A stretch of 64,000 nt of DNA from Methylomonas montana (lineage in GTDB: Bacteria; Pseudomonadota; Gammaproteobacteria; Methylococcales; Methylomonadaceae): positions 2,666,001 through 2,730,000 of the forward strand of contig NZ_CP129884.1 in NCBI RefSeq assembly GCF_030490285.1. Direction: 5' to 3'. The notes under the pieces were generated by a model. It was not told where the DNA came from. It searched no databases and saw only the letters and a list, made by a program, of their open reading frames with translations. Numbering within the stretch: position 1 is the first letter of the stretch; each line of letters opens with the position of its first letter. Below are positions 1-64,000 of the stretch, piece by piece. Made by a program: the position numbers and the translations under genes.

Positions 1-58
1 GCACGGCGGCAATATTTTTAACTTTTTTACTGCCGTCGTCGGGGTGTTGCGCGCTCAT
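1..58 (-). CDS. Start of an unidentified protein, cut by the window edge
   Basis: An ATG at 58 opens a reading frame that stays open to the window edge. The 19 visible residues begin MSAQHPDDGSKK. An AGAGG ribosome-binding site lies about eight bases before the ATG. The gene follows the GNAT/C39 gene on the same strand after about 100 bases, so it may continue that operon. Too little is visible to name a family. Confidence 0.5.
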   Translation of the reverse strand, partial: MSAQHPDDGSKKVKNIAAV

Positions 59-160
59 CGTTAAACCTCTTTAGCAAATAATCGTAACGGCGTTAATTGT
101 AACGTTTGCCAGACCTCCTGAGAACGAAAAGCTGCCAAATGCTTAGCCCCGCCTAGCAAA

Positions 161-1288
161 TTACCTGTCGCCGCGAATAATCACCGCCGTCCGCAAACGG
201 CTCTTCCCGAAACAGCACATCCGCTCGAAATCCTCGCGAGCAATCGGGATAAACTGGCAATCCAGTTCGTTTTGCCTACCCTCTTCCGGATCGGGATCGT
301 GCATGTACAAACAGTCGTCGTCGAAACCGCTCATCACCACCCAATGCGGCGCCTTCTTGCGATCCATCGCGAAGGTGCTGATCAAAATAAGCGGGATCGC
401 CCCGGATTCGAACGCGGAGATCAGCTCGCCTTGGGTAATGTTGGCGTAATGAACGGCGATGTCCTGCAGCTCCGCATCGCGTTTGAAACAATTGTCGACC
501 AGTTCGACCACCTGTTTTTTGTCCTCGCTACGGACGCTGTCGATGAACAAGGTTCCCGCTTGGTTGATCCAGACTTCAACGCTAAATTGCCGGCGTTTCG
601 CGGCCAACGCCAAACCCAGCGGGTGACAGCCGCCATGGCCGGAGGTCATGAATATCGTGGTCGCTTCCCGCCATAGTTCGATTTCCTCTTCCCGCGACGG
701 CAAATAATTTTTATTGAGTGCATGCATCGCCATCATCAACGACGCCGGCCCGCAGGTAAACGGCGTGGTTTGCCTGAGCCAATGTACGGAGCGGTGCCGG
801 GGTTTATCGCGGTAAAGGCGGATGCGTTTTTGATAACGCAAGGCATCTTTATGATCCTGATAATAATCCCGGTATACGCCGAATTTCTGAAAGCCCAGCG
901 TCTCGTAAAGTCTAATGGCCGGAAAATTATCGACACTGACTTCCAGCCGCAAATACAGCCGGCCGTCGTCCTGGGCGGCTTGTTCGCCGGCCGTCATCAG
1001 CGCCTTGGCAATGCCACTGCCCCGCTGCTGCGGTGATACCGCCAGCGAATAGATCCGCGCCAGCCGGGTGCCGGGGTGGTAAATGATCAAAATGTAGCCG
1101 GCCACGCGTTGCTCAATTTCCGCGACCAACAAGGCCCGGTGCTCGGTCGTCAACCAGTGCCGAAAACTGCGCCGGCTCAATTTATCGGTGGAAAAACTGG
1201 CGTTTTCCAAAGCGACCAAGCCGCCAAGATCGCGCAGTTGCGCCGGACGAATCGCCAAATTGGCGTTGAACGCGGGTAAAGCACTCAA
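161..1288 (-). CDS. GNAT acetyltransferase / C39-like cysteine peptidase fusion
   Basis: This is a two-domain protein of 375 residues. The N-terminal half is a GNAT acetyltransferase with the acetyl-CoA loop RGSGIAKAL at about residues 90-98. The C-terminal half is a papain/C39-like peptidase (DUF3335 type) with oxyanion Gln173, nucleophile Cys179 in QTTPFTCGPAS, His315 in APHWVV and Asp331 in MHDPD. I chose the TTG start at 1288 because it overlaps the stop of the DUF2817 gene as TTGA; an in-frame ATG at 1372 would overlap that gene by 88 bases. Such fusions are known from RimK-type amidoligase gene clusters, where they are thought to trim or modify ligated peptides. A RimK-like ligase is encoded at 9963. 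The substrate is unknown. Probably cytoplasmic, as no signal peptide is visible. Confidence 0.85.
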   Translation of the reverse strand: MSALPAFNANLAIRPAQLRDLGGLVALENASFSTDKLSRRSFRHWLTTEHRALLVAEIEQRVAGYILIIYHPGTRLARIYSLAVSPQQRGSGIAKALMTAGEQAAQDDGRLYLRLEVSVDNFPAIRLYETLGFQKFGVYRDYYQDHKDALRYQKRIRLYRDKPRHRSVHWLRQTTPFTCGPASLMMAMHALNKNYLPSREEEIELWREATTIFMTSGHGGCHPLGLALAAKRRQFSVEVWINQAGTLFIDSVRSEDKKQVVELVDNCFKRDAELQDIAVHYANITQGELISAFESGAIPLILISTFAMDRKKAPHWVVMSGFDDDCLYMHDPDPEEGRQNELDCQFIPIAREDFERMCCFGKSRLRTAVIIRGDR

Positions 1289-2382
1289 GAGCCTACCCCT
1301 TGCAAGGCTTGACGAATCACCTGCCGGGCGCGAAACAACACCATTTCCTGCCAGGCGCCATCGTTGGGACAAAAATGATGACGCATCGCCAGACTATGGG
1401 CGAAACGGGAGTCGCCACTATCCGCATGCGCCCATAACTGATGATCGCGCAGCAGGGTTTCGAATAATTGGTCGGTGCTGTACGTGCCGAATTCCAATGT
1501 GACATAGCAACTGTGGCTGTCCATCACGCCATGCCATAAATAATCTAATAAGCCTAGTTTAGGCACCGAACTGGAAGTGCCGGCCGCCGGCAAGGTCACC
1601 GAATCGCCGTACCAACGCTGGGCAACCGCCGCACCGGCGCTATCCGGGGCATGATCGCAAATGATCTCGCCGTAACCGTAAGGCCCCAGCCCGGTATGCA
1701 AGTCAACCACCGCTAAACGGCGCAGATGCAGGGCGTATTGTTTGATCAAGTCTTCGCACACCAGGCGACCGTGAGCCGGCGCCTGTCCGCCATAAAACGG
1801 CCCGTCGGGATCGCGATACTGCCCGCCGCTAATGGCGGTTTCCAACGCGGCACGGCCGTGTTGTTGGCTGAACTCGGCGAAAGCCCGCCGCCTTTGCTCG
1901 ACATCCGCCTCGAAAATCGCCGGCCGCAAGCAATCGTAATCCGGATTAGTCGGCAAGGGCCGGGAAAAATCCACCGCATTGCGATTCAAATCCACGCCGT
2001 CGCCGTCGCAGCGCCGGGACCAGGCGTAGCCCCAAGGCGTCAAGGCATGAACCAGCAATAAAGCGCAATCTTCGAGGATAGACAACCGGCCTTTGCTCAG
2101 GCCTTGCAACAGATCGATCTGCACCGCGCTACCGGCAAAGCCTTCCACGCCATGAGTGCCACCGAGGACTACGACCACACTGTCTGCCTCCGGCGCACCT
2201 AGCCATAGCGTGTCGGTCGCCAGCACCTCGCCGTCCGGCCCAAGACCTGCACAAGCATAGGCTTTATGCTGCGACGAATACCCCAGCTCGGCTATTTCTA
2301 GCAACCACTGCGTACGGCCAAGCGCATAACTGGCTGGGAATACACCCGTATCGATTTCGGCCCCGTAATTAGACAAACTCAT
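1285..2382 (-). CDS. DUF2817 family M14-like zinc carboxypeptidase
   Basis: A 365-residue protein of the DUF2817 group in the zinc carboxypeptidase (M14) superfamily. Visible metal and active-site elements are GGTHGVEG (His77, Glu80), the DLNRN block at about 131-135 and HTGLG (His228). No signal peptide is seen, so it probably acts in the cytoplasm. Its stop codon overlaps the TTG start of the GNAT/C39 gene, which points to translational coupling and a shared peptide substrate. The family is poorly characterised; aminopeptidase, carboxypeptidase or deacylase activity are all possible. The ATG at 2382 is preceded by CAGGGG. Confidence 0.85.
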   Translation of the reverse strand: MSLSNYGAEIDTGVFPASYALGRTQWLLEIAELGYSSQHKAYACAGLGPDGEVLATDTLWLGAPEADSVVVVLGGTHGVEGFAGSAVQIDLLQGLSKGRLSILEDCALLLVHALTPWGYAWSRRCDGDGVDLNRNAVDFSRPLPTNPDYDCLRPAIFEADVEQRRRAFAEFSQQHGRAALETAISGGQYRDPDGPFYGGQAPAHGRLVCEDLIKQYALHLRRLAVVDLHTGLGPYGYGEIICDHAPDSAGAAVAQRWYGDSVTLPAAGTSSSVPKLGLLDYLWHGVMDSHSCYVTLEFGTYSTDQLFETLLRDHQLWAHADSGDSRFAHSLAMRHHFCPNDGAWQEMVLFRARQVIRQALQGVGS

Positions 2383-2771
2383 AAAAGTCCCCTGGAATTT
2401 CGGATATTGGCAGCGTTACAGTGTGGCAAACCGCTACAGCGCAAGCAATAGCTTTATGCTTAACCAACCAATAGTCACCGTTTCGTTACACCTGCATTGT
2501 TTTCCACGCTCTCGCCCCTCGCACTAGATTTTCGGCCATGAACAGACGCTAAATTGCAAATTCTAGGGCTTTTAGAGGAAAATGGCCCGTTACGCATAGC
2601 CATACTATGACGCCGCTTACCTCTTGTAACTCGCCATAGGCTCTATGTAGCGGCACTGCACGCTGGGGAATACGCTATGAAAAAGACCATGTACAAAAAA
2701 AATCTGGGACCGCTCATGCATGTGCGCCCAATAAATAAAACTACAAGCCACATCGACTACAGCTAGCAGTT
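2383..2771. other. Divergent intergenic region
   Basis: A 389-base gap between the DUF2817 gene (leftward) and the isopropylmalate-synthase-like gene (rightward). It must hold both promoters. I found no convincing RNA gene, riboswitch or strong sigma-70 match. A 29-codon frame starting MKKTMYKK at 2677 is present but lacks a leucine-rich leader character and is not called. Confidence 0.5.
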
Positions 2772-4313
2772 ATGCTCACAAATTCAAGACACATCCAGCT
2801 AATGGATACCACGCTCCGCGACGGCGAGCAAACCCAGGGCGTGGCGTTTACGCCGATGGAAAAAGTCAGCATCGCCAAGGCTTTGTTGCAAAATTTGCGC
2901 GTCGACCGGATCGAGGTGGCATCGGCGCGGGTTTCGGAAGGCGAAAAACAAGCCGTCAGCCTGATCAATCAATGGGCGCAGCACGAAGGTTTTGCCGAGC
3001 GAGTCGAAGTGCTGGGTTTTGTCGACCATACTCGTAGCGTAGACTGGATCAAATCGACCGGCGGCAAGGTGATCAACCTGCTGGCCAAGGGCAGTGAAAA
3101 ACATTGCCGCGAACAACTTGGCAAGACGCTGGATCAGCATAGCACCGATGTGTTGCTAACCATTGCTTATGCCCACGAACAGGGCTTGAAAATCAACGTC
3201 TATCTGGAAGACTGGTCGAACGGCTATCAAGACAGCCGCGATTATGTCTATGGCTTGATGGAGCGCTTGCAAAACAGCCCGATCAGTCATTTCATGCTGC
3301 CCGATACCTTGGGCGTGATGTCGCCGGACGAGGTGTATGCGAGCTTTAGCGATATGTGCCAGCGCTACCCTGCGCTGCAATTCGATTTCCATCCACACAA
3401 CGATTACGGTCTGGCCACAGCCAATGTGATGGCCGCGGTGCGGGCCGGCGTCAGCGCCGTACATTGCACCGTCAACTGCCTGGGCGAGCGTGCCGGCAAT
3501 GCCTCCATAGCGGAAGTAGCGGTGGTACTGCGCGACAAAATGGCGATGGAATTGTCCGTGGACGAGAGCCATTTGGTGCGGATCAGCGAGATGGTCGAGA
3601 ACTTCTCCGGCAAGCGCATTGCCGCCAACGCCCCTATCGTCGGCGCCGATGTGTTCACGCAAACCGCCGGCATTCATGCCGACGGCGACCAAAAAGGCGG
3701 CTTGTATAAAACCAAGCTGGGGCCGGAACGCTTTTCGCGGATTCGCAGCTATGCGCTGGGCAAGATGAGCGGCAAGGCCTCGCTGAAGAAAAACCTGGAA
3801 CAGCTGGAACTGGATCTGTCGGAAGAAGACCAGAAAAAAGTTCTGGCGCGCATCGTCAGTATCGGCGACTCCAAACAAACCATCACGACCGACGACTTGC
3901 CATTCATCATCGCCGATGTATTGGAAAGCAAGAATTATCAACACATCGAATTATTAGCTTGCTCGATTAGTAGCGGATTGGATTTGCCATCCACAGTTAG
4001 TATTCGGGTAGAGGTAAAAGGCGAGAAACATCAGACCACCGGCGCCGGCAGCGGTGGCTTCGATGCGTTTATCGATGCGATTGGCAAGGTGCTGCAACAT
4101 TACGATTACACCTTGCCGACCCTGGCCGATTATGAAATCCGCATACCCAAGGGCGGTCACACCAGTGCACTGACCGAATGCGTGATCACCTGGGATTGCG
4201 GCAGCGAATTGCGTAAAACCCGCGGCGTGCATGTCAATCAGGTGTTTGCCGGGATTTTGGCGACGATTAAACTCATCAACATTCAGTTGCATGAAATGGC
4301 GGCGACTTCGTAA
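2772..4313 (+). CDS. 2-isopropylmalate synthase family protein (LeuA-like, with regulatory domain)
   Basis: This 513-residue enzyme belongs to the acyl-CoA / 2-oxoacid condensing (DRE-TIM) family. The catalytic TTLRDGEQ block carries Arg16 and Asp17, and the metal-binding HPHND is at 207-211. GERAGNAS follows at about 238-245, and the last about 115 residues look like the LeuA allosteric dimer domain. It would condense acetyl-CoA with a 2-oxoacid: 2-oxoisovalerate for leucine, or pyruvate in the citramalate route to isoleucine. The next gene encodes an isopropylmalate-dehydrogenase-like enzyme, but no leuC/leuD isomerase is present. This suggests a second, non-standard copy. A Shine-Dalgarno is weak at ATG 2772; ATG 2805 is a less likely alternative because it would start at the catalytic motif. 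Confidence 0.85.
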   Translation: MLTNSRHIQLMDTTLRDGEQTQGVAFTPMEKVSIAKALLQNLRVDRIEVASARVSEGEKQAVSLINQWAQHEGFAERVEVLGFVDHTRSVDWIKSTGGKVINLLAKGSEKHCREQLGKTLDQHSTDVLLTIAYAHEQGLKINVYLEDWSNGYQDSRDYVYGLMERLQNSPISHFMLPDTLGVMSPDEVYASFSDMCQRYPALQFDFHPHNDYGLATANVMAAVRAGVSAVHCTVNCLGERAGNASIAEVAVVLRDKMAMELSVDESHLVRISEMVENFSGKRIAANAPIVGADVFTQTAGIHADGDQKGGLYKTKLGPERFSRIRSYALGKMSGKASLKKNLEQLELDLSEEDQKKVLARIVSIGDSKQTITTDDLPFIIADVLESKNYQHIELLACSISSGLDLPSTVSIRVEVKGEKHQTTGAGSGGFDAFIDAIGKVLQHYDYTLPTLADYEIRIPKGGHTSALTECVITWDCGSELRKTRGVHVNQVFAGILATIKLINIQLHEMAATS

Positions 4314-4357
4314 CCGAGTGCCGTTAAATATCTCGGCAAAGATAACTTCCGCTTATG

Positions 4358-4451
4358 GTCCCCACGCTCTGCATGGGAACCCGGTAGGGGCGCTCCAGCG
4401 TCCCGAACCGCAGAGCGGTTCAAACGGCATTCCCACCCGGAGCGTGGGAAC
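4358..4451. repeat. 94-bp palindromic repeat element with nested hairpins
   Basis: Imperfect 22-bp outer arms at 4358-4379 and 4430-4451 have the core CCCACGCTC / GAGCGTGGG. Two smaller hairpins lie between them: GGGGCGCT-CC-AGCGTCCC at 4387-4404 and GAACCGC-AGA-GCGGTTC at 4404-4420. It sits in the gap between the LeuA-like and LeuB-like genes. Related single palindromes occur at 42573 and 44168, so this is probably a dispersed REP- or MITE-type element. It encodes nothing. Confidence 0.8.
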
Positions 4452-4511
4452 GATGTATCGGAAACAAACAGTATTAAAACCCTTTCTAATTCACCTACAA
4501 CCAGCGAAACC

Positions 4512-5618
4512 ATGAAACACTACAAAATCGCAATACTGGCCGGCGACGGCATCGGCCCCGAAATCACCGCGGAAGCCGTAAAAGTGCTGAAAGTCATCGA
4601 AGAACGTAACGATGTGACATTTGAATTGTTGCCAGCCGCATTCGGCGCCTGCGCTTATTTCGAATCCGGCTCGGCGTTTCCGCATCAAACCAAAGCCATT
4701 TGCGACGAAGCCGATGCAATTTTGAAAGGCCCGATCGGTTTGAGTCACGAAGACTCCAAGCGTATTCCTATCGACGAGCAGCCGGAACGCGGCGCGCTGT
4801 TGCCGCTACGTCGCCGTTACAACACCTACGCCAACTTCCGGCCGGTGTCGCTGCCAAAATCCCTGGCGCATTTCTCGCCTTTGAAGCCGGAAATCATCGG
4901 CGAAGGCATCGACTTGATGATCGTCCGCGAATTGGTCGGCGGCCTGTATTTCGGCGAGAAAGAAATGGGCGTCAACGATGCCGGTTTGCGCTATGTCCGC
5001 GAAACGCTGGAATACGACGAAGCGCAAATTTTCCAAATCATGCAGCAAGCGTTCAAACTGGCCCGCAAGCGCCGAAAATTGTTGCACAACATCCATAAAA
5101 GTAACGTGCTGAAATCCAGCGTGTTGTGGAATGAAGTGATGGAAGAAGTGGCGAAAGAATATCCCGATGTACAAGTCGTGAATATGCTAGTCGATGCCGC
5201 CGCTACCGCGCTGTGCCTGAAACCCACCCAGTTCGACGTGATGGTGATGGAAAATATGTTCGGCGACATTCTCAGCGACCAGGGCGGCGGTATTTTGGGC
5301 TCCTTGGGCTTGATGCCATCGGCCTGCATCGGTCCCGACAAAGCCTATTACGAGCCCTCGCACGGTTCGGCGCCGGATATCGCCGGCAAAAACATCGCTA
5401 ACCCGTATTCGATGATCGGTTCGGTGGCGATGATGCTGGAAAACAGCTTCGATATGGAAGCTGAAGCCAAAAACGTCTGGGCAGCGATGCAGGGCGTATT
5501 TGCCGACGGTTATTCCACCGCCGATTTGTCCAAGCCCGGCAGCGGCGTGACGATGATCAGCACTGTCGAGTTCGGCGATAAAGTGGTCGAAAAGCTGCGG
5601 CAAATGCCTAAAGTTTAA
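4512..5618 (+). CDS. Isocitrate/isopropylmalate dehydrogenase family protein (LeuB-like)
   Basis: A 368-residue NAD(P)-dependent beta-hydroxyacid oxidative decarboxylase. It opens with the family's GDGIGPEI signature (about residues 11-18). The substrate-recognition segment PERGALLPLRRRYNTYANFR resembles LeuB more than isocitrate dehydrogenase. RELVGGLYFGEKE, the metal site GDILSDQGG and HGSAPDIAGKNIANP all follow. It would oxidise 3-isopropylmalate or a homologue to a chain-extended 2-oxoacid. It follows the LeuA-like gene on the same strand after 198 bases that hold a palindromic repeat, so the two enzymes probably share a pathway. Substrate specificity cannot be set from the sequence. Confidence 0.85.
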   Translation: MKHYKIAILAGDGIGPEITAEAVKVLKVIEERNDVTFELLPAAFGACAYFESGSAFPHQTKAICDEADAILKGPIGLSHEDSKRIPIDEQPERGALLPLRRRYNTYANFRPVSLPKSLAHFSPLKPEIIGEGIDLMIVRELVGGLYFGEKEMGVNDAGLRYVRETLEYDEAQIFQIMQQAFKLARKRRKLLHNIHKSNVLKSSVLWNEVMEEVAKEYPDVQVVNMLVDAAATALCLKPTQFDVMVMENMFGDILSDQGGGILGSLGLMPSACIGPDKAYYEPSHGSAPDIAGKNIANPYSMIGSVAMMLENSFDMEAEAKNVWAAMQGVFADGYSTADLSKPGSGVTMISTVEFGDKVVEKLRQMPKV

Positions 5619-5633
5619 CTGGCAGGCATTCAA

Positions 5634-5654
5634 GGGGATAGCCTGGCTATCCCC
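5634..5654. terminator. Bidirectional intrinsic terminator-like hairpin
   Basis: GGGGATAGCC and GGCTATCCCC form a perfect inverted repeat around one T, giving an 8-bp stem with a 5-base loop. A T-rich stretch follows. It lies between the convergent LeuB-like gene and the 170-residue membrane protein gene. Confidence 0.75.
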
Positions 5655-5664
5655 TATTTCTGAT

Positions 5665-6177
5665 TTAAATATCCATAAACATCATCGGCAGCCCGTAAGT
5701 CAACACGAAATAGCTGAACGCCGAAATCACGCTACGACTGGTTTGATAGGCAAAAAACTGCCTGAAAATATAACTGACGATCGCGATATACCAAGCCACC
5801 AACAACACCGCGACGGCAATGGATATTTCCTCCCGACGTTCCCAGTGTTGCATCACCATCACGTAATCCAGCATTTCTCCGCCGATAGCTAGCGTCATGA
5901 TAAAGTTTTCGCAGACAAAGATGGCCGTGTATACCTGATTGAATAAACGCCATTTTTTTGTCATCAGCAAGAATGCGCCGATGGTGGTGAACGCCATAAA
6001 GGTTCTTAATAACACTTCCAGCGTACCGTCGGCGGGATCGGCGATCAGACTTTCGACGACGATGCCGGAAATCAGGTAGAAAGCCACCACCTTCCACATG
6101 AAGGATTTGGGCGGCATTAAATCGAGGGGATTATTTCTAAAGAAGCAAAGAGCGAGGTATTTGAGTAATAAAGTCAT
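5665..6177 (-). CDS. Hypothetical integral membrane protein
   Basis: A 170-residue protein with about four or five hydrophobic segments, roughly at residues 28-45, 57-72, 85-102, 117-138 and 146-165. It has many aromatic residues and no conserved motif that I recognise. It probably lies in the inner membrane. It converges on the LeuB-like gene across a terminator and has no clear functional partner. The ribosome-binding site before ATG 6177 is weak. A YIP1-like small membrane protein is possible but unproven. Confidence 0.7.
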   Translation of the reverse strand: MTLLLKYLALCFFRNNPLDLMPPKSFMWKVVAFYLISGIVVESLIADPADGTLEVLLRTFMAFTTIGAFLLMTKKWRLFNQVYTAIFVCENFIMTLAIGGEMLDYVMVMQHWERREEISIAVAVLLVAWYIAIVSYIFRQFFAYQTSRSVISAFSYFVLTYGLPMMFMDI

Positions 6178-6334
6178 GGTGCATAATTCTGCCGGCCTAT
6201 GGGCAGTTATTGTGGTCGAAGCCTAGGGAGCGTTTTAGTCAGCCGCGCATTATCCGCTATCGCGAGCCTTTCTTGAAAAAACATTGCCTATCAACCGGGA
6301 TTTTCCGGAAAACCTTGGTCGCCCCACATTATCT

Positions 6335-6364
6335 CTTGTTTAAAAACCTATCTGGTTTCAAAAT
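6335..6364. repeat. Left copy of a 30-bp direct repeat flanking the TIR gene pair
   Basis: The segment contains TAAAAACC and CTGGTTTCAAAAT. A second copy with about 26 of 30 matching bases lies at 9896-9925 in the same orientation. The pair brackets both TIR-ankyrin genes. Confidence 0.6.
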
Positions 6365-6395
6365 TCGCGCATATTTAATCGCATAGGATCAATCG

Positions 6396-8075
6396 TCAGG
6401 CTTTCGCGCCGGACTGCATTAATTTGACAATCCGTTTCCGGTCTTCGGCGGGCAGTTGTTTCGCAAGACTTAACGCGTTTTCGCCGTCATCGGCTTTATC
6501 GCCAACCCGTGCGCCGCGCCGCAACAACGCCCGTACTACATCCGCCAGCGGTTCTTTGTGTCGGGCCGAGCGAGAAAAATCCTGATATTTCAGCGCATAC
6601 ATCAACGGCGTGTAACCGTGCTGATCCTTGGCATTGACTTCCACTCCCTTCTCGAGCAGCTTTTCGACTACATCGACACTTTTAGATGAACTCAGAGCCG
6701 CCATCAGCGGTGTCCCGCCGTTGTCAGCCGGCAAATTTGGGTCGGCACCACTCGCCAATAACAGGTCGACGATAGGCTCCGAGCCATACGGCACCTGACT
6801 GACAGCATGAGCCAGTACCGACACACCTTGTTTATCTTTGGCATGAATATCTGCGCCTTTGTCGATCAGAAAGCGTGCCGTTTCTTCATGCGTGAGAACC
6901 CACATCAACGGTGTCTGTCCGTCGTTGTCCCGTATATTGATGTCGGCACCTCGTTCCAGCAACAGCTTGGCAGTCGGGATATGATCGTCGCGAACGGCGT
7001 ATACCAAAGCCGAGAATCCCGAGCCATCGTTTTCCTTGCCATTGACATCGACGCCGTGATCCAACAACAAGCCAATCACGGCAGTGTGACCGCGGAAGGC
7101 TGCGTCATGCAACGCACCGACACCTTCATCCGCACTGAGTTTGGCGCCATGCTCAAACAAGGTCCGCATCACTTCCGGATTACCGCCAATTGTCGCCGAG
7201 TGTATCGCCTTATCGATAGCATCGGCTTCGGCACCGTTGGCCAACAGAAGTTGCACGGCCGCCAATTGGCCACCGTTTGCTGCCGACATCAGCGCATGGT
7301 TGCCTCCTACCCATTTGTTGACCTTGGCGCCGCATTTGATCAAGGCTTCCATCACATCGGTTCGGCCTTTAAAGGCGGCAACCTCCAGCGCCGTAATACC
7401 GCCTTGCAGTGATGCCGGCAAATTCGGGTCGATACCGGCCGCCAAAAATAATTTGACGGCCGCCAGATCGCCCTGATCGGCGCGAATGACGAAGTTGTTC
7501 GCCGAATATTCCAATGGCCAGGCATCCAGTCTGGCGCGAGCGTAGGCGGGCCCGGCCACTTCCGTATAAAACCATGCCGCAGTCGCAAGCATCAGGCAAG
7601 AAATTGTAGCGATGACTAGTGTGCGTTTTTTGATACGTCCGGCGCCGGTTTTGGCCTGTGCGGGTGTTGGTCCTTCATGAAACACCTGCAAAATGTCGTG
7701 CACGACGGCAGCCAGCCCCTGGTCGCTGGACACGCTCAGTTTATCGGCCAATATCGGCGAAAACCGTTCCACTTCAACCCGGCTAACCTTGTGCCACACC
7801 GGCAATATGACTTTCCCGGCGCTGATTTCCCGGCTATTCAAGCCATCCAATTCCCGTTTTGGCCACTCCTTCGCAAAAAATGCCGGGCTGAGAATGACGA
7901 TCCCGTAACGAGTTTGCGCCAGACCGTGATCGATCGTGCCGCTCAGGCTGTCACCCAGTTTCAACGCAAATTCGTCGTACCAGACCCGTAAGCCGGCGCC
8001 CACCAAGGCATCGGCCAAGGGTCTGGCGATCTCATCCTTATCTTCTGATGCGTGACTGATGAAGACATCCCACAT
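6396..8075 (-). CDS. TIR domain-transmembrane-ankyrin repeat protein (copy 1)
   Basis: A 559-residue protein. A TIR-like domain fills residues 3-130, with VFISHASEDK at 4-13, VWYDE, GIVILSPAFF and a candidate catalytic Glu75 in WPKREL. A basic stretch and one transmembrane helix (about 152-170) follow. Residues 190-540 hold about nine to ten ankyrin repeats with the usual GADINxRDxxGxTPL pattern. The TIR domain should face the cytoplasm and the repeats the periplasm, or the reverse. Bacterial TIR domains often cleave NAD+ and several act in phage defence; that role is inference here. It lies 19 bases downstream of a paralogue, probably as one transcript. The start is supported by GGGGGAT upstream. 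Confidence 0.85.
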   Translation of the reverse strand: MWDVFISHASEDKDEIARPLADALVGAGLRVWYDEFALKLGDSLSGTIDHGLAQTRYGIVILSPAFFAKEWPKRELDGLNSREISAGKVILPVWHKVSRVEVERFSPILADKLSVSSDQGLAAVVHDILQVFHEGPTPAQAKTGAGRIKKRTLVIATISCLMLATAAWFYTEVAGPAYARARLDAWPLEYSANNFVIRADQGDLAAVKLFLAAGIDPNLPASLQGGITALEVAAFKGRTDVMEALIKCGAKVNKWVGGNHALMSAANGGQLAAVQLLLANGAEADAIDKAIHSATIGGNPEVMRTLFEHGAKLSADEGVGALHDAAFRGHTAVIGLLLDHGVDVNGKENDGSGFSALVYAVRDDHIPTAKLLLERGADINIRDNDGQTPLMWVLTHEETARFLIDKGADIHAKDKQGVSVLAHAVSQVPYGSEPIVDLLLASGADPNLPADNGGTPLMAALSSSKSVDVVEKLLEKGVEVNAKDQHGYTPLMYALKYQDFSRSARHKEPLADVVRALLRRGARVGDKADDGENALSLAKQLPAEDRKRIVKLMQSGAKA

Positions 8076-8094
8076 GGCTTATCCCCCGTCCGGT

Positions 8095-9798
8095 TTAGAT
8101 TCGGTTTTGCAGCAATTTCAACACGCGGGTTTTGGTACCCTTGGGTAATTTTTCGGCGAGCTTCAGTGCCGTCTTACCGTCCGCGGCCCTGTCTTGAACT
8201 TTTGCACCCTTTTCCAGCAACTTGCTCACCTTGGCAATCAGCCATTCATAATCTTCTTCACCCCATAGGTCGGAAAAATACATCAACACACTCATCAATG
8301 GCGTAAAGCCCTGATCGTCTTTAAAATTCACGTCCGCGCCATTGTCGATCAGCAAATTGAGCAGCCATAGATCGTCATAGTCCTGGCGCGACAACAGTTC
8401 AATCAGAGGACTGATCGGCGGCTCTTTAACCAGCGCATTCACGTCGGCGCCACGCTCGATCAAGGTCTTAATGATCTGTTCCAGATCGTTTTTTGCAATA
8501 TTTCTGCCGAAAAACGCTGTCAGCACGGAATTGCCCCGATTGTCCTTGGCGTTGACATCCGCGCCGCCGGCAATCAAGACTCGCAACACCGTCGGGGAGT
8601 CCGCGTCCATGATCGGCGTCTCGCCGTTGTCATTCCGGGCATTGATATTCGCACCATGCGCCAATAGCACAGAAAGAGTAGGCAAGGAGTTTTCATCTCG
8701 GGCCGCATAGTGCAACGCGCTATTGCCGTCAGAAATTTTGGCATTTATATCGATACCGAAGGAGAGCAGGAATTTCACGATTTCCGGGTTATGGTTATAA
8801 CTCACCGCACCGCTGAGTAAATCCTGAGCCTTTGCCCGATCCAACTTAGCCCCGCTCTCCAAAAGTAGGTGCAATATTTCCATACTTCCGCTTCTTACGG
8901 CAATACCAACGGCTTCGTCCTTCAGTTTGTTATCGATACCGGCATTCAGCAAAACCTGAATCGCTTCCGGATGTCGACCATAAGCCGCCCAATCCAGAGC
9001 GCTATCACCGTTGTCATTGCGTTCATTGACATCGGCATGCGCATTTAACAGGGCTTGCATGACTTCAATATGCCCCCTGTAGGCGGCAAACATCAGCGCC
9101 GTGCCGTCTTCGGGCGCATTGATGATGACCAAAGACGCATGGATATTCGGATTCATACCCGCCTGCAGAAACAAACTGACGGCCCCAAGATTCCCTTGAA
9201 TGGCATTTTCAATAAAGACTCCGGGCGTATATGCCAAAGGCAGCGCATCGAGCTTGGCCTTGGCCAGTTGTGGCGCCAGCATTTTCGAATACAGCTGAAC
9301 CGCACCGACTCCCAGAATCATCAAAAAAACCGAAACCAGGATGGCACGAACAGAAATAACCGGAAATCGTTTACGCTTTTTGGGTGCCGGCGGCATGCCC
9401 TGTACCGCCCGCTGAATGCCGGCGACCACTGCCGCCACGCCACCGTCTGTCGAAATACTCAATTTGTCCGCCAGCATCGGCGAAAACCGCTCGACATCGG
9501 CGCGATTGACTCGATGCCAGACCGGCAGAATCGCATTTTTGCACTGCACGTCCAACGCCGTTAAACCGCCCAATTCCAGACTGGTCCAGGCTTTGGCAAA
9601 AAACGCCGGACTCAAAATCACGATGCCATAATCGGCTTCGGCCAGCCCCTTGTCTATAGAGCGCCGCAAGCTGTCGCCCAGTTTTAACGCGTATTCGTCG
9701 TACCAAACCTGATAGCCGGCCTGTCGCAATTGTTCCGCAAGCGGCCCGGCAATGGCTTTTTTGTCTTCCGAGGCATGGCAGATAAACAGTTTGGGCAT
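8095..9798 (-). CDS. TIR domain-transmembrane-ankyrin repeat protein (copy 2)
   Basis: A 567-residue paralogue of the downstream gene with the same order of domains. The TIR region (2-130) has LFICHASEDK, VWYDEYALKLGDSL, GIVILSPAFFAK and Glu75 in the same place. One transmembrane helix lies at about 150-169, and ankyrin repeats run from about 190 to 540. The TIR halves are much more alike than the ankyrin halves, which suggests duplication followed by divergence of the sensing part. I chose the ATG at 9798 because GGAGGG lies just before it; an in-frame ATG at 9888 has no such site and adds an unrelated tail. It is first in a two-gene unit. The ligand and output are unknown. Confidence 0.85.
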   Translation of the reverse strand: MPKLFICHASEDKKAIAGPLAEQLRQAGYQVWYDEYALKLGDSLRRSIDKGLAEADYGIVILSPAFFAKAWTSLELGGLTALDVQCKNAILPVWHRVNRADVERFSPMLADKLSISTDGGVAAVVAGIQRAVQGMPPAPKKRKRFPVISVRAILVSVFLMILGVGAVQLYSKMLAPQLAKAKLDALPLAYTPGVFIENAIQGNLGAVSLFLQAGMNPNIHASLVIINAPEDGTALMFAAYRGHIEVMQALLNAHADVNERNDNGDSALDWAAYGRHPEAIQVLLNAGIDNKLKDEAVGIAVRSGSMEILHLLLESGAKLDRAKAQDLLSGAVSYNHNPEIVKFLLSFGIDINAKISDGNSALHYAARDENSLPTLSVLLAHGANINARNDNGETPIMDADSPTVLRVLIAGGADVNAKDNRGNSVLTAFFGRNIAKNDLEQIIKTLIERGADVNALVKEPPISPLIELLSRQDYDDLWLLNLLIDNGADVNFKDDQGFTPLMSVLMYFSDLWGEEDYEWLIAKVSKLLEKGAKVQDRAADGKTALKLAEKLPKGTKTRVLKLLQNRI

Positions 9799-9895
9799 TG
9801 GCCCTCCAAGCGTAAATGGTGTGGTACATACCGGCATCCCTACCAGGTTTTGAGGTCCGCAGGTGCAAGGTTCCCGTGTGAGCCGCAACTTTCAG

Positions 9896-9925
9896 CTTGT
9901 CTAAAAACCCGACTGGTTTCAAAAT
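9896..9925. repeat. Right copy of the 30-bp direct repeat flanking the TIR gene pair
   Basis: Same orientation as the copy at 6335-6364, with about 26 of 30 bases shared including CTAAAAACC and CTGGTTTCAAAAT. It lies just upstream of the RimK-like gene. The repeat period is 3561 bases, close to the size of the two TIR genes plus spacers. Confidence 0.6.
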
Positions 9926-9962
9926 CTCCTGATAAACATAAACCCACGGAGCATTTTTTACC

Positions 9963-11438
9963 ATGGCAAGCACGCTACTGGTTGTCGACAATCTTTCCGA
10001 CTGGAACCCCTATTATCCGAGCGAACAGGTCATCAGCTTCGAAAGCTATCTGGCCAGCGAGCAATCCGATCCCGACCAACGGGTGCGAGTGATCAATCTA
10101 TGCAGTAGTTACACCTATTTGTCCGACGGCTATTATTGTTCCCTGCTGGCCGAGGCACGTAACCATCACGTCATCCCCTCGGTCAGGGTTATCAACGATC
10201 TGGGCAAGAACGCCTTATATCGTTTGCAACTCGAAGATTTGAGCCAAACACTGACCCGCGCCTTTAAACATCAAAACCAAACCGGCGAATTCACCTTGTG
10301 TAGCTACTTCGGCACCACGCCGGAACCGGCTTTTCAGGAACTGACCCGTTTGCTGTTCGAACGCTTCGCCTGCCCGGTGTTGGAGATCACGTTGAATCTG
10401 GAACAGCAATGGCAGATTACCGACCTGAAAGCCATTTCGCCACGGCAATTGGACGATGCGATGCAAACCCTGTTTGCCGAAGCGTTGGACCGGTTTAGCA
10501 AGAAGGTCTGGCGCAAGAGCCGTATCCGAAAAACCGCACGTTACGATCTGGCGATCCTGATCAATCCGGCCGAGCAATTGCCGCCCAGCAACCGTGGCGC
10601 GCTGAAAAAATTTATTCACATCGGCCGGCAGATGGGTATCGATGTGGAACTGATCACCCAGCATCATTACGGCAGGCTGCCGGAATTCGACGGCCTGTTC
10701 ATCCGCGAAACCACCGCGATCGACCATCACACTTATCGTTTTGCCAAGAAAGCCGAAGCGGAAGGTTTGGTCGTCATCGACGACCCGACTTCGATACTGC
10801 GCTGCGCCAATAAAGTTTACCTGGCCGATCTGTTTCGTACCCATAAGGTACCGTCGCCGAAAACCTGGATCTTGCATAAAGGTAATACCGAACATCTGGA
10901 CAAACTGGAAGCGGTGGCCGGCTATCCGGTGGTCATCAAGATTCCCGACGGTTCGTTTTCGCGCGGCATCGTTAAAGTCAATAACCGCCAGGAGCTGGAA
11001 ATCAAAGTGGCGGAGTTGTTCGAACAATCGGCGCTATTGCTGGCCCAGGAATTTTTGTACACCGATTTCGATTGGCGGATCGGCATCTTTAACCATAAGG
11101 CCTTGTATGCCTGCCGCTACTTCATGGTGAAAAATCATTGGCAAATTTATCGGCATGGCGCCAACCGCACCGATAGCGGCAACTTTGCCACGCTACCCAC
11201 CTTCGAAGTGCCGAAAGCCGTACTGGATGCGGCACTGAAAGCCACCCAACCGATCGGCAACGGCTTTTACGGCGTCGACGTCAAGGAAATCAACGGCAAG
11301 GGCTATGTGATCGAAGTAAATGACAACCCCAGCATCGACAGCGGCGTCGAAGACAAATACTTGGGCGAGGAATTGTATCGGGCCATCATGGCCGAGTTCC
11401 TGCGGCGGATGGAAAATCGCAGCAAGGGCTTGGACTAA
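9963..11438 (+). CDS. RimK family ATP-grasp ligase with RLAN N-terminal domain
   Basis: A 491-residue protein. Residues 1-160 match the RimK-like ATP-grasp N-terminal (RLAN) region, with VINLCSSYTYLSDGYYCSLLAEAR. Residues about 285-480 form the ATP-grasp fold: KVYLADLFRTHKVPSPKTW, GYPVVIKIPDGSFSRGI, the metal-binding GVDVKEINGKGYVIEVNDNPSID. It should use ATP to join an amino acid, probably acidic, to a carboxylate of a peptide or protein. In other genomes this family sits beside GNAT/C39 fusion genes; here that partner is 8 kb away at 161-1288, separated by the LeuA/LeuB pair and the TIR cassette. The PfkB kinase gene starts 19 bases after its stop. The start ATG follows CGGAGC. Confidence 0.85.
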   Translation: MASTLLVVDNLSDWNPYYPSEQVISFESYLASEQSDPDQRVRVINLCSSYTYLSDGYYCSLLAEARNHHVIPSVRVINDLGKNALYRLQLEDLSQTLTRAFKHQNQTGEFTLCSYFGTTPEPAFQELTRLLFERFACPVLEITLNLEQQWQITDLKAISPRQLDDAMQTLFAEALDRFSKKVWRKSRIRKTARYDLAILINPAEQLPPSNRGALKKFIHIGRQMGIDVELITQHHYGRLPEFDGLFIRETTAIDHHTYRFAKKAEAEGLVVIDDPTSILRCANKVYLADLFRTHKVPSPKTWILHKGNTEHLDKLEAVAGYPVVIKIPDGSFSRGIVKVNNRQELEIKVAELFEQSALLLAQEFLYTDFDWRIGIFNHKALYACRYFMVKNHWQIYRHGANRTDSGNFATLPTFEVPKAVLDAALKATQPIGNGFYGVDVKEINGKGYVIEVNDNPSIDSGVEDKYLGEELYRAIMAEFLRRMENRSKGLD

Positions 11439-11457
11439 ACCACTATAAAATCCAATC

Positions 11458-12375
11458 ATGCCGAATACCTCTGCCACGCCAACACCACTCGACGTCCTCT
11501 GCGTCGGCCATGCCAGTTACGATCTGGTATTTTCCATTCCTCACCACCCCGGCGCCGACGAAAAAATGGTCGCCGACAGTTTACTGGGCTGCGGCGGCGG
11601 GCCGGCAGCAAACGCGGCGGTGACCGTCGCTAAGCTTGGCTTTAGCGCCGGTTTTTGCGGCTACTTGGGCAATGATGTATACGGCGATTGCCATCTCCAG
11701 GAATTGCACTCGCACGGTGTCGATACTCGGCTGGTGGTACGCGGCGGGTCGCCGACGCCCTTATCGGGGGTACTGGTCAAACCGGACGGCCAGCGGGCCT
11801 TGATCAACTACAAGGGCGATACAAAAGCATTGGCGGCGGACAGCATCGACTTTAACGGCATCAGCGCCAAAGCCATCCTGTTCGACGGCCATGAACCACG
11901 GGTTTCCTTATGCTTATTGGCGCAAATCGCCGGCGATACTGTTCCAACGGTACTGGATGCCGGTTCTGTCCATGACGGCACCTTGGCACTAATGGATAAA
12001 ATCGACTATCTGGTTTGTTCGGAAAAATTTGCCGTGCAATATGCGGGCGACCCTATGCTGGCCTTAACCAAGCTAGCGGCTCTGGCACCGGTCGTGGTGA
12101 TTACCCTGGGTGAACATGGTTTGATCTGGCAGAGAGGCCAGGAAAGCGGCCGGTTATCCGCTCCGCCGATTAAAGCGATCGATACCACCGGTGCTGGCGA
12201 TGCCTTTCACGGGGCGTTTAGCTGCGCACTGGCGGCTAAAATGGAATGGCGTGAGTTATTACGTTACGCCAGCGCCGCCGGCGCTTATTGTTGCACCCAA
12301 ATGGGCGCTCGTCCCGGCCTGCCTAGCTGCGAACAACATCAGGCCTTGTTGGCAAACTGGTCGCCAAATGCATAG
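11458..12375 (+). CDS. PfkB family carbohydrate kinase
   Basis: A 305-residue ribokinase-type kinase. The glycine-rich substrate loop is LLGCGGGPAANAA near residues 43-55. The C-terminal signature DTTGAGDAFHGA starts at 242, with Asp248 as the catalytic base. It would phosphorylate a sugar or nucleoside with ATP in the cytoplasm. Fructokinase, ribokinase and inosine kinase activities cannot be told apart from the sequence. It lies 19 bases after the RimK-like gene, so the two are probably co-transcribed, though no shared pathway is obvious. Confidence 0.85.
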   Translation: MPNTSATPTPLDVLCVGHASYDLVFSIPHHPGADEKMVADSLLGCGGGPAANAAVTVAKLGFSAGFCGYLGNDVYGDCHLQELHSHGVDTRLVVRGGSPTPLSGVLVKPDGQRALINYKGDTKALAADSIDFNGISAKAILFDGHEPRVSLCLLAQIAGDTVPTVLDAGSVHDGTLALMDKIDYLVCSEKFAVQYAGDPMLALTKLAALAPVVVITLGEHGLIWQRGQESGRLSAPPIKAIDTTGAGDAFHGAFSCALAAKMEWRELLRYASAAGAYCCTQMGARPGLPSCEQHQALLANWSPNA

Positions 12376-12409
12376 TCGTGAGGGGGAAAGCAACAGGCTA
12401 TCGACCAGC

Positions 12410-13081
12410 TTATTCGAAAATCTTGAAAATCAGCCCAGCCACCGACTCCAGCAAATCGCCATCAACATTCTGTCCGCCAAAGCGGTACTCCGGCGCTGAG
12501 TAGTCTTTTCGGAAAGCTTGCTTGGCTTTTTCCGAACTGGCTTGTGCTTGTTTGGCTGCTATTTTTTGCTGATTGAGTATCTGCCCGCCGGCCTTTTTCC
12601 ACTCCAGCAGATGGCTGATTTGACCGCCGTCCAGCCAGATGCCGTGACTTTTACACTGGTCGATCACCACACCACTGCGATAACCGTATATCACTCGATT
12701 CATCAGGGTCTGGCAAACCGGGCATTTCAAATATTTAACCGTGGCATTCTTGGGATAACGATCCAGGTTGATATTGGCCAGCAATTCCAGGTTGACGGTC
12801 ACCACCGGCGCCACGGCACTGTCTAACAATGTTTCAATTTCACCGACATCGAAAAACAAACCAAAGCAACTGGCACAACGATCGATGTGCAAGGAACCGG
12901 CAGAGTCTAACGCAATCGTTTGCAGCTTCTGCTCACATTCGGGACAGGTCCGCTCGCTGGCCGTATCGATAATTTGATAATCGTGTTTGCCGTGCAGATC
13001 GATATCGTTGCGTACCCCGCAATAGCTGCAATATTGGGTATTGGCAGGCAGCGGCGCAGAACAGCTTGTGCATTTAGCCAT
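12410..13081 (-). CDS. Zinc-ribbon protein (zf-TFIIB type)
   Basis: A 223-residue protein with three predicted zinc-binding modules: CTSC...CSYC at residues 4-21, CPECEQK...CASC at about 45-70, and CPVC at about 119-122 followed by an IDQCKSHGIWLDGGQI segment. The second and third are of the zf-TFIIB kind, where GIWLDGGE is the family hallmark. A lysine- and alanine-rich tail ends in a hydrophobic helix. It starts two bases after the stop of the SPFH-SHOCT gene, so the pair is an operon. This pairing of a double-ribbon protein with an SPFH protein suggests a shared membrane or quality-control role, but the function is not known. Confidence 0.8.
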   Translation of the reverse strand: MAKCTSCSAPLPANTQYCSYCGVRNDIDLHGKHDYQIIDTASERTCPECEQKLQTIALDSAGSLHIDRCASCFGLFFDVGEIETLLDSAVAPVVTVNLELLANINLDRYPKNATVKYLKCPVCQTLMNRVIYGYRSGVVIDQCKSHGIWLDGGQISHLLEWKKAGGQILNQQKIAAKQAQASSEKAKQAFRKDYSAPEYRFGGQNVDGDLLESVAGLIFKIFE

Positions 13082-13083
13082 CG

Positions 13084-14094
13084 TTAAATTTTATCCAGAA
13101 TCTGTTGTTTTTTCGCAGCGTATTCGGCTTCGGTAATCAGCTGAGCTTCGAACAACTGCTTCAGTTCCGTGAGCTTGGCAACGGTTTGCTGGTTATCGGC
13201 GGCGACCGGATTGTTCGCGGAGCCTAGCGACTGCGCCATGCTTTGCCCCAGACCAATGCCTGCTCCTATCCCCATGCCAAGGCCGGCGCCACCTCCTTCG
13301 TTGCGGGCCGCCTCTCGCAAGGCATCCAGTTGCTGTACCTTGGCATAATCCAAACCCACCGCCTGCGCGGCTTGAGCCTCGGCAGTCAGATCGGCAATGC
13401 GATTGATACGCCGCAAGGTGTCTTCATCAAAATCGGTACCTTCGATACGAAAATCGCTGATGCCGAAACCCAACTTGCGGAACACGATGGCCAATTTGAT
13501 CGCAATGCCGCGGGCGATTTCGTCGCGGTTGGCGTCGATGTCGGCAAAGCTGTACTGGCACTCGGCCAGATAATCGGAAATCGGATTGATAATCCGCGCC
13601 GACAAAATGTTACGAAATTCGTCGATGCGCATCTGGTTGTGGCTGCCGACTATGTTCACAAAAAAATCATTGGCATCGGCGATTTGGTAGCTGTAGTTGC
13701 CGTAAGCTTTTAACGCGACCGGGAAATGATATTTAGGATCCTGATATTTGATCGGCGAGGTGGTGCCCCACTTCTGGTCGAGGATTTTCGTTTTCCTGAA
13801 AAAATAAATCCCGACCTTGTGTTCGCTCTCGAACAACTGCATGAATTTTTTAATAGTGGTCCAGAACGGCACGTTGTCGGTTTCCAGATTAATCAGGCAT
13901 TGCTCCTCGATTACCGCTTTAACCTGGCCTTGATACACAAAAATACAGCCCTGCCCCGGACCGACGATTAACTTGGAGGCATTCTTGATTTCATCGCCGT
14001 TTTCGGTCCATTGTTCCAACAACAAATCGGGGTTGGGATTTTCCCACTCGATAACGGAGCGCAGCTGCCGTTTGATGCCGTCGATAAATGCCAT
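13084..14094 (-). CDS. SPFH domain protein with C-terminal SHOCT domain
   Basis: A 336-residue protein related to the YdjI / virion-core-like SPFH group. The SPFH region spans about residues 25-235, including the FFRKTKILDQKWGTTSPI segment. A glycine-rich hinge (about 270-285) leads to a C-terminal SHOCT helix pair, ELKQLFEAQLITEAEY, at about 309-336. SPFH proteins form ring-like oligomers at membranes; SHOCT segments are short oligomerisation or membrane-recruitment elements. There is no clear transmembrane helix. It is first in a two-gene unit with the zinc-ribbon protein and is divergent from the carbonic anhydrase gene. Confidence 0.8.
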   Translation of the reverse strand: MAFIDGIKRQLRSVIEWENPNPDLLLEQWTENGDEIKNASKLIVGPGQGCIFVYQGQVKAVIEEQCLINLETDNVPFWTTIKKFMQLFESEHKVGIYFFRKTKILDQKWGTTSPIKYQDPKYHFPVALKAYGNYSYQIADANDFFVNIVGSHNQMRIDEFRNILSARIINPISDYLAECQYSFADIDANRDEIARGIAIKLAIVFRKLGFGISDFRIEGTDFDEDTLRRINRIADLTAEAQAAQAVGLDYAKVQQLDALREAARNEGGGAGLGMGIGAGIGLGQSMAQSLGSANNPVAADNQQTVAKLTELKQLFEAQLITEAEYAAKKQQILDKI

Positions 14095-14173
14095 TACTAC
14101 CTCGCTGGACTAGAGAAGAGTCGATTAATTGCGTAACATCGCCTTTCAATTATGGCAAAAATATGGAGTTGCT

Positions 14174-14710
14174 GTGGCGATCAGACCCTATAAAAACAAA
14201 TCCCCAAAAACCGGCAAAAGCGTTTTCATCGACGAAGCTGCCATAGTGATCGGCGACGTCAGCCTGGGCGACGATGTATCGATCTGGCCGACCAGCGTGG
14301 TACGCGGCGATGTGGAAGCCATCCGTATTGGCGCGGGCAGCAATGTCCAGGACGGCGCGGTATTGCATGTCTCGCACGCCGGCGACTATTCGCCGCAAGG
14401 CCATCCGCTGACGATAGGTAAACACGTCACCATCGGTCACCGGGCCGTGGTGCATGCCTGCACGATAGGCGATTATTGTTTGATCGGCATCGGCGCCATC
14501 GTGATGGACGATGCCGAACTAGGCGATTATCTGATGCTGGGCGCCGGCGCCCTGGTGCCGCCCGGCAAAAAGCTAGAAGGCGGTTATCTGTATGTCGGTG
14601 CACCGGCCAAGCAAATTCGTGCCCTAACCGACGAGGAAAAGGCCTTTCTGGAATATTCGGCCTGGCATTATGTCCGCTTAAAAAACGACTACCTGACACC
14701 CGCCAATTAA
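14174..14710 (+). CDS. Gamma carbonic anhydrase family protein (YrdA-like)
   Basis: A 178-residue left-handed beta-helix protein built of hexapeptide repeats such as IGDVSLGDDVSIWP. Three histidines fit the gamma-class zinc site: His65 in LHVSH, His89 and His94 in IGHRAVVH. It may hydrate CO2 or be a related hexapeptide enzyme. I chose GTG 14174 because GGAG sits six bases before it and the protein then starts MAIRPYKNK, as in homologues; an in-frame ATG at 14129 would add 15 atypical residues. It is divergent from the SPFH gene and seems monocistronic. Confidence 0.85.
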   Translation: MAIRPYKNKSPKTGKSVFIDEAAIVIGDVSLGDDVSIWPTSVVRGDVEAIRIGAGSNVQDGAVLHVSHAGDYSPQGHPLTIGKHVTIGHRAVVHACTIGDYCLIGIGAIVMDDAELGDYLMLGAGALVPPGKKLEGGYLYVGAPAKQIRALTDEEKAFLEYSAWHYVRLKNDYLTPAN

Positions 14711-14783
14711 GGAACAAGATTCATCCCCTCACCGCAGCTTGCTTAGAGAACACTAAAAGCATAGTATTGATACGATATTTTCT

Positions 14784-14812
14784 TTGACAAGCCTTACGGT
14801 TTCCTTTATTGT
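14784..14812 (+). promoter_or_regulatory. Sigma-70 type promoter
   Basis: TTGACA at 14784-14789 is separated by exactly 17 bases from TATTGT at 14807-14812. The -35 box is perfect and the -10 box matches at four of six positions. It lies 31 bases before the ATG of the broken glutaredoxin-like gene and probably also drives the two small genes that follow. Confidence 0.6.
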
Positions 14813-14843
14813 TTCGATTCGATACTAAAGTGGAGAGTCGAAC

Positions 14844-15068
14844 ATGTCCCAAGCTATTTTGTATCGCGCCGGCCGCCCCGCTTGCGTGGTCGCCGAGCAA
14901 ATGTTGGTTGATGCTCTCAACCAATCCAAATATTAATTCGAAACCGTCCATCCAGGCGAACAAGCGTGCCTTTGCAGAATCGGCCAGCTTGGCGTCAAAA
15001 CAGTGCCTGCCCTAAGTTTTTGGGTGGACAGGTTTTTCATATCATTCGGCGCGGCACTGGCCGATTAA
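14844..15068 (+). pseudogene. Glutaredoxin/thioredoxin-like gene with in-frame stop
   Basis: One frame runs from ATG 14844 to TAA 15066-15068 for 75 codons, interrupted by a TAA at codon 31 (14934-14936). The reading reads MSQAILYRAGRPACVVAEQ before the stop, and after it IGQLGVKTVPALSFWVDR and SFGAALAD. This matches the layout of small glutaredoxin-like proteins, in which the first part is LYRAGCPVC and the second has the cis-proline VKxVPAL. The first active-site cysteine reads Arg here, so RxxC replaces CxxC. A good ribosome-binding site (GGAGA) and promoter are still present. A 30-residue peptide may still be made. The loss of both the frame and the cysteine points to a decayed gene. Confidence 0.7.
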
Positions 15069-15088
15069 AAAACATGAGAGGTAAAACC

Positions 15089-15274
15089 ATGACAGAAGTA
15101 AAACAAGAAAAAGATAACTTCGTGTTGTATGTAGTGCTGGCGACGGCAGTAGTTGTTGGCGCCATTTTGGCGGTCAAGATGAGTGAGAACGAAAAATTTG
15201 CACCCATTAAAGACCAAATTGCCGAAGAAAACCGTTTAATGAATATCCGTGTCATCGGCAATCGCGAGGATTAA
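15089..15274 (+). CDS. Small single-span membrane protein
   Basis: A 61-residue protein. Residues 11-33 form one hydrophobic helix (NFVLYVVLATAVVVGAILAV) between charged ends. I chose ATG 15089 because GAGAGG precedes it; ATG 15074 is possible. It follows the broken glutaredoxin-like gene and precedes a secreted Cys-rich protein by two bases, so the two intact genes are probably one operon. No family recognised. Confidence 0.65.
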   Translation: MTEVKQEKDNFVLYVVLATAVVVGAILAVKMSENEKFAPIKDQIAEENRLMNIRVIGNRED

Positions 15275-15276
15275 TT

Positions 15277-15636
15277 ATGATGAAAATGACTGTTATCGGC
15301 ACCCTATTCGCCGCTTTATTTTTGACCAACCCTGTCCAGGCTACCGAATATATTTACCGCGATATTATGGCAAACACTCTGGCGCCAGAGCACTGCCAAA
15401 TCGAAACCAAGGCTAAAGAAAATGCCTCCAAGAATTACAATATTGATCGTTTCAGCAAAAAGTTCTGCCAATCCCAAGGTTATGGCTGGCATGTCGAAGA
15501 AGTGAAAAGCGCCGGCAATACTGTCTGCGACAGCTGTGGCAACTCGCAAGAATCAAAATGCCGCCAAGAAGATGTCGTGGTGACCTGCAAACGCATCAAA
15601 CCCGGCACGGTTGGCATGCTGCCCGGTAAAGGATGA
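15277..15636 (+). CDS. Secreted cysteine-rich hypothetical protein
   Basis: A 119-residue protein with a clear signal peptide (residues 1-22, ending VQA-TE). The mature part has seven cysteines, including CDSCGNSQESKC, which suggests disulfides in the periplasm. It starts two bases after the stop of the small membrane protein gene. An upstream thioredoxin-type gene, now broken, would fit a redox theme, but this is inference. No family recognised. Confidence 0.7.
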   Translation: MMKMTVIGTLFAALFLTNPVQATEYIYRDIMANTLAPEHCQIETKAKENASKNYNIDRFSKKFCQSQGYGWHVEEVKSAGNTVCDSCGNSQESKCRQEDVVVTCKRIKPGTVGMLPGKG

Positions 15637-15690
15637 TCTAAAACGCAGTACCCAAGGGATACTGGCTGTCCCGGATTTCTCACACCCAAA

Positions 15691-15718
15691 GCCGCCGGAA
15701 AGCACCTTTTCCGGCGGC
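15691..15718. terminator. Bidirectional terminator-like hairpin
   Basis: GCCGCCGGAAA and TTTCCGGCGGC form an 11-bp perfect stem around a short loop. It lies between the convergent Cys-rich protein gene and the YcgN gene. The T tract is short. Confidence 0.7.
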
Positions 15719-15732
15719 CTAGCCTCTCTTAG

Positions 15733-16164
15733 TCAGGGTTGTAACCATTCGATGATATGATCTTCCAGATCGGTAACTTGCGATTCCTTGATCGCATAAC
15801 TGCCGATGGACACTCCCGCTTCCTTGACCGATTCGCTGCTGCCGCTAACCAGCGGATGCCAATCCGGCAACGGTTCGCCGTCGGTTAACAAACGATAGGC
15901 ACAAGTCGAGGGCAGCCAGTTGTATTCGGCAAAATCATGTTGTTTCAGATCGATACATTCCGGTACTAGCGTGCAACGCTCGCTGTAACGGGTACAACGG
16001 CAGGTTTCCAGATCGATCAAATCGCAGGCCACGCTGGTAAAGGCGATTTCGCCGGTATCTATGTCTTCCAACTTGTTCAAACAGCATTTGCCGCAGTTAT
16101 CGCACAACGATTCCCATTCTTCGGTGCTCATCTGTGCCAGGCTTTTAGTTTCCCAGAATTTCAT
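15733..16164 (-). CDS. ycgN: YcgN family cysteine cluster protein (UPF0260)
   Basis: A 143-residue protein with the typical length and motifs of UPF0260. Residues 20-65 hold CDNCGKCC, a further CRCTRY segment and C...PEC; CAYRLL comes near residue 88. The cluster probably binds iron or zinc. The family is common in proteobacteria but has no settled function. It starts three bases after the ftsX stop, so it is likely the last gene of the ctaA-ftsY/ftsE/ftsX unit. In many gammaproteobacteria rpoH follows ftsX instead. Confidence 0.9.
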   Translation of the reverse strand: MKFWETKSLAQMSTEEWESLCDNCGKCCLNKLEDIDTGEIAFTSVACDLIDLETCRCTRYSERCTLVPECIDLKQHDFAEYNWLPSTCAYRLLTDGEPLPDWHPLVSGSSESVKEAGVSIGSYAIKESQVTDLEDHIIEWLQP

Positions 16165-16167
16165 GGC

Positions 16168-17133
16168 TTAATGCGGTTTAAGTTGGCGAAGCTGATAATG
16201 CAATACCGCCCAAGAGCCCAGCACGGCTAGCAACGAAGAAATCATCAGCAACAGGATGAATTCCGAAAAACTTAGGAACAGCAGTTCAAAAGAACTGCTA
16301 TATAAGGTCGACAATTTTTCCACCGGCGATTCCAGGATCAACAACATGATGGTGACGATCAGCCAGCCCAGGAAACCGGCAATAAATCCCAACCAAAAAC
16401 CGGTGTATAAAAAAGGCCGTTGAATAAACGAGTGGGTGGCACCGACCAGTTTGGAAATAAACACTTCGTCCTGACGGTTTTGTAGTTCCAGACGGATAGT
16501 ATTGCCGGTAATAAAGGTCACCGCAAAACCCAGCAACAGACTGACCAAGGTCACCCCGCGACTGGCGATCAACATGATGGTTTGCAGCCTGGCCACCCAT
16601 TGCATATCGACCTGCACGAAATCGACTTGCGGCAACTGTTTGAAATCGGCCATCAATTTCTCGATGTCTTCGTTGTTTTCCAGCGCGTTTTTCGGCATCA
16701 CCTGAATCACGCTTGGCAATGGATTGCGTTCCAGCGCGTTTAACGCATCGCTGAAACCGCTATTGGCCTTGAACTCCTCCAGCGCCTGCTTTTTAGTGAT
16801 GAATTTAACCGCGGCGACACTGGGATTTTGTTGTAGCTGCTCGGCCATTTTTTGGCCGGCGGCATCGGTGATATTGTCATGCAGAAACAGCGACATCTGA
16901 TTGCTGGACTCCAGATTGCCGGTCATTTGCTGGATATTGGCGACCACGATATAAAAACTGCTGGCCAGCGCGATGGCGATCGCCAATACCAGCACCGTCA
17001 TCGACGAGGTAAACGGCGCACGGTTCAAGCGCCCCAGACTAGAGAACAGGCCGTGGGCATGGTTTAACAAATAAGCCTGGAATAGCTCCAGCAATCGATT
17101 TTCGGAATGTTGACTACGACGCATCTGTCTCAT
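16168..17133 (-). CDS. ftsX: Cell division protein FtsX
   Basis: A 321-residue ABC-transporter-like permease. One transmembrane helix lies at about 45-65, then a periplasmic domain (about 70-185), and three helices in the C-terminal half (about 190-320). The segment LNRAPFTSSMTVLVLAIAIAL before the first helix is typical of FtsX. With FtsE it forms an inner-membrane complex that controls murein hydrolysis (EnvC/amidases) during division. ftsE ends two bases upstream of its start, the usual coupled order. Confidence 0.95.
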   Translation of the reverse strand: MRQMRRSQHSENRLLELFQAYLLNHAHGLFSSLGRLNRAPFTSSMTVLVLAIAIALASSFYIVVANIQQMTGNLESSNQMSLFLHDNITDAAGQKMAEQLQQNPSVAAVKFITKKQALEEFKANSGFSDALNALERNPLPSVIQVMPKNALENNEDIEKLMADFKQLPQVDFVQVDMQWVARLQTIMLIASRGVTLVSLLLGFAVTFITGNTIRLELQNRQDEVFISKLVGATHSFIQRPFLYTGFWLGFIAGFLGWLIVTIMLLILESPVEKLSTLYSSSFELLFLSFSEFILLLMISSLLAVLGSWAVLHYQLRQLKPH

Positions 17134-17135
17134 GG

Positions 17136-17792
17136 TCAGCTCGCTATCATATGGCCCTTGTCGAGCGTCAACACCCGATGGCCTAGATGAGTCACCAATT
17201 CCAAGTCGTGCGTGGCGATCAGTACCGTCACGCCCACTTGTTTGAATTGTTCGAACATATACATCACTTCGGCGGACAGCTCGGGATCCAAGTTACCGGT
17301 CGGCTCATCGGCCAGAATTAGCTTGGGTTTGTTGACGATAGCCCGAGCAATGCCAACCCGCTGCTGCTCGCCGCCGGACAGCGCTAACGGATGTTTGCGT
17401 TCCTTACCCAGCAGGCCGACCTTGTCCAGCGATGCTCGCACCCGCCGCGCCACTTCCTGAGGATGGTATCCGGACACCACCAAAGGCAGAGCCACGTTAT
17501 CGAACACCGTTCTATCGTGCAGCAATTTGTAATCCTGAAAGATCAAACCCAGGTTGCGACGCACATAAGGGATCTTGCGTTCGCTGATGCGGCTGATATC
17601 TTGACCATCGAAGGTCACCGTGCCGCGTGTACACTGCTCCATCATCGCGATCAGCTTCAACAAAGTACTCTTGCCGGCCCCGGAACGGCCGGTTAAAAAC
17701 GCTATTTCGCCGCGTTGCAAATGAAAGCTGACATCGGTCAAGGCTTCACCGGCATCCGGATAGCGTTTGCTTACATGTTCAAATTTCAGCAT
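17136..17792 (-). CDS. ftsE: Cell division ATP-binding protein FtsE
   Basis: A 218-residue ABC ATPase of normal FtsE length. It has Walker [10 protein letters not shown] near residues 35-43, Q-loop FQDYKLL, signature LSGGEQQR, Walker [13 protein letters not shown] and the H-loop ATHD. It drives FtsX in septal peptidoglycan remodelling. It lies 17 bases after the CtaA-FtsY fusion gene and two bases before ftsX, keeping the conserved ftsY-ftsE-ftsX order. Confidence 0.96.
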
Positions 17793-17809
17793 GGTTTCGG
17801 TGTCACGCG

Positions 17810-19777
17810 TCAGTCTCTTACAAATAAAGCATCGACAAAATTCCGGGCATTGAAATCCTGCAAATCATCTATCTGCTCGCCGACACCGATAAACCGAATC
17901 GGAATCCGCAGCTGATTAGCCAATGCGAAAATAATACCGCCCTTGGCAGTGCCATCCAATTTAGTCAGCGCGATGCCGGTCAATTCGACTGCCTCGTTGA
18001 ACAGTTTAGCCTGCGACAAGGCATTCTGGCCGGTACCGGCATCCAGAATCAACAACACTTCGTGCGGCGCAGACTCATCCAATTTAGTCATGATACGTTT
18101 GATTTTTTTCAACTCGTCCATCAAATTGGATTTGGTATGCAATCGGCCGGCGGTATCGGCGATCAACACATCGACGCCCTTGGCCTTGGCGGATTGCAGA
18201 GCATCGAAAATCACCGATGCGGAATCGGCACCAGTATGCTGAGCCACCACTTGAATGTCGTTACGCTCGCCCCAGGTTTGCAACTGCTCGACCGCCGCAG
18301 CCCTGAAGGTATCGCCGGCCGCCAACATCACGCTATGCCCTTGCTGTTGCAGGCGCTTGGCCAGCTTGCCGATCGAGGTGGTCTTGCCGGCACCGTTGAC
18401 GCCCACCACCAGAATCACGAACGGCCCATCCTGTTGCGGAATATGCAGCGGCAAGCTGCACGGTTCCAGCATGGCCAATAAATTCTGTTTCAAGGTCTGG
18501 CTCAGTACTTCGCCGTCGCTGAGTTGATCGCGCTCCAAACTGTCGGTCAGCTGCTTGATCAATTGCGTGGTGGTTTCGATCCCCATATCAGCCATCAGCA
18601 ATTGGGCTTCGAGATCAGCCAGCAACTCCTTGGTAACGGCTTTTTGTCCGAACGCCAAACCGCCCAGCACCGCACCCAAACCGCTACGGGTCTTTTTCAG
18701 TTGATGGCTTAACCGCAGATATAAAGAAGCTTGGCTGACAGGTTCCGCTTCGATGGCGGGACCGATCTCGCCGACCAAGACCTCGGCTTCGACAGTGATG
18801 GCTTCTTCTGCCTCGTCGCCAGCGCGGTAGCGGCTATAAAACACAATCGCCAGCAAGGGCAGCATCAACAAGGCGGCAAACAGGTTATGGGCAATCGCCA
18901 ATGCCAAGGGCAGTTCATATTTGACGCTGAAAATACCCAGTGCGATCTGCACCAGCAATAACAGGCTTAACATGTTGCCGGCAAAACGCACCGGTTTCGG
19001 ATAGCGCTCGGAAGTTGCCGACAACATCAATGCGCTTAACACGATGAAGACGAATCCAGCGAATACCCGATGCAGGGCTTGTATCGCCATTTTCGCATCG
19101 GCCGACAAACCGCTATCCCTGAATAAATCCAGTGCGCTTAAATAATCGGCATCCGGCAACCAAGTGCCGTTACAACGCGGGAAATCAGTGCAAGCCAAAC
19201 CTGCGTAATTGCTGCTGACCCAGCCGCCCAGGATAATTTGCATCAGCAACACCAGCATCCCAAACCCGGCGAACAGGCTAGGCCCGGATTTCACCGGCCT
19301 TGGCGAAACCGTCGGATTCAGCCGCCAATAACTCCATGCGATGATCCAAAACGTCACGAACCCCAATAATAAGTGAGCGCTCACCACGCCCGGCCGAGTG
19401 CCGGAGGACACCGCCCACATGCCTAGACCGGCTTGCGAGACGATCAACAGCAAGGTCAAGGATGTCAGCGTCACCGCCTGCGAACGCCGGCTTTGCCGCC
19501 AAGCCAGGCCGAACCAAACCAACACCAACACTGCCAGGCCGCCGGCCAGATAACGGTGGGTCATCTCCTTCCAGGCTTTTACGGTATCCAGCGCATATGT
19601 CGGAAACTCAGCGGCCGCATCGGCTTTGAATTCGGCACTGTCGCTGACCAAGGCTTTACCGTAGCAACCCGGCCAATCCGGGCAGCCCAAACCGGCGTGA
19701 GTCAATCTGACGTATGCGCCGACCACGATAACAAGCAGCGCCAATATTGCGCAGCACAAGGTTAATTTTCTGAACAT
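17810..19777 (-). CDS. ctaA-ftsY: Fusion of heme A synthase (CtaA/COX15) and SRP receptor FtsY
   Basis: One uninterrupted frame of 655 residues. Residues 1-318 are a full-length eight-helix heme A synthase with four heme-ligand histidines: His74 (THRY), His135 (SAHLLLG), His236 (LHRVFAG) and His297 (AHNLF). Residues 319-347 are an acidic linker like the FtsY A domain. Residues 348-655 are the FtsY NG GTPase, with GVNGAGKTT (459-467), GDTFRAAAVEQL, DTAGR (541-545) and TKLDG (605-609). CtaA makes heme A for the oxidase encoded upstream; FtsY docks ribosome-SRP complexes at the membrane. I see no good internal ATG to make FtsY alone. The gene links the cytochrome oxidase cluster directly to ftsE-ftsX, and no ctaB lies between. 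A deletion that joined the two operons is the simplest origin; a sequencing artefact is possible. Confidence 0.9.
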   Translation of the reverse strand: MFRKLTLCCAILALLVIVVGAYVRLTHAGLGCPDWPGCYGKALVSDSAEFKADAAAEFPTYALDTVKAWKEMTHRYLAGGLAVLVLVWFGLAWRQSRRSQAVTLTSLTLLLIVSQAGLGMWAVSSGTRPGVVSAHLLLGFVTFWIIAWSYWRLNPTVSPRPVKSGPSLFAGFGMLVLLMQIILGGWVSSNYAGLACTDFPRCNGTWLPDADYLSALDLFRDSGLSADAKMAIQALHRVFAGFVFIVLSALMLSATSERYPKPVRFAGNMLSLLLLVQIALGIFSVKYELPLALAIAHNLFAALLMLPLLAIVFYSRYRAGDEAEEAITVEAEVLVGEIGPAIEAEPVSQASLYLRLSHQLKKTRSGLGAVLGGLAFGQKAVTKELLADLEAQLLMADMGIETTTQLIKQLTDSLERDQLSDGEVLSQTLKQNLLAMLEPCSLPLHIPQQDGPFVILVVGVNGAGKTTSIGKLAKRLQQQGHSVMLAAGDTFRAAAVEQLQTWGERNDIQVVAQHTGADSASVIFDALQSAKAKGVDVLIADTAGRLHTKSNLMDELKKIKRIMTKLDESAPHEVLLILDAGTGQNALSQAKLFNEAVELTGIALTKLDGTAKGGIIFALANQLRIPIRFIGVGEQIDDLQDFNARNFVDALFVRD

Positions 19778-19781
19778 GTTT

Positions 19782-20369
19782 CTAACCGATTTGTGAAATT
19801 CTGAGTAACTTGCTTAAGTCATTTCTGACTTTATAAGGATCGTAGCCTGGCTGGTATTTCATCATCAGATTCCCCAATGGATCCATGATGAACAGCATGC
19901 CTTCCGGCAGTGGCTGTGGGCCAAGCTTGTTTAATTTTTCTTGCAACGAACTTGCCGGCAAGGCTTTCAATAATCGGCCGTCGTCTCGCCATTCGGCCGG
20001 CAATTGTAGGGCTTGATCGAATACTATGGCCAGGCGCCGGATCCGGGCAATATCCTTACCCATCATCAGCGTCAGTTGATTGGTTTTATACAAGGCATCC
20101 CGGCAGATCTCCGAACATTCCTTCGATACCGAATTGACCAGCACCCAATGGCCTTTCAATTCCTGCATGTTCTGCGCGGAGAAGGCATCGTAGCCGGAAA
20201 ACTCGTTGGCTTCGGTGACTTGCGGCGGCATAATCAGCTCGCCGTTATTGGTGCCCAGCCTAACTATGTCCGGATTTTCCGCCAAATACCAGGCAATGCC
20301 AAACGGCACGATAGACATGGCAAACACCACCAAAATGGTGATGCGATTTTTCTTATATTGTTTTTCCAC
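19782..20369 (-). CDS. SCO-like cytochrome oxidase assembly protein
   Basis: A 195-residue membrane-anchored protein with one N-terminal helix (about 10-28) and a thioredoxin-like periplasmic domain. The metal or redox pair is a CxxxC, KECSEIC, near residues 82-88, as in SCO proteins; the distal copper-binding histidine of classical SCO1 is not obvious. It probably helps deliver copper or reduce the Cu-A cysteines of subunit II. Its start overlaps the 3' end of the SURF1 gene by 17 bases and its stop is four bases before ctaA, all typical of oxidase operons. Confidence 0.8.
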   Translation of the reverse strand: MEKQYKKNRITILVVFAMSIVPFGIAWYLAENPDIVRLGTNNGELIMPPQVTEANEFSGYDAFSAQNMQELKGHWVLVNSVSKECSEICRDALYKTNQLTLMMGKDIARIRRLAIVFDQALQLPAEWRDDGRLLKALPASSLQEKLNKLGPQPLPEGMLFIMDPLGNLMMKYQPGYDPYKVRNDLSKLLRISQIG

Positions 20370-21105
20370 GGTGTTGTTTTCGACTACTGTTCCAAATAAA
20401 CAGGGCTGTGAGGGTCAGCGCCAATCCGAACCATTGTACTGCATAGGCCCGATGTTTTTCAGGCGGGATTGCGACGGCAATCTTCCATTGGCGTTGGTAA
20501 CCCTCAGCCTGCGCGGGATCCAGCTCGATTTGAAAATCGGCTAACGTATAACCCAACTTGGCCGCCAGCAGTTTGCTATCGACGACTTGCACCCGCACCG
20601 GCCAGGTCTCGCCGGGGATTTCCGCACCCTTCAAACGGATGCCCGGCTCCGGAAAATGATTGATCCGACCGAGAACTTGTTGAATCGGCGCGTTTATAGT
20701 TATGTCTGGCAATGCTTCGCGCGAGGTGCCCAAAGCAACCCAACCCCGGTTGACCAATACCGCCGGCTGACCGCTGTCGGGCAAGAACGGCGTTAACACC
20801 AGATAACCCGGCTTGCCGTCCAAGATCTGATTGTCTATCAAAACCTGATGTACACCGTCGTAATGGCCGTTCAACAGCGCCGGCCGATAACGCAATAACT
20901 CTTTGTCGATCTCGGTTTGCTGGTTCAAATCCAAGGCTTCAGCGGTCGCCGCGGCTTGCTGCCTCTCCAGTAAGGCCCTTTTCTGATCGCCCCGGCCTAG
21001 TTGCCAGAGACCCAAGCTACACAATAAGGCCAATAACAGCAGATAAGCGGCGAACGCTAACAGCGAACAACGAAACTCGAGCCCCCAAATGTTAAATTTA
21101 ATCAT
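20353..21105 (-). CDS. SURF1 family cytochrome oxidase assembly protein
   Basis: A 250-residue SURF1/Shy1 homologue. It has a helix at about 8-29, a periplasmic domain with LGRGDQKRALLERQ, VLIDNQILDGKPGYLVLTP and VNRGWV, and a second helix at about 224-242 with HRAYAVQWF, the family end signature. It assists heme a insertion into subunit I. I chose ATG 21105 (MIKFNIWG), which follows AGGAG; an upstream ATG at 21132 would overlap the divergent small gene. It is part of the oxidase operon. Confidence 0.9.
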   Translation of the reverse strand: MIKFNIWGLEFRCSLLAFAAYLLLLALLCSLGLWQLGRGDQKRALLERQQAAATAEALDLNQQTEIDKELLRYRPALLNGHYDGVHQVLIDNQILDGKPGYLVLTPFLPDSGQPAVLVNRGWVALGTSREALPDITINAPIQQVLGRINHFPEPGIRLKGAEIPGETWPVRVQVVDSKLLAAKLGYTLADFQIELDPAQAEGYQRQWKIAVAIPPEKHRAYAVQWFGLALTLTALFIWNSSRKQHRGKTI

Positions 21106-21165
21106 TAAGTCATTACTCCTGGTATGGGACACGCACTATTGGCAAGCGCAACCGAATCGTTGAGA

Positions 21166-21453
21166 ATGCAGGTTTTATCTATCGACACCGTCATGGTCAT
21201 CAAAATACTCACTATCGTCGCATTTCTAGCCATCGTCATCAGCCTGGGTTCCGCGTTGTTTCATATTGTCAAACACAAGGAAGATGCCGATTCTCAAAAG
21301 ACCGCCCGGGCCTTGACCGTCAGGATCGGTCTTTCCTTGGCTTTATTTATCTTGCTATTCCTGGCTTATGCGACCGGCCTGATTGAGCCGCACGGTATCG
21401 GCGCCCGCATGCATGCCAACCAAAATCCGCCGGCGGCTAGTCCGTCGCCTTAG
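21166..21453 (+). CDS. Twin transmembrane protein (DUF2909 family)
   Basis: A small protein with two hydrophobic helices; the conserved KILTIVAFLAIVISLGSAL is followed by a short charged loop (HKEDADSQKTA) and a second helix. Members occur beside SURF1 and subunit III in many oxidase clusters, opposite in strand, as here. Possible starts are 21124, 21166 and 21193; family length favours the last two, and none has a strong ribosome-binding site. Function unknown, probably linked to oxidase assembly. Confidence 0.75.
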   Translation: MQVLSIDTVMVIKILTIVAFLAIVISLGSALFHIVKHKEDADSQKTARALTVRIGLSLALFILLFLAYATGLIEPHGIGARMHANQNPPAASPSP

Positions 21454-21466
21454 CAATCGACAAAAA

Positions 21467-21494
21467 AAAAGCGCGATCCGCAGACCGCGCTTTT
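21467..21494. terminator. Bidirectional intrinsic terminator
   Basis: AAAAGCGCG and CGCGCTTTT form a 9-bp stem around an 10-base loop, with an A run before and T-rich sequence after. It separates the DUF2909 gene from the convergent subunit III gene. Because the oxidase genes upstream read through it on the minus strand, it may cause partial termination between ctaE and SURF1. Confidence 0.75.
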
Positions 21495-21514
21495 GATTTT
21501 ATCGCTAGCTGGTT

Positions 21515-22390
21515 TTACAGCAGGTAAACGAACACGAACAGACCCAACCAGACCACGTCGACGAAATGCCAATACCAGGCAGCCGCTTCAAACGCGAAAT
21601 GGTTTTCCGGAGTGAAATGGCCTTTCCAGCTTCTGAACAACACCACGGAAAGAATAATTGCACCGACGCAAACGTGGAAACCGTGAAAACCGGTCAGCAT
21701 GAAGAAGGTTGAACCGTAAATGCCTGAACCCAGTGTCAGACCCATTTCATGGTAGGCTTCGTAATACTCGGTCGCTTGGAAAGCCACGAACAAAAAGCCC
21801 AGACCGACGGTTGCCAGCAAACCTTTGATCAATTGGTCGCGATTTTTCGCCAACAAGCCATGATGCGCCCAAGTGCAAGTCACGCCGCTAGACAACAGTA
21901 ACAAGGTGTTGATGAAAGGCAGACCAAATGCGCCCATCGGTTCAAAATCACCGCCCACTTTGCCGGGACCGTTGGTAGGCCAAATCGCTTGAAACGCCGG
22001 CCATAATACATCGTGCGTGGAACGACCCGGACCACTGGACATGCCACCTTCACCCAGATGCGGAATCGAGATATTACGCGCATACCAAAGCGCGCCGAAG
22101 AATACCGCGAAGAACATGACTTCGGAAAAAATGAACCACATCATGCCCATGCGATAGGAAATGCCGACGCCATGGCTATACATACCGGATTCGCTTTCCG
22201 TGGATTGCAACGCAAACCAGGCGCCCAACATCAGGATAAAAGCGATAAAACCGGTCAGCATCATGCCGGAACCGATCGGAGAACCATTCAAATGATTGGC
22301 AAAACCCGCCAGCATGAGCATTAAGCCGGCAGTGGCCAGCACCGGCCAGACCGCCTTATGCGGGATGTAATAAGCTGCGTTTGTGGACAT
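21515..22390 (-). CDS. ctaE: Cytochrome c oxidase subunit III
   Basis: A 291-residue inner-membrane protein with seven predicted helices. The family signatures MGMMWFIFSEVMFFAVFFGALWYAR-type helix, HGFHVCVG and HFVDVVWLGLFVFVYLL C-terminus are all visible. It stabilises the oxygen-reducing core of the aa3-type oxidase. It lies 14 bases after the Cox11 gene. Confidence 0.96.
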   Translation of the reverse strand: MSTNAAYYIPHKAVWPVLATAGLMLMLAGFANHLNGSPIGSGMMLTGFIAFILMLGAWFALQSTESESGMYSHGVGISYRMGMMWFIFSEVMFFAVFFGALWYARNISIPHLGEGGMSSGPGRSTHDVLWPAFQAIWPTNGPGKVGGDFEPMGAFGLPFINTLLLLSSGVTCTWAHHGLLAKNRDQLIKGLLATVGLGFLFVAFQATEYYEAYHEMGLTLGSGIYGSTFFMLTGFHGFHVCVGAIILSVVLFRSWKGHFTPENHFAFEAAAWYWHFVDVVWLGLFVFVYLL

Positions 22391-22404
22391 GACCTTCCCC
22401 TCTG

Positions 22405-22947
22405 TTAATTTTCAACGATGTTAGTTCTATCAAAAAAAGTGTATGACAATGTAATGGTTTTATAACGTTCGGGCAGTTTCGGATTAACCACAAACCGCAC
22501 CGGCATGGTCTTTTCTTCCTTGGGCTCGAACGTTTGAGTCGTAAAACAAAAACATTGCGTTTTTTTAAAAAATTCCTCGGCGAGCCCCGGCGCAATGCTC
22601 GGTATAGCCTGGGCTTTTATCTTATTGTCGGTATTGTTCTTGGCATAAAAATTAACCGTGTAATACTGACCAGGGTGAACCTTTAAGCTGCGGGTTTCGG
22701 CGCGGAAAGTCATCGGCGTCGATTCGTTAAGAGACGTAATAAATTCTACGGTGATTTCTCTTGTCTGATCGACGACAAATTCGGTCGTTTCCGCGGCAGC
22801 CCCTTCAATCTTTCTATTCTGACCGGTGAGATCGCACAACACATCGTAAAGCGGTACCAGAGCATAGCCAAAGCCAAACATCAGAATGGCCAACAAAACC
22901 AATCTTTTGACCAGTTTGACATTCTTCCGCTGGAGATCCTCGCTCAT
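22405..22947 (-). CDS. ctaG: Cytochrome c oxidase assembly protein CtaG/Cox11
   Basis: A 180-residue copper chaperone for the Cu-B site of subunit I. One helix lies at about 14-32 (FGYALVPLYDVLCDLTG), followed by an immunoglobulin-like periplasmic domain. The copper motif CFCF lies in KKTQCFCFTTQTFEPKE. Its ATG overlaps the stop of a 32-residue membrane peptide gene as ATGA, so the two are translationally coupled. Confidence 0.95.
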   Translation of the reverse strand: MSEDLQRKNVKLVKRLVLLAILMFGFGYALVPLYDVLCDLTGQNRKIEGAAAETTEFVVDQTREITVEFITSLNESTPMTFRAETRSLKVHPGQYYTVNFYAKNNTDNKIKAQAIPSIAPGLAEEFFKKTQCFCFTTQTFEPKEEKTMPVRFVVNPKLPERYKTITLSYTFFDRTNIVEN

Positions 22948-23042
22948 TGCGATATTGCCTTTAGTACGGCGAACACGTAAATGGTCAGCGCAACTATCAC
23001 GAGTACCACCGCCGTCAAAATATTTTTTTTCTTTGTATCCAT
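22944..23042 (-). CDS. 32-residue cytochrome oxidase small assembly protein
   Basis: A short frame of 32 residues, MDTKKKNILTAVVLVIVALT and then IYVFAVLKAISQ, with one hydrophobic helix. It lies between subunit I and Cox11 and shares ATGA with the Cox11 start. GAGG precedes its ATG. Small single-helix peptides are known at this spot in many proteobacterial oxidase operons. Too short for most gene finders. Confidence 0.7.
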   Translation of the reverse strand: MDTKKKNILTAVVLVIVALTIYVFAVLKAISQ

Positions 23043-23106
23043 TTCCTCACCCTACACCCCATCAGATTAAATGATGGGGTGGGTTAATGTGATTGTCAGC
23101 CAAGCT

Positions 23107-24720
23107 TTAGAAATGCTCGGTCGGCACAATTTCAGGCGGGGTGGTGAAAGTGTGATAAGGCGCCGGCGATGGCAAGGTCCATTCCAGACCATGTTTTCTG
23201 GCATCTTCCCATACCTCGCCAGTCGCTTTACCAACGCCGCCCTTGATGGTATCGATCACGATGTACACGAACAGCAATTGGCTGAAACCGTAGATGAACG
23301 CACCGATACTGGACACCATGTTCCAATCAGCAAACTGAATCGCGTAATCGGGGATACGACGCGGCATGCCTGCTAGCCCTAAGAAATGCTGCGGGAAGAA
23401 CAAAATGTTGACCGAAACCGCCGACAACCAGAAATGCAGTCTGCCGATTTTTTCGTTGTACATATTGCCGGTCCATTTAGGTAACCAGTAATAACCGGCC
23501 GCCATCAGGATGAACACCGACGCAGGCACCAAGGTGTAATGGAAGTGAGCCACGATGAAATAAGTGTCGTGATACTGGAAGTCAACCGGCGCAACCGACA
23601 TCATCAAACCGGTAAAACCACCCATGGTAAACAACACCACGAAGGCAATCGAAAACAGCATCGGTGTTTCGAAAGTCATCGAGCCTTTCCACATAGTGGC
23701 AGTCCAGTTGAACACTTTCACGCCGGTCGGAATCGCGATCAGCATGGTGGCGTACATGAAGTACAACTCGCCGGCAATCGGCAAGCCCACGGTAAACATG
23801 TGGTGAGCCCAAACGATGAACGACAGGAACGCAATCGCGCCGGTCGCATACACCATGGAGGCATAACCGAACAAAGGCTTACGGGCAAACACAGGAATAA
23901 TCGTGGAAGCCACGCCGAAAGTCGGCAGAATCATCACGTACACTTCAGGGTGACCGAAAAACCAGAAAATGTGTTGATACAACACCGGATCGCCGCCGCC
24001 AGCCGCATCGAAGAAGCTGGTTTCGAAGAAACGGTCGGTCAGCAACATGGTGACCGCACCGGCGAATACCGGCATGATCGCAATCAACAAGAACGCAGTG
24101 ATCAACCAAGTCCAGACGAACAACGGCATTTTCATCAGCGTCATCGCAGGCGCGCGCATATTGAAAATGGTGGCGATGATGTTGATCGCGCCCATGATGG
24201 ATGAAACACCCAACAAATGCACCGAGAAAACCGCAAACGGAAAAGCTTTACCGGTTTGCAACACCAACGGCGGATATAAGGTCCAGCCGGAAGCAGGCGC
24301 TCCGCCTTCCATGAATAAGGTACTGGCCAGCAATAATACGCCGGCAACCAGCATCCAGAAGCTCATGTTGTTCATCCGCGGCAAAGCCATGTCCGGCGCG
24401 CCGATCATCATCGGAATCATCCAGTTGGCCAGGCCGACGAAAGCCGGCATCACCGCGCCGAATACCATCACCAAGGCATGCATGGTGGTCATCGAGTTGA
24501 AGAAGTTAGGGTCGACAAATTGCAGACCCGGTTCGAACAACTCGGAACGGATGATAAGCGCCATGGTACCGCCGACGAAGAACATCACCAGCGCAAACAG
24601 CAAATACAAGGTACCAATATCTTTATGGTTGGTGGTAATAATCCACCTCAAAAGCCCCTTAGCGGGACCGTGATCGTGGTGATCGTGATGATCATCATGT
24701 TCGGCTACGACAGCAGTCAT
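23107..24720 (-). CDS. ctaD: Cytochrome c oxidase subunit I
   Basis: A 537-residue heme-copper oxidase core subunit with 12 predicted helices. The Cu-B/Tyr crosslink region reads WFFGHPEVYVMILP, and HDTYFIVAHFHY carries the heme a and a3 ligands. The N-terminus has a histidine-rich stretch (HDDHHDHHDHG) that could bind metal. The D-channel and K-channel helices fit an A-family enzyme. It works with subunits II and III to reduce oxygen with electrons from cytochrome c. Confidence 0.97.
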   Translation of the reverse strand: MTAVVAEHDDHHDHHDHGPAKGLLRWIITTNHKDIGTLYLLFALVMFFVGGTMALIIRSELFEPGLQFVDPNFFNSMTTMHALVMVFGAVMPAFVGLANWMIPMMIGAPDMALPRMNNMSFWMLVAGVLLLASTLFMEGGAPASGWTLYPPLVLQTGKAFPFAVFSVHLLGVSSIMGAINIIATIFNMRAPAMTLMKMPLFVWTWLITAFLLIAIMPVFAGAVTMLLTDRFFETSFFDAAGGGDPVLYQHIFWFFGHPEVYVMILPTFGVASTIIPVFARKPLFGYASMVYATGAIAFLSFIVWAHHMFTVGLPIAGELYFMYATMLIAIPTGVKVFNWTATMWKGSMTFETPMLFSIAFVVLFTMGGFTGLMMSVAPVDFQYHDTYFIVAHFHYTLVPASVFILMAAGYYWLPKWTGNMYNEKIGRLHFWLSAVSVNILFFPQHFLGLAGMPRRIPDYAIQFADWNMVSSIGAFIYGFSQLLFVYIVIDTIKGGVGKATGEVWEDARKHGLEWTLPSPAPYHTFTTPPEIVPTEHF

Positions 24721-24773
24721 ACTCTATACCTCAACAAAAATTAGAAAATGCGTTCAACGAGAGAGCGAATACC

Positions 24774-25904
24774 TTATTCATCGTCGTCCCATTTAGGTGT
24801 GATCTTATTAGGCTGAATTTCATCACCCACGTTATTACCTAATTCCGGCGCATTTCTGATATAGGTAATCAGTTCGGCCAGTTCGTTATCCGGCAGTTTG
24901 CGGAACGCCGGCATTTTGCTGGTACCCGCTTGTATGAAACCGATTAACTGATCCATATTGCCGGTGACTTTGGCGCTGTCTCTCAAAGCAGGGAACCAAC
25001 CGGAAATGCCGTTACCGTCGATTTGATGGCAGGCCACGCAGTTTTTCAGATAAACCGACTCACCTTTTACCATCAATGTCGAACGGGTTTGATCGCTCAA
25101 ATCAGGCGCTTGATTTTGTTTGTCCAGCGTCGATTTCACCCAAGCATCGTATTGCTCTTGTTCCATCGCAATCACGACGATCGGCATGAAGCCGTGGTCA
25201 CGACCGCACAACTCGGTACATTGGCCGCGATAGGTGCCAGGTTTGTCGACATAAGTCCAAGCTTCGTTAATGAAACCGGGGTTAGCGTCTTTTTTCCAAC
25301 CTAAGTCAGGCACCCACCAAGAGTGAATCACGTCGGCTGCGGTAAACAGGAAGCGAATTTTCTTTTTGACCGGTACAACCAGCGGTCTATCGACGTTCAA
25401 CAAATAATTAGGGACTGAACGCGGATCACTGTCGCTGACCCGGTGAACTTTCTCGCTGGCTTCGTCCAAATGGCTTTCGAAGTGCACACCGTTGTCCAGA
25501 TATTCGTAATCCCAATACCACTGCTTACCGGTGACCTTGATGCTCATTTCGGACTCTTGCACTTTGTCCAAATCAATCACAGCCTTGGTGGCAGGAATTG
25601 CCATACCGACCAAGATCAGTGTGGGAATGATGGTCCAGATGATCTCGACAGTGGTATTTTCATGAAACTGCTCGGCTTGATGTCCTTTCGATTTACGGTG
25701 ATGATAAATCGAATAGAACATAGTACCGAACACTGCAATACCAATAAACACGCAGATCCATAGAATCAGCATGTGCAAATCGTAAACCTCGTTACTGAGT
25801 TGCGTCACGCCCTTCATTAGGTTGAGTGTGTAGTCCGCATGCGCTGTTCCCAGGCCAAAAGCCATCAAGATCAGACACGCGAGCAGTTGCTTTGTTTTCT
25901 TCAC
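24774..25904 (-). CDS. ctaC: Cytochrome c oxidase subunit II with C-terminal cytochrome c domain
   Basis: A 376-residue protein starting with GTG after a strong GGGGAGG site. It has a signal peptide (ending AHA), two helices (about 45-65 and 85-105) and the Cu-A cupredoxin domain with GQCTELCGRDHGFM. About 90 extra residues at the C-terminus contain a c-type heme site CVACH and a distal methionine region KMPAFRKL, so electrons can enter through a fused cytochrome c. This layout is that of caa3-type oxidases. It is the first gene of the cluster; the promoter lies in 25905-26087. Confidence 0.95.
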   Translation of the reverse strand: MKKTKQLLACLILMAFGLGTAHADYTLNLMKGVTQLSNEVYDLHMLILWICVFIGIAVFGTMFYSIYHHRKSKGHQAEQFHENTTVEIIWTIIPTLILVGMAIPATKAVIDLDKVQESEMSIKVTGKQWYWDYEYLDNGVHFESHLDEASEKVHRVSDSDPRSVPNYLLNVDRPLVVPVKKKIRFLFTAADVIHSWWVPDLGWKKDANPGFINEAWTYVDKPGTYRGQCTELCGRDHGFMPIVVIAMEQEQYDAWVKSTLDKQNQAPDLSDQTRSTLMVKGESVYLKNCVACHQIDGNGISGWFPALRDSAKVTGNMDQLIGFIQAGTSKMPAFRKLPDNELAELITYIRNAPELGNNVGDEIQPNKITPKWDDDE

Positions 25905-25996
25905 GGAGCAGCCTCCCCATTAGTAGTTATAAACTTGTATGCGTTATATCTTCGTAATCTTGCGCACCACATAAAGCAGGCCACAATTCCTTTTAC

Positions 25997-26008
25997 TGAT
26001 AATTATCA
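25997..26008. promoter_or_regulatory. Perfect 12-bp palindrome upstream of ctaC
   Basis: TGATAATTATCA is a perfect palindrome 93 bases upstream of the ctaC start. It resembles the core of Fur-type sites but lacks the full 19-bp array, so the regulator is uncertain. Confidence 0.35.
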
Positions 26009-26087
26009 TAAATTAACTGGGCAATTTTAACCCATGACTCACCCACAAACCAGAAGAGGTTTTCCCATTTACACAAAATAGACATAA

Positions 26088-26123
26088 AAAAGGCTTGAGA
26101 GCATCGCTGCTCACAAGCCTTTT
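26088..26123 (-). terminator. Intrinsic terminator of the bacteriohemerythrin gene
   Basis: AAAAGGCTTG and CAAGCCTTTT form a 10-bp stem, with an inner GAGC/GCTC extension, and A/T runs on both sides. It begins 32 bases after the hemerythrin stop. Confidence 0.8.
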
Positions 26124-26154
26124 GCCGTCTAGTAGAGACAGTTTTAAGCTGTCA

Positions 26155-26550
26155 TTACTTCAAAGCATCCGAATATGCCATGTCGAATTTCGGAATGTGA
26201 TTATCCAACCAACCTTTCACCAATTGTCCGACTTCCTCGGTCACTTCCGCTTGACCGGCGTGAAATTTTTTCTGCAAATCCGCGCAAATTCCAATCAACG
26301 CTTCATGCTCGGCTTTGTGACGATCATAACCGCCAAAGCCTTTTGCCACCATTTCTCTTTCTTCGTGTGCAAAATGATCGACTACATATGCGATCAACGC
26401 ATCCAGAGATGCGCCGATTGTGGCACGCGGAGCACCGCCGGTTGCCTCGTCATACAGCTTATTCAGCAAATCGAACAAAACCTGATGCTCTTGGTCGGCA
26501 AAACCGACATTGGTTCCAAACTGAGCTGCAGTCCAAGTAATTAAAGCCAT
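26155..26550 (-). CDS. Bacteriohemerythrin
   Basis: A 131-residue single-domain hemerythrin of standard length. All seven di-iron ligands can be placed: His22, His59 and Glu63 (HFAHE), His78 and His82 (HKAEH), His118 and Asp123 (HIPKFD). It binds O2 reversibly in the cytoplasm; in Methylococcus the homologous protein is reported to supply O2 to particulate methane monooxygenase. AGGAG precedes the ATG. An FNR/Anr-type site is centred about 70 bases before the start and a strong terminator follows the gene, so it is probably a single-gene unit that responds to oxygen limitation. Confidence 0.93.
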   Translation of the reverse strand: MALITWTAAQFGTNVGFADQEHQVLFDLLNKLYDEATGGAPRATIGASLDALIAYVVDHFAHEEREMVAKGFGGYDRHKAEHEALIGICADLQKKFHAGQAEVTEEVGQLVKGWLDNHIPKFDMAYSDALK

Positions 26551-26604
26551 AAAACGTCTCCTGGTTATTTTTGTGATGGAGCCGTCATTGTCGTCATCCG
26601 CAAA

Positions 26605-27300
26605 TTACGCATCTTGATGTAGATCAAAATTTTGCCAGTTTGGCAAATCCAATTTAGCTGCCAAATAGTCGAAATCGGCGACAAGCAAGTTTGGCAACAC
26701 GCCCAATAGCGGCGCATCAAGGGTTTGGTGCAAGAATGCCACGTTGCCATCAAAGCCGGGCATGGTCTTATCGATTTGCACCGCCACCCAACCAGCGCAG
26801 CGCAAGCCGGCCTGCTGAATGGCCCGCAATGTCAAACGCGCGTGATTGAGACAACCCAGCCTGATGCCAACCACCATAATTACCGGTAACCCCATCGCTA
26901 ACGCCAGACCGGCATTATCCAAGGACGCGCTCAAAGGCGAATACCAGCCGCCCGCCCCTTCCACCAACAACACATCGGCCTGTTTTCGCAATTGAACGGA
27001 TGCATCCAGAATAGCTTCCAGGTTAAATTCGACATCGCCACAAGCCAGATGCGGCGAAACCGCTGCTTCGAAAGCATAAGGATTGATCAACTCATAGCGC
27101 GTAGGCAGAGACGCATATTGCTGCATCAACAACGCATCGGGATTTTTTAGTACGCCTTCCCGCCATTCGCAACCAGCGGCAACCGGTTTCATGCCTGCCA
27201 CCGTTAATCCTTCCTGCTGAAACCGACGCATCAAGGCAATAGTGGTCCAGGTTTTACCGACATCGGTATCGGTACCGGTAATAAAAATTCCGACAGTCAT
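26605..27300 (-). CDS. bioD: Dethiobiotin synthetase
   Basis: A 231-residue P-loop enzyme. It begins IFITGTDTDVGKT (ATP-binding loop at about residues 6-17), followed by GMKPVAAG, VEGAGGWYSPL and GCLNHARLT. It closes the ureido ring of 7,8-diaminopelargonate with CO2 and ATP. Its ATG overlaps the bioC stop as ATGA. It is the last gene of the bio operon, and its final codons contain the FNR-type box of the next gene. Confidence 0.95.
   Translation of the reverse strand: MTVGIFITGTDTDVGKTWTTIALMRRFQQEGLTVAGMKPVAAGCEWREGVLKNPDALLMQQYASLPTRYELINPYAFEAAVSPHLACGDVEFNLEAILDASVQLRKQADVLLVEGAGGWYSPLSASLDNAGLALAMGLPVIMVVGIRLGCLNHARLTLRAIQQAGLRCAGWVAVQIDKTMPGFDGNVAFLHQTLDAPLLGVLPNLLVADFDYLAAKLDLPNWQNFDLHQDA
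26614..26627 (-). promoter_or_regulatory. FNR/Anr-type binding site upstream of bacteriohemerythrin
   Basis: TTGATGTAGATCAA matches the TTGAT-N4-ATCAA consensus at all ten conserved bases. It lies inside the 3' end of bioD, with its centre about 70 bases before the hemerythrin ATG. A GACAAT box lies at the distance expected for a -10 element if the site is centred near -41.5. Confidence 0.6.
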
Positions 27301-28088
27301 TCCCGTGCCCGCACGAAAATGATCTCGTAACTAGCCGTTATTTCCTGGCCGACCATGCTGACTTCGTAATGTCGAATCATCTGCTGCAACTGGCCTCGAG
27401 TTGTCGGCCGTCGATTCCTAGCTTGACTGACGTTATGCGCGCCGATGCCTTTCAACTCATGCATCAAGGCCAATACCGACGGATACCGGGATTGATAGAG
27501 CACGGACTCGACATCGACCGTCGTCAATCCGGCTGTGTGCAGAAAATCTTGAATCTGCTCTGAGCTGTAGAAATCGTTGACGTGCACAAATCCGTCGACC
27601 GTTGCCCAGGCGGCTTTCAACTCCCGCAAGGTCGCCGGACCGAAGGTTGAGAACGCTAGCTGTCCGCCGGACATCAATATTCGCCTGGCGTCGGCAAACA
27701 CGGCGGCTAAATCCTGACACCATTGCAAAGCCAAATTGGAATAAATCTGTCGAACTGTATCCGCCGCAAACGGCAACTTTTCCGCGTCGGCGCAGAGATA
27801 ATCGGCCGGCACGTTCCGATTGTTTCGGCGGGCGGCCTGCAACATCGGCAAGGCGATATCCAAAGCCAGCAGAGTTTGATTGACATTAGCCGCACCCAAT
27901 TGCCTTGTTAAAAAACCAGTTCCACAGCCCATATCCAACACGGGACCGGCGGCTGGCTGCAACGGAAATTTTTCCAACAACGCCATTCCCACTTGGCGCT
28001 GCAGCGCAGCCAAGGAATCGTAACTGACGGCGGCGGCGGCGAATGAACGCCTGATTTTGGTTTTATCCAGAACGGCGGGCAAACTCAT
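27297..28088 (-). CDS. bioC: Malonyl-ACP O-methyltransferase
   Basis: A 263-residue SAM-dependent methyltransferase. It starts [20 protein letters not shown], then the SAM-binding VLDMGCGTG at about 46-54 and the motif SNLALQWCQD. It methylates malonyl-ACP to start pimelate synthesis. I chose ATG 28088, which overlaps the bioH stop as ATGA, rather than ATG 28112 inside bioH. Confidence 0.93.
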   Translation of the reverse strand: MSLPAVLDKTKIRRSFAAAAVSYDSLAALQRQVGMALLEKFPLQPAAGPVLDMGCGTGFLTRQLGAANVNQTLLALDIALPMLQAARRNNRNVPADYLCADAEKLPFAADTVRQIYSNLALQWCQDLAAVFADARRILMSGGQLAFSTFGPATLRELKAAWATVDGFVHVNDFYSSEQIQDFLHTAGLTTVDVESVLYQSRYPSVLALMHELKGIGAHNVSQARNRRPTTRGQLQQMIRHYEVSMVGQEITASYEIIFVRARE

Positions 28089-28846
28089 AGTGCCGCCGCA
28101 ATGATGTTGCATAGTTGCTGGGAATGCGACAGAAACGGCACGTGCCCGGCATTTTTCAAGATATGTAGTTCAACTCGCGGATTCAGTGCCTGCAAAGCAA
28201 ACCCGGCTTGCACCGGAATCAAGGTGTCTTTATCGCCCAGCATCGCCGTAATCGGACAATCCAAACTCGCCAGCGCCTTACGCAAATCGCTATGTTTTAG
28301 GATATCCAACCCGCCCTGTAACGCATCGATAGCAGGTGCATCGCACTCCCGCACCGCCAGTCGCAAGGTCTGCAACAACAGCTTGTTATCCGCCAAACCT
28401 TGTACCTGCAAGCCCAAAAAGCGTTGCAAGGTCAGCCGCGCATCTCCGCTCAATTGCGCCGCAAAACCGTCCAAGACATCGGCTTTCAATCCAGGCCAAT
28501 CGGCGCTGTTTATGAATTTAGGGTTGCCTGCCAGCAGCAGTAAAGACTTTACGCGTTCGGGAAATCGCGCCGCCATGTCCACCGCCAGCGTCGCGCCAAG
28601 CGACCAGCCCAGCAGATTAAAACGATTGACCGGAATAGCATCGAGCAATGCGGTGCCGATGGCTTCCAGATCGAAGGATTCGAGGCTGACGCTGCGCCCA
28701 TGGCCGGGCAAATCCAGGCAAATCACCTGGCAATGTTCCGCCAACTGTTTGGCAAACTCGCGCCAGATGCCAGTATGCATCGCCCAACCATGGATCATCA
28801 CCAACGGCTTGCCCCGGCCGTATATTTCATGATGAATGCCACTCAT
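28085..28846 (-). CDS. bioH: Pimeloyl-ACP methyl ester carboxylesterase
   Basis: A 253-residue alpha/beta hydrolase. [10 protein letters not shown] is near residues 19-28; the nucleophile elbow GWSLGA carries the serine near 79; late Asp in LGDKDTLIP and His in NAGHVPFLS complete the triad. It removes the methyl ester from pimeloyl-ACP so that BioF can use it. Its ATG overlaps the bioF stop as ATGA. Confidence 0.94.
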
Positions 28847-30003
28847 GTTAAAGCCTTACCCAATGCCTCCAGCAAGGCATCGACCTGCTGCTCGCTATGA
28901 TTGGCTGAAAAGGTAATCCGCAAGCGCGCGCTGCCGGCAGGCACGGTTGGCGGCCTAATCGCGCTCACCCAGAAACCTTGTTCCAGCAAACGTTGGCTAG
29001 CAGCCACGGCTTGACCACTGTCGCCGATCAGGATGGGTTGAATCGCGGTCATGGAATCCATCAGCCGTAAGCCTTGTTGCTCGGCTCCGCTTCTGAAACG
29101 GGCAATCAACGTCTGTAGCCGATCCCGACGCCAGGACTCGGCTTGTAGCAAGCGCAAACTGGCGCGGGTCGCCTCGGCCACGGCGGCCGGCAGTGCGGTG
29201 GTAAACACATAACTCCGAGCTTTTTGAATCAACATCTCAATCAAATCCTCGGAACCGGCTACGAATGCGCCAAAGGTGCCAAAAGCCTTACCCAGGGTGC
29301 CGATCAAGATGGGCACATCGTTTTGACTCAGACCAAAATGCTCGACAACGCCGCCGCCGCTGTTACCCAGCACGCCAAAGCCATGGGCGTCGTCGATCAG
29401 CAAACCGGCCTGATACGACTCGGCCAGTTCCACCATCGTTGGCAGCGGCGCCAGATCGCCGTCCATACTGAACACGCCATCGCCGACCACTAATGCCTTA
29501 CCTATAGAAGCAGCCAGTTTAGCTTGCAAATCCTCGACATCGGCATGCCGATAGCGCTGAAAACGCGCGCGCGACAACAAGCCGCCATCCAGTAAGGAGG
29601 CATGGTTCAAGCGATCTTCCAGCACCGTATCGTTGCGGCCCAGCAATGCGGAAATCACGCCAAGATTAGCCATATAGCCGGTGGAAAACAGCAAAGCTCT
29701 GTCTCGGCCGGTAAACGCCGCCAGTTCCTCTTCCAGAGCATGATGAGCTGCGCTATGGCCGCAGATCAGGTGCGCGGAACCGCTGCCAACACCGTAGCGA
29801 TTGACACCGGACTTGAACGCTGCCGCAACCTCTGGATGACTAGCTAATCCCAGATAATCGTTGCTGCAAAAATTGATCAGTTCCCGGTCATCGACATTCA
29901 GGATTATCCCTTGCGGACCGTCGACAACACGCCGGCGCCGATACAGATTATCCTGTTCCAGTTGCCGCAGTTCGCCGGTAAAATCGTAAAAAGCGTTGGC
30001 CAT
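28843..30003 (-). CDS. bioF: 8-amino-7-oxononanoate synthase
   Basis: A 386-residue PLP enzyme of the alpha-oxoamine synthase family. Visible elements are [26 protein letters not shown] and the PLP-lysine region [13 protein letters not shown]. It condenses pimeloyl-ACP with alanine. Its ATG overlaps the bioB stop as TAATG, so translation is coupled along the operon. Confidence 0.96.
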
Positions 30004-30992
30004 TAGGCGTAACTGGAGCCGCCCATCTTGACACCCAAACGTTCGAACAGTTGCTGATCGTGGTTGGTCATCGGATTATCGGTGGTCAGCAGTTTATCGC
30101 CATAGAAGATCGAATTGGCGCCGGCCAAAAAGCACAAGGCCTGCATCTCGTCGCTCATCGCCTTGCGGCCGGCCGACAAACGCACCCGCGATTGCGGCAT
30201 CAAAATCCTGGCGACGGCGATGGTGCGCACGAAGACGATAGGATCGAGCGCTTCGCTGCCGTGCAGCGGCGTACCTTCAACCTGCACTAGCATATTGATC
30301 GGCACGCTTTCCGGATGCTTGGGCATATTGGCCAGTTGCAGCAGCAATTTGGCCCGGTCGGTTGCCGATTCGCCCATGCCGACGATGCCGCCGCAACAAA
30401 CGTTAATACCGGCATCGCGCACCCGCTCCAGCGTATCCAGGCGGTCTTGATAAGTGCGGGTGGTAATGATTTCCGAGTAATAATCTTCGGAGGTATCCAG
30501 ATTGTGGTTGTAATAGTCCAGGCCACCGTCTTTTAAGGCTTGGGTCTGCTTGTCGCTGAGCATGCCCAGCGTCACGCAAGTCTCCATGCCCAGCGCCTTC
30601 ACGCCCTGCACCATTTCCACCACCCGCTCGATGTCTCTGTCCTTCGGACTGCGCCAGGCCGCGCCCATGCAAAACCGCGATGCGCCCTGCTCCTTGGCTT
30701 GTTGGGCGGCTTTTAACACCGCATCGACCGGCATCAAGGCCTCCGGATTTAAATCCGAATCGTAACGCGCACTTTGCGGGCAATAACCGCAATCCTCGGA
30801 ACAGGAACCGGTCTTGATGCTCAACAGACTGCTAACCTGTATCTCGTTAGGATCGAAAAAAACCCGATGTACGCTTTGCGCCTGATAAATCAGATCGTTA
30901 AACGGCAGTGCCAGGAGTGCTTCCACCTCATTTAATTGCCAGTCATGACGAATGGTTGCCACTGATTCCAAGGGTTTCTGGCTTGCAGACAT
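30003..30992 (-). CDS. bioB: Biotin synthase
   Basis: A 329-residue radical SAM enzyme. The 4Fe-4S motif CSEDCGYC lies near residues 63-70; [12 protein letters not shown] and [10 protein letters not shown] follow. It inserts sulfur into dethiobiotin. It is the first gene of bioBFHCD. GGAGAG precedes its ATG. A candidate BirA operator overlaps the promoter region shared with comF. bioA is absent from this operon and must lie elsewhere. Confidence 0.97.
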
Positions 30993-31040
30993 TCTGATAC
31001 TCTCCGATAAATGACGGTAAAAGCGGTGCCGGACACCGAC

Positions 31041-31073
31041 TTATCAACCTATTTTTAAAATTATGGTAAACAA
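31041..31073. promoter_or_regulatory. Candidate BirA operator
   Basis: TTATCAACC and GGTAAACAA are separated by 15 bases. They match the known half-sites TTGTAAACC and GGTTTACAA at 7 of 9 positions each, with the right spacing. The site lies 49 bases upstream of bioB and overlaps the comF start codon. Confidence 0.45.
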
Positions 31074-31764
31074 CTGGCTGAACATTATACAGAAGAAATT
31101 GCTGCCGCCACGTTGTGTGTTGTGCGGAAACCCTGGATACGGCGATCTGGATCTATGCGTGGGCTGCCTGAACGACCTGCCGCGCAATCTGTCCTGTTGC
31201 TATCGTTGCGGGGAGCATTTTGAAACTGCGATCGATATTCCGCAGTTATGCGGCCGTTGCCTGAAGCAATCGCCAAGCTTCGACGAGACTTACGCACCGT
31301 TTTTATACCAAAGCCAGATGAGCTATTTGATAGCTCAATTGAAATTTGCCAACGATTATAAAAACGCCCGGCTGTTGGCAAGCTTGCTGGCCGCACATAT
31401 TGCCGATAGTGCGGAGCTTCCGGATTGCCTATTACCGGTACCGCTGCATCCCAAGCGTTATCGGGAACGCGGCTTCAACCAATCGATAGAAATTGCTCGA
31501 CATTTATCTCGGCAATTGCATATTCCGCTGGATTTGGATAGCTGTATCCGGAGCCGGGATACCGTTCATCAGACCGGGTTGCCGGCCAAGCAGCGCCGGA
31601 AAAACATGCGCCAGGCTTTTAAACTGGTCAAGCCCCTGGCATACCGGCATGTGGCGATTATCGACGACGTAATGACGACCGGCGCGACCGCTTCGACCTT
31701 GGCTGCCACGCTGAAACAAGGTGGCGTGAATCGAGTGGATGTCTGGGTTTGCGCCAGAGCCTAG
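31063..31764 (+). CDS. ComF family protein (phosphoribosyltransferase-like)
   Basis: A 233-residue protein with a zinc-binding four-cysteine module at the N-terminus (CVLCGNPG...CVGC, then CYRCG and CGRC). A phosphoribosyltransferase fold follows, with LLPVPLHPKRYRERGFNQS and the PRPP loop VAIIDDVMTTGAT. ComF proteins help DNA uptake by natural transformation in some bacteria; others have no proven role. No ribosome-binding site precedes ATG 31063, and the candidate BirA operator covers this start, so the true start or control may be unusual. It is divergent from bioB and convergent with the MinD-like gene five bases away. Confidence 0.88.
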   Translation: MVNNWLNIIQKKLLPPRCVLCGNPGYGDLDLCVGCLNDLPRNLSCCYRCGEHFETAIDIPQLCGRCLKQSPSFDETYAPFLYQSQMSYLIAQLKFANDYKNARLLASLLAAHIADSAELPDCLLPVPLHPKRYRERGFNQSIEIARHLSRQLHIPLDLDSCIRSRDTVHQTGLPAKQRRKNMRQAFKLVKPLAYRHVAIIDDVMTTGATASTLAATLKQGGVNRVDVWVCARA

Positions 31765-31769
31765 AAAAA

Positions 31770-33401
31770 CTAGCCCTTGACCGAGCTTCCGGTCTTAAGC
31801 AATAAACTGTTGTTCTGAGAGGTTTTGATTGCGGTCAGCAACGCGTCCCGCCGCGTCGTTAACTGCTGAAAATTTTGGGTCAGCAGATTGATTTCATCCT
31901 GCAAGTTCTTTTCTTCGAAAGCCATCGCTTCCAACGCCTCCGCTGTCGACTCCAGCAACAACTCGCCTTGCCCTTGATAAGGCCGGTTGAAGCGGGTTTG
32001 AAAGCCATCCCTCAATGCCTTCAACAGTTGCTCGAAACGTTCCTCGGTGAAATCGTCCTGCTGAATGGCTTGCAGAATCTCCTGTTGCGCATCGAATACA
32101 TCGTGCTGATAAGACTGCCGATACGCCGCACGTAACTGATGAACCAGTTCGGCCAATTTGGTTTCGACCCCCTGGGTCTGTGCCACCAAACGCGCGGCGC
32201 TGTCTTCCAAATTGAACAAAGGCTGCTGATAACGCGCCGAATATAACGCCTCTAGCGTGGCAACCAATTCCATCAGCCTGGGCGCGGCATAATTTTCGGA
32301 TTCCAGCCAGCGATAAAACAAGGGTCGAAAATTTTGCGGGAAGGCGCCGTATTGCTCGACAAAGCCCGCAACGAACTGACCGACAAAGGCCTCGGCTCCC
32401 TGTTGATCCAGGCCGTGAGTTTTCATCGCCACCAGCAATTTCCGGGCAAGCTCGGCGGCAGGTGTCGCCGGTACAGCATCCGGCTCGCCCTTGGTTTTTT
32501 GCACATCGGCTAGAGGAGCCGCCGCGAAAAGACCATTATCGTCCGCAGTCACTTCCGTTTCGCCGAACAAATTGCGCCAATAATCGGACAAACCGGATTC
32601 AGCCTGCTCGGAACCGATATATTTCAACATATTGTCGGCCAGCGCAAACAAACAGCGGCTCGCCGCCGAGTTGGCGACCAATTCGACCACTGGCGTCTGC
32701 AAGGTCACCGATCTCGGCACGTTTTCATCGCGCGCCACGTACCCGCCATACTCGACTTTCAGTTGCAGATATTTATCGACGACCGCAGCAAAACGCCGAT
32801 AGGTTTCGATGGCGCCCGAATAATCGGCCGCCAGATTGACGACCACCTTCAGACTCCCGCCATAACGCTTGGCATTCAGCAATTTCAGCAGCGAGAACGC
32901 ATCGGTCAGCGAGGTGGGTTCGGAACTGATCACCAAGAAGGCGAACGGCGCGGATTCGATAAACTGCAACACGCTGTCGCCAACACCCGCCGCGGTATCG
33001 ATCAGAATGTAGTCATACTCTGCTTCCAATTCAGACAAAGCCGCTATCAGCCGCTTCGCCTCCTGTCCGCCGATGTTGGCGCACTCGGCAATGCCGGATG
33101 CCCCAGGCACCACCGCGATGCCTTCCCCGGTCTTGATCAACACCTCTCGAATCGATTTTTCGCCGCGCAACACATGCTCGAGCGTGGCTTCGGGCCGCAA
33201 GCCGAGCAATATATTGATATTGGCCAGACCGGTATCCGCATCGAATATACAGACTCGCGCACCTCTTTTCACCATCGCCGACGCGACATTGGTGGTAACG
33301 CAGGTCTTGCCGACGCCGCCTTTGCCACTCGTAAATACCAAGACGTGCGCTTTACCAGGGCCAGCGGGTTTAGACTGTTCGGAGATTTGAAAGCTTTCCA
33401 T
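31770..33401 (-). CDS. MinD/FlhG-like P-loop ATPase with long C-terminal extension
   Basis: A 543-residue protein. Residues 17-265 are a MinD/ParA-type ATPase: deviant Walker A SGKGGVGKT, DADTGLANINILLG and DTAAGVGDSV. This order is most like FlhG/YlxH, which controls flagellar number and is usually about 280-300 residues. Residues 290-543 are an added region, mostly helical, with a glutamine-rich coiled-coil stretch at about 480-525. No flagellar gene is nearby. The extension may direct partner binding or localisation. It could be a polar placement factor for some envelope structure; the target is unknown. Confidence 0.8.
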   Translation of the reverse strand: MESFQISEQSKPAGPGKAHVLVFTSGKGGVGKTCVTTNVASAMVKRGARVCIFDADTGLANINILLGLRPEATLEHVLRGEKSIREVLIKTGEGIAVVPGASGIAECANIGGQEAKRLIAALSELEAEYDYILIDTAAGVGDSVLQFIESAPFAFLVISSEPTSLTDAFSLLKLLNAKRYGGSLKVVVNLAADYSGAIETYRRFAAVVDKYLQLKVEYGGYVARDENVPRSVTLQTPVVELVANSAASRCLFALADNMLKYIGSEQAESGLSDYWRNLFGETEVTADDNGLFAAAPLADVQKTKGEPDAVPATPAAELARKLLVAMKTHGLDQQGAEAFVGQFVAGFVEQYGAFPQNFRPLFYRWLESENYAAPRLMELVATLEALYSARYQQPLFNLEDSAARLVAQTQGVETKLAELVHQLRAAYRQSYQHDVFDAQQEILQAIQQDDFTEERFEQLLKALRDGFQTRFNRPYQGQGELLLESTAEALEAMAFEEKNLQDEINLLTQNFQQLTTRRDALLTAIKTSQNNSLLLKTGSSVKG

Positions 33402-33557
33402 TGGTTTACCGTAGGCAGTTGTATTGGTATCAAGCGGCGAATGGCTGCAACCGCATCACAAGCGGGATGTCCGACTCGGCCAGGCCATAAAACCGCATGG
33501 CCTTCCCGCAACACTCTTCAAGTATAATGCCGAGTTCCTTGTCTTACTGTAAATATC

Positions 33558-34094
33558 ATGACCACGCAGCGTCTTGCCTGGGCTATTACCGGCTCGGGAC
33601 ATTATATCGAAGAATGTCTAGAATTCATGCTGATGCTTGATAATGTAGACCTGTATCTCAGCCAGGCTGGCGAGGAGGTGTTGAAAATGTACGGCATTCA
33701 CCTTGATGACATCCGTGCCAAGATGCCGATCTACCGCGACAAGGCCGCCTCGGCACCGCCGGTAGGCCTGTTCTACAAAGGTTATTATCATACCTTGGTG
33801 ATGGCGCCAACTACGTCCAACACCATTGCCAAATGCGTGCTGGGTATCGCCGATTCGCTGGTCACCAATCTGTATTCCCAGGCCGGTAAATGCCGAGTGC
33901 CCAGCATCGTCTACCCCTGCGACACCATGCCGGAAATCGAAACCACCGCGCCCGGCAAGAAAAAATTCATGGTTTATCCCCGGCCTGTCGATTTGGACGC
34001 CACCGATAAAATCCGCAGCTTCCCATATACACAAGTGGTCGACGATGTCGATCAATTAATCGTCGCGGTCAAAACCCGGCTGGCCAGCTTATGA
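33558..34094 (+). CDS. Flavoprotein of the dihydromethanopterin reductase (acceptor) type
   Basis: A 178-residue flavoprotein-family protein with WAITGSGHYIEEC at the start, and the FMN-binding MAPTTSNTIAKCVLGIADSL and YPCDTMPE segments. It resembles DmrB-type reductases that make tetrahydromethanopterin from the dihydro form. The next gene, overlapping by ATGA, encodes a dihydropteroate-synthase-like protein found in methylotroph methanopterin gene sets. Together they point to C1 metabolism via methanopterin. The ATG at 33558 lacks a strong ribosome-binding site. Confidence 0.8.
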   Translation: MTTQRLAWAITGSGHYIEECLEFMLMLDNVDLYLSQAGEEVLKMYGIHLDDIRAKMPIYRDKAASAPPVGLFYKGYYHTLVMAPTTSNTIAKCVLGIADSLVTNLYSQAGKCRVPSIVYPCDTMPEIETTAPGKKKFMVYPRPVDLDATDKIRSFPYTQVVDDVDQLIVAVKTRLASL

Positions 34095-35485
34095 CCGAAC
34101 GCATCTTGTTCATCACCGGCCGGCTGGCCGAAAAGCAAGTCAAGCAAGTCCTGGAAAAAATGCAACCAGACTTTCAATACAAGGTGCATGTGATGGGCGT
34201 CACCGTCGCCGCGTTGATTACCAGCGACATGATTATCCGCCGCTTACCCGATGCGCAAGGCGCCGACCGGGTCATTTTGCCGGGTCGCTGCCGCGGCGAT
34301 CTGGAGGCCCTAGCCCAACATTTCGGCGTGCCGTTCGAGCGCGGCCCGGAAGAAATCAAGGACTTGCCGCTGCATTTCGGCATGGCCGCCCATCATTACG
34401 ATCTCAGCCAATACCAGACCAAAATCTTCGCCGAAATCACCGACGCCCCTAACATCAGTGTCGATGAGGTACTGGAGCGCGCTTATTACTACAAGGCCAA
34501 CGGCGCCGACGTGATCGACATCGGCTGCCTGCCCGGCACGCCGTTTCCGCATCTGGCCGATTGCATCCGCACCTTAAAGCAAGCAGGCTTCACCGTCAGC
34601 ATCGACTCGTTGGAAGACGCCGACCTGCTGGCCGGCGGCCAGGCCGGCGCCGATTACATGCTCAGTCTGACCGCCAAGAGCCTGTGGATCGCCGACGAAG
34701 TAGCCACCACGCCGATCCTGATCCCGGAAACGCATGGCGACTTGAGTACGCTGGACGCGGCCATAGAAATATTGCAGCGAAAAAATCGCGCCTTCATCGT
34801 CGACCCCATCCTCGACCCGATTCACTTTGGCTTTACCGAATCCATCGTTCGCAATCACGAATTCCGTCGCCGCTATCCAGATGTGGAAATGATGATGGGC
34901 GTCGGCAATCTGACCGAATTGACGCACGCCGACACCTCCGGCATCAATGCGATATTGCTGGGGATTTGCTCTGAGCTGAACATCAATCATATTCTGGCCA
35001 CCGAAGTCAGCAAACACGCGCGCCGCGCGATCCGCGAGGCCGATAGCGCCCGCCGCATCATGTACACCGCCAAACAGCACAACACCCTGCCCAAGCATAT
35101 CGCGCCCGACCTGTTAACCGTGCACGACACCGCGCCGTTTTTGAACAGCCGCGAAGAAATCGAAACACTGGCCGCGGAAATTAAAGACCCCAGTTACCGG
35201 GTCCAGGTCAGCAGCGACGGCATTCATATCTTCAATCGCGACGGCTTGCACACCGCCCAAGATCCATTCGAGCTTTATCCGAAACTGCACGTGGAAACCG
35301 ACGGCGGCCACGCTTTTTATCTGGGCGTGGAACTGGCCCGCGCCGAAATTGCCTGGCAATTGGGCAAGCGCTTCACCCAAGACCAGGCTTTAAGCTGGGG
35401 CTGCGCCGCGCAAGGCACTGAGCCAACCGTGGATTTGCACACCTTCAAACCGGCCGGCAGCACCTTGAAAAAGCACGAGGATTAA
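34091..35485 (+). CDS. Dihydropteroate synthase-like protein (tetrahydromethanopterin pathway)
   Basis: A 464-residue protein. The central part (about 140-320) has a DHPS-like TIM barrel: GADVIDIGCLPGTPFPH, SIDSLEDADLLAGGQAGADY and the late GNLTELTHADTSGINAILLG. The N-terminal about 130 residues are extra and contain RVILPGRCRGDLEAL; a C-terminal extension is also present. It probably makes the pterin-arylamine bond in methanopterin rather than in folate. Proteins of this sort are conserved in methanotrophs and methylotrophs. Translation is coupled to the flavoprotein gene. Confidence 0.85.
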   Translation: MTERILFITGRLAEKQVKQVLEKMQPDFQYKVHVMGVTVAALITSDMIIRRLPDAQGADRVILPGRCRGDLEALAQHFGVPFERGPEEIKDLPLHFGMAAHHYDLSQYQTKIFAEITDAPNISVDEVLERAYYYKANGADVIDIGCLPGTPFPHLADCIRTLKQAGFTVSIDSLEDADLLAGGQAGADYMLSLTAKSLWIADEVATTPILIPETHGDLSTLDAAIEILQRKNRAFIVDPILDPIHFGFTESIVRNHEFRRRYPDVEMMMGVGNLTELTHADTSGINAILLGICSELNINHILATEVSKHARRAIREADSARRIMYTAKQHNTLPKHIAPDLLTVHDTAPFLNSREEIETLAAEIKDPSYRVQVSSDGIHIFNRDGLHTAQDPFELYPKLHVETDGGHAFYLGVELARAEIAWQLGKRFTQDQALSWGCAAQGTEPTVDLHTFKPAGSTLKKHED

Positions 35486-35581
35486 TCGATTTCGACGGCA
35501 CAGACTCCGCCTGTCGCCGTTAAAGCCGAGAAAACCCCAAGTTTTTACAGACTTATCATCGACGGACGCGGATAATAACGT

Positions 35582-37012
35582 ATGAATACTATCACCCCAG
35601 CTATCCCCTCCTCAGCCTCGGCAAACACAGCAGAGAGTTCTTTCCATACCCTGCCGCTGTCAGCGGATATGCTGGCCACTTTGCAGCAGCTTGAATATCT
35701 GACGATGACGCCGATTCAGGCCGCCAGCCTGCCGATCGCATTGGACGGCCACGACCTGATCGCCCAGGCAAAAACCGGTAGCGGCAAAACTGCTGCATTC
35801 GGGCTGACTTTGTTGAACAACCTTAACCCACGCCGGTTTGCGGTCCAGGCCTTGGTGTTGTGCCCGACCCGCGAACTGGCCGAACAGGTCACGCAGGAAA
35901 TCCGCCGACTGGCCCGGTTTGCCGACAATATTAAAATCCTCTCGTTATGCGGCGGCACACCGCTGCGGCCGCAAGCGGCCAGTCTCGAGCACGGCGTCCA
36001 TATCGTGGTAGGCACACCGGGCCGCATCATCGATCATTTGAGCCGCGGCAGTCTGCAACTGGACGCATTGAATACCCTGGTACTGGACGAAGCCGACCGG
36101 ATGCTGGACATGGGCTTTTACGATGATATCGCCTCGGTGGCAAAACAATGCCCCGCCGGCCGCCAAACCCTGCTGTTCTCCGCCACCTATCCGGAAGGCA
36201 TCGCCAGACTGGCCAGCCAGTTTCTGCGCCATCCTCAGGAAGTGAAACTGCCGGAACAGCATCAGGATGACAAGATTCGCCAGCGCTTCTACGAGGTAAC
36301 AGACCGTGAGCGGCTTAAGGCCGTCGCCGTGTTGCTCAAACATTATCGTCCGATTAGCACCCTGGCCTTCTGCAACACCAAACAGCAATGCCGCGACTTG
36401 CTTGAGGTCCTGCATGCCCAAGGTTTTCATGCATTGACTTTGAATGGCGATTTGGAACAGCGGGAGCGGGATCAGGTACTGATTCAGTTCGCCAATCGCA
36501 GTTGCTCGGTGCTGGTGGCGACTGACGTGGCGGCGCGCGGGCTGGACATCGCTCAACTGGAAGCGGTGATCAACGTCGACATCACGCCCGATCCGGAAAT
36601 CCACATTCATCGCATCGGCCGCACCGGCCGCGCCGATGAAAACGGCTGGGCGCTGAGCCTGGTTGGCCCCGCCGAGCAGCGGCGAGTGTCCGCCATCGCC
36701 CAGCAGATGAATATCGATCCGGATTGGCACAGCCTGGCGGCGCTGCAAAATACTGATGCCGCACCGTTAACACCGCCAATGGCGACGCTGCTGATACTGG
36801 GAGGGCGCAAGGACAAAATCCGCCCCGGCGACGTGCTGGGAGCATTGACCGGCGAAGCCGGCTTCAATGCCGAACAAGTAGGCAAGATCACCGTCACCGA
36901 TCAAACCACCTTTGTGGCGGTCACCCGCGACATTGCCCGCGACGCAGTGCGCAAACTATCGGCCGGCAAACTGAAGGGTAAACCGGTGAAAGTGCGGATA
37001 TTGAAGGATTGA
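35582..37012 (+). CDS. dbpA: ATP-dependent RNA helicase DbpA
   Basis: A 476-residue DEAD-box helicase. It has the Q motif MTPIQAASLP, AKTGSGKT, PTRELAEQV, LDEADRML, SATYP, and in the second RecA domain ATDVAARGLD and HRIGRTGRA. The last about 75 residues form the DbpA RNA-binding domain, which recognises hairpin 92 of 23S rRNA. It acts in assembly of the large ribosomal subunit. It is a single gene. Confidence 0.94.
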   Translation: MNTITPAIPSSASANTAESSFHTLPLSADMLATLQQLEYLTMTPIQAASLPIALDGHDLIAQAKTGSGKTAAFGLTLLNNLNPRRFAVQALVLCPTRELAEQVTQEIRRLARFADNIKILSLCGGTPLRPQAASLEHGVHIVVGTPGRIIDHLSRGSLQLDALNTLVLDEADRMLDMGFYDDIASVAKQCPAGRQTLLFSATYPEGIARLASQFLRHPQEVKLPEQHQDDKIRQRFYEVTDRERLKAVAVLLKHYRPISTLAFCNTKQQCRDLLEVLHAQGFHALTLNGDLEQRERDQVLIQFANRSCSVLVATDVAARGLDIAQLEAVINVDITPDPEIHIHRIGRTGRADENGWALSLVGPAEQRRVSAIAQQMNIDPDWHSLAALQNTDAAPLTPPMATLLILGGRKDKIRPGDVLGALTGEAGFNAEQVGKITVTDQTTFVAVTRDIARDAVRKLSAGKLKGKPVKVRILKD

Positions 37013-37087
37013 TCGTTATATAACCGGACTAGCGCGCTAAATCGGGCTGATCGAATTCCCCAAATTTGTTCGCCGGTAATGGTTGGA

Positions 37088-37118
37088 TTGTTGGGTTCAC
37101 TCGTCGCAAACCCAACAA
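37088..37118. repeat. Inverted repeat in the dbpA-NifX spacer
   Basis: TTGTTGGGTT and AACCCAACAA form a 10-bp perfect stem around an 11-base loop, 76 bases after dbpA. It could be a terminator or a dispersed palindrome. The rest of the 296-base gap (37013-37308) shows no gene. Confidence 0.6.
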
Positions 37119-37308
37119 ATTCCTGGCCGAATGCCTTGCTCGACGCTATGTATCACGCAGCTAACAGCGCGTTACCGAGATTGGTATCTGTTTTGCTTGG
37201 TTTTTACAGACGCTCCCTTTCCTTACGGAACCCGATGATAAAAGCTGCCAACACATTTGCTGCCTCCTTGCCCACCCTGTCACGCCGACATGGCGGTAAG
37301 GATCGATC

Positions 37309-37671
37309 ATGATCCAATTTCCGATCAAACTGGCGGTCGCCAGCAAGGACAATATTTCGATCAACGAGCATTTCGGCCACGCTACAAAGTTTGGCATCTA
37401 TAACGTTACAGCGGACCACTGTGAACTGTTGGAAAGCCGAGAGGTTGCGCATTACTGTCTGGGCCAGCATTCCGACCAGTCAGCGATGAGCGGTATTCTG
37501 GAAGCCATCAAGGATTGCCATGCGGTATTCGTCGCCCGGATCGGCGATGGCCCGACCGAGAAAGTCCATGCCATAGGTGTGCGTGCCGTCTCCGAATATG
37601 CCTATGCCGCAGTCGAGGAGTCCTTGCTGGATTATGCCCGACGCACCGCGGCCGGCGAGGACATCGGATGA
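37309..37671 (+). CDS. NifX / dinitrogenase iron-molybdenum cofactor-binding domain protein
   Basis: A 120-residue single-domain protein of the NifX-NifB(C-terminal) group. INEHFGHATKFGIY near residues 17-30 is the family signature. Such proteins hold FeMo-cofactor or its NifB-co precursor. Its partner gene starts at its stop (ATGA overlap). TAAGGATCG precedes the ATG. No other nif gene is in the window, so it may belong to a distant nitrogenase set or bind another metal cluster. Confidence 0.8.
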   Translation: MIQFPIKLAVASKDNISINEHFGHATKFGIYNVTADHCELLESREVAHYCLGQHSDQSAMSGILEAIKDCHAVFVARIGDGPTEKVHAIGVRAVSEYAYAAVEESLLDYARRTAAGEDIG

Positions 37672-38039
37672 CGCCGGAACGAATCGCCAGCTGGCTGCAA
37701 GCCAATCCATTGACACCGATCCATGTCGATTGCGCGGTCACGGTGATGTTGAAAATCCTGGACGGCAAATGCAAAATGCGGCCGGGCGAAAAAGTCGTGA
37801 TGGCATTGCTGTACGACCAGATCAAATATCTGCCCGGCCAATTCCTGGACGCTGAACTGCATCCTTTAATCGCTTCCGCCCGCGAACTGGGTGATGACGA
37901 AGCGCTAAAAAATCTAATCTACGAAAAGCGCCTGCTGGCGGAAACCACGATTTCCCGGCCGGTGATGAAAGGTTTTAAGGCAATGATACGCCAACAAGGC
38001 CTGCTGGAAGACAGCCGCGACGACGAAGCCGACGCCTAA
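37668..38039 (+). CDS. Hypothetical protein coupled to the NifX-like gene
   Basis: A 123-residue soluble protein, mostly helical, starting MTPERIASWLQANPLTPIHV. It has two cysteines (about 21 and 34). Its ATG overlaps the upstream stop, so the two are made together and probably act on the same cofactor. It is not the DUF269 NifX-associated family as far as I can see. No family recognised. Confidence 0.7.
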   Translation: MTPERIASWLQANPLTPIHVDCAVTVMLKILDGKCKMRPGEKVVMALLYDQIKYLPGQFLDAELHPLIASARELGDDEALKNLIYEKRLLAETTISRPVMKGFKAMIRQQGLLEDSRDDEADA

Positions 38040-38054
38040 AACATCAACAACGCC

Positions 38055-38077
38055 GGCCGCTCATGCGCTCGGCGGCC
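38055..38077. terminator. Possible terminator hairpin between convergent genes
   Basis: GGCCGC and GCGGCC flank an 11-base loop between the NifX-partner gene and the radical SAM gene. The stem is only six bases with no T tract. Confidence 0.35.
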
Positions 38078-38094
38078 AAACACCAAATCACATT

Positions 38095-39171
38095 TCAGTC
38101 GAAAAAATCGAAACTCATCTGCCCACCGACGGTAGGCTTGCGAAACAGATCGGTGCGTAGCGGCGGTAAGGATTTATCCATGCCCAGCTTTTTGCTGATC
38201 AACCGAAAGCGCTGGGCAATCAACTCGGCATAGGCTCCGCTGCCGCGCAGGCGCTGATGGAATGTCGGATCATAGGCCTTGCCGTCCCGACTGTCGCGCA
38301 CCCTGTTCATCACATGCTCGGCCTTCAGCGGATAATGCTGGCGCAGCCATTCCTCGAACAAATCGGCCACTTCCAACGGCAAGCGCAGCAGTATGTATTC
38401 GGCGCTGAGCGCGCCAGCCTTGTGTGCGGCGGTGACGATGGCTTCCAGTTCGTAGTCGGTCAACACCGGAATCAGCGGCGCCACCATCACCCCGGCCGGA
38501 ATACCGACTTCGCGCAAGCGGGCCACGGTTTCCAGTCGCCGTTGCGGGGCGGCGGCGCGCGGTTCCAGCGTCCGTGCCAATGTTCTATTCAGCGTGGTGA
38601 TCGATAAATATACCGAAACCAAACCTTGCCCGGCCATCTCCTTCAATATATCCAGATCGCGCTCGATCAATGCCGACTTGGTGACGATGCTCAGCGGATG
38701 GCGGGTTTCCGCCAGCACTTCCAGAATCTGCCGCATCAACCGATGCTGGCGTTCCAGCGGCTGATAAGGATCGGTATTGGTGCCCAAAGCCAAGGGCGCG
38801 CAACGATAATTGCGCTTGCCCAGTTCCTCGCGTAGCAGGCACGCCGCATCGGGTTTGATCAGAATCCGACTCTCGAAATCCAATCCCGCCGAATAGCCCA
38901 GATAAGCATGCGTGGGCCGGGCAAAACAATAGATGCAACCATGCTCGCAACCCCGATATGGATTGATGGAGCGGTCGAACGGAATATCCGGCGAATCATT
39001 GTAATTGATCAGCGACTTGCTGCTGTCGACGATCACCTCGGTCTGCAACGGCGGCAGTTCCGCGTCCAGACTGCCCCAGCCGTCATCCTCGGCCTGCCCG
39101 CTTTGCTTTTCGAAGCGGCCGGTGACATTGCTGATGCTGGCGCGGCCTTTGTGGATCAGGGGTTTGGACAT
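38095..39171 (-). CDS. PA0069 family radical SAM protein
   Basis: A 358-residue radical SAM protein. The cluster motif is CEHGCIYC within NPYRGCEHGCIYCFARPTH (about residues 64-82). The family has no settled reaction. I chose ATG 39171 because MSKPLIHKGRASISNVTGRFE fits the usual start of the family. An IS630 element was inserted directly before this ATG, and its end supplies AAGAG four bases upstream. An ATG at 39219 inside the IS could add 16 residues. Native transcription signals are now beyond the IS, so expression may be lost or altered. Confidence 0.85.
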   Translation of the reverse strand: MSKPLIHKGRASISNVTGRFEKQSGQAEDDGWGSLDAELPPLQTEVIVDSSKSLINYNDSPDIPFDRSINPYRGCEHGCIYCFARPTHAYLGYSAGLDFESRILIKPDAACLLREELGKRNYRCAPLALGTNTDPYQPLERQHRLMRQILEVLAETRHPLSIVTKSALIERDLDILKEMAGQGLVSVYLSITTLNRTLARTLEPRAAAPQRRLETVARLREVGIPAGVMVAPLIPVLTDYELEAIVTAAHKAGALSAEYILLRLPLEVADLFEEWLRQHYPLKAEHVMNRVRDSRDGKAYDPTFHQRLRGSGAYAELIAQRFRLISKKLGMDKSLPPLRTDLFRKPTVGGQMSFDFFD

Positions 39172-39172
39172 A

Positions 39173-40273
39173 CTGCTCTTAAAATAAGTTAAGCCATATT
39201 CATGAGATAATATTTCCATGAAATGTAAACGAGATTCAGACGGCCGGGAAATTGATCACCATACTCTGCAAGTGATGCGACAGCAGGCGGTCAAAGCGGT
39301 GAAAAATGGGCAGACGGCGGCCAGTGTGGCGGCAGCGATGGGCGTCAACATTCGCACGGTGTTTCGGTGGTTGTCCGACTTTGCAACCGGCGGTCAAAAT
39401 GCCCTGCTGGCCAAGAAGATTACGGGCCGCCCACCGCTGGTGACGCCCGACGAAATGCGCTGGATCGCCGAGACCGTGCGGGACAAAACACCCTGGCAAA
39501 TGAGACTGGAATTTGGCTTGTGGACCTTGTCGCTCATCGGGGAAGTCATCTATCGCCAGTTTGGCAAACGCCTGACCGCGCCGAGTGTGGGACGGATCAT
39601 GCGGTTGCTGGGGTTTACCCCGCAAAAACCCTTGTATCGGGCTTGGCAGCAGGACCCGGTCTTGGTGGAACAGTGGCAGGCCGACGAGTTTCCGGCATTG
39701 AAGGCTGAAGCCAAACGCACGGGTGCAGTGATTTATTTTGCCGACGAAGCCGGCGTGCGCTCCGACTTTCATGCTGGCACCACCTGGGCGCCGGTCGGTC
39801 GGACGCCGACCGTGAAGGCGACCGGGCGACGATATGGTTTGAATCTGATCTCTGCGGTCAGTGCGCGGGGCGATTTTCGCTTTATGGTGCAAGAAGGCAA
39901 CGTCACAGCCGACGTGTTTATCGAATTCCTGAAACGTCTGCTGCGCGGTGCCGAACAGCCTATCATCTTGGTCGTCGACGGCCATCCGATTCACAAAGCC
40001 AAGAGCGTTAAAACGTTTGTGGAGCAACAGCAAGGTCAGTTGCAGTTGGTTTTTCTACCACCGTACGCGCCGCAATTGAATCCGGACGAACAGGTCTGGG
40101 GCTATATCAAACCGCGCGTCGCCAAGCAAATGCCAGAAAATAAAATTGAATTAAAGAAACTCGTCCAATCCGCCATGCATCGCTTACAGAAACTCCCACA
40201 TGTCGTGAAATCTTTTTTCAGACACCCAGAATGTCAATATGCAGGTTAGTGACAATACTTTCTTTAAGAGCAG
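39173..40273. mobile_element. IS630 family insertion sequence
   Basis: An 1101-base element with 17-bp terminal inverted repeats (CTGCTCTTAAAATAAGT at the left and its near complement at 40257-40273; 15 of 17 match). TA dinucleotides flank both ends (39171-39172 and 40274-40275), the target duplication of this family. It carries one intact transposase gene and looks recent. Confidence 0.85.
39218..40249 (+). CDS. IS630 family transposase
   Basis: A 343-residue transposase. Residues 15-60 form an HTH with AASVAAAMGVNIRTVFRWL. The DDE catalytic triad is Asp176 (YFADEAG), Asp254 (VVDGHP) and Glu291 (LNPDEQVWG). The frame is complete and lies within matching terminal repeats, so the element should be active. 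Confidence 0.95.
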   Translation: MKCKRDSDGREIDHHTLQVMRQQAVKAVKNGQTAASVAAAMGVNIRTVFRWLSDFATGGQNALLAKKITGRPPLVTPDEMRWIAETVRDKTPWQMRLEFGLWTLSLIGEVIYRQFGKRLTAPSVGRIMRLLGFTPQKPLYRAWQQDPVLVEQWQADEFPALKAEAKRTGAVIYFADEAGVRSDFHAGTTWAPVGRTPTVKATGRRYGLNLISAVSARGDFRFMVQEGNVTADVFIEFLKRLLRGAEQPIILVVDGHPIHKAKSVKTFVEQQQGQLQLVFLPPYAPQLNPDEQVWGYIKPRVAKQMPENKIELKKLVQSAMHRLQKLPHVVKSFFRHPECQYAG

Positions 40274-40275
40274 TA

Positions 40276-40858
40276 ACATGGTCGAACAATATGAATACTG
40301 AAACTGCAATCTACAACGGCTTAGCACAGGTTTCAAGCAACGCCGCTTATCGACAAATGAATTTACTTGCGCCAAGTCAATATCCAAAACACAAGCCAAA
40401 CAGTCATTTAATATTTATTAATTTGGCCGCATTGATTTTCTAGCTTATTTTTCTCACGCTTCAAATTACTGCATATTAAGCCAGTAAATTAGCCATCACC
40501 CAGGTTCTTATCAAAACGATATTTCGTACTTCGCGCGACATATCGTGCCGAAACGATTACGTACCAGTTCGCCTCGCCGCCGGCTTCCGCCAAATACCTA
40601 CAAATAAAATAGATAAAAAACATAAAGTTAGATTGTTTTTACACAACCCAATCATCACTGGCACAAGAATTGGCTATGAATCCATGTAATACATTTTTTT
40701 AAATAACGACAAACCGTTAAAAAGCTTAACTTTAAAAATTAGTAAGCGGTATGTTGATGGAAAGATACAAAATCTCTCAATTGACTACCGTTAAATAATT
40801 ACGGGATGTCTGTATTTTTTATTACCCGACAAACCTAATCAAATAAAGAGGTATTAAT
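40276..40858. other. Intergenic region, AT-rich
   Basis: 583 bases between the IS and the PEP-CTERM gene. The first part was once the upstream region of the radical SAM gene. Short frames occur but lack ribosome-binding sites. The right part is AT-rich and holds a sigma-54-like site. No RNA gene seen. Confidence 0.5.
40659..40675 (+). promoter_or_regulatory. Sigma-54-like promoter upstream of the PEP-CTERM gene
   Basis: TGGCACAAGAATTGGCT has a perfect -24 box and a -12 region TTGG in place of TTGC; the GC pair is one base further than usual. It lies 184 bases before the PEP-CTERM start. Sigma-54 control by PrsK/PrsR-type systems is known for PEP-CTERM genes. Confidence 0.35.
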
Positions 40859-41821
40859 ATGGATTCAATTAAATTTAAAAAGCGCTTCGATAGCGATATT
40901 AAGACCATACCGTCAATCACATCGGGATCGATAAACCATCGCGGCAGGCTTTCCAGTGTGGCATTGGCGATTACATTGTTGCTCGGCGCACATTCAGGAT
41001 CTGCTTGGGCCGCTGCTTTCGATGGCAATATTGTGATTCACGGCTCGGCGGAGTTCGACAGCTTAGGCGCCCCATCGGCACCGATTAATGCCACGCAAAG
41101 CGGCTCGTTGACTAGCATCATTGGCGGTGCGACGGCGACCACTACCTTGAGTGGGGCGACAATCACCGGTGCCGATCCGCTGACGGGTAATTTGACAAAT
41201 ATTGGCGATGGGTTCGGGATTGATTTTAACGCCAGCGGAAACTCCACAAACGGCGCTTCAGTGGTTAACCCTTTATTCGGCGACTATACGTTTTCGCTGC
41301 AAAACAATTCAGCCTTGGATAGCTTCCTGGTCAGTCTGAAATTTCAATTCAGTTTTCAAGCCAGCGCCACCGATACGGTAAGGTCTACTACCGACAATGG
41401 CGAATTTGCCGAATCACTAGTAACGCTGCATAAACAAGATGGCACGGAGTTGCTATTTGCGAAAGCGCTTTCCGATACCATCAATGGCAATCAGCAATTT
41501 CTGTTCACCAATAACCTGGTCGATTCCGCTGCCGGCTTTGGCGGCACATTGACCGATGGCGGTTTCTTGCTGTTGACGTTTCTGTTAAATCCCGGTGATT
41601 TAATCAATTTAGGCGATAGCGCAGCCGAAGTATCGTTACGCGGCTCCGCCGATTCCGGTAGTTTCTTTGGCAACGTCTCGACCCTGATTACCGTCGATTC
41701 GGTCGTAAATCAACGCATTTCGACGGTCCCTGAACCGGAAAGCTTAACCTTGCTGGCTATCGGCTTTATTTCGCTATTCGCATCCAAACGCCGCGCCAAC
41801 GTTTCTTTCGCTAACATCTAA
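40859..41821 (+). CDS. PEP-CTERM sorting domain surface protein
   Basis: A 320-residue exported protein. An N-terminal charged lead of about 30 residues precedes a signal peptide ending SAWA-AA near 52. The mature part is a serine-, threonine- and glycine-rich beta domain. The C-terminus has the sorting signal VPEPESLTLLAIGFISLFAS then KRR (about 292-314). Such proteins are cut and anchored or released by an exosortase, often with exopolysaccharide. AGAGG precedes the ATG. A secreted tail-collar protein gene follows 14 bases later, so the two are likely exported together. Confidence 0.88.
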   Translation: MDSIKFKKRFDSDIKTIPSITSGSINHRGRLSSVALAITLLLGAHSGSAWAAAFDGNIVIHGSAEFDSLGAPSAPINATQSGSLTSIIGGATATTTLSGATITGADPLTGNLTNIGDGFGIDFNASGNSTNGASVVNPLFGDYTFSLQNNSALDSFLVSLKFQFSFQASATDTVRSTTDNGEFAESLVTLHKQDGTELLFAKALSDTINGNQQFLFTNNLVDSAAGFGGTLTDGGFLLLTFLLNPGDLINLGDSAAEVSLRGSADSGSFFGNVSTLITVDSVVNQRISTVPEPESLTLLAIGFISLFASKRRANVSFANI

Positions 41822-41835
41822 TATAGGTAACTATC

Positions 41836-42498
41836 ATGTCAAAACCAACATTCAAACCACTATTAAAACTGGCCATGATCGCCATCACCGGATTACCGCT
41901 ATCCGCCTCGGCTTGCGGTTCCGACCCCTTTCTGGGCGAAATTTGCACATTCACTTATAACTTCTGCCCCCGCGGTTATTTGGAAGCAGCCGGACAGACC
42001 CTGAGCATTCAGCAAAATACAGCCTTGTTTGCGTTATTGGGTACGCAGTATGGTGGCGATGGGGTGCAGACGTTCGCGCTGCCGGATCTGCGCGGCCGTT
42101 CTCCGGTCGGGGACGGGCAAGGTCCGGGGCTATCGCCTATCCAGGTCGGCGAAGAAACCGGTTCGGAATTTGTCACCATACTCCCAAACCAAATGCCCGC
42201 GCACAACCACACAGCACAAACCAACGTGACCATGTCTGCTTCGATTAATGCGGTAAGCAGTGCCGGCAACACGACCAATCCGTCCGGAAAAGTATTGGCG
42301 GCTTCGGCATCCAGGGATAACCTATATTCGAACGCAACGCCTAATACGTCGCTAGACCCAGGCGCCATCAGCACTTCAGCATCGGCAACGACCCAAGTAG
42401 GCATTGCGGGAGGAAACCAGCCCCTTTACGTTCGTTCGCCTGTTTTGGGTATCAAATACTGTGTAGCCACACAAGGTATTTTTCCTTCCCGAAATTAG
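41836..42498 (+). CDS. Secreted phage tail-collar domain protein
   Basis: A 220-residue protein with a signal peptide (about 1-26, LPLSASA-CG). FLGEICTFTYNFCPRGYLEA-type opening, then QYGGDGVQTFALPDLRGRSP and NQMPAHNHT are marks of the tail-collar (microcystin-dependent protein) family. Four cysteines suggest disulfides. Family members in bacteria are often secreted with unclear roles. It lies 14 bases after the PEP-CTERM gene and no phage structural genes are near, so it is probably a host surface protein. Confidence 0.88.
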   Translation: MSKPTFKPLLKLAMIAITGLPLSASACGSDPFLGEICTFTYNFCPRGYLEAAGQTLSIQQNTALFALLGTQYGGDGVQTFALPDLRGRSPVGDGQGPGLSPIQVGEETGSEFVTILPNQMPAHNHTAQTNVTMSASINAVSSAGNTTNPSGKVLAASASRDNLYSNATPNTSLDPGAISTSASATTQVGIAGGNQPLYVRSPVLGIKYCVATQGIFPSRN

Positions 42499-42572
42499 CG
42501 GCTGGAATCGGATAGGTCTCGCCTGCTTTGCCCTGTTTGTTGGCACAAAATTGGCGAGGATCCGCCGACACT

Positions 42573-42604
42573 CATAGTTCCCACGACCCAGCGCGGGAAC
42601 TATG
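42573..42604. repeat. Palindromic repeat
   Basis: CATAGTTCCC and GGGAACTATG form a 10-bp perfect stem. The TTCCCACG / CGGGAA core is shared with the element at 4358-4451. It lies 75 bases after the tail-collar gene and could also stop transcription. Confidence 0.7.
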
Positions 42605-42699
42605 AAACCAGGCAAAAACCTTCGATAGATGGGACAACCGGTAGATCCTGGGTGCGAACGACCCAAATTCAAGGCGCGGCAACGCAAATAAAAACCGGT

Positions 42700-43044
42700 T
42701 TAGCCGAGTTTAAATCCCACATAAAAACCGCCCGCACCACTAACGCCCCGACTGGTAAATACCGCCAAACGGTCCAGCAAGAAACTGCCGGACTCCTTGG
42801 CAGCCTCAGCGGCGGAACTGGCCGCATTTTCCAAAGCCAGATTATTGATGTTGATCAGGTCGTAATATTCGGCAGCGAACAAAATCACGACAATCGCTCC
42901 ACCCACGAACAAAGCCGTGCGCAGCATTTTTTTGGCAAAATAGCCTACCGCCATCCCCAGAATAAACGGCGCGCCTATATTACCCAGCAGGAAGGCCTCG
43001 GAAAAAATGTCGTTGGAAGCGTGTGTTTCAATGGCGTTGTTCAT
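42700..43044 (-). CDS. FUN14-like small membrane protein
   Basis: A 114-residue protein with two hydrophobic helices. GAPFILGMAVGYFAKKMLRTA and the ILFAAEYYDLININ stretch resemble bacterial FUN14-family proteins, and the C-terminus ends in a glycine-rich GVSGAGGFYVGFKLG. It probably sits in the inner membrane. Function unknown. The ribosome-binding site is weak. Confidence 0.7.
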   Translation of the reverse strand: MNNAIETHASNDIFSEAFLLGNIGAPFILGMAVGYFAKKMLRTALFVGGAIVVILFAAEYYDLININNLALENAASSAAEAAKESGSFLLDRLAVFTSRGVSGAGGFYVGFKLG

Positions 43045-43161
43045 AAAATCCAGTCGTAAATCATTAAAAAATCGCCGATGATTTTATAACGAATCCGGCC
43101 CAAGCTACGAATTGCCAAGGACTGAGATATTCTGATACTGGAGTCTGGAAGCCATAGCCCC

Positions 43162-43965
43162 TTACACCAATCCCAGATGGCTGGCGATGCCGGTAATTTC
43201 CGAGTCGGTAACCGCGATGCCAAAGTCATTACGCACTAGTGAACCCAAGTGTTCGGCGGTTTCGACGACGATACTGGTCTGCTCGCCGGCGCGGACCTTA
43301 GTAAAGTTGTTATTGAACAGCTGAATCCAGCCGGATTCGGTGTTGCGGCACAGCAGCAGATTTTGCGCCAGCAGCGATTGGTCCCAGGTAGCGCACAACA
43401 CGTTCGCCGCATCCAGATCACAGCGCCGCACCGTGGCCCGGTCGAAACTGTACAGGGCGAACCAGTCGCCGTCCTGGCGGCGTTCCAGTACGCTCTCGTC
43501 GCTGTGGTCTTCGTAGCGGATTCGGAAGATGTTGTGCCCCTGTTGCTGCTCGCGCTCGGTTCCCAAAACTAAAGGGTGAAAGTGGCTCGGCCCGCCGAAG
43601 CCGGCGTCCACCAGCCAGGATTGGCTTTCCGCTTCGACAATATAGGCCAAATGATGGCGGGGACCGCCTTCGCTACGTCCCATCCGCACACGGGCCATGA
43701 TGGGCTGATAAGCAAAACCCAGTTCATCGAGTGCCAGCCCCAATAGACCGTTCAATTCAAAACAATAGCCACCGCGGCCGTTGTCGAGGATTTTTTCGAC
43801 CAAGGCAGGCGTTTCCAGCTCGGGTATCACACCCAACAGCGGGTTGATGTTTTCGAAGGCGATAGCGCTCAGTTGCGCCCGCTGTAATTGCGCCAGACCG
43901 GCTACGGTTGGCTCGGGTTTGTCGAGAGCGATGCGCTGTAAATAGTCGTTTAACTGAAAAGTCAT
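43162..43965 (-). CDS. nat: Arylamine N-acetyltransferase
   Basis: A 267-residue NAT family enzyme. The catalytic triad fits Cys68 (RGGYCFE), His105 (RHHLAY) and Asp120 (LVDAGFGG). It moves an acetyl group from acetyl-CoA to arylamines or hydrazines, or performs a related amide reaction in secondary metabolism. It appears as a single gene. Confidence 0.92.
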   Translation of the reverse strand: MTFQLNDYLQRIALDKPEPTVAGLAQLQRAQLSAIAFENINPLLGVIPELETPALVEKILDNGRGGYCFELNGLLGLALDELGFAYQPIMARVRMGRSEGGPRHHLAYIVEAESQSWLVDAGFGGPSHFHPLVLGTEREQQQGHNIFRIRYEDHSDESVLERRQDGDWFALYSFDRATVRRCDLDAANVLCATWDQSLLAQNLLLCRNTESGWIQLFNNNFTKVRAGEQTSIVVETAEHLGSLVRNDFGIAVTDSEITGIASHLGLV

Positions 43966-44279
43966 GTTGCCAAATCACGATGAATTGAATGGAATTGCCT
44001 GCGTGCTGCATCAGGCGACGGTATTATCGCATTCATTATTGGGCCGTTTGGATCATCCTGCAAGCAGTTAGGCGGATTTGAATAGCGGCCTTTGCCGAAG
44101 AAAACCGAAGGAAACTAGCACAGATGGCGGATGGTCCTTCTCAAATAACGCATTCGATGCCTGAGTGTCCGGTTTCCCAAGCGCCCGTTTGGGAAGCCGG
44201 ATGTCTGCAGCTTCCAACTCATTTCCGATCACTGGAAAACACGAATATCGTGCTGTTGTGCATTACATTCAACCATGCA
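43966..44279. other. Intergenic region
   Basis: 314 bases between the divergent-end of the NAT gene and the 3' end of the VPLPA-CTERM gene, both on the minus strand. It holds one clear hairpin (44168-44201) and no gene that I can support. Confidence 0.5.
44168..44201. repeat. Palindromic repeat / hairpin
   Basis: TCCGGTTTCCCAA and TTGGGAAGCCGGA form a 13-base stem with one T-G mismatch. The TTCCCA...TGGGAA core is like the repeats at 4358 and 42573. Confidence 0.65.
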
Positions 44280-45095
44280 TTAGTTTGGCTGATCGATACT
44301 GTGCTGATTTCGTCTGATACCCAACAAACCCAGCAATCCTGTCAAAAACATCCAGACCGCGCCAGGTAATGGCACTGCGGCCACATCGCCGCCGCGCACC
44401 ACCCAGGCCGATAACGTGGTGTTGTCTTTCAATTGCGTGCCGCCGGCACTGGAGTAAAAACTGAATATACGTGCGCTATAGGGCGTGGTGTTATGCTCGG
44501 TGCCCGACCAATAGTAATGGCCGGATTGATCGTTGATATTAGCAAACAGGCCGTAATTGGCGTTATGCACCAAGCTAATGGGGCGCCCCGCAATGCCACC
44601 CAGCTCGTTATAGAACAAATGCCCATACTCACTGGTGCTGTCGTAACCTGTTGTTGTTGCAGGAATAGTCGGCAAGCGCCAGTCGCTATAGCCACCGTAT
44701 TCGATGTTGTTCAGATATCCAACCCAAGCTTGAGCGCCAAACCAGCTCAGATTACCGGTCGAGGTATTGAAATCCGCTGCGGTCAGGTCGTGATAACCGC
44801 TATTGGCCGGCGTATCGTATTTGTTGGGCGTATCGTAAACTCGTCCACCTACGGCACTGATGATGCTGTTGACAAAATTCGCCGCATCGCCCGATACCAC
44901 GGCCCAGGTTTTAAACATACTGGCGTCGCGGCTCCAACTGATACCCAGATCGTCGTCGTAATAGGCTTCGAAGGTGTCGGCATTGTTATCGACGCCCGCC
45001 CCGGTCAGACTGCGGCCCAATAAGGACGCTTCCACCGAATGGCTGCTAAGAAAAATCGCCAGGCTCAACGGCGCTAGCAAATGATGATTCTTCAT
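44280..45095 (-). CDS. DUF1566 (Lcl) domain protein with VPLPA-CTERM sorting signal
   Basis: A 271-residue exported protein with a signal peptide (ending VEA-SL near residue 24). The body has the DUF1566 marks YGGYSDWRLPTI and YYWSGTEHN. The C-terminus has VPLPGAVWMFLTGLLGLLGI followed by RR, a VPLPA-CTERM signal, the exosortase variant of PEP-CTERM. It is probably displayed on or released from the cell surface. Its upstream neighbour is the MalT-like regulator gene, 209 bases away on the same strand. Confidence 0.88.
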   Translation of the reverse strand: MKNHHLLAPLSLAIFLSSHSVEASLLGRSLTGAGVDNNADTFEAYYDDDLGISWSRDASMFKTWAVVSGDAANFVNSIISAVGGRVYDTPNKYDTPANSGYHDLTAADFNTSTGNLSWFGAQAWVGYLNNIEYGGYSDWRLPTIPATTTGYDSTSEYGHLFYNELGGIAGRPISLVHNANYGLFANINDQSGHYYWSGTEHNTTPYSARIFSFYSSAGGTQLKDNTTLSAWVVRGGDVAAVPLPGAVWMFLTGLLGLLGIRRNQHSIDQPN

Positions 45096-45304
45096 GTTCG
45101 TTATCTCACGGAAGTTAAAATAGACTGATCTGCCGCACGGCCTTGGTACGGCGTACGTGCGGCTTCAGCGCTATTTTCAATATCTGAACACGGGACGTCA
45201 TCACCCGAAAGAGCCATTGGAGAAGGGAAAAATGGGCCATACGCCTGTCGCTACGGCAGTTTGCAAATGGCAAATTTGGATTCGCCCCCGGACGGGCTGT
45301 CGAT

Positions 45305-48028
45305 TTAATTGCGGCTATCGCCGTGATCGCGCCACCAGGCAGCCGCCTGGCCGCGAGTGACAACCTCGAGTTTGCCGAGAATGTTGGCGACATGGCGTTT
45401 GACGGTATGCGGACTCAAGCCGAAAATCCGGGCGATCTGCTTGTTGCTGTCGCCGGCGGCGATGCGTTGCAGCACGTCGATCTCGCGCTCGGTCAATGAA
45501 GACTCGGCATTGCCGACGTTTTTTTCTGCCGGCGCCGCTACGGATTGCCAGCCGTCCAGCCTGGCCAGTATAGGCTGGTAGCGGTCGCGTTCCGCGCTTG
45601 GGATTAGCGCCAATAGTCGGCTCAGCGGTTGGCGCGGCTCCAGCAAGAGAGGGCCGATACAGTCTTCGTGCAGGGCTTCCGCCAACACCGGTTCGAACAT
45701 CGCCCAGGCTGCAGCCGGGTCGTCCTGGGCCAGACGCAACAGCGCGAGACTAACCGCCGGCGTACTCATAAAAGCCGGCAGGCGCCAGCGTTGATAAAAT
45801 GCCTGCGCGCGCACCAGTTCCGCTTCGGCCTCTTCCAGCCGTCCCTCCAACAACGCGATCTGGCCCAAGACTAATGCGCGGCCGGTGTCAACCATCGGCC
45901 ATTCGGCAGGCTGTCTGACGAGAACCAACTCCGGCCCCAGTTGGGCAAGCCCCTCGGCGTCTTGTGCGACCCAATAAACACAGGCCAGATTGATGACGGC
46001 GACCCGCCGCCAGCTGGGGGCCAGGGAGCCGAACTCTACCGAATCGACGATCTGTAGATTGCGCCGCTCCATGGCCACGGCCTGATCAAACTCGCCGCCG
46101 GCCGCCAATATCCAGCCGCTTAGCTGATGAAAATCCAGCCACAGCGCCGGCAACGCCGCCATGCGCTGCTGGAAACGGGACTGCTCGGCTAATGCGGCGA
46201 GTACCGCCGTTTTTTCGCCATGCCAGAAAGCCGGCCAGGCGCTGTGCACCATCGCCTCCACCTGCCAATGCACGGCTTGCTGCTCACTCCAGGCCGAGCA
46301 CAGTTCGCGCAGCCGCCCAAGCGGTGCCAGCGTTTCCGGAATCCCATAAAAGAAACCGTTGAACAGATCGCTAATCGATGGATACAAGGTAGCCGGATCG
46401 GCTTCGACCGCATCAACGATGGCATGCAGGACCGAGGCGACGTTTTGCGGCCGACCATCGGCCAGCGCCTGCCAGGCGCGCAAGGCATGAATGGCCGTGC
46501 GCAAATGCAGATCGAGTTCGAGGTTGTCGGCCTCGTCCAGCAGCCGGGCGCAGTATTCCAGATTACCGTTGTTATGTACGCTACGCGCCAGAATCAGCAG
46601 CGTCCTGGCCAGATTTGGGCTGTCTCCCTGTCGGCGAAAGCCCGCACAAGCTCGTTCCAAAGGCTCGCGCATGCCGATAAAGTCGTAGCAGGCCCAGCGA
46701 CACATCCCCTGCAGGCTGGCCAGTTCCGGATATTGCTCCGACATCGGCTGCGGCAACAGCCCTATCCAGCGCTCGATCAGCGCATAACCGCCTTCCGCCA
46801 ACAACGGCTCGGCGCAACGCAGAATCAAGGCCACCGCTTCGTCCCAGTGGCGGGCCTTGAGCCAGTGCATCACCGCACGCGGCGTGACTGGTTCGGCCGC
46901 TGCGGCCCTGGCGTGCAACTCCTCAGGCAAACCGGAATGACGCAATTCCAGTTCGCCTTGCAGGTAATCGCGAAACAAATCGTGCAGCCGCAGCACCGGC
47001 GCTCTGTCGTCGAGCACGGTCAGAAACAGATTGCGCCGGTACAATTCCTCGAGCGCGAGGCGGGCGTCACCTCGCCCGCTGACAACGGCGCAACGCCGTG
47101 GGTCGAGTTCCGGCAGGATGGAACAATGCAACAGAAAATCGCGTAAATCCTGCGGCAATTCTGCCAGCACCTCGGCGGCGAAATAATCGAACAAATGCCG
47201 GGAGGCCCGAACGCCGACAAATTCCAGGCCCGACGCCAGTCTGCCACCCGCCGCACCGAACATCAGTTGCAGACCGGCTGCCCAGCCCTCGGTGCGCGTC
47301 AAGGCCTGCCGGACCATGTCCGGAGACACGTCGCCGGCCCAACGGGCATTAGCGAGAGCAAGCGCTTCGGATTCGTTGAACTGGAGATCGGTCAGGAACA
47401 GTTCGCCCAGTTCGGCATGCGCGCGCCAACGGGACAGGGACAAGGCCGGCGGCTCGACGCGCGATCCGATCACCAATCCCACTTCCGGCGGCAATCGATC
47501 TATCAACTCGTCGAGCAGGCGCAGTGCGCCATTGTCATTGATGCGATGCAGATCGTCGGCGATCAGCCGCAACCGTCCGCTCCGGTAACTGCACAAGGCA
47601 TTGACCAATCCAGCCACCGCGGCGCGCGCGCCGGAACCGCCGCTGTCCACTTGCGAAGCCAGTATCTGCGGAGCGACCGGCCACTTCAGTGCAAGTTTAT
47701 CCAGAGCGCCTAGTAAAGAGACAAACAGGCGGTTGGGGTAATTGTCGTCTTCGTCCAGGGACAGCCACAGGCTTTCGACGCCATCCTCGGCGTCGGCCAA
47801 CTGAGCCAGCAGAGTGCTCTTGCCGAAACCGGCCGGCGCACAGACTAGCGTCACCCGGTGCTGATCGCTCAATGATTGCAGGCGTTGCAGCAAGGCCGGC
47901 CGCGAAACGATGCTTGTCCGCAATTGTGGGGCGCGAAATTTGGTAACCGCCGCGGAACTCCAGACCGGCAATGCCTCTATCGTGCTCAGATTGTCGGTTG
48001 CGGAGTAAGAGATACTATCCTGATACAT
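45305..48028 (-). CDS. MalT-like LuxR family ATP-dependent regulator
   Basis: A 907-residue STAND-type regulator. Walker A CAPAGFGKST is near residues 59-68, and LWLSLDEDDN and DDLHRI follow. The centre (about 400-800) is alpha-helical, TPR-like, and probably senses an inducer. The C-terminal LuxR HTH has SLTEREIDVLQRIAAGDSNK and SPHTVKRHV (about 840-895). It would bind ATP and a small ligand and activate transcription as an oligomer. The ligand and targets are unknown; the nearest candidates are the VPLPA-CTERM gene downstream and itself. Confidence 0.92.
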   Translation of the reverse strand: MYQDSISYSATDNLSTIEALPVWSSAAVTKFRAPQLRTSIVSRPALLQRLQSLSDQHRVTLVCAPAGFGKSTLLAQLADAEDGVESLWLSLDEDDNYPNRLFVSLLGALDKLALKWPVAPQILASQVDSGGSGARAAVAGLVNALCSYRSGRLRLIADDLHRINDNGALRLLDELIDRLPPEVGLVIGSRVEPPALSLSRWRAHAELGELFLTDLQFNESEALALANARWAGDVSPDMVRQALTRTEGWAAGLQLMFGAAGGRLASGLEFVGVRASRHLFDYFAAEVLAELPQDLRDFLLHCSILPELDPRRCAVVSGRGDARLALEELYRRNLFLTVLDDRAPVLRLHDLFRDYLQGELELRHSGLPEELHARAAAAEPVTPRAVMHWLKARHWDEAVALILRCAEPLLAEGGYALIERWIGLLPQPMSEQYPELASLQGMCRWACYDFIGMREPLERACAGFRRQGDSPNLARTLLILARSVHNNGNLEYCARLLDEADNLELDLHLRTAIHALRAWQALADGRPQNVASVLHAIVDAVEADPATLYPSISDLFNGFFYGIPETLAPLGRLRELCSAWSEQQAVHWQVEAMVHSAWPAFWHGEKTAVLAALAEQSRFQQRMAALPALWLDFHQLSGWILAAGGEFDQAVAMERRNLQIVDSVEFGSLAPSWRRVAVINLACVYWVAQDAEGLAQLGPELVLVRQPAEWPMVDTGRALVLGQIALLEGRLEEAEAELVRAQAFYQRWRLPAFMSTPAVSLALLRLAQDDPAAAWAMFEPVLAEALHEDCIGPLLLEPRQPLSRLLALIPSAERDRYQPILARLDGWQSVAAPAEKNVGNAESSLTEREIDVLQRIAAGDSNKQIARIFGLSPHTVKRHVANILGKLEVVTRGQAAAWWRDHGDSRN

Positions 48029-48527
48029 GGAAAAATAGGGTCTGGCAATCGTTGCCGTTACAATTGCTCGTCATTATTAGACGCCGGTAGGTATCGCCAG
48101 CCCGGCAAACACGGCACCGAACGGAATCTGTGAAAAGACATGGACAGTTTACAGCCAAGCCGTTGATAGTTATCGAGCAGGCGGCCGGGTCATAGTACTA
48201 GCGGTTCCTGTCCAGGCCCGAAGCTCGATACCCGGCGATTGCCGCCTTGCTAACGGCCGCGAAGTTCTTATGCCTGACCATTTTAATCATGGCCGCAGTG
48301 TATAGCGTGGCATTTAGGCGGTCAACCGCCTACAGTTTATGGCGATAAACTGAAAATCGATGCCCGACACATAGTCCTTAATCCTGTGCGTAAAGTTATG
48401 CGGGCTTGAAGGAATTGACCAACACAAAGTTTGGCTCTCGACACTAACGCCTGAAAACAGGCAAGACCTTGAATTTTCAGGGTGTCCGCTTTGATCGGAA
48501 CGACAAAACAGGTTGAATCAAGCATAT
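48029..48527. other. Intergenic region with two hairpins
   Basis: 499 bases without a gene I can support. Two adjacent inverted repeats lie at 48316-48331 (AGGCGGT/ACCGCCT) and 48333-48352 (CAGTTTAT/ATAAACTG). They could end transcription of the small minus-strand gene at 48528. A 112-codon minus frame at 48337-48675 overlaps that gene and is not called. Confidence 0.5.
48316..48352. repeat. Two adjacent small hairpins
   Basis: AGGCGGT-CA-ACCGCCT is followed after one base by CAGTTTAT-GGCG-ATAAACTG, both with perfect stems. Function unknown; possibly a terminator or protein-binding site. Confidence 0.5.
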
Positions 48528-48719
48528 TCAGGTCTGATCCAGCTCCTTGGCTTTCGGTTCGCTCGCGGTGGCCAATGGGATCAAGTAACGCCCGCTGCGT
48601 ATCACCAATGTAAATAACAATGTGAAAACCACAAACTCGACAGGTAGCAAGCCAAGAATTCCGGCCAATAAGCACAACGTCGCAGCCAAGCCGCTACCGC
48701 GATTTTTAAATGCATTCAT
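48528..48719 (-). CDS. Possible small membrane protein
   Basis: A 63-residue frame with two hydrophobic stretches (about 11-27 and 29-43) and a charged tail ending KELDQT. The ribosome-binding site is weak (GGCGAA just before ATG). No family recognised. It may be a real small protein because hydrophobic segments are well placed, but coding evidence is thin. Confidence 0.4.
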   Translation of the reverse strand: MNAFKNRGSGLAATLCLLAGILGLLPVEFVVFTLLFTLVIRSGRYLIPLATASEPKAKELDQT

Positions 48720-48809
48720 TTCGCCGCTAGACTGTTTTCAGTTGTTTAGTCGGTACGGTTCAACTATATCGGCTAATAAACAATCCACAATACCGGATTA
48801 TATTGATGA

Positions 48810-48832
48810 GTAGTTTCAATATATGAAACTAC
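48810..48832. repeat. Inverted repeat beyond the exporter gene
   Basis: GTAGTTTCA and TGAAACTAC form a 9-bp perfect stem around ATATA. It lies 88 bases past the end of the ABC exporter gene. It could be a terminator, though no T tract follows, or an operator. Confidence 0.5.
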
Positions 48833-48919
48833 CAGCACCGGACGGCTATGGCGTGGCTGATTTCGGAACAAGGCTTGCCCTGTAGAAAGCTCAATCGCGA
48901 GTTGCCAAAGCCACCGCCG

Positions 48920-51040
48920 TCATGCGGCCACCTGCCTTTCCAGCTGCTCTTGCTCGGCGATGGCCTGCAAATCGATGACCCTATCCACCGAAGCGATGGT
49001 TTCCGGGCGATGGGCGATGATGATGCGGGTTAATTTTAGTTGTTGTACCGCGCCGTTGACCAGCCTTTCCCGAGCCACATCCAGATGGCTGGTGGCTTCG
49101 TCCAGCACCAGGATTTTCGGGCGCTTGTATAGGGCCCTGGCCAGCAACACCCGCTGCTTCTGGCCGCCGGACAGCACCGTGCCCATGTCGCCGATCAAGG
49201 TGTTGTAAGTCATAGGCATCGCGGCGATGTCCTGATGCACGGCAGCGAGTTGCGCGCAGGTTTCGATCCTGGCCTGATCCGGCTCTGGATCGAAAAAGCA
49301 GATATTGTCGGCAATCGAGCCGGCGAATAGTTGATCTTCCTGCATCACCGCCGCCACCATGTTGCGGTAATCATGGGCATTGATTTGGCTCAAGCGCACG
49401 CCACCGATCAGGATTTCCCCGCCCGTGGGTTGCAGCAGGCCCAGAATCAGCTTGGCCAGCGTGGTTTTGCCGTAACCGGAAGGACCGACGATCGCCACCG
49501 ACTCGCCGGCGGTAAAATCCAGATTCAGGTTTTTCAAGACCGGCGGCTCGGACGGCGCGTAACTGAAATTCAGATTGCGGATCTGGATGGACGCCGGCAG
49601 GTCGGCGTGGCTGCTGCCGTCGAATGGATCGGCTTCGGTTTCCGCCAGCGCAACATCGGCGACCCGTTCGGTGTGCAGACCCAGCATTTTGAATTCGATG
49701 CCTTTTTCAATGAAGCTGCCGACCCGGTGTGTAAACTGGTCTTTGAACGACATGAACGCAAACAGCATTCCCACCGAGAAACCGCCGTCCAGGATAAACA
49801 AGGCGCCCATCCAGATTACCGCGATGTTCTCGACGCCGAACAGCAGGCTGTTCAACGCCCGATAGACGATGTTCAGTTTCTGCACGCGGATGCCGGCATT
49901 GAAATGATCGACCATCAGATTTTGATAGCCGCTGCGGCGCTGCAACTGCCGGTTGAATAGTTTGACGCTCTGCATGCCGCGCACGGTTTCCAGCAGATTG
50001 GTCTGCTGCTTGGCGGAGCGCAGGATTTGTTCCTCAGTCGCGGCGCGTAGCGGCGTGAACAGACCCAGCCGTAACAGACCGTACAACAGAGCAGCCAGGC
50101 TGACGACGGCCGCCAGCTTCCAACTGTAGATCAACATCATTGCCAGCGTCACCAACGCCATCGCGCCATCGACGATCGCTTCCAGAAAGCTGGTCGTTAA
50201 TGTCCTCTGAATGACGTTCAAGGATTCGAAACGGGAGACGATGTCGCCGAGATGACGTTTCTCGAAAAAACTCATCGGCAATTGCAATAAATGCCCGAAC
50301 AGATTGCTCATCATCTGTAGATTGACTGAGGTGCTGAGCACCATGACCACCCATGACCGTAGCGCGGTAATCGCGGTCTGTATCAAAGCCAGCAATAAAA
50401 ACCCCAAGCCCAGCACCGTCAGCAGATTACTGTCACGGGCGACGACCGCGTTATCGACCACCAGTTGCATAAAAAAAGGCGCTACGATTGCAAATACTTC
50501 GATGGCCGCGGCCAATAAAATGATTTGCAAGGTAGCGCTGGAGGCACCGTCCAACTGGCCGATTAGGCGGAAAAGCTTGATTTGCTGGCGTTCGGTTTTC
50601 GGGGTGAAAGCCTGAGTGGGCGCCAATTCCAGGGCGATCCCGGTGAAATGTTTGGAGACTTCGGTATAGGGCAGATTCAGCATACCCTTGGCCGGATCTT
50701 TTAGCGTCGCCACGCCGCGCTTGACCTGGGTCAACACCACGAAATGGTTGAAATCCCAGTGCAGAACAGCCGGCAGGCTGAGTTTGCTCAATTCGTTCAG
50801 ATCGACCCGCACCGGCCGGGAGGCCAGATGCAATTGATCGGCGATCCTGATCAGATGATTCAGCGTCGAGCCTTTCAATGACATCGAAAATTTCTGCCGC
50901 AGACTGGCCAAATCGACTCTGTGGCCGTGATAGGAGGCGATCATCGCCAGACAGGCCAGGCCACATTCGGCGGCTTCGGTTTGCAGAATCAGCGGCGCTT
51001 TCTTACGGCCGGAAAAGTCCAAAAGGTTTTGCATACTCAT
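48920..51040 (-). CDS. C39-peptidase ABC exporter for double-glycine peptides
   Basis: A 706-residue peptidase-containing ABC transporter. The N-terminal C39 peptidase has Gln20 and Cys26 (QTEAAECGLACL), His99 (DFNHFVVL) and Asp115 (LKDPAKG). Six helices follow (about 165-440). The ATPase has Walker A GPSGYGKTT (519-527), signature LSGGQ (623), Walker B ILVLDE (643-648) and H-loop His677. It would cut leader peptides after a Gly-Gly or Gly-Ala site and export the core peptide. Upstream genes in the same unit are a HlyD adaptor and, further upstream, the likely substrates at 52777 and 53099. It starts two bases after the HlyD stop. Confidence 0.93.
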   Translation of the reverse strand: MSMQNLLDFSGRKKAPLILQTEAAECGLACLAMIASYHGHRVDLASLRQKFSMSLKGSTLNHLIRIADQLHLASRPVRVDLNELSKLSLPAVLHWDFNHFVVLTQVKRGVATLKDPAKGMLNLPYTEVSKHFTGIALELAPTQAFTPKTERQQIKLFRLIGQLDGASSATLQIILLAAAIEVFAIVAPFFMQLVVDNAVVARDSNLLTVLGLGFLLLALIQTAITALRSWVVMVLSTSVNLQMMSNLFGHLLQLPMSFFEKRHLGDIVSRFESLNVIQRTLTTSFLEAIVDGAMALVTLAMMLIYSWKLAAVVSLAALLYGLLRLGLFTPLRAATEEQILRSAKQQTNLLETVRGMQSVKLFNRQLQRRSGYQNLMVDHFNAGIRVQKLNIVYRALNSLLFGVENIAVIWMGALFILDGGFSVGMLFAFMSFKDQFTHRVGSFIEKGIEFKMLGLHTERVADVALAETEADPFDGSSHADLPASIQIRNLNFSYAPSEPPVLKNLNLDFTAGESVAIVGPSGYGKTTLAKLILGLLQPTGGEILIGGVRLSQINAHDYRNMVAAVMQEDQLFAGSIADNICFFDPEPDQARIETCAQLAAVHQDIAAMPMTYNTLIGDMGTVLSGGQKQRVLLARALYKRPKILVLDEATSHLDVARERLVNGAVQQLKLTRIIIAHRPETIASVDRVIDLQAIAEQEQLERQVAA

Positions 51041-51042
51041 CG

Positions 51043-52290
51043 TTAAACCCGTCCAATGACACTATAAAGAGGGTCGAATACCCAATCGATCAGGCACCGG
51101 TGATCCAGCCAGATGTCGGCATCCAACAACATGCCGGCTTGCAATGGAATATCCTGCCGGTAGGCCTGTACCGTCTGTTTGTCGATGTCCACGGTGACCC
51201 GGTACACCGATTCCTGCAACGTGACCGGCAAGTCGGCATCTTTCGGGGTAATCAGGGTTTTGGCGATTTCGACGATCTGGCCCCGATGACTGCCGAAGCG
51301 TTGGTACGGAAACGCCTGGTAACGCACCGATACGGTCTGGCCGTGTTCGACAAAGCCGACGGCGCTGGAAGGCACCAGCAACTGAGCCTGCAACTTCGCG
51401 CCGGCCGGCAGGATGGACAGCAACGGATTGGCGGTGTTGGCATTCTGGCCCTGCTCGGCGAGTATCGCCGTCACGGTGCCATCGTGCGGCGCGGTGATGA
51501 CGATATTGCGCCGCGATTCGGATTCGGTGATGTTTTGGGTCAGCGTGGAAATATTGCGTTCGATCGCCGCGCGCTGATTCTTGAACTTCATCTGGCTGCT
51601 GTCTACTTCCAGTTGCGCGGAGCGGATATCGCGTTGCAGGCCCATCTGCACTCGTTGCAGGGCCAGCAGTTTGGCCTGATGATCCAGCCATTCGTCCCGT
51701 TTTTGCTGAATTTGTACCGCGGACACAAATTTTGTCTCCAGCAGTTGCTGGTAACGCTGCGAAGTCGCCGCCGCCCCGGCCAGGCGTTGCTGCTGGGTGT
51801 CGATCTCGCTGTTGACCTGTTGCAGTTCCCGCTGCAAGCCATGCAGGCGATCCAGCAGCGAACGGTATTGAATCTGGTCGATTTCGGCTTGTTTGATCAG
51901 TTCGGTTTCCAGGCTTTCGCGGCGCTGCTTCAGTTGCTCTATCGCCGCAGCCTGGGCTTGCGGGGTTTCCCGCGAACTGCTTTCCGTCGATAGCACGAAC
52001 AAGGTATCGCCAGTCTTGACGATTTGGCCTTCACGCACGTGTTTTTCGATCAAGGTGCCCGCCTGTGGCGCGTAAACCTTGATCAAACCCATGCTCGGCG
52101 ACAGATAGCCGTTGACATGGGATTTGCGGGTGTACTCGCCCCAAAACGCAAACACCACCAATACCCCCGCGCAGAACACCGCCAAAGTGGTGAGTAAGGC
52201 AAACGACAAAGACTCCACGCGAATCACCTCCCCGAGCGGCTTGTCTTTTTTAAAGTCCAAGGCCTGTTGTCGAAATAACTCGTGTTTCAT
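51043..52290 (-). CDS. HlyD family adaptor of the peptide exporter
   Basis: A 415-residue periplasmic adaptor protein. One helix lies at about 29-50, then a lipoyl/barrel half-motif with GTLIEKHVREGQIVKTGDTL, a long coiled coil (about 110-260) and a second lipoyl half with APHDGTVTAI. It would link the C39 ABC exporter to an outer-membrane channel. It lies two bases before the exporter gene. No TolC-like gene is nearby. Confidence 0.92.
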   Translation of the reverse strand: MKHELFRQQALDFKKDKPLGEVIRVESLSFALLTTLAVFCAGVLVVFAFWGEYTRKSHVNGYLSPSMGLIKVYAPQAGTLIEKHVREGQIVKTGDTLFVLSTESSSRETPQAQAAAIEQLKQRRESLETELIKQAEIDQIQYRSLLDRLHGLQRELQQVNSEIDTQQQRLAGAAATSQRYQQLLETKFVSAVQIQQKRDEWLDHQAKLLALQRVQMGLQRDIRSAQLEVDSSQMKFKNQRAAIERNISTLTQNITESESRRNIVITAPHDGTVTAILAEQGQNANTANPLLSILPAGAKLQAQLLVPSSAVGFVEHGQTVSVRYQAFPYQRFGSHRGQIVEIAKTLITPKDADLPVTLQESVYRVTVDIDKQTVQAYRQDIPLQAGMLLDADIWLDHRCLIDWVFDPLYSVIGRV

Positions 52291-52334
52291 CTCGTCGTTT
52301 CCTTCTCACCTGATTAAACATACAGACCAACGCC

Positions 52335-52769
52335 TCAGAGAACGCTGTAGTCAGCCGCCAGCCGCATTTCTTCGGTCGGCTTGAGGTTATTGGTCACCAC
52401 TTGCGGGCATCTGAAACATGCCGCGCGGCCTTCCTGTCGCCACCAACGACATTCCGAGCGGATTGCACATACCGGCAATTGTTCGGTCACCGTCGGCATC
52501 AAGCGCACAACTTTCTCGGCCAGCCGGCATCTGGACTCACCCTCCACATAGTGCCCGCATCCCTTGCAGGCGCATGGCGCGGAGAAGCGGAACACTTCCG
52601 CCGGGCTGACCGAGCCGGCCATCTCCAGCAATTGCCCGGTGACCGGTTGCGGCGCATTCAGATAAGCCATTTCCGGTTTATCCGCCGTACCGGCCATCAC
52701 CCCGATCGCCTGAGCACCTGGCCATTCCGGCTGCGCGCTGGGGCATAACACTGGGTTATCCGAGGCCAT
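52335..52769 (-). CDS. Small cysteine-rich protein of the peptide-export locus
   Basis: A 144-residue protein with nine cysteines. Three groups stand out: CACKGC near 65-70, then SRC and PVC, and C-x5-CRWW...ACFRCPQVVT toward the C-terminus. The spacing suggests a bound Fe-S cluster or zinc. No signal peptide is seen. I chose ATG 52769, just after the precursor-peptide gene, rather than ATG 52826, which overlaps it. Its place between precursor and exporter genes suggests a role in peptide maturation, immunity or regulation, which is inference. Similar proteins may be annotated as nitrogen fixation proteins in databases, from weak evidence. Confidence 0.7.
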   Translation of the reverse strand: MASDNPVLCPSAQPEWPGAQAIGVMAGTADKPEMAYLNAPQPVTGQLLEMAGSVSPAEVFRFSAPCACKGCGHYVEGESRCRLAEKVVRLMPTVTEQLPVCAIRSECRWWRQEGRAACFRCPQVVTNNLKPTEEMRLAADYSVL

Positions 52770-52776
52770 GACACTA

Positions 52777-53067
52777 TCAAACCGACATGGTTTGAACTTG
52801 CGCATCAACGGCCAAGCCCCCGACACCGGCTGCGGGGTTGGTCACGCCGGTGTCAAAGCCGTTGAACTGATCGAGCCACCAAGGGCCACCAGCAATAACA
52901 CCTACGCTTAGCAACTGACTCAGGCTAGCGCCACCGCTGACCTGATCGAGTTGCTCCTGGCTCAGTTCGACGCCAGCAGCCTCTCGGGCTTCCATGGCGC
53001 GTCGGATGCCTTGCTGGGCAAAGGCTGATAACTCTTCGGATGAAATTCGAGTGATTTTGCTTGACAT
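52777..53067 (-). CDS. Double-glycine leader precursor peptide 1
   Basis: A 96-residue peptide. Residues 1-46 form an acidic, helical leader that ends LSQEQLDQVSGG, a typical C39 cleavage site. The 50-residue core (47-96) is rich in Gly, Ala, Val and Leu with GGPWWLDQFNG, and has no cysteine, so it is not a lanthipeptide. A class II microcin, a bacteriocin or a signalling peptide are all possible. GGAGAATTG precedes the ATG. The second precursor gene ends 31 bases upstream; exporter genes follow. Confidence 0.8.
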   Translation of the reverse strand: MSSKITRISSEELSAFAQQGIRRAMEAREAAGVELSQEQLDQVSGGASLSQLLSVGVIAGGPWWLDQFNGFDTGVTNPAAGVGGLAVDAQVQTMSV

Positions 53068-53098
53068 GACAATTCTCCAAAATTGGTTAAAAACAAAG

Positions 53099-53287
53099 TT
53101 AGCCGGCGATTACGCTCGGAATCAGGGTTTCAGGATTGAGAAAATGTCCAGGATTGATGTAAGGCCAAATCCTGCGCGGAAATTGGCTTAAGTCTTGATC
53201 CTGGCCAATATAAGCGCCGGATACCTGATTCAGTTCGCCTTGCCGTAAAACCTTAAGGCTTTGATCGAATACATGTTTTTGAGACAT
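53099..53287 (-). CDS. Double-glycine-type precursor peptide 2
   Basis: A 62-residue peptide. The leader (1-25) ends LRQGELNQVSGA, so cleavage after Gly-Ala is likely. The core (26-62) has YIGQDQDLSQFPRRIWPYIN and a proline-rich end, with no cysteine. The shared leader pattern (E/Q-L-x-Q-V-S-G-G/A) with peptide 1 suggests both are exported by the same C39 transporter and may work as a pair. GGAG precedes the ATG. It is the first gene of the locus. Confidence 0.75.
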   Translation of the reverse strand: MSQKHVFDQSLKVLRQGELNQVSGAYIGQDQDLSQFPRRIWPYINPGHFLNPETLIPSVIAG

Positions 53288-53819
53288 TTTCTTTCTCCGT
53301 AAGTCATAACCGAGCCGAAATGTTCCGACCCTCCAAAACTGCGATACCGGCCGCCTATGTAATCGTGCGGCCGCATCACATACCCGGCTGGCGGTTTGCG
53401 AAATGCAGCGGGTATTGATACTTTAGGCGCGTAGCTCATTGAAATTCTGTTAAAAATTCCACCGCCGTTCCGGATATTTTTCATCAGCGCCAGCAGCCAA
53501 CGCAGTCCCTCCGGCGGCGACTTTCGGATATTTTCCCGGATGGAATAGGTGAGGCGGGGTGGGAAGGGATTGAAGGGCATTCGGGGATTTTTACCCCGGA
53601 AAACGAAACGCTACGGCTCGCTAAAGAGAATGAAGTTGCAGCAAGACCGGCGTTTGCCGTAAAACCGTTGCGGCTGTGATTTAATTGGCAGGGAATTTGT
53701 GAAATACTGCACCCCAAACCCGCATCGAAATACCGGGGCCTCGAGGCTGGTTGCCCGTTCCCTTCATCTGCCGAATGCGGCCGATAAGTACAGTCCCCAG
53801 CCGGTTTCACGAGATCGCC
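53288..53819. other. Divergent intergenic region between peptide locus and Crp gene
   Basis: 532 bases that must hold the peptide-locus promoter (leftward) and the Crp promoter (rightward). A small hairpin CGGGG-CCCCG lies at 53582-53598. A 116-codon minus frame (53230-53580) overlaps precursor 2 and is not called. No full CRP site was found. Confidence 0.5.
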
Positions 53820-54485
53820 ATGCAAGCAGACATCATCACCAATCTGAGCAAAATGCCATTCCTCGCCGACGTGGAGGAAGATGCGCTGGCGGCATTGGCC
53901 GCGCGCGCCAAAACCGTCAAATTTCCGAAGAAATCAATGATCATTGCCGAAGGGGACTCAACCAGTTCACTTTACATCGTCCTGTCAGGTAAAGTCCGGG
54001 TGTTTGGCAGCAATGAGAAAGACAAGGAAGTGACTCTACTGATTCAGGAAGCCAGCTCGTACTTCGGCGAACTGGCCCTGCTTAGCGACGAACCACGCTC
54101 AGCGGCAGTGGAAGCCTTGGAAAAAACCACCTGCGCGGTAATTTCAAAGGCGGACTTTATCCAGTGGTTGAAGTTGCATCCCGACGCGGCGATTGCCTTG
54201 TTGGGCGTGCTGGCCGAGAAAATCCGCTTTCTGACCGAAAAAGTCAAGCAAATGGCCCTCTCCAACGTTTACGAGCGCACGATAAAAATTCTGCAGGATA
54301 TGGCCGACAAAGAAGGCGATGTATACGTGATCCATAACCGGCCGACGCAACAGGAGCTGGCGACGATGGTGGGTTCGTCCAGGGAGATGATCAACAAGGT
54401 CATGAAGGAGTTGACCAAGGGCGGTTATATCAGCGTCGACGACAAAACCCTCCGCATCGAAAATACCCCGCCCGCGGCCTGGTGA
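53820..54485 (+). CDS. Crp/Fnr family cAMP-type transcription regulator
   Basis: A 221-residue protein. The cyclic-nucleotide pocket reads YFGELALLSD at 81-90 with Arg93-Ser94 in EPRSAAVEA, matching the cAMP-binding residues of E. coli CRP. The dimer helix and a C-terminal HTH follow, with PTQQELATMVGSSREMINKVM. The iron-sulfur cysteines of FNR are absent. It should bind cAMP and DNA. An adenylate cyclase gene lies 4.3 kb downstream. I chose ATG 53820; an upstream ATG at 53751 would add 23 atypical residues. It is divergent from the peptide-export locus. Confidence 0.9.
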   Translation: MQADIITNLSKMPFLADVEEDALAALAARAKTVKFPKKSMIIAEGDSTSSLYIVLSGKVRVFGSNEKDKEVTLLIQEASSYFGELALLSDEPRSAAVEALEKTTCAVISKADFIQWLKLHPDAAIALLGVLAEKIRFLTEKVKQMALSNVYERTIKILQDMADKEGDVYVIHNRPTQQELATMVGSSREMINKVMKELTKGGYISVDDKTLRIENTPPAAW

Positions 54486-54662
54486 GGCTATCGTAAAAGC
54501 CCTTTGATCGGCCCCACTACGTGACATCCGCGCCGCGCCGCCGGGCGCAATACCAGCCACCTGCACCCGCGTACGGATCGAAATCCTGGTAAGCACGTTA
54601 ATTATTACCTTGATAAAGTAGGGAGTTAAGCTATATTCCGAGAAACCCCCTACGGAGAGAAA

Positions 54663-57600
54663 ATGCGTCACCTTGTGATTTGCTTCATGGTTTTATTTTC
54701 ACCATTATGTTTAGCCGAAACCAATGCGACCGTAAGAAACTGCGACGCAGAAAGCGCTGCGAAGCTGGTTTCCTTACAGGGCACGCTGTTTTTCGACGCG
54801 GACGGCAGCGGACGATGGCAGCCTGGCCAACTCGACCAGACATTCTGCGAAGGCAGCCGCGTCCGGGTGGAAGCCTATAGCCGCGCATCCTTGTTACTAC
54901 CCAACGGCATCACACTACGACTTGGCGAAGGTACCATTTTGTCGTTGAATGGCATCGCCACGACCCAACCCACGCTTTTGGATTTACTGAAAGGTTTCGT
55001 CCACTTCATCAGCCGCACCCCTAGGCAATTGCAAATCACGACGCCGATCGCCAACGCCGGCCCGGAAGGCACCGAATTCGCGCTACGCGCCGACGCGGCC
55101 ACCGCGGACTTGTGGGTATACGAAGGTGCCGTCAGGTTTTTCAATGCCGACGGCGACATCCACATGAAACCCGGTGAAGCAGCGCACGCGGTACCGGGCC
55201 AGGCACCACGAGCCCGAATCGACATCAGACCCGGCGACGCCGTCAATTGGGCGCTGTATTACCCGCCGTTGTTACCCTACCCCGACGCCACAACACCTAT
55301 AGACCCGGCACTGCGCGCTGTGATCCAGGATTACCGCCAAGGCCGGGTAGACGCTGCCTTGGCGGCGCTCGACGCTTTTCCGCCAGCGCAACAAACCTCT
55401 TATTTTTTCAAAGTTCGTGGCGCCATCCGGCTGACGGCCGGCCAAAGCGAGTTGGCGATGCGGGATATTCAGGCGCTATGGGCGCAAAACCCGGACGATG
55501 CCGATGCGCTGGCGCTCGCCTCGGTTTTGGCCTTGACGCAAGGCCACAAACCCGAAGCCCATGCACTGGCTTTGCAAGCCGTCAACGCGAATCCGCAATC
55601 GGCAAACGCGCATTCCGCACTGTCCTACGTCTGGCAAGGCCATTTCGAACTGGAAAAAGCTTTACAGTCCGCGGAGCGCGCCAAACAACTGGCGCCGCAC
55701 GATGCGATAACCTGGGCGCGTCTGTCCGAACTGCAATTAGCCTTGGGCTTGCGCTCGGAAAGCGCCGAATCGGCAAGCAAGGCATTCGCGCTCGATCCCG
55801 GCCTGGAAAGAACCCAGACGGTGATGGGCTTTTCCAATTTGTTCAGAGTCGATACAGCCGGCGCCCGCCAACACTTCGACACCGCCATCCGGCTAGATTC
55901 CAAGGCGCCACTGCCGCGCTTGGGTCTGGGACTGGCGAAAATCCGCAGCGGCGATCTAGAAGCAGGCCGTCGGGACCTGGAAATCGCCGCAATACTCGAT
56001 CCGAATAACTCACTGATCCGCAGCTATCTAGGCAAAGCTTATTTCGAGGAAAAACGCGAGCGTCTGGCCGGCGATCAATTCGATCTGGCCAAACAACGCG
56101 ACCCCAAGGACCCAACCCCCTATTTTTACGACGCATTGCGCAAGCAAGCCGCCAATCGTCCCATCGAAGCGTTGCAGGATATGCAGCAAGCCAGAGATTT
56201 GAACGACAATCGCGGCGTATATCGCTCTGAACAGTTGCTGGATGAGGATGCTGCGGCGCGTAGCGCCAATTTAGCAAGGATATACAACGACCTGGGTTTC
56301 GGTCGCGTAGCCTTGAAGGAGGCCTGGACCTCGCTGGGCCAAGACGCCGCCAATCCATCAGCCCACCGTTTTCTATCGGATTCTTATATCGGCCAACCGC
56401 GCTACCGGGTGGCCCGAGCCAGCGAATTATTGCAAGCGCAGTTGTTGCAACCGATCAATATCACCCCGGTTCAACCGCAACTAACCGGCGAAAATATCGG
56501 CATTTTGAATAATACCGGACCAGGTAGCTTGTCGATGAACGAATACGATTCCTTGTATACAGCCAACGGCGCGCATCTGGTTCTGAACGGCGCATACGGC
56601 AGCCGCGATACCAAGACCGACAGCGCCATCGTCTCCGGCATATACAACAACCTGTCGATGAGCCTGGGACAGTTTCATTACCAGACCGACGGCTTTCGCC
56701 AAAACGACGATTACCAGCGGAATGTCTACGACGCCTTTGCCCAATACGCTTTTACTCAAGACTTTAATCTGCAAGTCGAATTGAAATCGGAAAACGTCAG
56801 GGCCGGCGACGTGCCGATGCGTTTGAACGAGTTTCACGACGAAACGCTGAGACAAACGATTAAGCAAGACACCGCAAGAATAGGCAGCCATTTTAAAATC
56901 GATCCCGAACAGGATGTGATCGGTTCGTTTTTTTATACCAGGAGAAAGGAACTCACCCATGATAACTTCCTACATGCCTTCGCCGACGATCCTGACTTCG
57001 ACAACCTTGACGATACATCCAGGTTAAACAAAAACGAAGGCTATCAAACCGAAATACAATATCTTTACCGCCCGCACTCCTTTGAATTAATAACCGGGGT
57101 GGGCCATCTGGAATTAAGGAACGATATAAACTATGACAATACAAACGTCTTTATCAACGGCGCACCGGATCCGCTCACCGATACGTCAAAAACAACCAGT
57201 CAAACGCATCATTTCAATGGTTATATATACTCCAAACAATATTTACCGGGAAACCTAACGACAACCTTGGGACTCAGTTTCGATTATTTGGACAATGAAT
57301 TAGTTAGTTTTGATTCGGCGAGATATTTTTCCGATGGTTCATCCAGAATATCCACGCGAAACCCCTCGTTAATTAAGCGCCAACAACTCAACCCTAAATT
57401 CGGTATCGCTTGGAATCCCATCGAAAACTTAACCCTAAGAGGCGCCATATTTAAAACCCTGAATCGACGTCTGGCCGCGAATCAAACGATAGAACCGACA
57501 CAGATCGCCGGATTCAATCAATTTTTCGACGACAATAACAATGCCAGAGCTTGGCGTTACGGGGTGGGCTTAGACTACCATCCCTTAAAAACCGTATTCA

Positions 57601-58139
57601 TGGGCGGCGAACTAAGCTGGCGGGATAGCCGACAACCGTTTTTTTTCGATAACGGCTCGTCGGTACTTCTCGACCGGAACGAATTATCGCATTTAGCCTA
57701 TTTCTATTGGGCGCCAACCGAATGGGTGGCTTTTCGCACCGAATATAAATTTGAAAAGCTAGACCGGTCGTTTGTACTAGGCAACGGTAGTTCCAATCTT
57801 CCTCAAAGCGTGGGCACGCATCAAGTACCGTTATCTATCAATCTGTTTCACCCTAGCGGCCTATTCACAAGAGTTAGCGGCACCTATGTCAACCAACATG
57901 TCGCCACTGTGTCGGACTTTATCGCCAACCCACTGGATCATCAAAGCGAGGATTTTTGGACATTCGACACAGCAATAGGCTATCGCTTTCCGAAGAAACT
58001 AGGCACGATCAATTTTGAAGTCCGAAATTTATTCGATAACAAATTTAATTACCAAAGCAACTTCGACGCCAGCGGCCCGCAAATCGGTCCTTTCATTCCC
58101 GAACGGCAATTATTCGTAAAAATTAGTTTTTTTTACTAG
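54663..58139 (+). CDS. FecR-TPR-outer membrane beta-barrel protein
   Basis: A 1158-residue exported protein. Signal peptide 1-18 (LCLA-ET). A FecR-like domain spans about 60-170, with LLPNGITLRLGEGTILSL and GPEGTEFALR. TPR repeats fill about 240-570. The last about 540 residues form a beta-barrel with alternating aromatic strands, like a TonB-dependent receptor without an N-terminal plug, ending in KISFFY, a proper BAM signal with terminal Tyr. It would sit in the outer membrane with the FecR and TPR parts in the periplasm. GGAGAG precedes the ATG. A lipoprotein gene and a CHASE2 cyclase gene follow. Confidence 0.85.
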   Translation: MRHLVICFMVLFSPLCLAETNATVRNCDAESAAKLVSLQGTLFFDADGSGRWQPGQLDQTFCEGSRVRVEAYSRASLLLPNGITLRLGEGTILSLNGIATTQPTLLDLLKGFVHFISRTPRQLQITTPIANAGPEGTEFALRADAATADLWVYEGAVRFFNADGDIHMKPGEAAHAVPGQAPRARIDIRPGDAVNWALYYPPLLPYPDATTPIDPALRAVIQDYRQGRVDAALAALDAFPPAQQTSYFFKVRGAIRLTAGQSELAMRDIQALWAQNPDDADALALASVLALTQGHKPEAHALALQAVNANPQSANAHSALSYVWQGHFELEKALQSAERAKQLAPHDAITWARLSELQLALGLRSESAESASKAFALDPGLERTQTVMGFSNLFRVDTAGARQHFDTAIRLDSKAPLPRLGLGLAKIRSGDLEAGRRDLEIAAILDPNNSLIRSYLGKAYFEEKRERLAGDQFDLAKQRDPKDPTPYFYDALRKQAANRPIEALQDMQQARDLNDNRGVYRSEQLLDEDAAARSANLARIYNDLGFGRVALKEAWTSLGQDAANPSAHRFLSDSYIGQPRYRVARASELLQAQLLQPINITPVQPQLTGENIGILNNTGPGSLSMNEYDSLYTANGAHLVLNGAYGSRDTKTDSAIVSGIYNNLSMSLGQFHYQTDGFRQNDDYQRNVYDAFAQYAFTQDFNLQVELKSENVRAGDVPMRLNEFHDETLRQTIKQDTARIGSHFKIDPEQDVIGSFFYTRRKELTHDNFLHAFADDPDFDNLDDTSRLNKNEGYQTEIQYLYRPHSFELITGVGHLELRNDINYDNTNVFINGAPDPLTDTSKTTSQTHHFNGYIYSKQYLPGNLTTTLGLSFDYLDNELVSFDSARYFSDGSSRISTRNPSLIKRQQLNPKFGIAWNPIENLTLRGAIFKTLNRRLAANQTIEPTQIAGFNQFFDDNNNARAWRYGVGLDYHPLKTVFMGGELSWRDSRQPFFFDNGSSVLLDRNELSHLAYFYWAPTEWVAFRTEYKFEKLDRSFVLGNGSSNLPQSVGTHQVPLSINLFHPSGLFTRVSGTYVNQHVATVSDFIANPLDHQSEDFWTFDTAIGYRFPKKLGTINFEVRNLFDNKFNYQSNFDASGPQIGPFIPERQLFVKISFFY

Positions 58140-58176
58140 AAACCACCCAAAATTTATCAAAAACAGGAGAACTATA

Positions 58177-58653
58177 ATGGCTACATATAATATCTATAAA
58201 GCAGGCATACTACTGACATTGGGCAGCAGTTTTTTATTCGGGTGCGACAAGCCCATCGAAAAACTTGTCGAGAATAATGCGCCGCTAGCTAGCGGAATCG
58301 ATTTCAAGACCTCAAAATTAGTCACTCTAGATCCGGAGAGCGGCAAGCATGTACCAGCCTGTATCCAACCGGGCCAATCCAAATCCGACTATCGCCCCGC
58401 CACAGACAAACTGGGCAAAGAAGTTGCCGAACCCCAAAAATGTAAAGTGGAACTGATTGTCGACGACAGTACTCCGGAGCTTAAGGCCGCTCTGGAACTC
58501 AGCAAAAAGACACTCGATGGGAGAATTAAAAAAGACGGCGAGTTGAAGCCGGCACGCTTTGTGATTACTGTCACCGCACTCTACAAAGGGTCGCATTGTA
58601 ACGCTGCCGCTTCCGGCGGCGATCAATACGAGAATTGTGGCCGTGTGCGCTAA
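58177..58653 (+). CDS. Hypothetical lipoprotein
   Basis: A 158-residue protein with a signal peptide and lipobox FLFGC (Cys23). The mature part has CIQPGQ and two late cysteines in HCNAAASGG...ENCGR. AGGAGA precedes the ATG. It lies 37 bases after the barrel protein gene, likely in the same operon, and could be its partner at the outer membrane. No family recognised. Confidence 0.75.
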   Translation: MATYNIYKAGILLTLGSSFLFGCDKPIEKLVENNAPLASGIDFKTSKLVTLDPESGKHVPACIQPGQSKSDYRPATDKLGKEVAEPQKCKVELIVDDSTPELKAALELSKKTLDGRIKKDGELKPARFVITVTALYKGSHCNAAASGGDQYENCGRVR

Positions 58654-58836
58654 ACGGATTTTAATTTATATAATTCCCTGAATCTCGCGAATACGTTCAA
58701 AGACACCCAAGCGGATTCCTAGAACATCAACAGCCTGGCCCCCGGATGCCGAACAGATAAATTCGGCCTAAATTCACTGGGGGCCCTGCTCTCCCGCTTA
58801 ACCATGTTTGCAGCCGATGCGTAAAGCAATCAACTT

Positions 58837-61026
58837 ATGACCCGCTTTTGGCTCCGCTCGCTCGCCATCGGTTTTGTCGTTTTTCTATGCGGTGGCGCCA
58901 TCAATTTCATCGTTGATTTAGAGTCAACGCTGGGGCTAGATACCCTGCTCCGAATCCGAGGCCCCCAAACGCCACCTTCAGCGATAGTGCTGATCGCAAT
59001 GGACGAAGCCTCGGAACACCGGCTTGGCGTCGGTCAAGATCTCACGCGCTGGCGCAGCTTTCACGCCGGATTAATCCAACGCCTACAGCAACAAGGTGCG
59101 CTATTGGTCGTATTCGACCTGCAATTCATTCAACCCCACCCAGCCGACGACCCAGCTCTTGTCGCCGCGATGCGCGAGGCCGGCAACGTTTTGCTGGTCG
59201 AATGCGTGCAAAAATTTCGGCATGGCGTCGAGGACTTTTACGGCCGGGAGGAATGTTCGGATACCAATAGTCAGCCCGTCGTTGCCAGGGACGGCGACTC
59301 GAATACGGCGCTATCCGAACAATTGGTGGCGATGCGTAGCGTCACGGCGACGGCAGCCATTGCCGAAGCGGCATTGGACCATGCGCCGTTTTTCCTGATT
59401 AATGACGCGGAAAACGCCAGCATCCGCGAAGTCTGGACCTTTTTCGATGCCTTGGCCGAAGCGCCGAGTCTGCCGATGGTAACCTGGCTTTACTATCTAC
59501 AACGTTCCGGCGCCACTGCGCAAACCGATCGACCGTTCTCCGCTTGGTTAACCGAGCAACGCCGCGCATGCCGGTCCAAAAGCGATGGCTTGCCCGCGCG
59601 ATCGCCGCTGCAACGCCGCATCGATAACTTGCTATGCAATGGCGACAGCCGCTATCTGAATTACTACGGCCCGCCTCGCACGCTGAGGATGGAATCCTAT
59701 AGCGACGTGTACGACGGCAAGGTTGGCGATTTACAGGGCAAAGTGGTGTTCGTCGGCCGCGCCAACCGCCAATTTTCGCCAGGCAAATCCGACTTTTTCC
59801 AAACCCCCTATTCCGACTCGCGCACCGGCAAAATGGCCGGAGTGGAGATCATGGCCACGCAATTTGCCAATTTATTGGAAGACTGTTTTATCGAAATGCC
59901 GGCGCCGAGCGGGCTCGTATCCGGCGCCTTTGGCTTGCTGGTCGCATTGGTACTGGTTCGATTTGCCGGCTGGACCGGCATCGCGATCAGCTTGGCGTTT
60001 GCCTCAATGTATGCCGGCTTGGCTGTCTGGCTGTTCGGGCTACGCCATTGGTGGCTACCGGTGGCGATGCCATTGTTGCTTCAATTGCCGCTGTCCTGGC
60101 TGCTGACCCTGGCCTGGTCGCGCTACGAGCTGATGCGGGAACGAGGCCGCATGCTGGCATTCGTGCGCAGAGTATTTCCGCAATGGGTGGGTATGCTGCC
60201 GGCGGCGCCTGGGCAATGGACGGAAACCGCTAATGTCGGGGCCGCCAGCACCGAAAGAGATGTCAGCGGTTTATGCCTGGCCACCGACATTGAGGGCTAT
60301 ACCACCATTGCCGCCAGACATTCGCCGCGGGAAATGTGGACGTTATTGAATACCTATTATCAAGTGCTGGGGCATCCTGTGGTATCGCACGACGGCGTGA
60401 TCGCCGACGTGACCGGCGACGCGATGATGGCGGTGTGGTTCGACGCCCCGGCCAGCAGCCAACGCCGCGCCGCCTGTTTGGCCGCACTGGAAATGGCCAC
60501 GGCGGTCGCCTCGTTCAACCTGTCCTCCAGTCTGGCACCGCTCGCCACCCGCATCGGTTTGCATGAAGGCGAGCTGACGCTCGGCCGCCTGGACGCCGGC
60601 GATACCAGCCATTACCGGGCGATCGGCGATACCGTCAACACCGCTTCGCGAATCCAGGGTGTCAACAAGTATCTGGGCACGAAGATACTGGCTTCCAAGT
60701 CGGTCACCGCCGACCTAACCGATATTGTCTATAGACCAGTCGGCGCCTTTCGTCTACTGGGCCGCGCCGAACCGGTGGAATTGCTGGAAATCGTCGGAAC
60801 GGTGGGACAGATCGACGCCCAACACAACGCTTTGTATCGGCAGTTTGCCGATGGATTGCAGGCGTTCCGCCAGGGCCAGTGGAACGACGCGGCCCGGCTT
60901 TTTCAAGACGCGCTGGAGATGAACACCGATGACGGTCCGACGCGGTTCTATCGGCAACAAGCTCTGGCGCGCTTGCAAAACCCTGAGCAGGCTTGGGATG
61001 GTGTGATTACCTTGGATGGCAAATAG
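58837..61026 (+). CDS. CHASE2 domain adenylate/guanylate cyclase
   Basis: A 729-residue membrane protein. One helix near 10-27 leads to a periplasmic CHASE2 sensor (about 35-345), then about three helices (350-445), and a class III cyclase domain (about 470-640). The metal aspartates fit Asp484 (ATDIEGYT) and Asp528 (VTGDAMMAVW); IGDTVNTASRIQGVNK is also present. The last about 80 residues look like a TPR pair. It makes cAMP or cGMP in response to a periplasmic signal. It lies just after the FecR-TPR-barrel and lipoprotein genes, and a cAMP-type Crp protein is encoded 4.3 kb upstream. Confidence 0.92.
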   Translation: MTRFWLRSLAIGFVVFLCGGAINFIVDLESTLGLDTLLRIRGPQTPPSAIVLIAMDEASEHRLGVGQDLTRWRSFHAGLIQRLQQQGALLVVFDLQFIQPHPADDPALVAAMREAGNVLLVECVQKFRHGVEDFYGREECSDTNSQPVVARDGDSNTALSEQLVAMRSVTATAAIAEAALDHAPFFLINDAENASIREVWTFFDALAEAPSLPMVTWLYYLQRSGATAQTDRPFSAWLTEQRRACRSKSDGLPARSPLQRRIDNLLCNGDSRYLNYYGPPRTLRMESYSDVYDGKVGDLQGKVVFVGRANRQFSPGKSDFFQTPYSDSRTGKMAGVEIMATQFANLLEDCFIEMPAPSGLVSGAFGLLVALVLVRFAGWTGIAISLAFASMYAGLAVWLFGLRHWWLPVAMPLLLQLPLSWLLTLAWSRYELMRERGRMLAFVRRVFPQWVGMLPAAPGQWTETANVGAASTERDVSGLCLATDIEGYTTIAARHSPREMWTLLNTYYQVLGHPVVSHDGVIADVTGDAMMAVWFDAPASSQRRAACLAALEMATAVASFNLSSSLAPLATRIGLHEGELTLGRLDAGDTSHYRAIGDTVNTASRIQGVNKYLGTKILASKSVTADLTDIVYRPVGAFRLLGRAEPVELLEIVGTVGQIDAQHNALYRQFADGLQAFRQGQWNDAARLFQDALEMNTDDGPTRFYRQQALARLQNPEQAWDGVITLDGK

Positions 61027-61032
61027 CCCCGT

Positions 61033-62739
61033 TCAGGCCGCTTCGTCGGCTAATTCCAAGCCTCTAAACACCGAACAGCGCTTGAATACCTCCAGCTCCG
61101 GCGCCAGTTGTTTTTGCTGGCAGAACTTGGCGACCAGTTTGGTCAGGCCTTTGATATCGCGGCCGGTGGCACCGGGAAAGATGGCCGCCAGTTCGTCGAT
61201 CAGATTTTCCTCAACCGGCAAGGCAAATTGTTCCGTCATTACCCGCCAGATTTTGCAGCGATCTTCATGGTCCGGGGAGTGATAGCGCAGCATCGCAATA
61301 CAGCGGGAAATGATAGCCTCGTCGATGTCGTCCACCCGGTTGGTGGTCAAGAACAGCAGGCCGTTAAAATATTCCAGCACCCGCAAAAACACCCCGACCA
61401 CCGCATTGGACGCCAGATTGTCGGCGCGCTTTTTGATGTAAACATCGGCTTCGTCGATCAGCATCACCGCCCCCCAGCGCTGGGCACGGATCAAGGTGTC
61501 CTTCAGGGTTTTTTCCATTTCGGCGACGTTCAGGCCCAACTGGCCGGAATGCACCCGGTACAAGGGCCGCTTGATGATTTCCGAATACACTTCGGCGGTC
61601 AGCGTCTTGCCCACCCCGGCCGGACCGGCGCATAACACCGTGGTGCCGCCGGATTTGCCTTCCACAATATCGTCCATCAACATATCCATTTCGGCGGTCA
61701 GAATGTCGATCAAGTCGGTCTGCTCCGGCGGCAGGATCAGCTTTGTTTTCAATTCCGGCTGATAGACGTAGGGCCGCAGATCGTCGACATGCACCCAGAC
61801 GTGATGGTGTAATTCCAGATGAAACAGCAGGATGTAACCGTGTACCGGCAACTCCGTGAACAAGCCCTTGGCAATCTCGGCCTTGCTGGCTTCCATCGCG
61901 CTTTCGGTTTTGCTGTCGTAACGCATGCTTTTGCCGGCTTTGCGCAGATAGTTGCCGAAAATATCGCCGGAGGCATCCAGGCTTAGCGCCCGGTCAGCCA
62001 GAATGTTTTCGTCATTGACCAAACGGCAAGCGCCACCGCCGGACGACAACACCACGGTGTTTTTGCGCGTCCAGTCGTTGTTGCGGTGGCTGGCAGTGGG
62101 GTCTTCGGCGTAGTGGCCGGTGCCCCAGCCGGAAAACTGTTCGCCGTAGCGAGCCCGCCAGTCGAAATAGCGGCTGGAGGCTTCGTCGTAACTGGCGATC
62201 AACTCGGCGGTTTCTTTCAAATAACCTTTGCCGGCGAAAATTTCCGGGATGGTTTTGTCGGCCAAATCCTTGCCACGGATGATCAAGGTCTCGTTGGCGA
62301 TTTTGCCTTTGCTGTTGGCTTTTAATTCGATCAATATCCGTCCGGCTTCTTCCTCGCCAGGCGGTGTGTAATCCAGGCGGGTAATCAGATAAGCCAAGGT
62401 GCGGCCACCGCCTACTACCTGAAAGAACCAGCCGCGAATCGCTCCGTCCAGCAGATACTGAGCAATGTCGGGCAACAGCATCTCCAATTGCTCGGCGTTA
62501 TAGCGCTTGGTGTTCTCGGCCATGGCCTGTTGCAGTGCCGCCAACAAGGCCGCTTGCTGTTGCAGCGCTTCGCCGGCTTGCTGATAAATCCCGGCCAGAC
62601 TGGCCAGTTCGGTGCTGCTGAGTTGATCGAACGAGACCTGGGCTTTGTTGCCCAGGCGCAATTGATCGCTCAGGCTCTGCAAGCGCGGATGATCGGTTAG
62701 CAGTTGTTCGAGATGACGTTTGTCTATGGTTAATTTCAT
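61033..62739 (-). CDS. AAA+ ATPase
   Basis: A 568-residue protein. The AAA+ module fills about 360-540: Walker A GPAGVGKT, Walker B AVMLIDEADVY and the sensor/arginine region TTNRVDDIDEAIISRC. The N-terminal about 350 residues are family-specific, with a short coiled coil near 45-75. It is likely a remodelling ATPase. It starts four bases after the stop of the Fe-S oxidoreductase gene, so the two may be co-transcribed. Targets are unknown. Confidence 0.85.
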   Translation of the reverse strand: MKLTIDKRHLEQLLTDHPRLQSLSDQLRLGNKAQVSFDQLSSTELASLAGIYQQAGEALQQQAALLAALQQAMAENTKRYNAEQLEMLLPDIAQYLLDGAIRGWFFQVVGGGRTLAYLITRLDYTPPGEEEAGRILIELKANSKGKIANETLIIRGKDLADKTIPEIFAGKGYLKETAELIASYDEASSRYFDWRARYGEQFSGWGTGHYAEDPTASHRNNDWTRKNTVVLSSGGGACRLVNDENILADRALSLDASGDIFGNYLRKAGKSMRYDSKTESAMEASKAEIAKGLFTELPVHGYILLFHLELHHHVWVHVDDLRPYVYQPELKTKLILPPEQTDLIDILTAEMDMLMDDIVEGKSGGTTVLCAGPAGVGKTLTAEVYSEIIKRPLYRVHSGQLGLNVAEMEKTLKDTLIRAQRWGAVMLIDEADVYIKKRADNLASNAVVGVFLRVLEYFNGLLFLTTNRVDDIDEAIISRCIAMLRYHSPDHEDRCKIWRVMTEQFALPVEENLIDELAAIFPGATGRDIKGLTKLVAKFCQQKQLAPELEVFKRCSVFRGLELADEAA

Positions 62740-62743
62740 CGCA

Positions 62744-64000
62744 TCAATCCTGTGACGGTAAGGCTAAACAAAGTACTTCGGCTAAATGCAGCGGCTTGGC
62801 GAAACCGCCGTTGCCGATCTGCTGTTGGCAGGAAAATCCGTTGCTGACCAGCAGCGCGTCGGGTTCGGCCCGCAACGCCGGGAACAAGGCCAATTCGGCC
62901 ATGGCTTGGGCCTGATCATAATGTTCGGCTTCGACGCCGAAGTTGCCGGCCATGCCGCAGCAGGACGATTCGATCAGCTCAAATTTCAGATCGGGCAGTT
63001 GTTTGAGCAGCTTGCGCACCGACTTGATCGCGCCGACGGCTTTTTGATGGCAGTGGCCGTGCAACAGCAAACTGTTGACGCCGGGAATGGCTTGAAACTC
63101 TAACGGCCAACGTTTACCGGTTTGTTCGCGGACGATAAACTCTTCCAGCAGCAAGATTTTTTCCGCCAGTTTTTGCGCCGGCTCGCCCAGGCCCAGCTTT
63201 AAATATTCGTCGCGTAAACTGAGGATGCAGGACGGCTCCAGGCCGATAATGGTGCGGCCGGCGGCGACATGATCGGCCAGCGCCGTGACCATGCGCCCGG
63301 CTTCGGCGCGGGCCTGGTCGATCAGGCCATTGGAAAAGTATGTGCGGCCGCAGCACAGGGGGCGGTCCGAATCGTCGCCGGCTAACGGAGTGGCGATATG
63401 TACATGATAACCAGCGCTATTCAGCAGCTTTTTAGCGGCTTCGGCCGCGGCCGGATTGAAATAATAATTGAAGGTATCGACCAGCAGCACGACTTGTTTG
63501 TCGGCCAACTCCGGATGCAACCCAAGTTCGGATTGTTTAGGTACTTGGTAGGGCTGTGCAGCCGGTTCCGGCAAGCGGACTTTGGCGCTGATGCCCAGCC
63601 AGGCTTCGCCTAAACGTGCCAGCAGCGGCAAACGATTGCGCCACTGGATTAAAGACCGGATTCCGCGCCAACGCAGTATCTTCGGTAACTCCGCCCACAG
63701 CCGCCGCCTTGGCGTCAAGCCATTGCGCTGCACTTGCTGCGCCAGAAACTCGGCCTTGATCAGAGCCATATCCACTTCGTTCTCGCATTCGCGCTTGCAG
63801 CCCTTGCAACTGACGCACAAGGCCATGGTTTCGGCTAAATCGGGATTGAAAAAAGCAGTGTCGTTGTCGGCATTCAAGGCCGCTTTCAAGGCTTTCACCC
63901 GGCCGCCCGGCGATAATCCTGGATTTTGCGAAACTCTAAAACTTGGGCACATTACCCCTTTGGCGTCCCGTTCGCACTGCCGGCTACCGATGCACACCGC
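62744..64000 (-). CDS. Fe-S oxidoreductase, C-terminal part (FAD-linked oxidase family)
   Basis: The 3' part of a gene that runs off the window; the visible 419 codons contain two 4Fe-4S motifs (C-x6-C...MCPS at the start and CVSCKGCKREC near 62-72) and later CCGRTYF and HGHCHQK and SCCGMAGNFG, the CCG domains of the GlpC/LutA/HdrD kind. The full gene probably carries an N-terminal FAD-binding oxidase domain, as in YdiJ-like D-2-hydroxyacid dehydrogenases. It would oxidise lactate, glycolate or a similar 2-hydroxyacid. Not a broken gene; only cut by the window. Confidence 0.85.
   Translation of the reverse strand, partial: AVCIGSRQCERDAKGVMCPSFRVSQNPGLSPGGRVKALKAALNADNDTAFFNPDLAETMALCVSCKGCKRECENEVDMALIKAEFLAQQVQRNGLTPRRRLWAELPKILRWRGIRSLIQWRNRLPLLARLGEAWLGISAKVRLPEPAAQPYQVPKQSELGLHPELADKQVVLLVDTFNYYFNPAAAEAAKKLLNSAGYHVHIATPLAGDDSDRPLCCGRTYFSNGLIDQARAEAGRMVTALADHVAAGRTIIGLEPSCILSLRDEYLKLGLGEPAQKLAEKILLLEEFIVREQTGKRWPLEFQAIPGVNSLLLHGHCHQKAVGAIKSVRKLLKQLPDLKFELIESSCCGMAGNFGVEAEHYDQAQAMAELALFPALRAEPDALLVSNGFSCQQQIGNGGFAKPLHLAEVLCLALPSQD

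Follow-up and report, generated by a model that had tools for sequence, protein, structure and literature searches.

A single gene in the window (the whole 64,000-nucleotide stretch of Methylomonas montana DNA analysed here) encodes heme A synthase (CtaA) joined to the signal recognition particle (SRP) receptor FtsY, and the explanation that we consider probable is a permanently membrane-anchored SRP receptor with a b-heme domain kept by selection, born by an inversion and since decayed in its catalytic half. The SRP receptor is universal and the mode of its membrane contact is an active question; here, in several families, evolution would have made that contact permanent. The sequence-only reading of this DNA knew of no described CtaA-FtsY protein, and we also found no published description of such a fusion in the open-licence PMC literature; the available excerpts of the synthase papers PMC8239418, PMC9145763 and PMC12808453 do not mention FtsY, and PMC3568101, likewise an excerpt, uses FtsY as a tree marker.

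That reading had described one frame in which a complete eight-helix CtaA, with all four heme-ligand histidines, is joined through an acidic linker to a complete FtsY NG GTPase, and the description is borne out in each of its parts. The gene (Table 1) is a single ATG frame without an internal stop, and its start codon is supported by M1 and R3, conserved at 90% or more across 60 aligned relatives. A Pfam scan places COX15-CtaA (PF02628) at residues 4–306 of the 655-aa protein (E 8.4e-71; 239.1 bits against a cut-off of 29.9), SRP54_N at residues 376–433 and the SRP54 GTPase at residues 452–652 (E 2.6e-77). The FtsY part scores 369.2 bits with TIGR00064, above the cut-off of 260.7, and residues 353–655 match E. 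coli FtsY (2qy9) by phmmer. The CtaA part holds the complete motif set (C32/C38, E71xxH74R, H135, C196/C202, H236, H297), which includes the catalytic Glu, the four His and the N-terminal Cys pair, and the linker has 9 acidic residues and 1 basic residue among the 28 measured. In the AlphaFold model, eight TM-length CtaA helices (pLDDT mostly above 85 over residues 1–320) are followed by a linker with pLDDT below 50 and then by the FtsY NG fold, which is also the fold that the model's matches return. The pTM of the model is 0.53, and therefore the placement of CtaA and NG relative to each other is undefined.

Table 1. Positions in the window of the fusion gene, its parts and its neighbours; the names ftsE, ftsX, surf1-like, coxC, ctaG/cox11 and coxA are presumptive, given from recall.
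Feature	Position	Strand	Basis or remark
ctaA-ftsY fusion gene, 655 aa	17810..19777	(-)	single ORF, Pfam
CtaA domain, residues 1-318, eight TM-length helices in model	18824..19777	(-)	PF02628, pLDDT, motifs
N half of CtaA domain	within 18824..19777	(-)	carries C32, C38, E71, H74, H135
C half of CtaA domain, residues 165-318	18824..19285	(-)	retained C196, C202, H236, H297
acidic linker, residues 319-351	18725..18823	(-)	in place of unfused FtsY's alphaA1-like motif
FtsY NG domain and alphaN1 helix, residues 352-655	17810..18724	(-)	phmmer, TIGR00064
ftsE	17136..17792	(-)	17 bases downstream of fusion
ftsX	16168..17133	(-)	downstream of ftsE
195-aa protein	19782..20369	(-)	no Pfam match; 4 bases upstream of fusion
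surf1-like	20353..21132	(-)	
coxC	21515-22390	(-)	
ctaG/cox11	22405-22947	(-)	
coxA	23107-24720	(-)	

An assembly error is very unlikely as the source of the fusion, because the genome is one contig (4.63 Mb, rated 100% complete) and because the long frame recurs among relatives: FtsY above cut-off was found in 143 of 151 family genomes, and its frame is at least 558 aa in 141 of those 143 (counted by eye). This is also the outcome of the search for the CtaA and FtsY pair in related methanotroph genomes that had been suggested as a check. The exceptions are G041, whose contig ends 22 bases away from the FtsY match, and G045, a 75%-complete MAG with an in-frame TGA. In the latter (L181/L007) the TGA falls within the last CtaA helix and separates the CtaA and FtsY frames.

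A frameshift or misassembly at the junction, a separate ftsY and a conserved restart of translation, each raised earlier as something that would undo the fusion, were looked for and not found. The one TIGR00064 match above cut-off in the genome is the fused gene, and the three SRP54-type matches are the fusion, a frame of 457 aa at C1:3651871 and one of 477 aa at C1:580002, the latter two of which we infer to be Ffh-like and FlhF-like, respectively. By these two kinds of match the single-contig genome has no second FtsY, so of the second copies that the sequence-only reading had thought worth looking for only ctaA exists, standing alone at C1:3037403-3038296 (L175:5371-6345), with no oxidase genes among its neighbours by inspection. 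No conserved internal start was found in the linker of 106 relatives; in counts that still include L114, a row with an assembly gap, 9/106 have a linker ATG, 1/106 an ATG accompanied by a Shine-Dalgarno match of 4 bases, and 16/106 a start codon of any kind so accompanied. Release of free FtsY from an internal start was rejected on this lack of a conserved start codon; a protease could free FtsY after translation. That the gene is an assembly or frameshift artefact, or dead, is vanishingly improbable. In favour of it there are, among the loci read, just two that appear broken, G045 by an in-frame stop and G033 by an assembly gap; the one-contig genome, the sole FtsY and the 141 family genomes contradict it.

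Long FtsY frames occur also in families f2 (3/3), f3 (2/2) and f5 (1/1) and, among the matches listed, in the members of f4 and f6 except the partial G207 and G222; full fused frames of these f2–f6 members measure 656–878 aa. The f7 genomes among the matches listed have unfused FtsY frames of 331–367 aa, and f8 has a 350-aa frame in G157 and a partial match only in G163. Named fused proteins include those of Methylomonas, Methylomarinum and Methylobacter among the best 120 listed, and one is also present in a Methylococcus record (L308). A plain “FtsY” annotation hides half of such a protein, and “fused signal recognition particle receptor” is, we take it, the general KEGG name of ftsY, unrelated to the CtaA fusion.

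Outside the order, no CtaA-fused FtsY was found among 129 above-cut-off FtsY in a class sample of 140 genomes, a verdict that rests on frame length and on the reading of three long frames. FtsY frames above 600 aa in this sample belong to G000 and G153, of the same order, and to G334, G336 and G259, which were rejected as fusions since their frames are merely open ahead of an ordinary FtsY start. A 793-aa CtaA frame in G393 was also rejected, its locus (L182) having no FtsY match; the FtsY of this genome sits elsewhere in a 402-aa frame. Among 80 CtaA relatives taken from at least 591 confirmed, five are fused to FtsY, namely the methanotroph records L266, L267, L268 and L308 and a gammaproteobacterial MAG (L269).

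The fusion appears to have arisen once, and this is well supported. In the FtsY NG tree, built from 42 fused rows, 6 unfused rows of f7/f8 and 15 others, the fused proteins form one clade (SH-aLRT 96), with f8 next (90) and then f7 (89); in the CtaA tree, where the outgroup is very distant, the fused domains are not one clade. The gene order of unfused relatives seems informative as to how the junction came about. At all four f7/f8 loci (L206-L209; gene names by inspection and similarity), coxA..coxC, surf1, the 195-aa gene, ctaA> and ctaB> face <rpoH<ftsX<ftsE<ftsY, one or two other genes separating ctaB from rpoH, and in at least 18 further genomes ctaA and ftsY lie on one contig within 25 kb, convergent by eye in 18/18. 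Turning round the stretch between ctaB and ftsY, both included, in a single inversion would give the gene order seen in f6, where ctaB stands reversed directly behind rpoH, downstream of the fusion, in 7/7 genomes read (of 10 listed), with ftsE and ftsX seen between the fusion and rpoH-ctaB in four of the seven. Since ctaB was not found in the other fused stretches fetched, this relic survives in f6 only, as far as seen. A deletion, which had been proposed earlier, is set aside on account of the gene order of the unfused loci and the f6 relic, and an inversion is well supported as the probable origin. In the ancestor of families f1–f6, inversion of the ctaB...rpoH-ftsX-ftsE-ftsY block would have set ftsY in frame behind the ctaA of the oxidase cluster, and from the relic, still visible, one can read how a gene fusion was born.

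The junction also changed the N-terminus of FtsY. Unfused relatives begin MFGFGKKK or similar (MFGF in 14/15, MLGF in the fifteenth), which we take as an alphaA1-like motif, whereas a motif of MFGF type is present in 0/106 fused linkers and the window's protein likewise has no alphaA1 motif; the idea that CtaA stands in place of FtsY's membrane-targeting part has held up in this respect. The alphaA1 membrane-targeting motif is typical of the FtsY N-terminus but not universal. Fused linkers are 18–56 aa long (median 30 aa) and net acidic in 97/106 proteins, and behind them R355, L356, Q359, L360, T363 and R364 are invariant in 60 aligned fused proteins, a region that by position and recall we take to be the alphaN1 helix at the A-N junction. 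Bibi in 2001 and Maeda in 2008 are said to have described a hydrophobic N-terminal segment in Streptomyces lividans FtsY, which like the fusion has its own more hydrophobic membrane part, but there the segment is short and without an enzyme or heme domain; Zelazny in 1997 reportedly fused FtsY-NG to an unrelated membrane protein. Compared with E. coli FtsY (A domain plus NG), the fusion has a similar NG domain (60–62% identical in the best E. coli matches) and keeps the alphaN1 region, but has CtaA TM helices and the linker in place of the alphaA1-like motif.

According to the available part of PMC5533587, E. coli FtsY first touches the membrane dynamically through alphaA1 and then, when triggered by SRP, a second time through alphaN1; an unrelated membrane segment can substitute for alphaA1, and FtsY-NG on a foreign TM segment sustains growth. 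The engineered FtsY-NG with a TM peptide described there has the same architecture in principle and is functional in E. coli; it is a laboratory construct, whereas the methanotroph fusion is kept across several families and comes with a heme domain. By analogy, the fusion is a natural version of this replacement. The CtaA part very likely anchors FtsY in the membrane; it would have taken over the role of alphaA1 as first membrane contact, and the alphaN1 helix and NG GTPase would have remained, so that SRP, we propose, still triggers the second, activating contact.

It is well supported that the CtaA domain has decayed on one side, as the alignment of 106 fused domains indicates. This set consists of 127 distinct FtsY frames and the window's protein (P0001) minus 15 unfused f7/f8 rows, L007 (G045, stop), L101 (G207, partial), L003 (identical to P0001), L089 and L098 (cut copies of L154 and L148), L143 (contig edge) and L114 (G033), whose apparent degeneracy is an assembly gap of N. 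N-half residues are kept in 86 (C32), 85 (C38), 48 (E71), 76 (H74) and 80 (H135) of the 106 domains, and C196, C202, H236 and H297 of the C half in 104 each. The full N-half (catalytic) set of five is present in 41/106, and part of the catalytic triad is lost in 64/106. The class in which the triad is kept is a lenient one: it includes L139, which has no N-terminal Cys pair, and L111 and L112, in which the Arg after H74 is missing. All four C-half residues, that is, the heme-b histidines and the second Cys pair, are complete in 103/106; the exceptions are L115 and L117 of genus g8 (G007, G057) and L141 of g25 (G025, a 76%-complete MAG). Like CtaA/Cox15 of type 1B (6a2j of B. subtilis, and 8aw5, which the PDB calls Heme O oxygenase and which is presumably from Aquifex), the window's protein has the Glu, four His and two Cys pairs, but it carries FtsY, and its relatives show the triad losses just given.

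With L114 included, conservation of the CtaA domain in the degenerate set is highest at four sites, H297, H236, C202 and C196, and identity is 24% in the N half and 40% in the C half of degenerate fused domains, as compared to 56% and 55% in intact ones. On the FtsY tree, under irreversible loss and without L114, triad losses number 25 on the topology as drawn and fall to 17, 7 and 4 once branches below 80, 90 and 95 are collapsed (26, 18, 8 and 5 with L114), whereas C-half losses number 2 as drawn and 2, 2 and 1 with the same collapsing. The fused proteins of 550–575 aa lack about 90 N-half residues and keep C111, C117, H157 and H217 in 94/94 (L114 included). The model of one such half-CtaA protein (mean pLDDT 73) has, by our own count, six TM-length helices before NG, an even number that fits a cytoplasmic FtsY, and its fold comparison lists SRP GTPases among the 50 rows shown.

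In the synthase itself the N half, which holds Glu57, is thought to bind heme O and the C half low-spin heme b, and for activity the N-terminal Cys pair is important and the C-terminal pair not required (PMC12808453, excerpt); the pair retained in the fusions is the reverse of the one important there. A lost residue is no proof of a dead enzyme, because some free synthases vary likewise at the catalytic Glu and His (E57N, E57K with H123N, H60N, H278D in the table available from PMC8239418). The C-terminal half, with its two heme-b histidines and Cys pair, would have stayed under selection, and in many lineages FtsY would be anchored not by an enzyme but by a membrane domain with b-heme. The retained C-half site likely binds heme in the living cell, and heme and protein targeting may have become linked; the one-sided decay supplies a natural protein series for testing heme's role in targeting.

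The genus g8 departs from this pattern. At three of its loci (L115-L117) BLAST found no match to the CtaA part, and the long N-terminal part of these proteins is considered a CtaA remnant because of its place and, for G034, because of a weak Pfam match. In L115 and L117 the C-half Cys pair and heme-b ligand positions are lost in the alignment, hydrophobic helices and the TM8 end are kept, and a CxxC pair of their own appears. Heme is not strictly needed, because G007, G057 and G025 keep a long FtsY without the C-half ligands.

A standalone CtaA is present in 65 of 68 fused genomes (partial in G020) and was not detected in the other three, G021, G047 and G154 (94% complete); it is likewise undetected in G069 and G087, and all five genomes, which fall in two lineages, keep the catalytic set in the fusion. 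G111 (85% complete), whose sole CtaA match is the fused frame, may be a sixth. The standalone protein serves as a control: in 43/43 distinct frames the Glu, the Cys pair and three His are kept, and Asn stands at the position of H60. Its motif, in L175:5371-6345 and 42 further distinct frames, reads EYxNR in place of ExxHR, and the four f7/f8 genomes examined, all unfused, showed no standalone EYxNR CtaA. Asn at the H60 position is known from Actinomycetota (PMC12808453), and H60N is listed in PMC8239418, both seen as excerpts. A third CtaA-like frame (L244, in G203) is 28% identical to the window's CtaA domain.

The standalone CtaA would have made the fused catalytic half dispensable, and this half would then have decayed several times. 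Many oxidase clusters of methanotrophs thus probably hold a ctaA that no longer works as a synthase. In lineages with the intact set, the equal conservation of both halves suggests that the fused synthase is still used, and the window's protein, its catalytic residues intact, is probably also a working heme A synthase. The earlier notion that the fusion ties the amount of FtsY to that of heme A synthase cannot be a general point, because the triad is partly lost in so many relatives and a separate CtaA is so common.

Several other readings of the retained domain need to be weighed against a selected b-heme anchor. It seems rather unlikely that the CtaA domain is a passive membrane tail whose C-half residues hold the fold beneath FtsY, although they might serve folding or a partner. 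The g8 proteins, with hydrophobic helices and no ligands, would suit such a tail, as would the indication in the available part of PMC5533587 that any membrane contact uncoupled from activation could suffice; but one TM helix would do, yet six to eight helices and the exact ligands are kept in 103/106, and N-half losses number 4 to 25 while the ligands stayed. Recounting these losses (25 to 4) left the odds of the readings unchanged.

A selected b-heme anchor may be extended into a heme- or redox-gated receptor, in which occupancy or redox state of the b-heme and of the Cys pair next to it would alter the membrane domain and adjust FtsY, membrane-protein insertion thereby keeping pace with heme supply or respiration. 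We find this doubtful: the linker is variable in length and modelled with low confidence, without sign of a rigid signal path, and the ligands are lost in g8, against which stand the retention of heme-b histidines and Cys pair (103/106 and 94/94) while catalytic residues go, and the surf1 and/or 195-aa gene upstream of the fusion in 70/74 loci (some cut by contig ends). Were CtaA of gammaproteobacterial methanotrophs indeed turned into a b-heme sensor that sets FtsY activity, an unlikely outcome in our estimate, it would couple the insertion of membrane proteins (methane monooxygenase, oxidases) to heme supply, oxygen or redox state.

The same upstream genes would also suit an oxidase-assembly hub, where the CtaA part would still meet CtaB, Surf1 or subunit I, and FtsY would bring the ribosomes that make oxidase subunits to where heme is inserted. 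A complex of CtaA with CtaB can form, and binding of CtaA to subunit I is a possibility (PMC9145763, excerpt); in the CtaA-CtaB fusions of PMC8239418 and PMC12808453 (both excerpts) heme A synthase is, as here, joined to another gene, though the partner there is the preceding pathway enzyme and here the targeting machinery. We nevertheless hold a hub to be quite improbable, since coxA lies within the fetched stretch in only 46/74 fused loci (some cut by contig ends) and is missing from it in several f4 genera, FtsY as the sole SRP receptor serves all clients, the catalytic half decays, and the vicinity may be inherited because ctaA and ftsY adjoin without fusion too.

Downstream of the fusion, ftsE and/or ftsX are found in 65 of the 74 loci of fused families, some of them cut by contig ends. 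Nine f4 loci (L150, L151, L152, L154, L156, L157, L158, L160 and L162) keep the fusion with no ftsEX found downstream. Between coxC and surf1 in the window there is a terminator-like hairpin at 21494-21467 (-) with 12 pairs and a T run, because of which a single transcript for the cox genes and the fusion is disfavoured; sites of this kind number 22, against 15.2 expected in shuffles. After ftsX the window has a CxxCxxCC protein (PF03692; 15733-16164, (-)), and many relatives have rpoH at that place.
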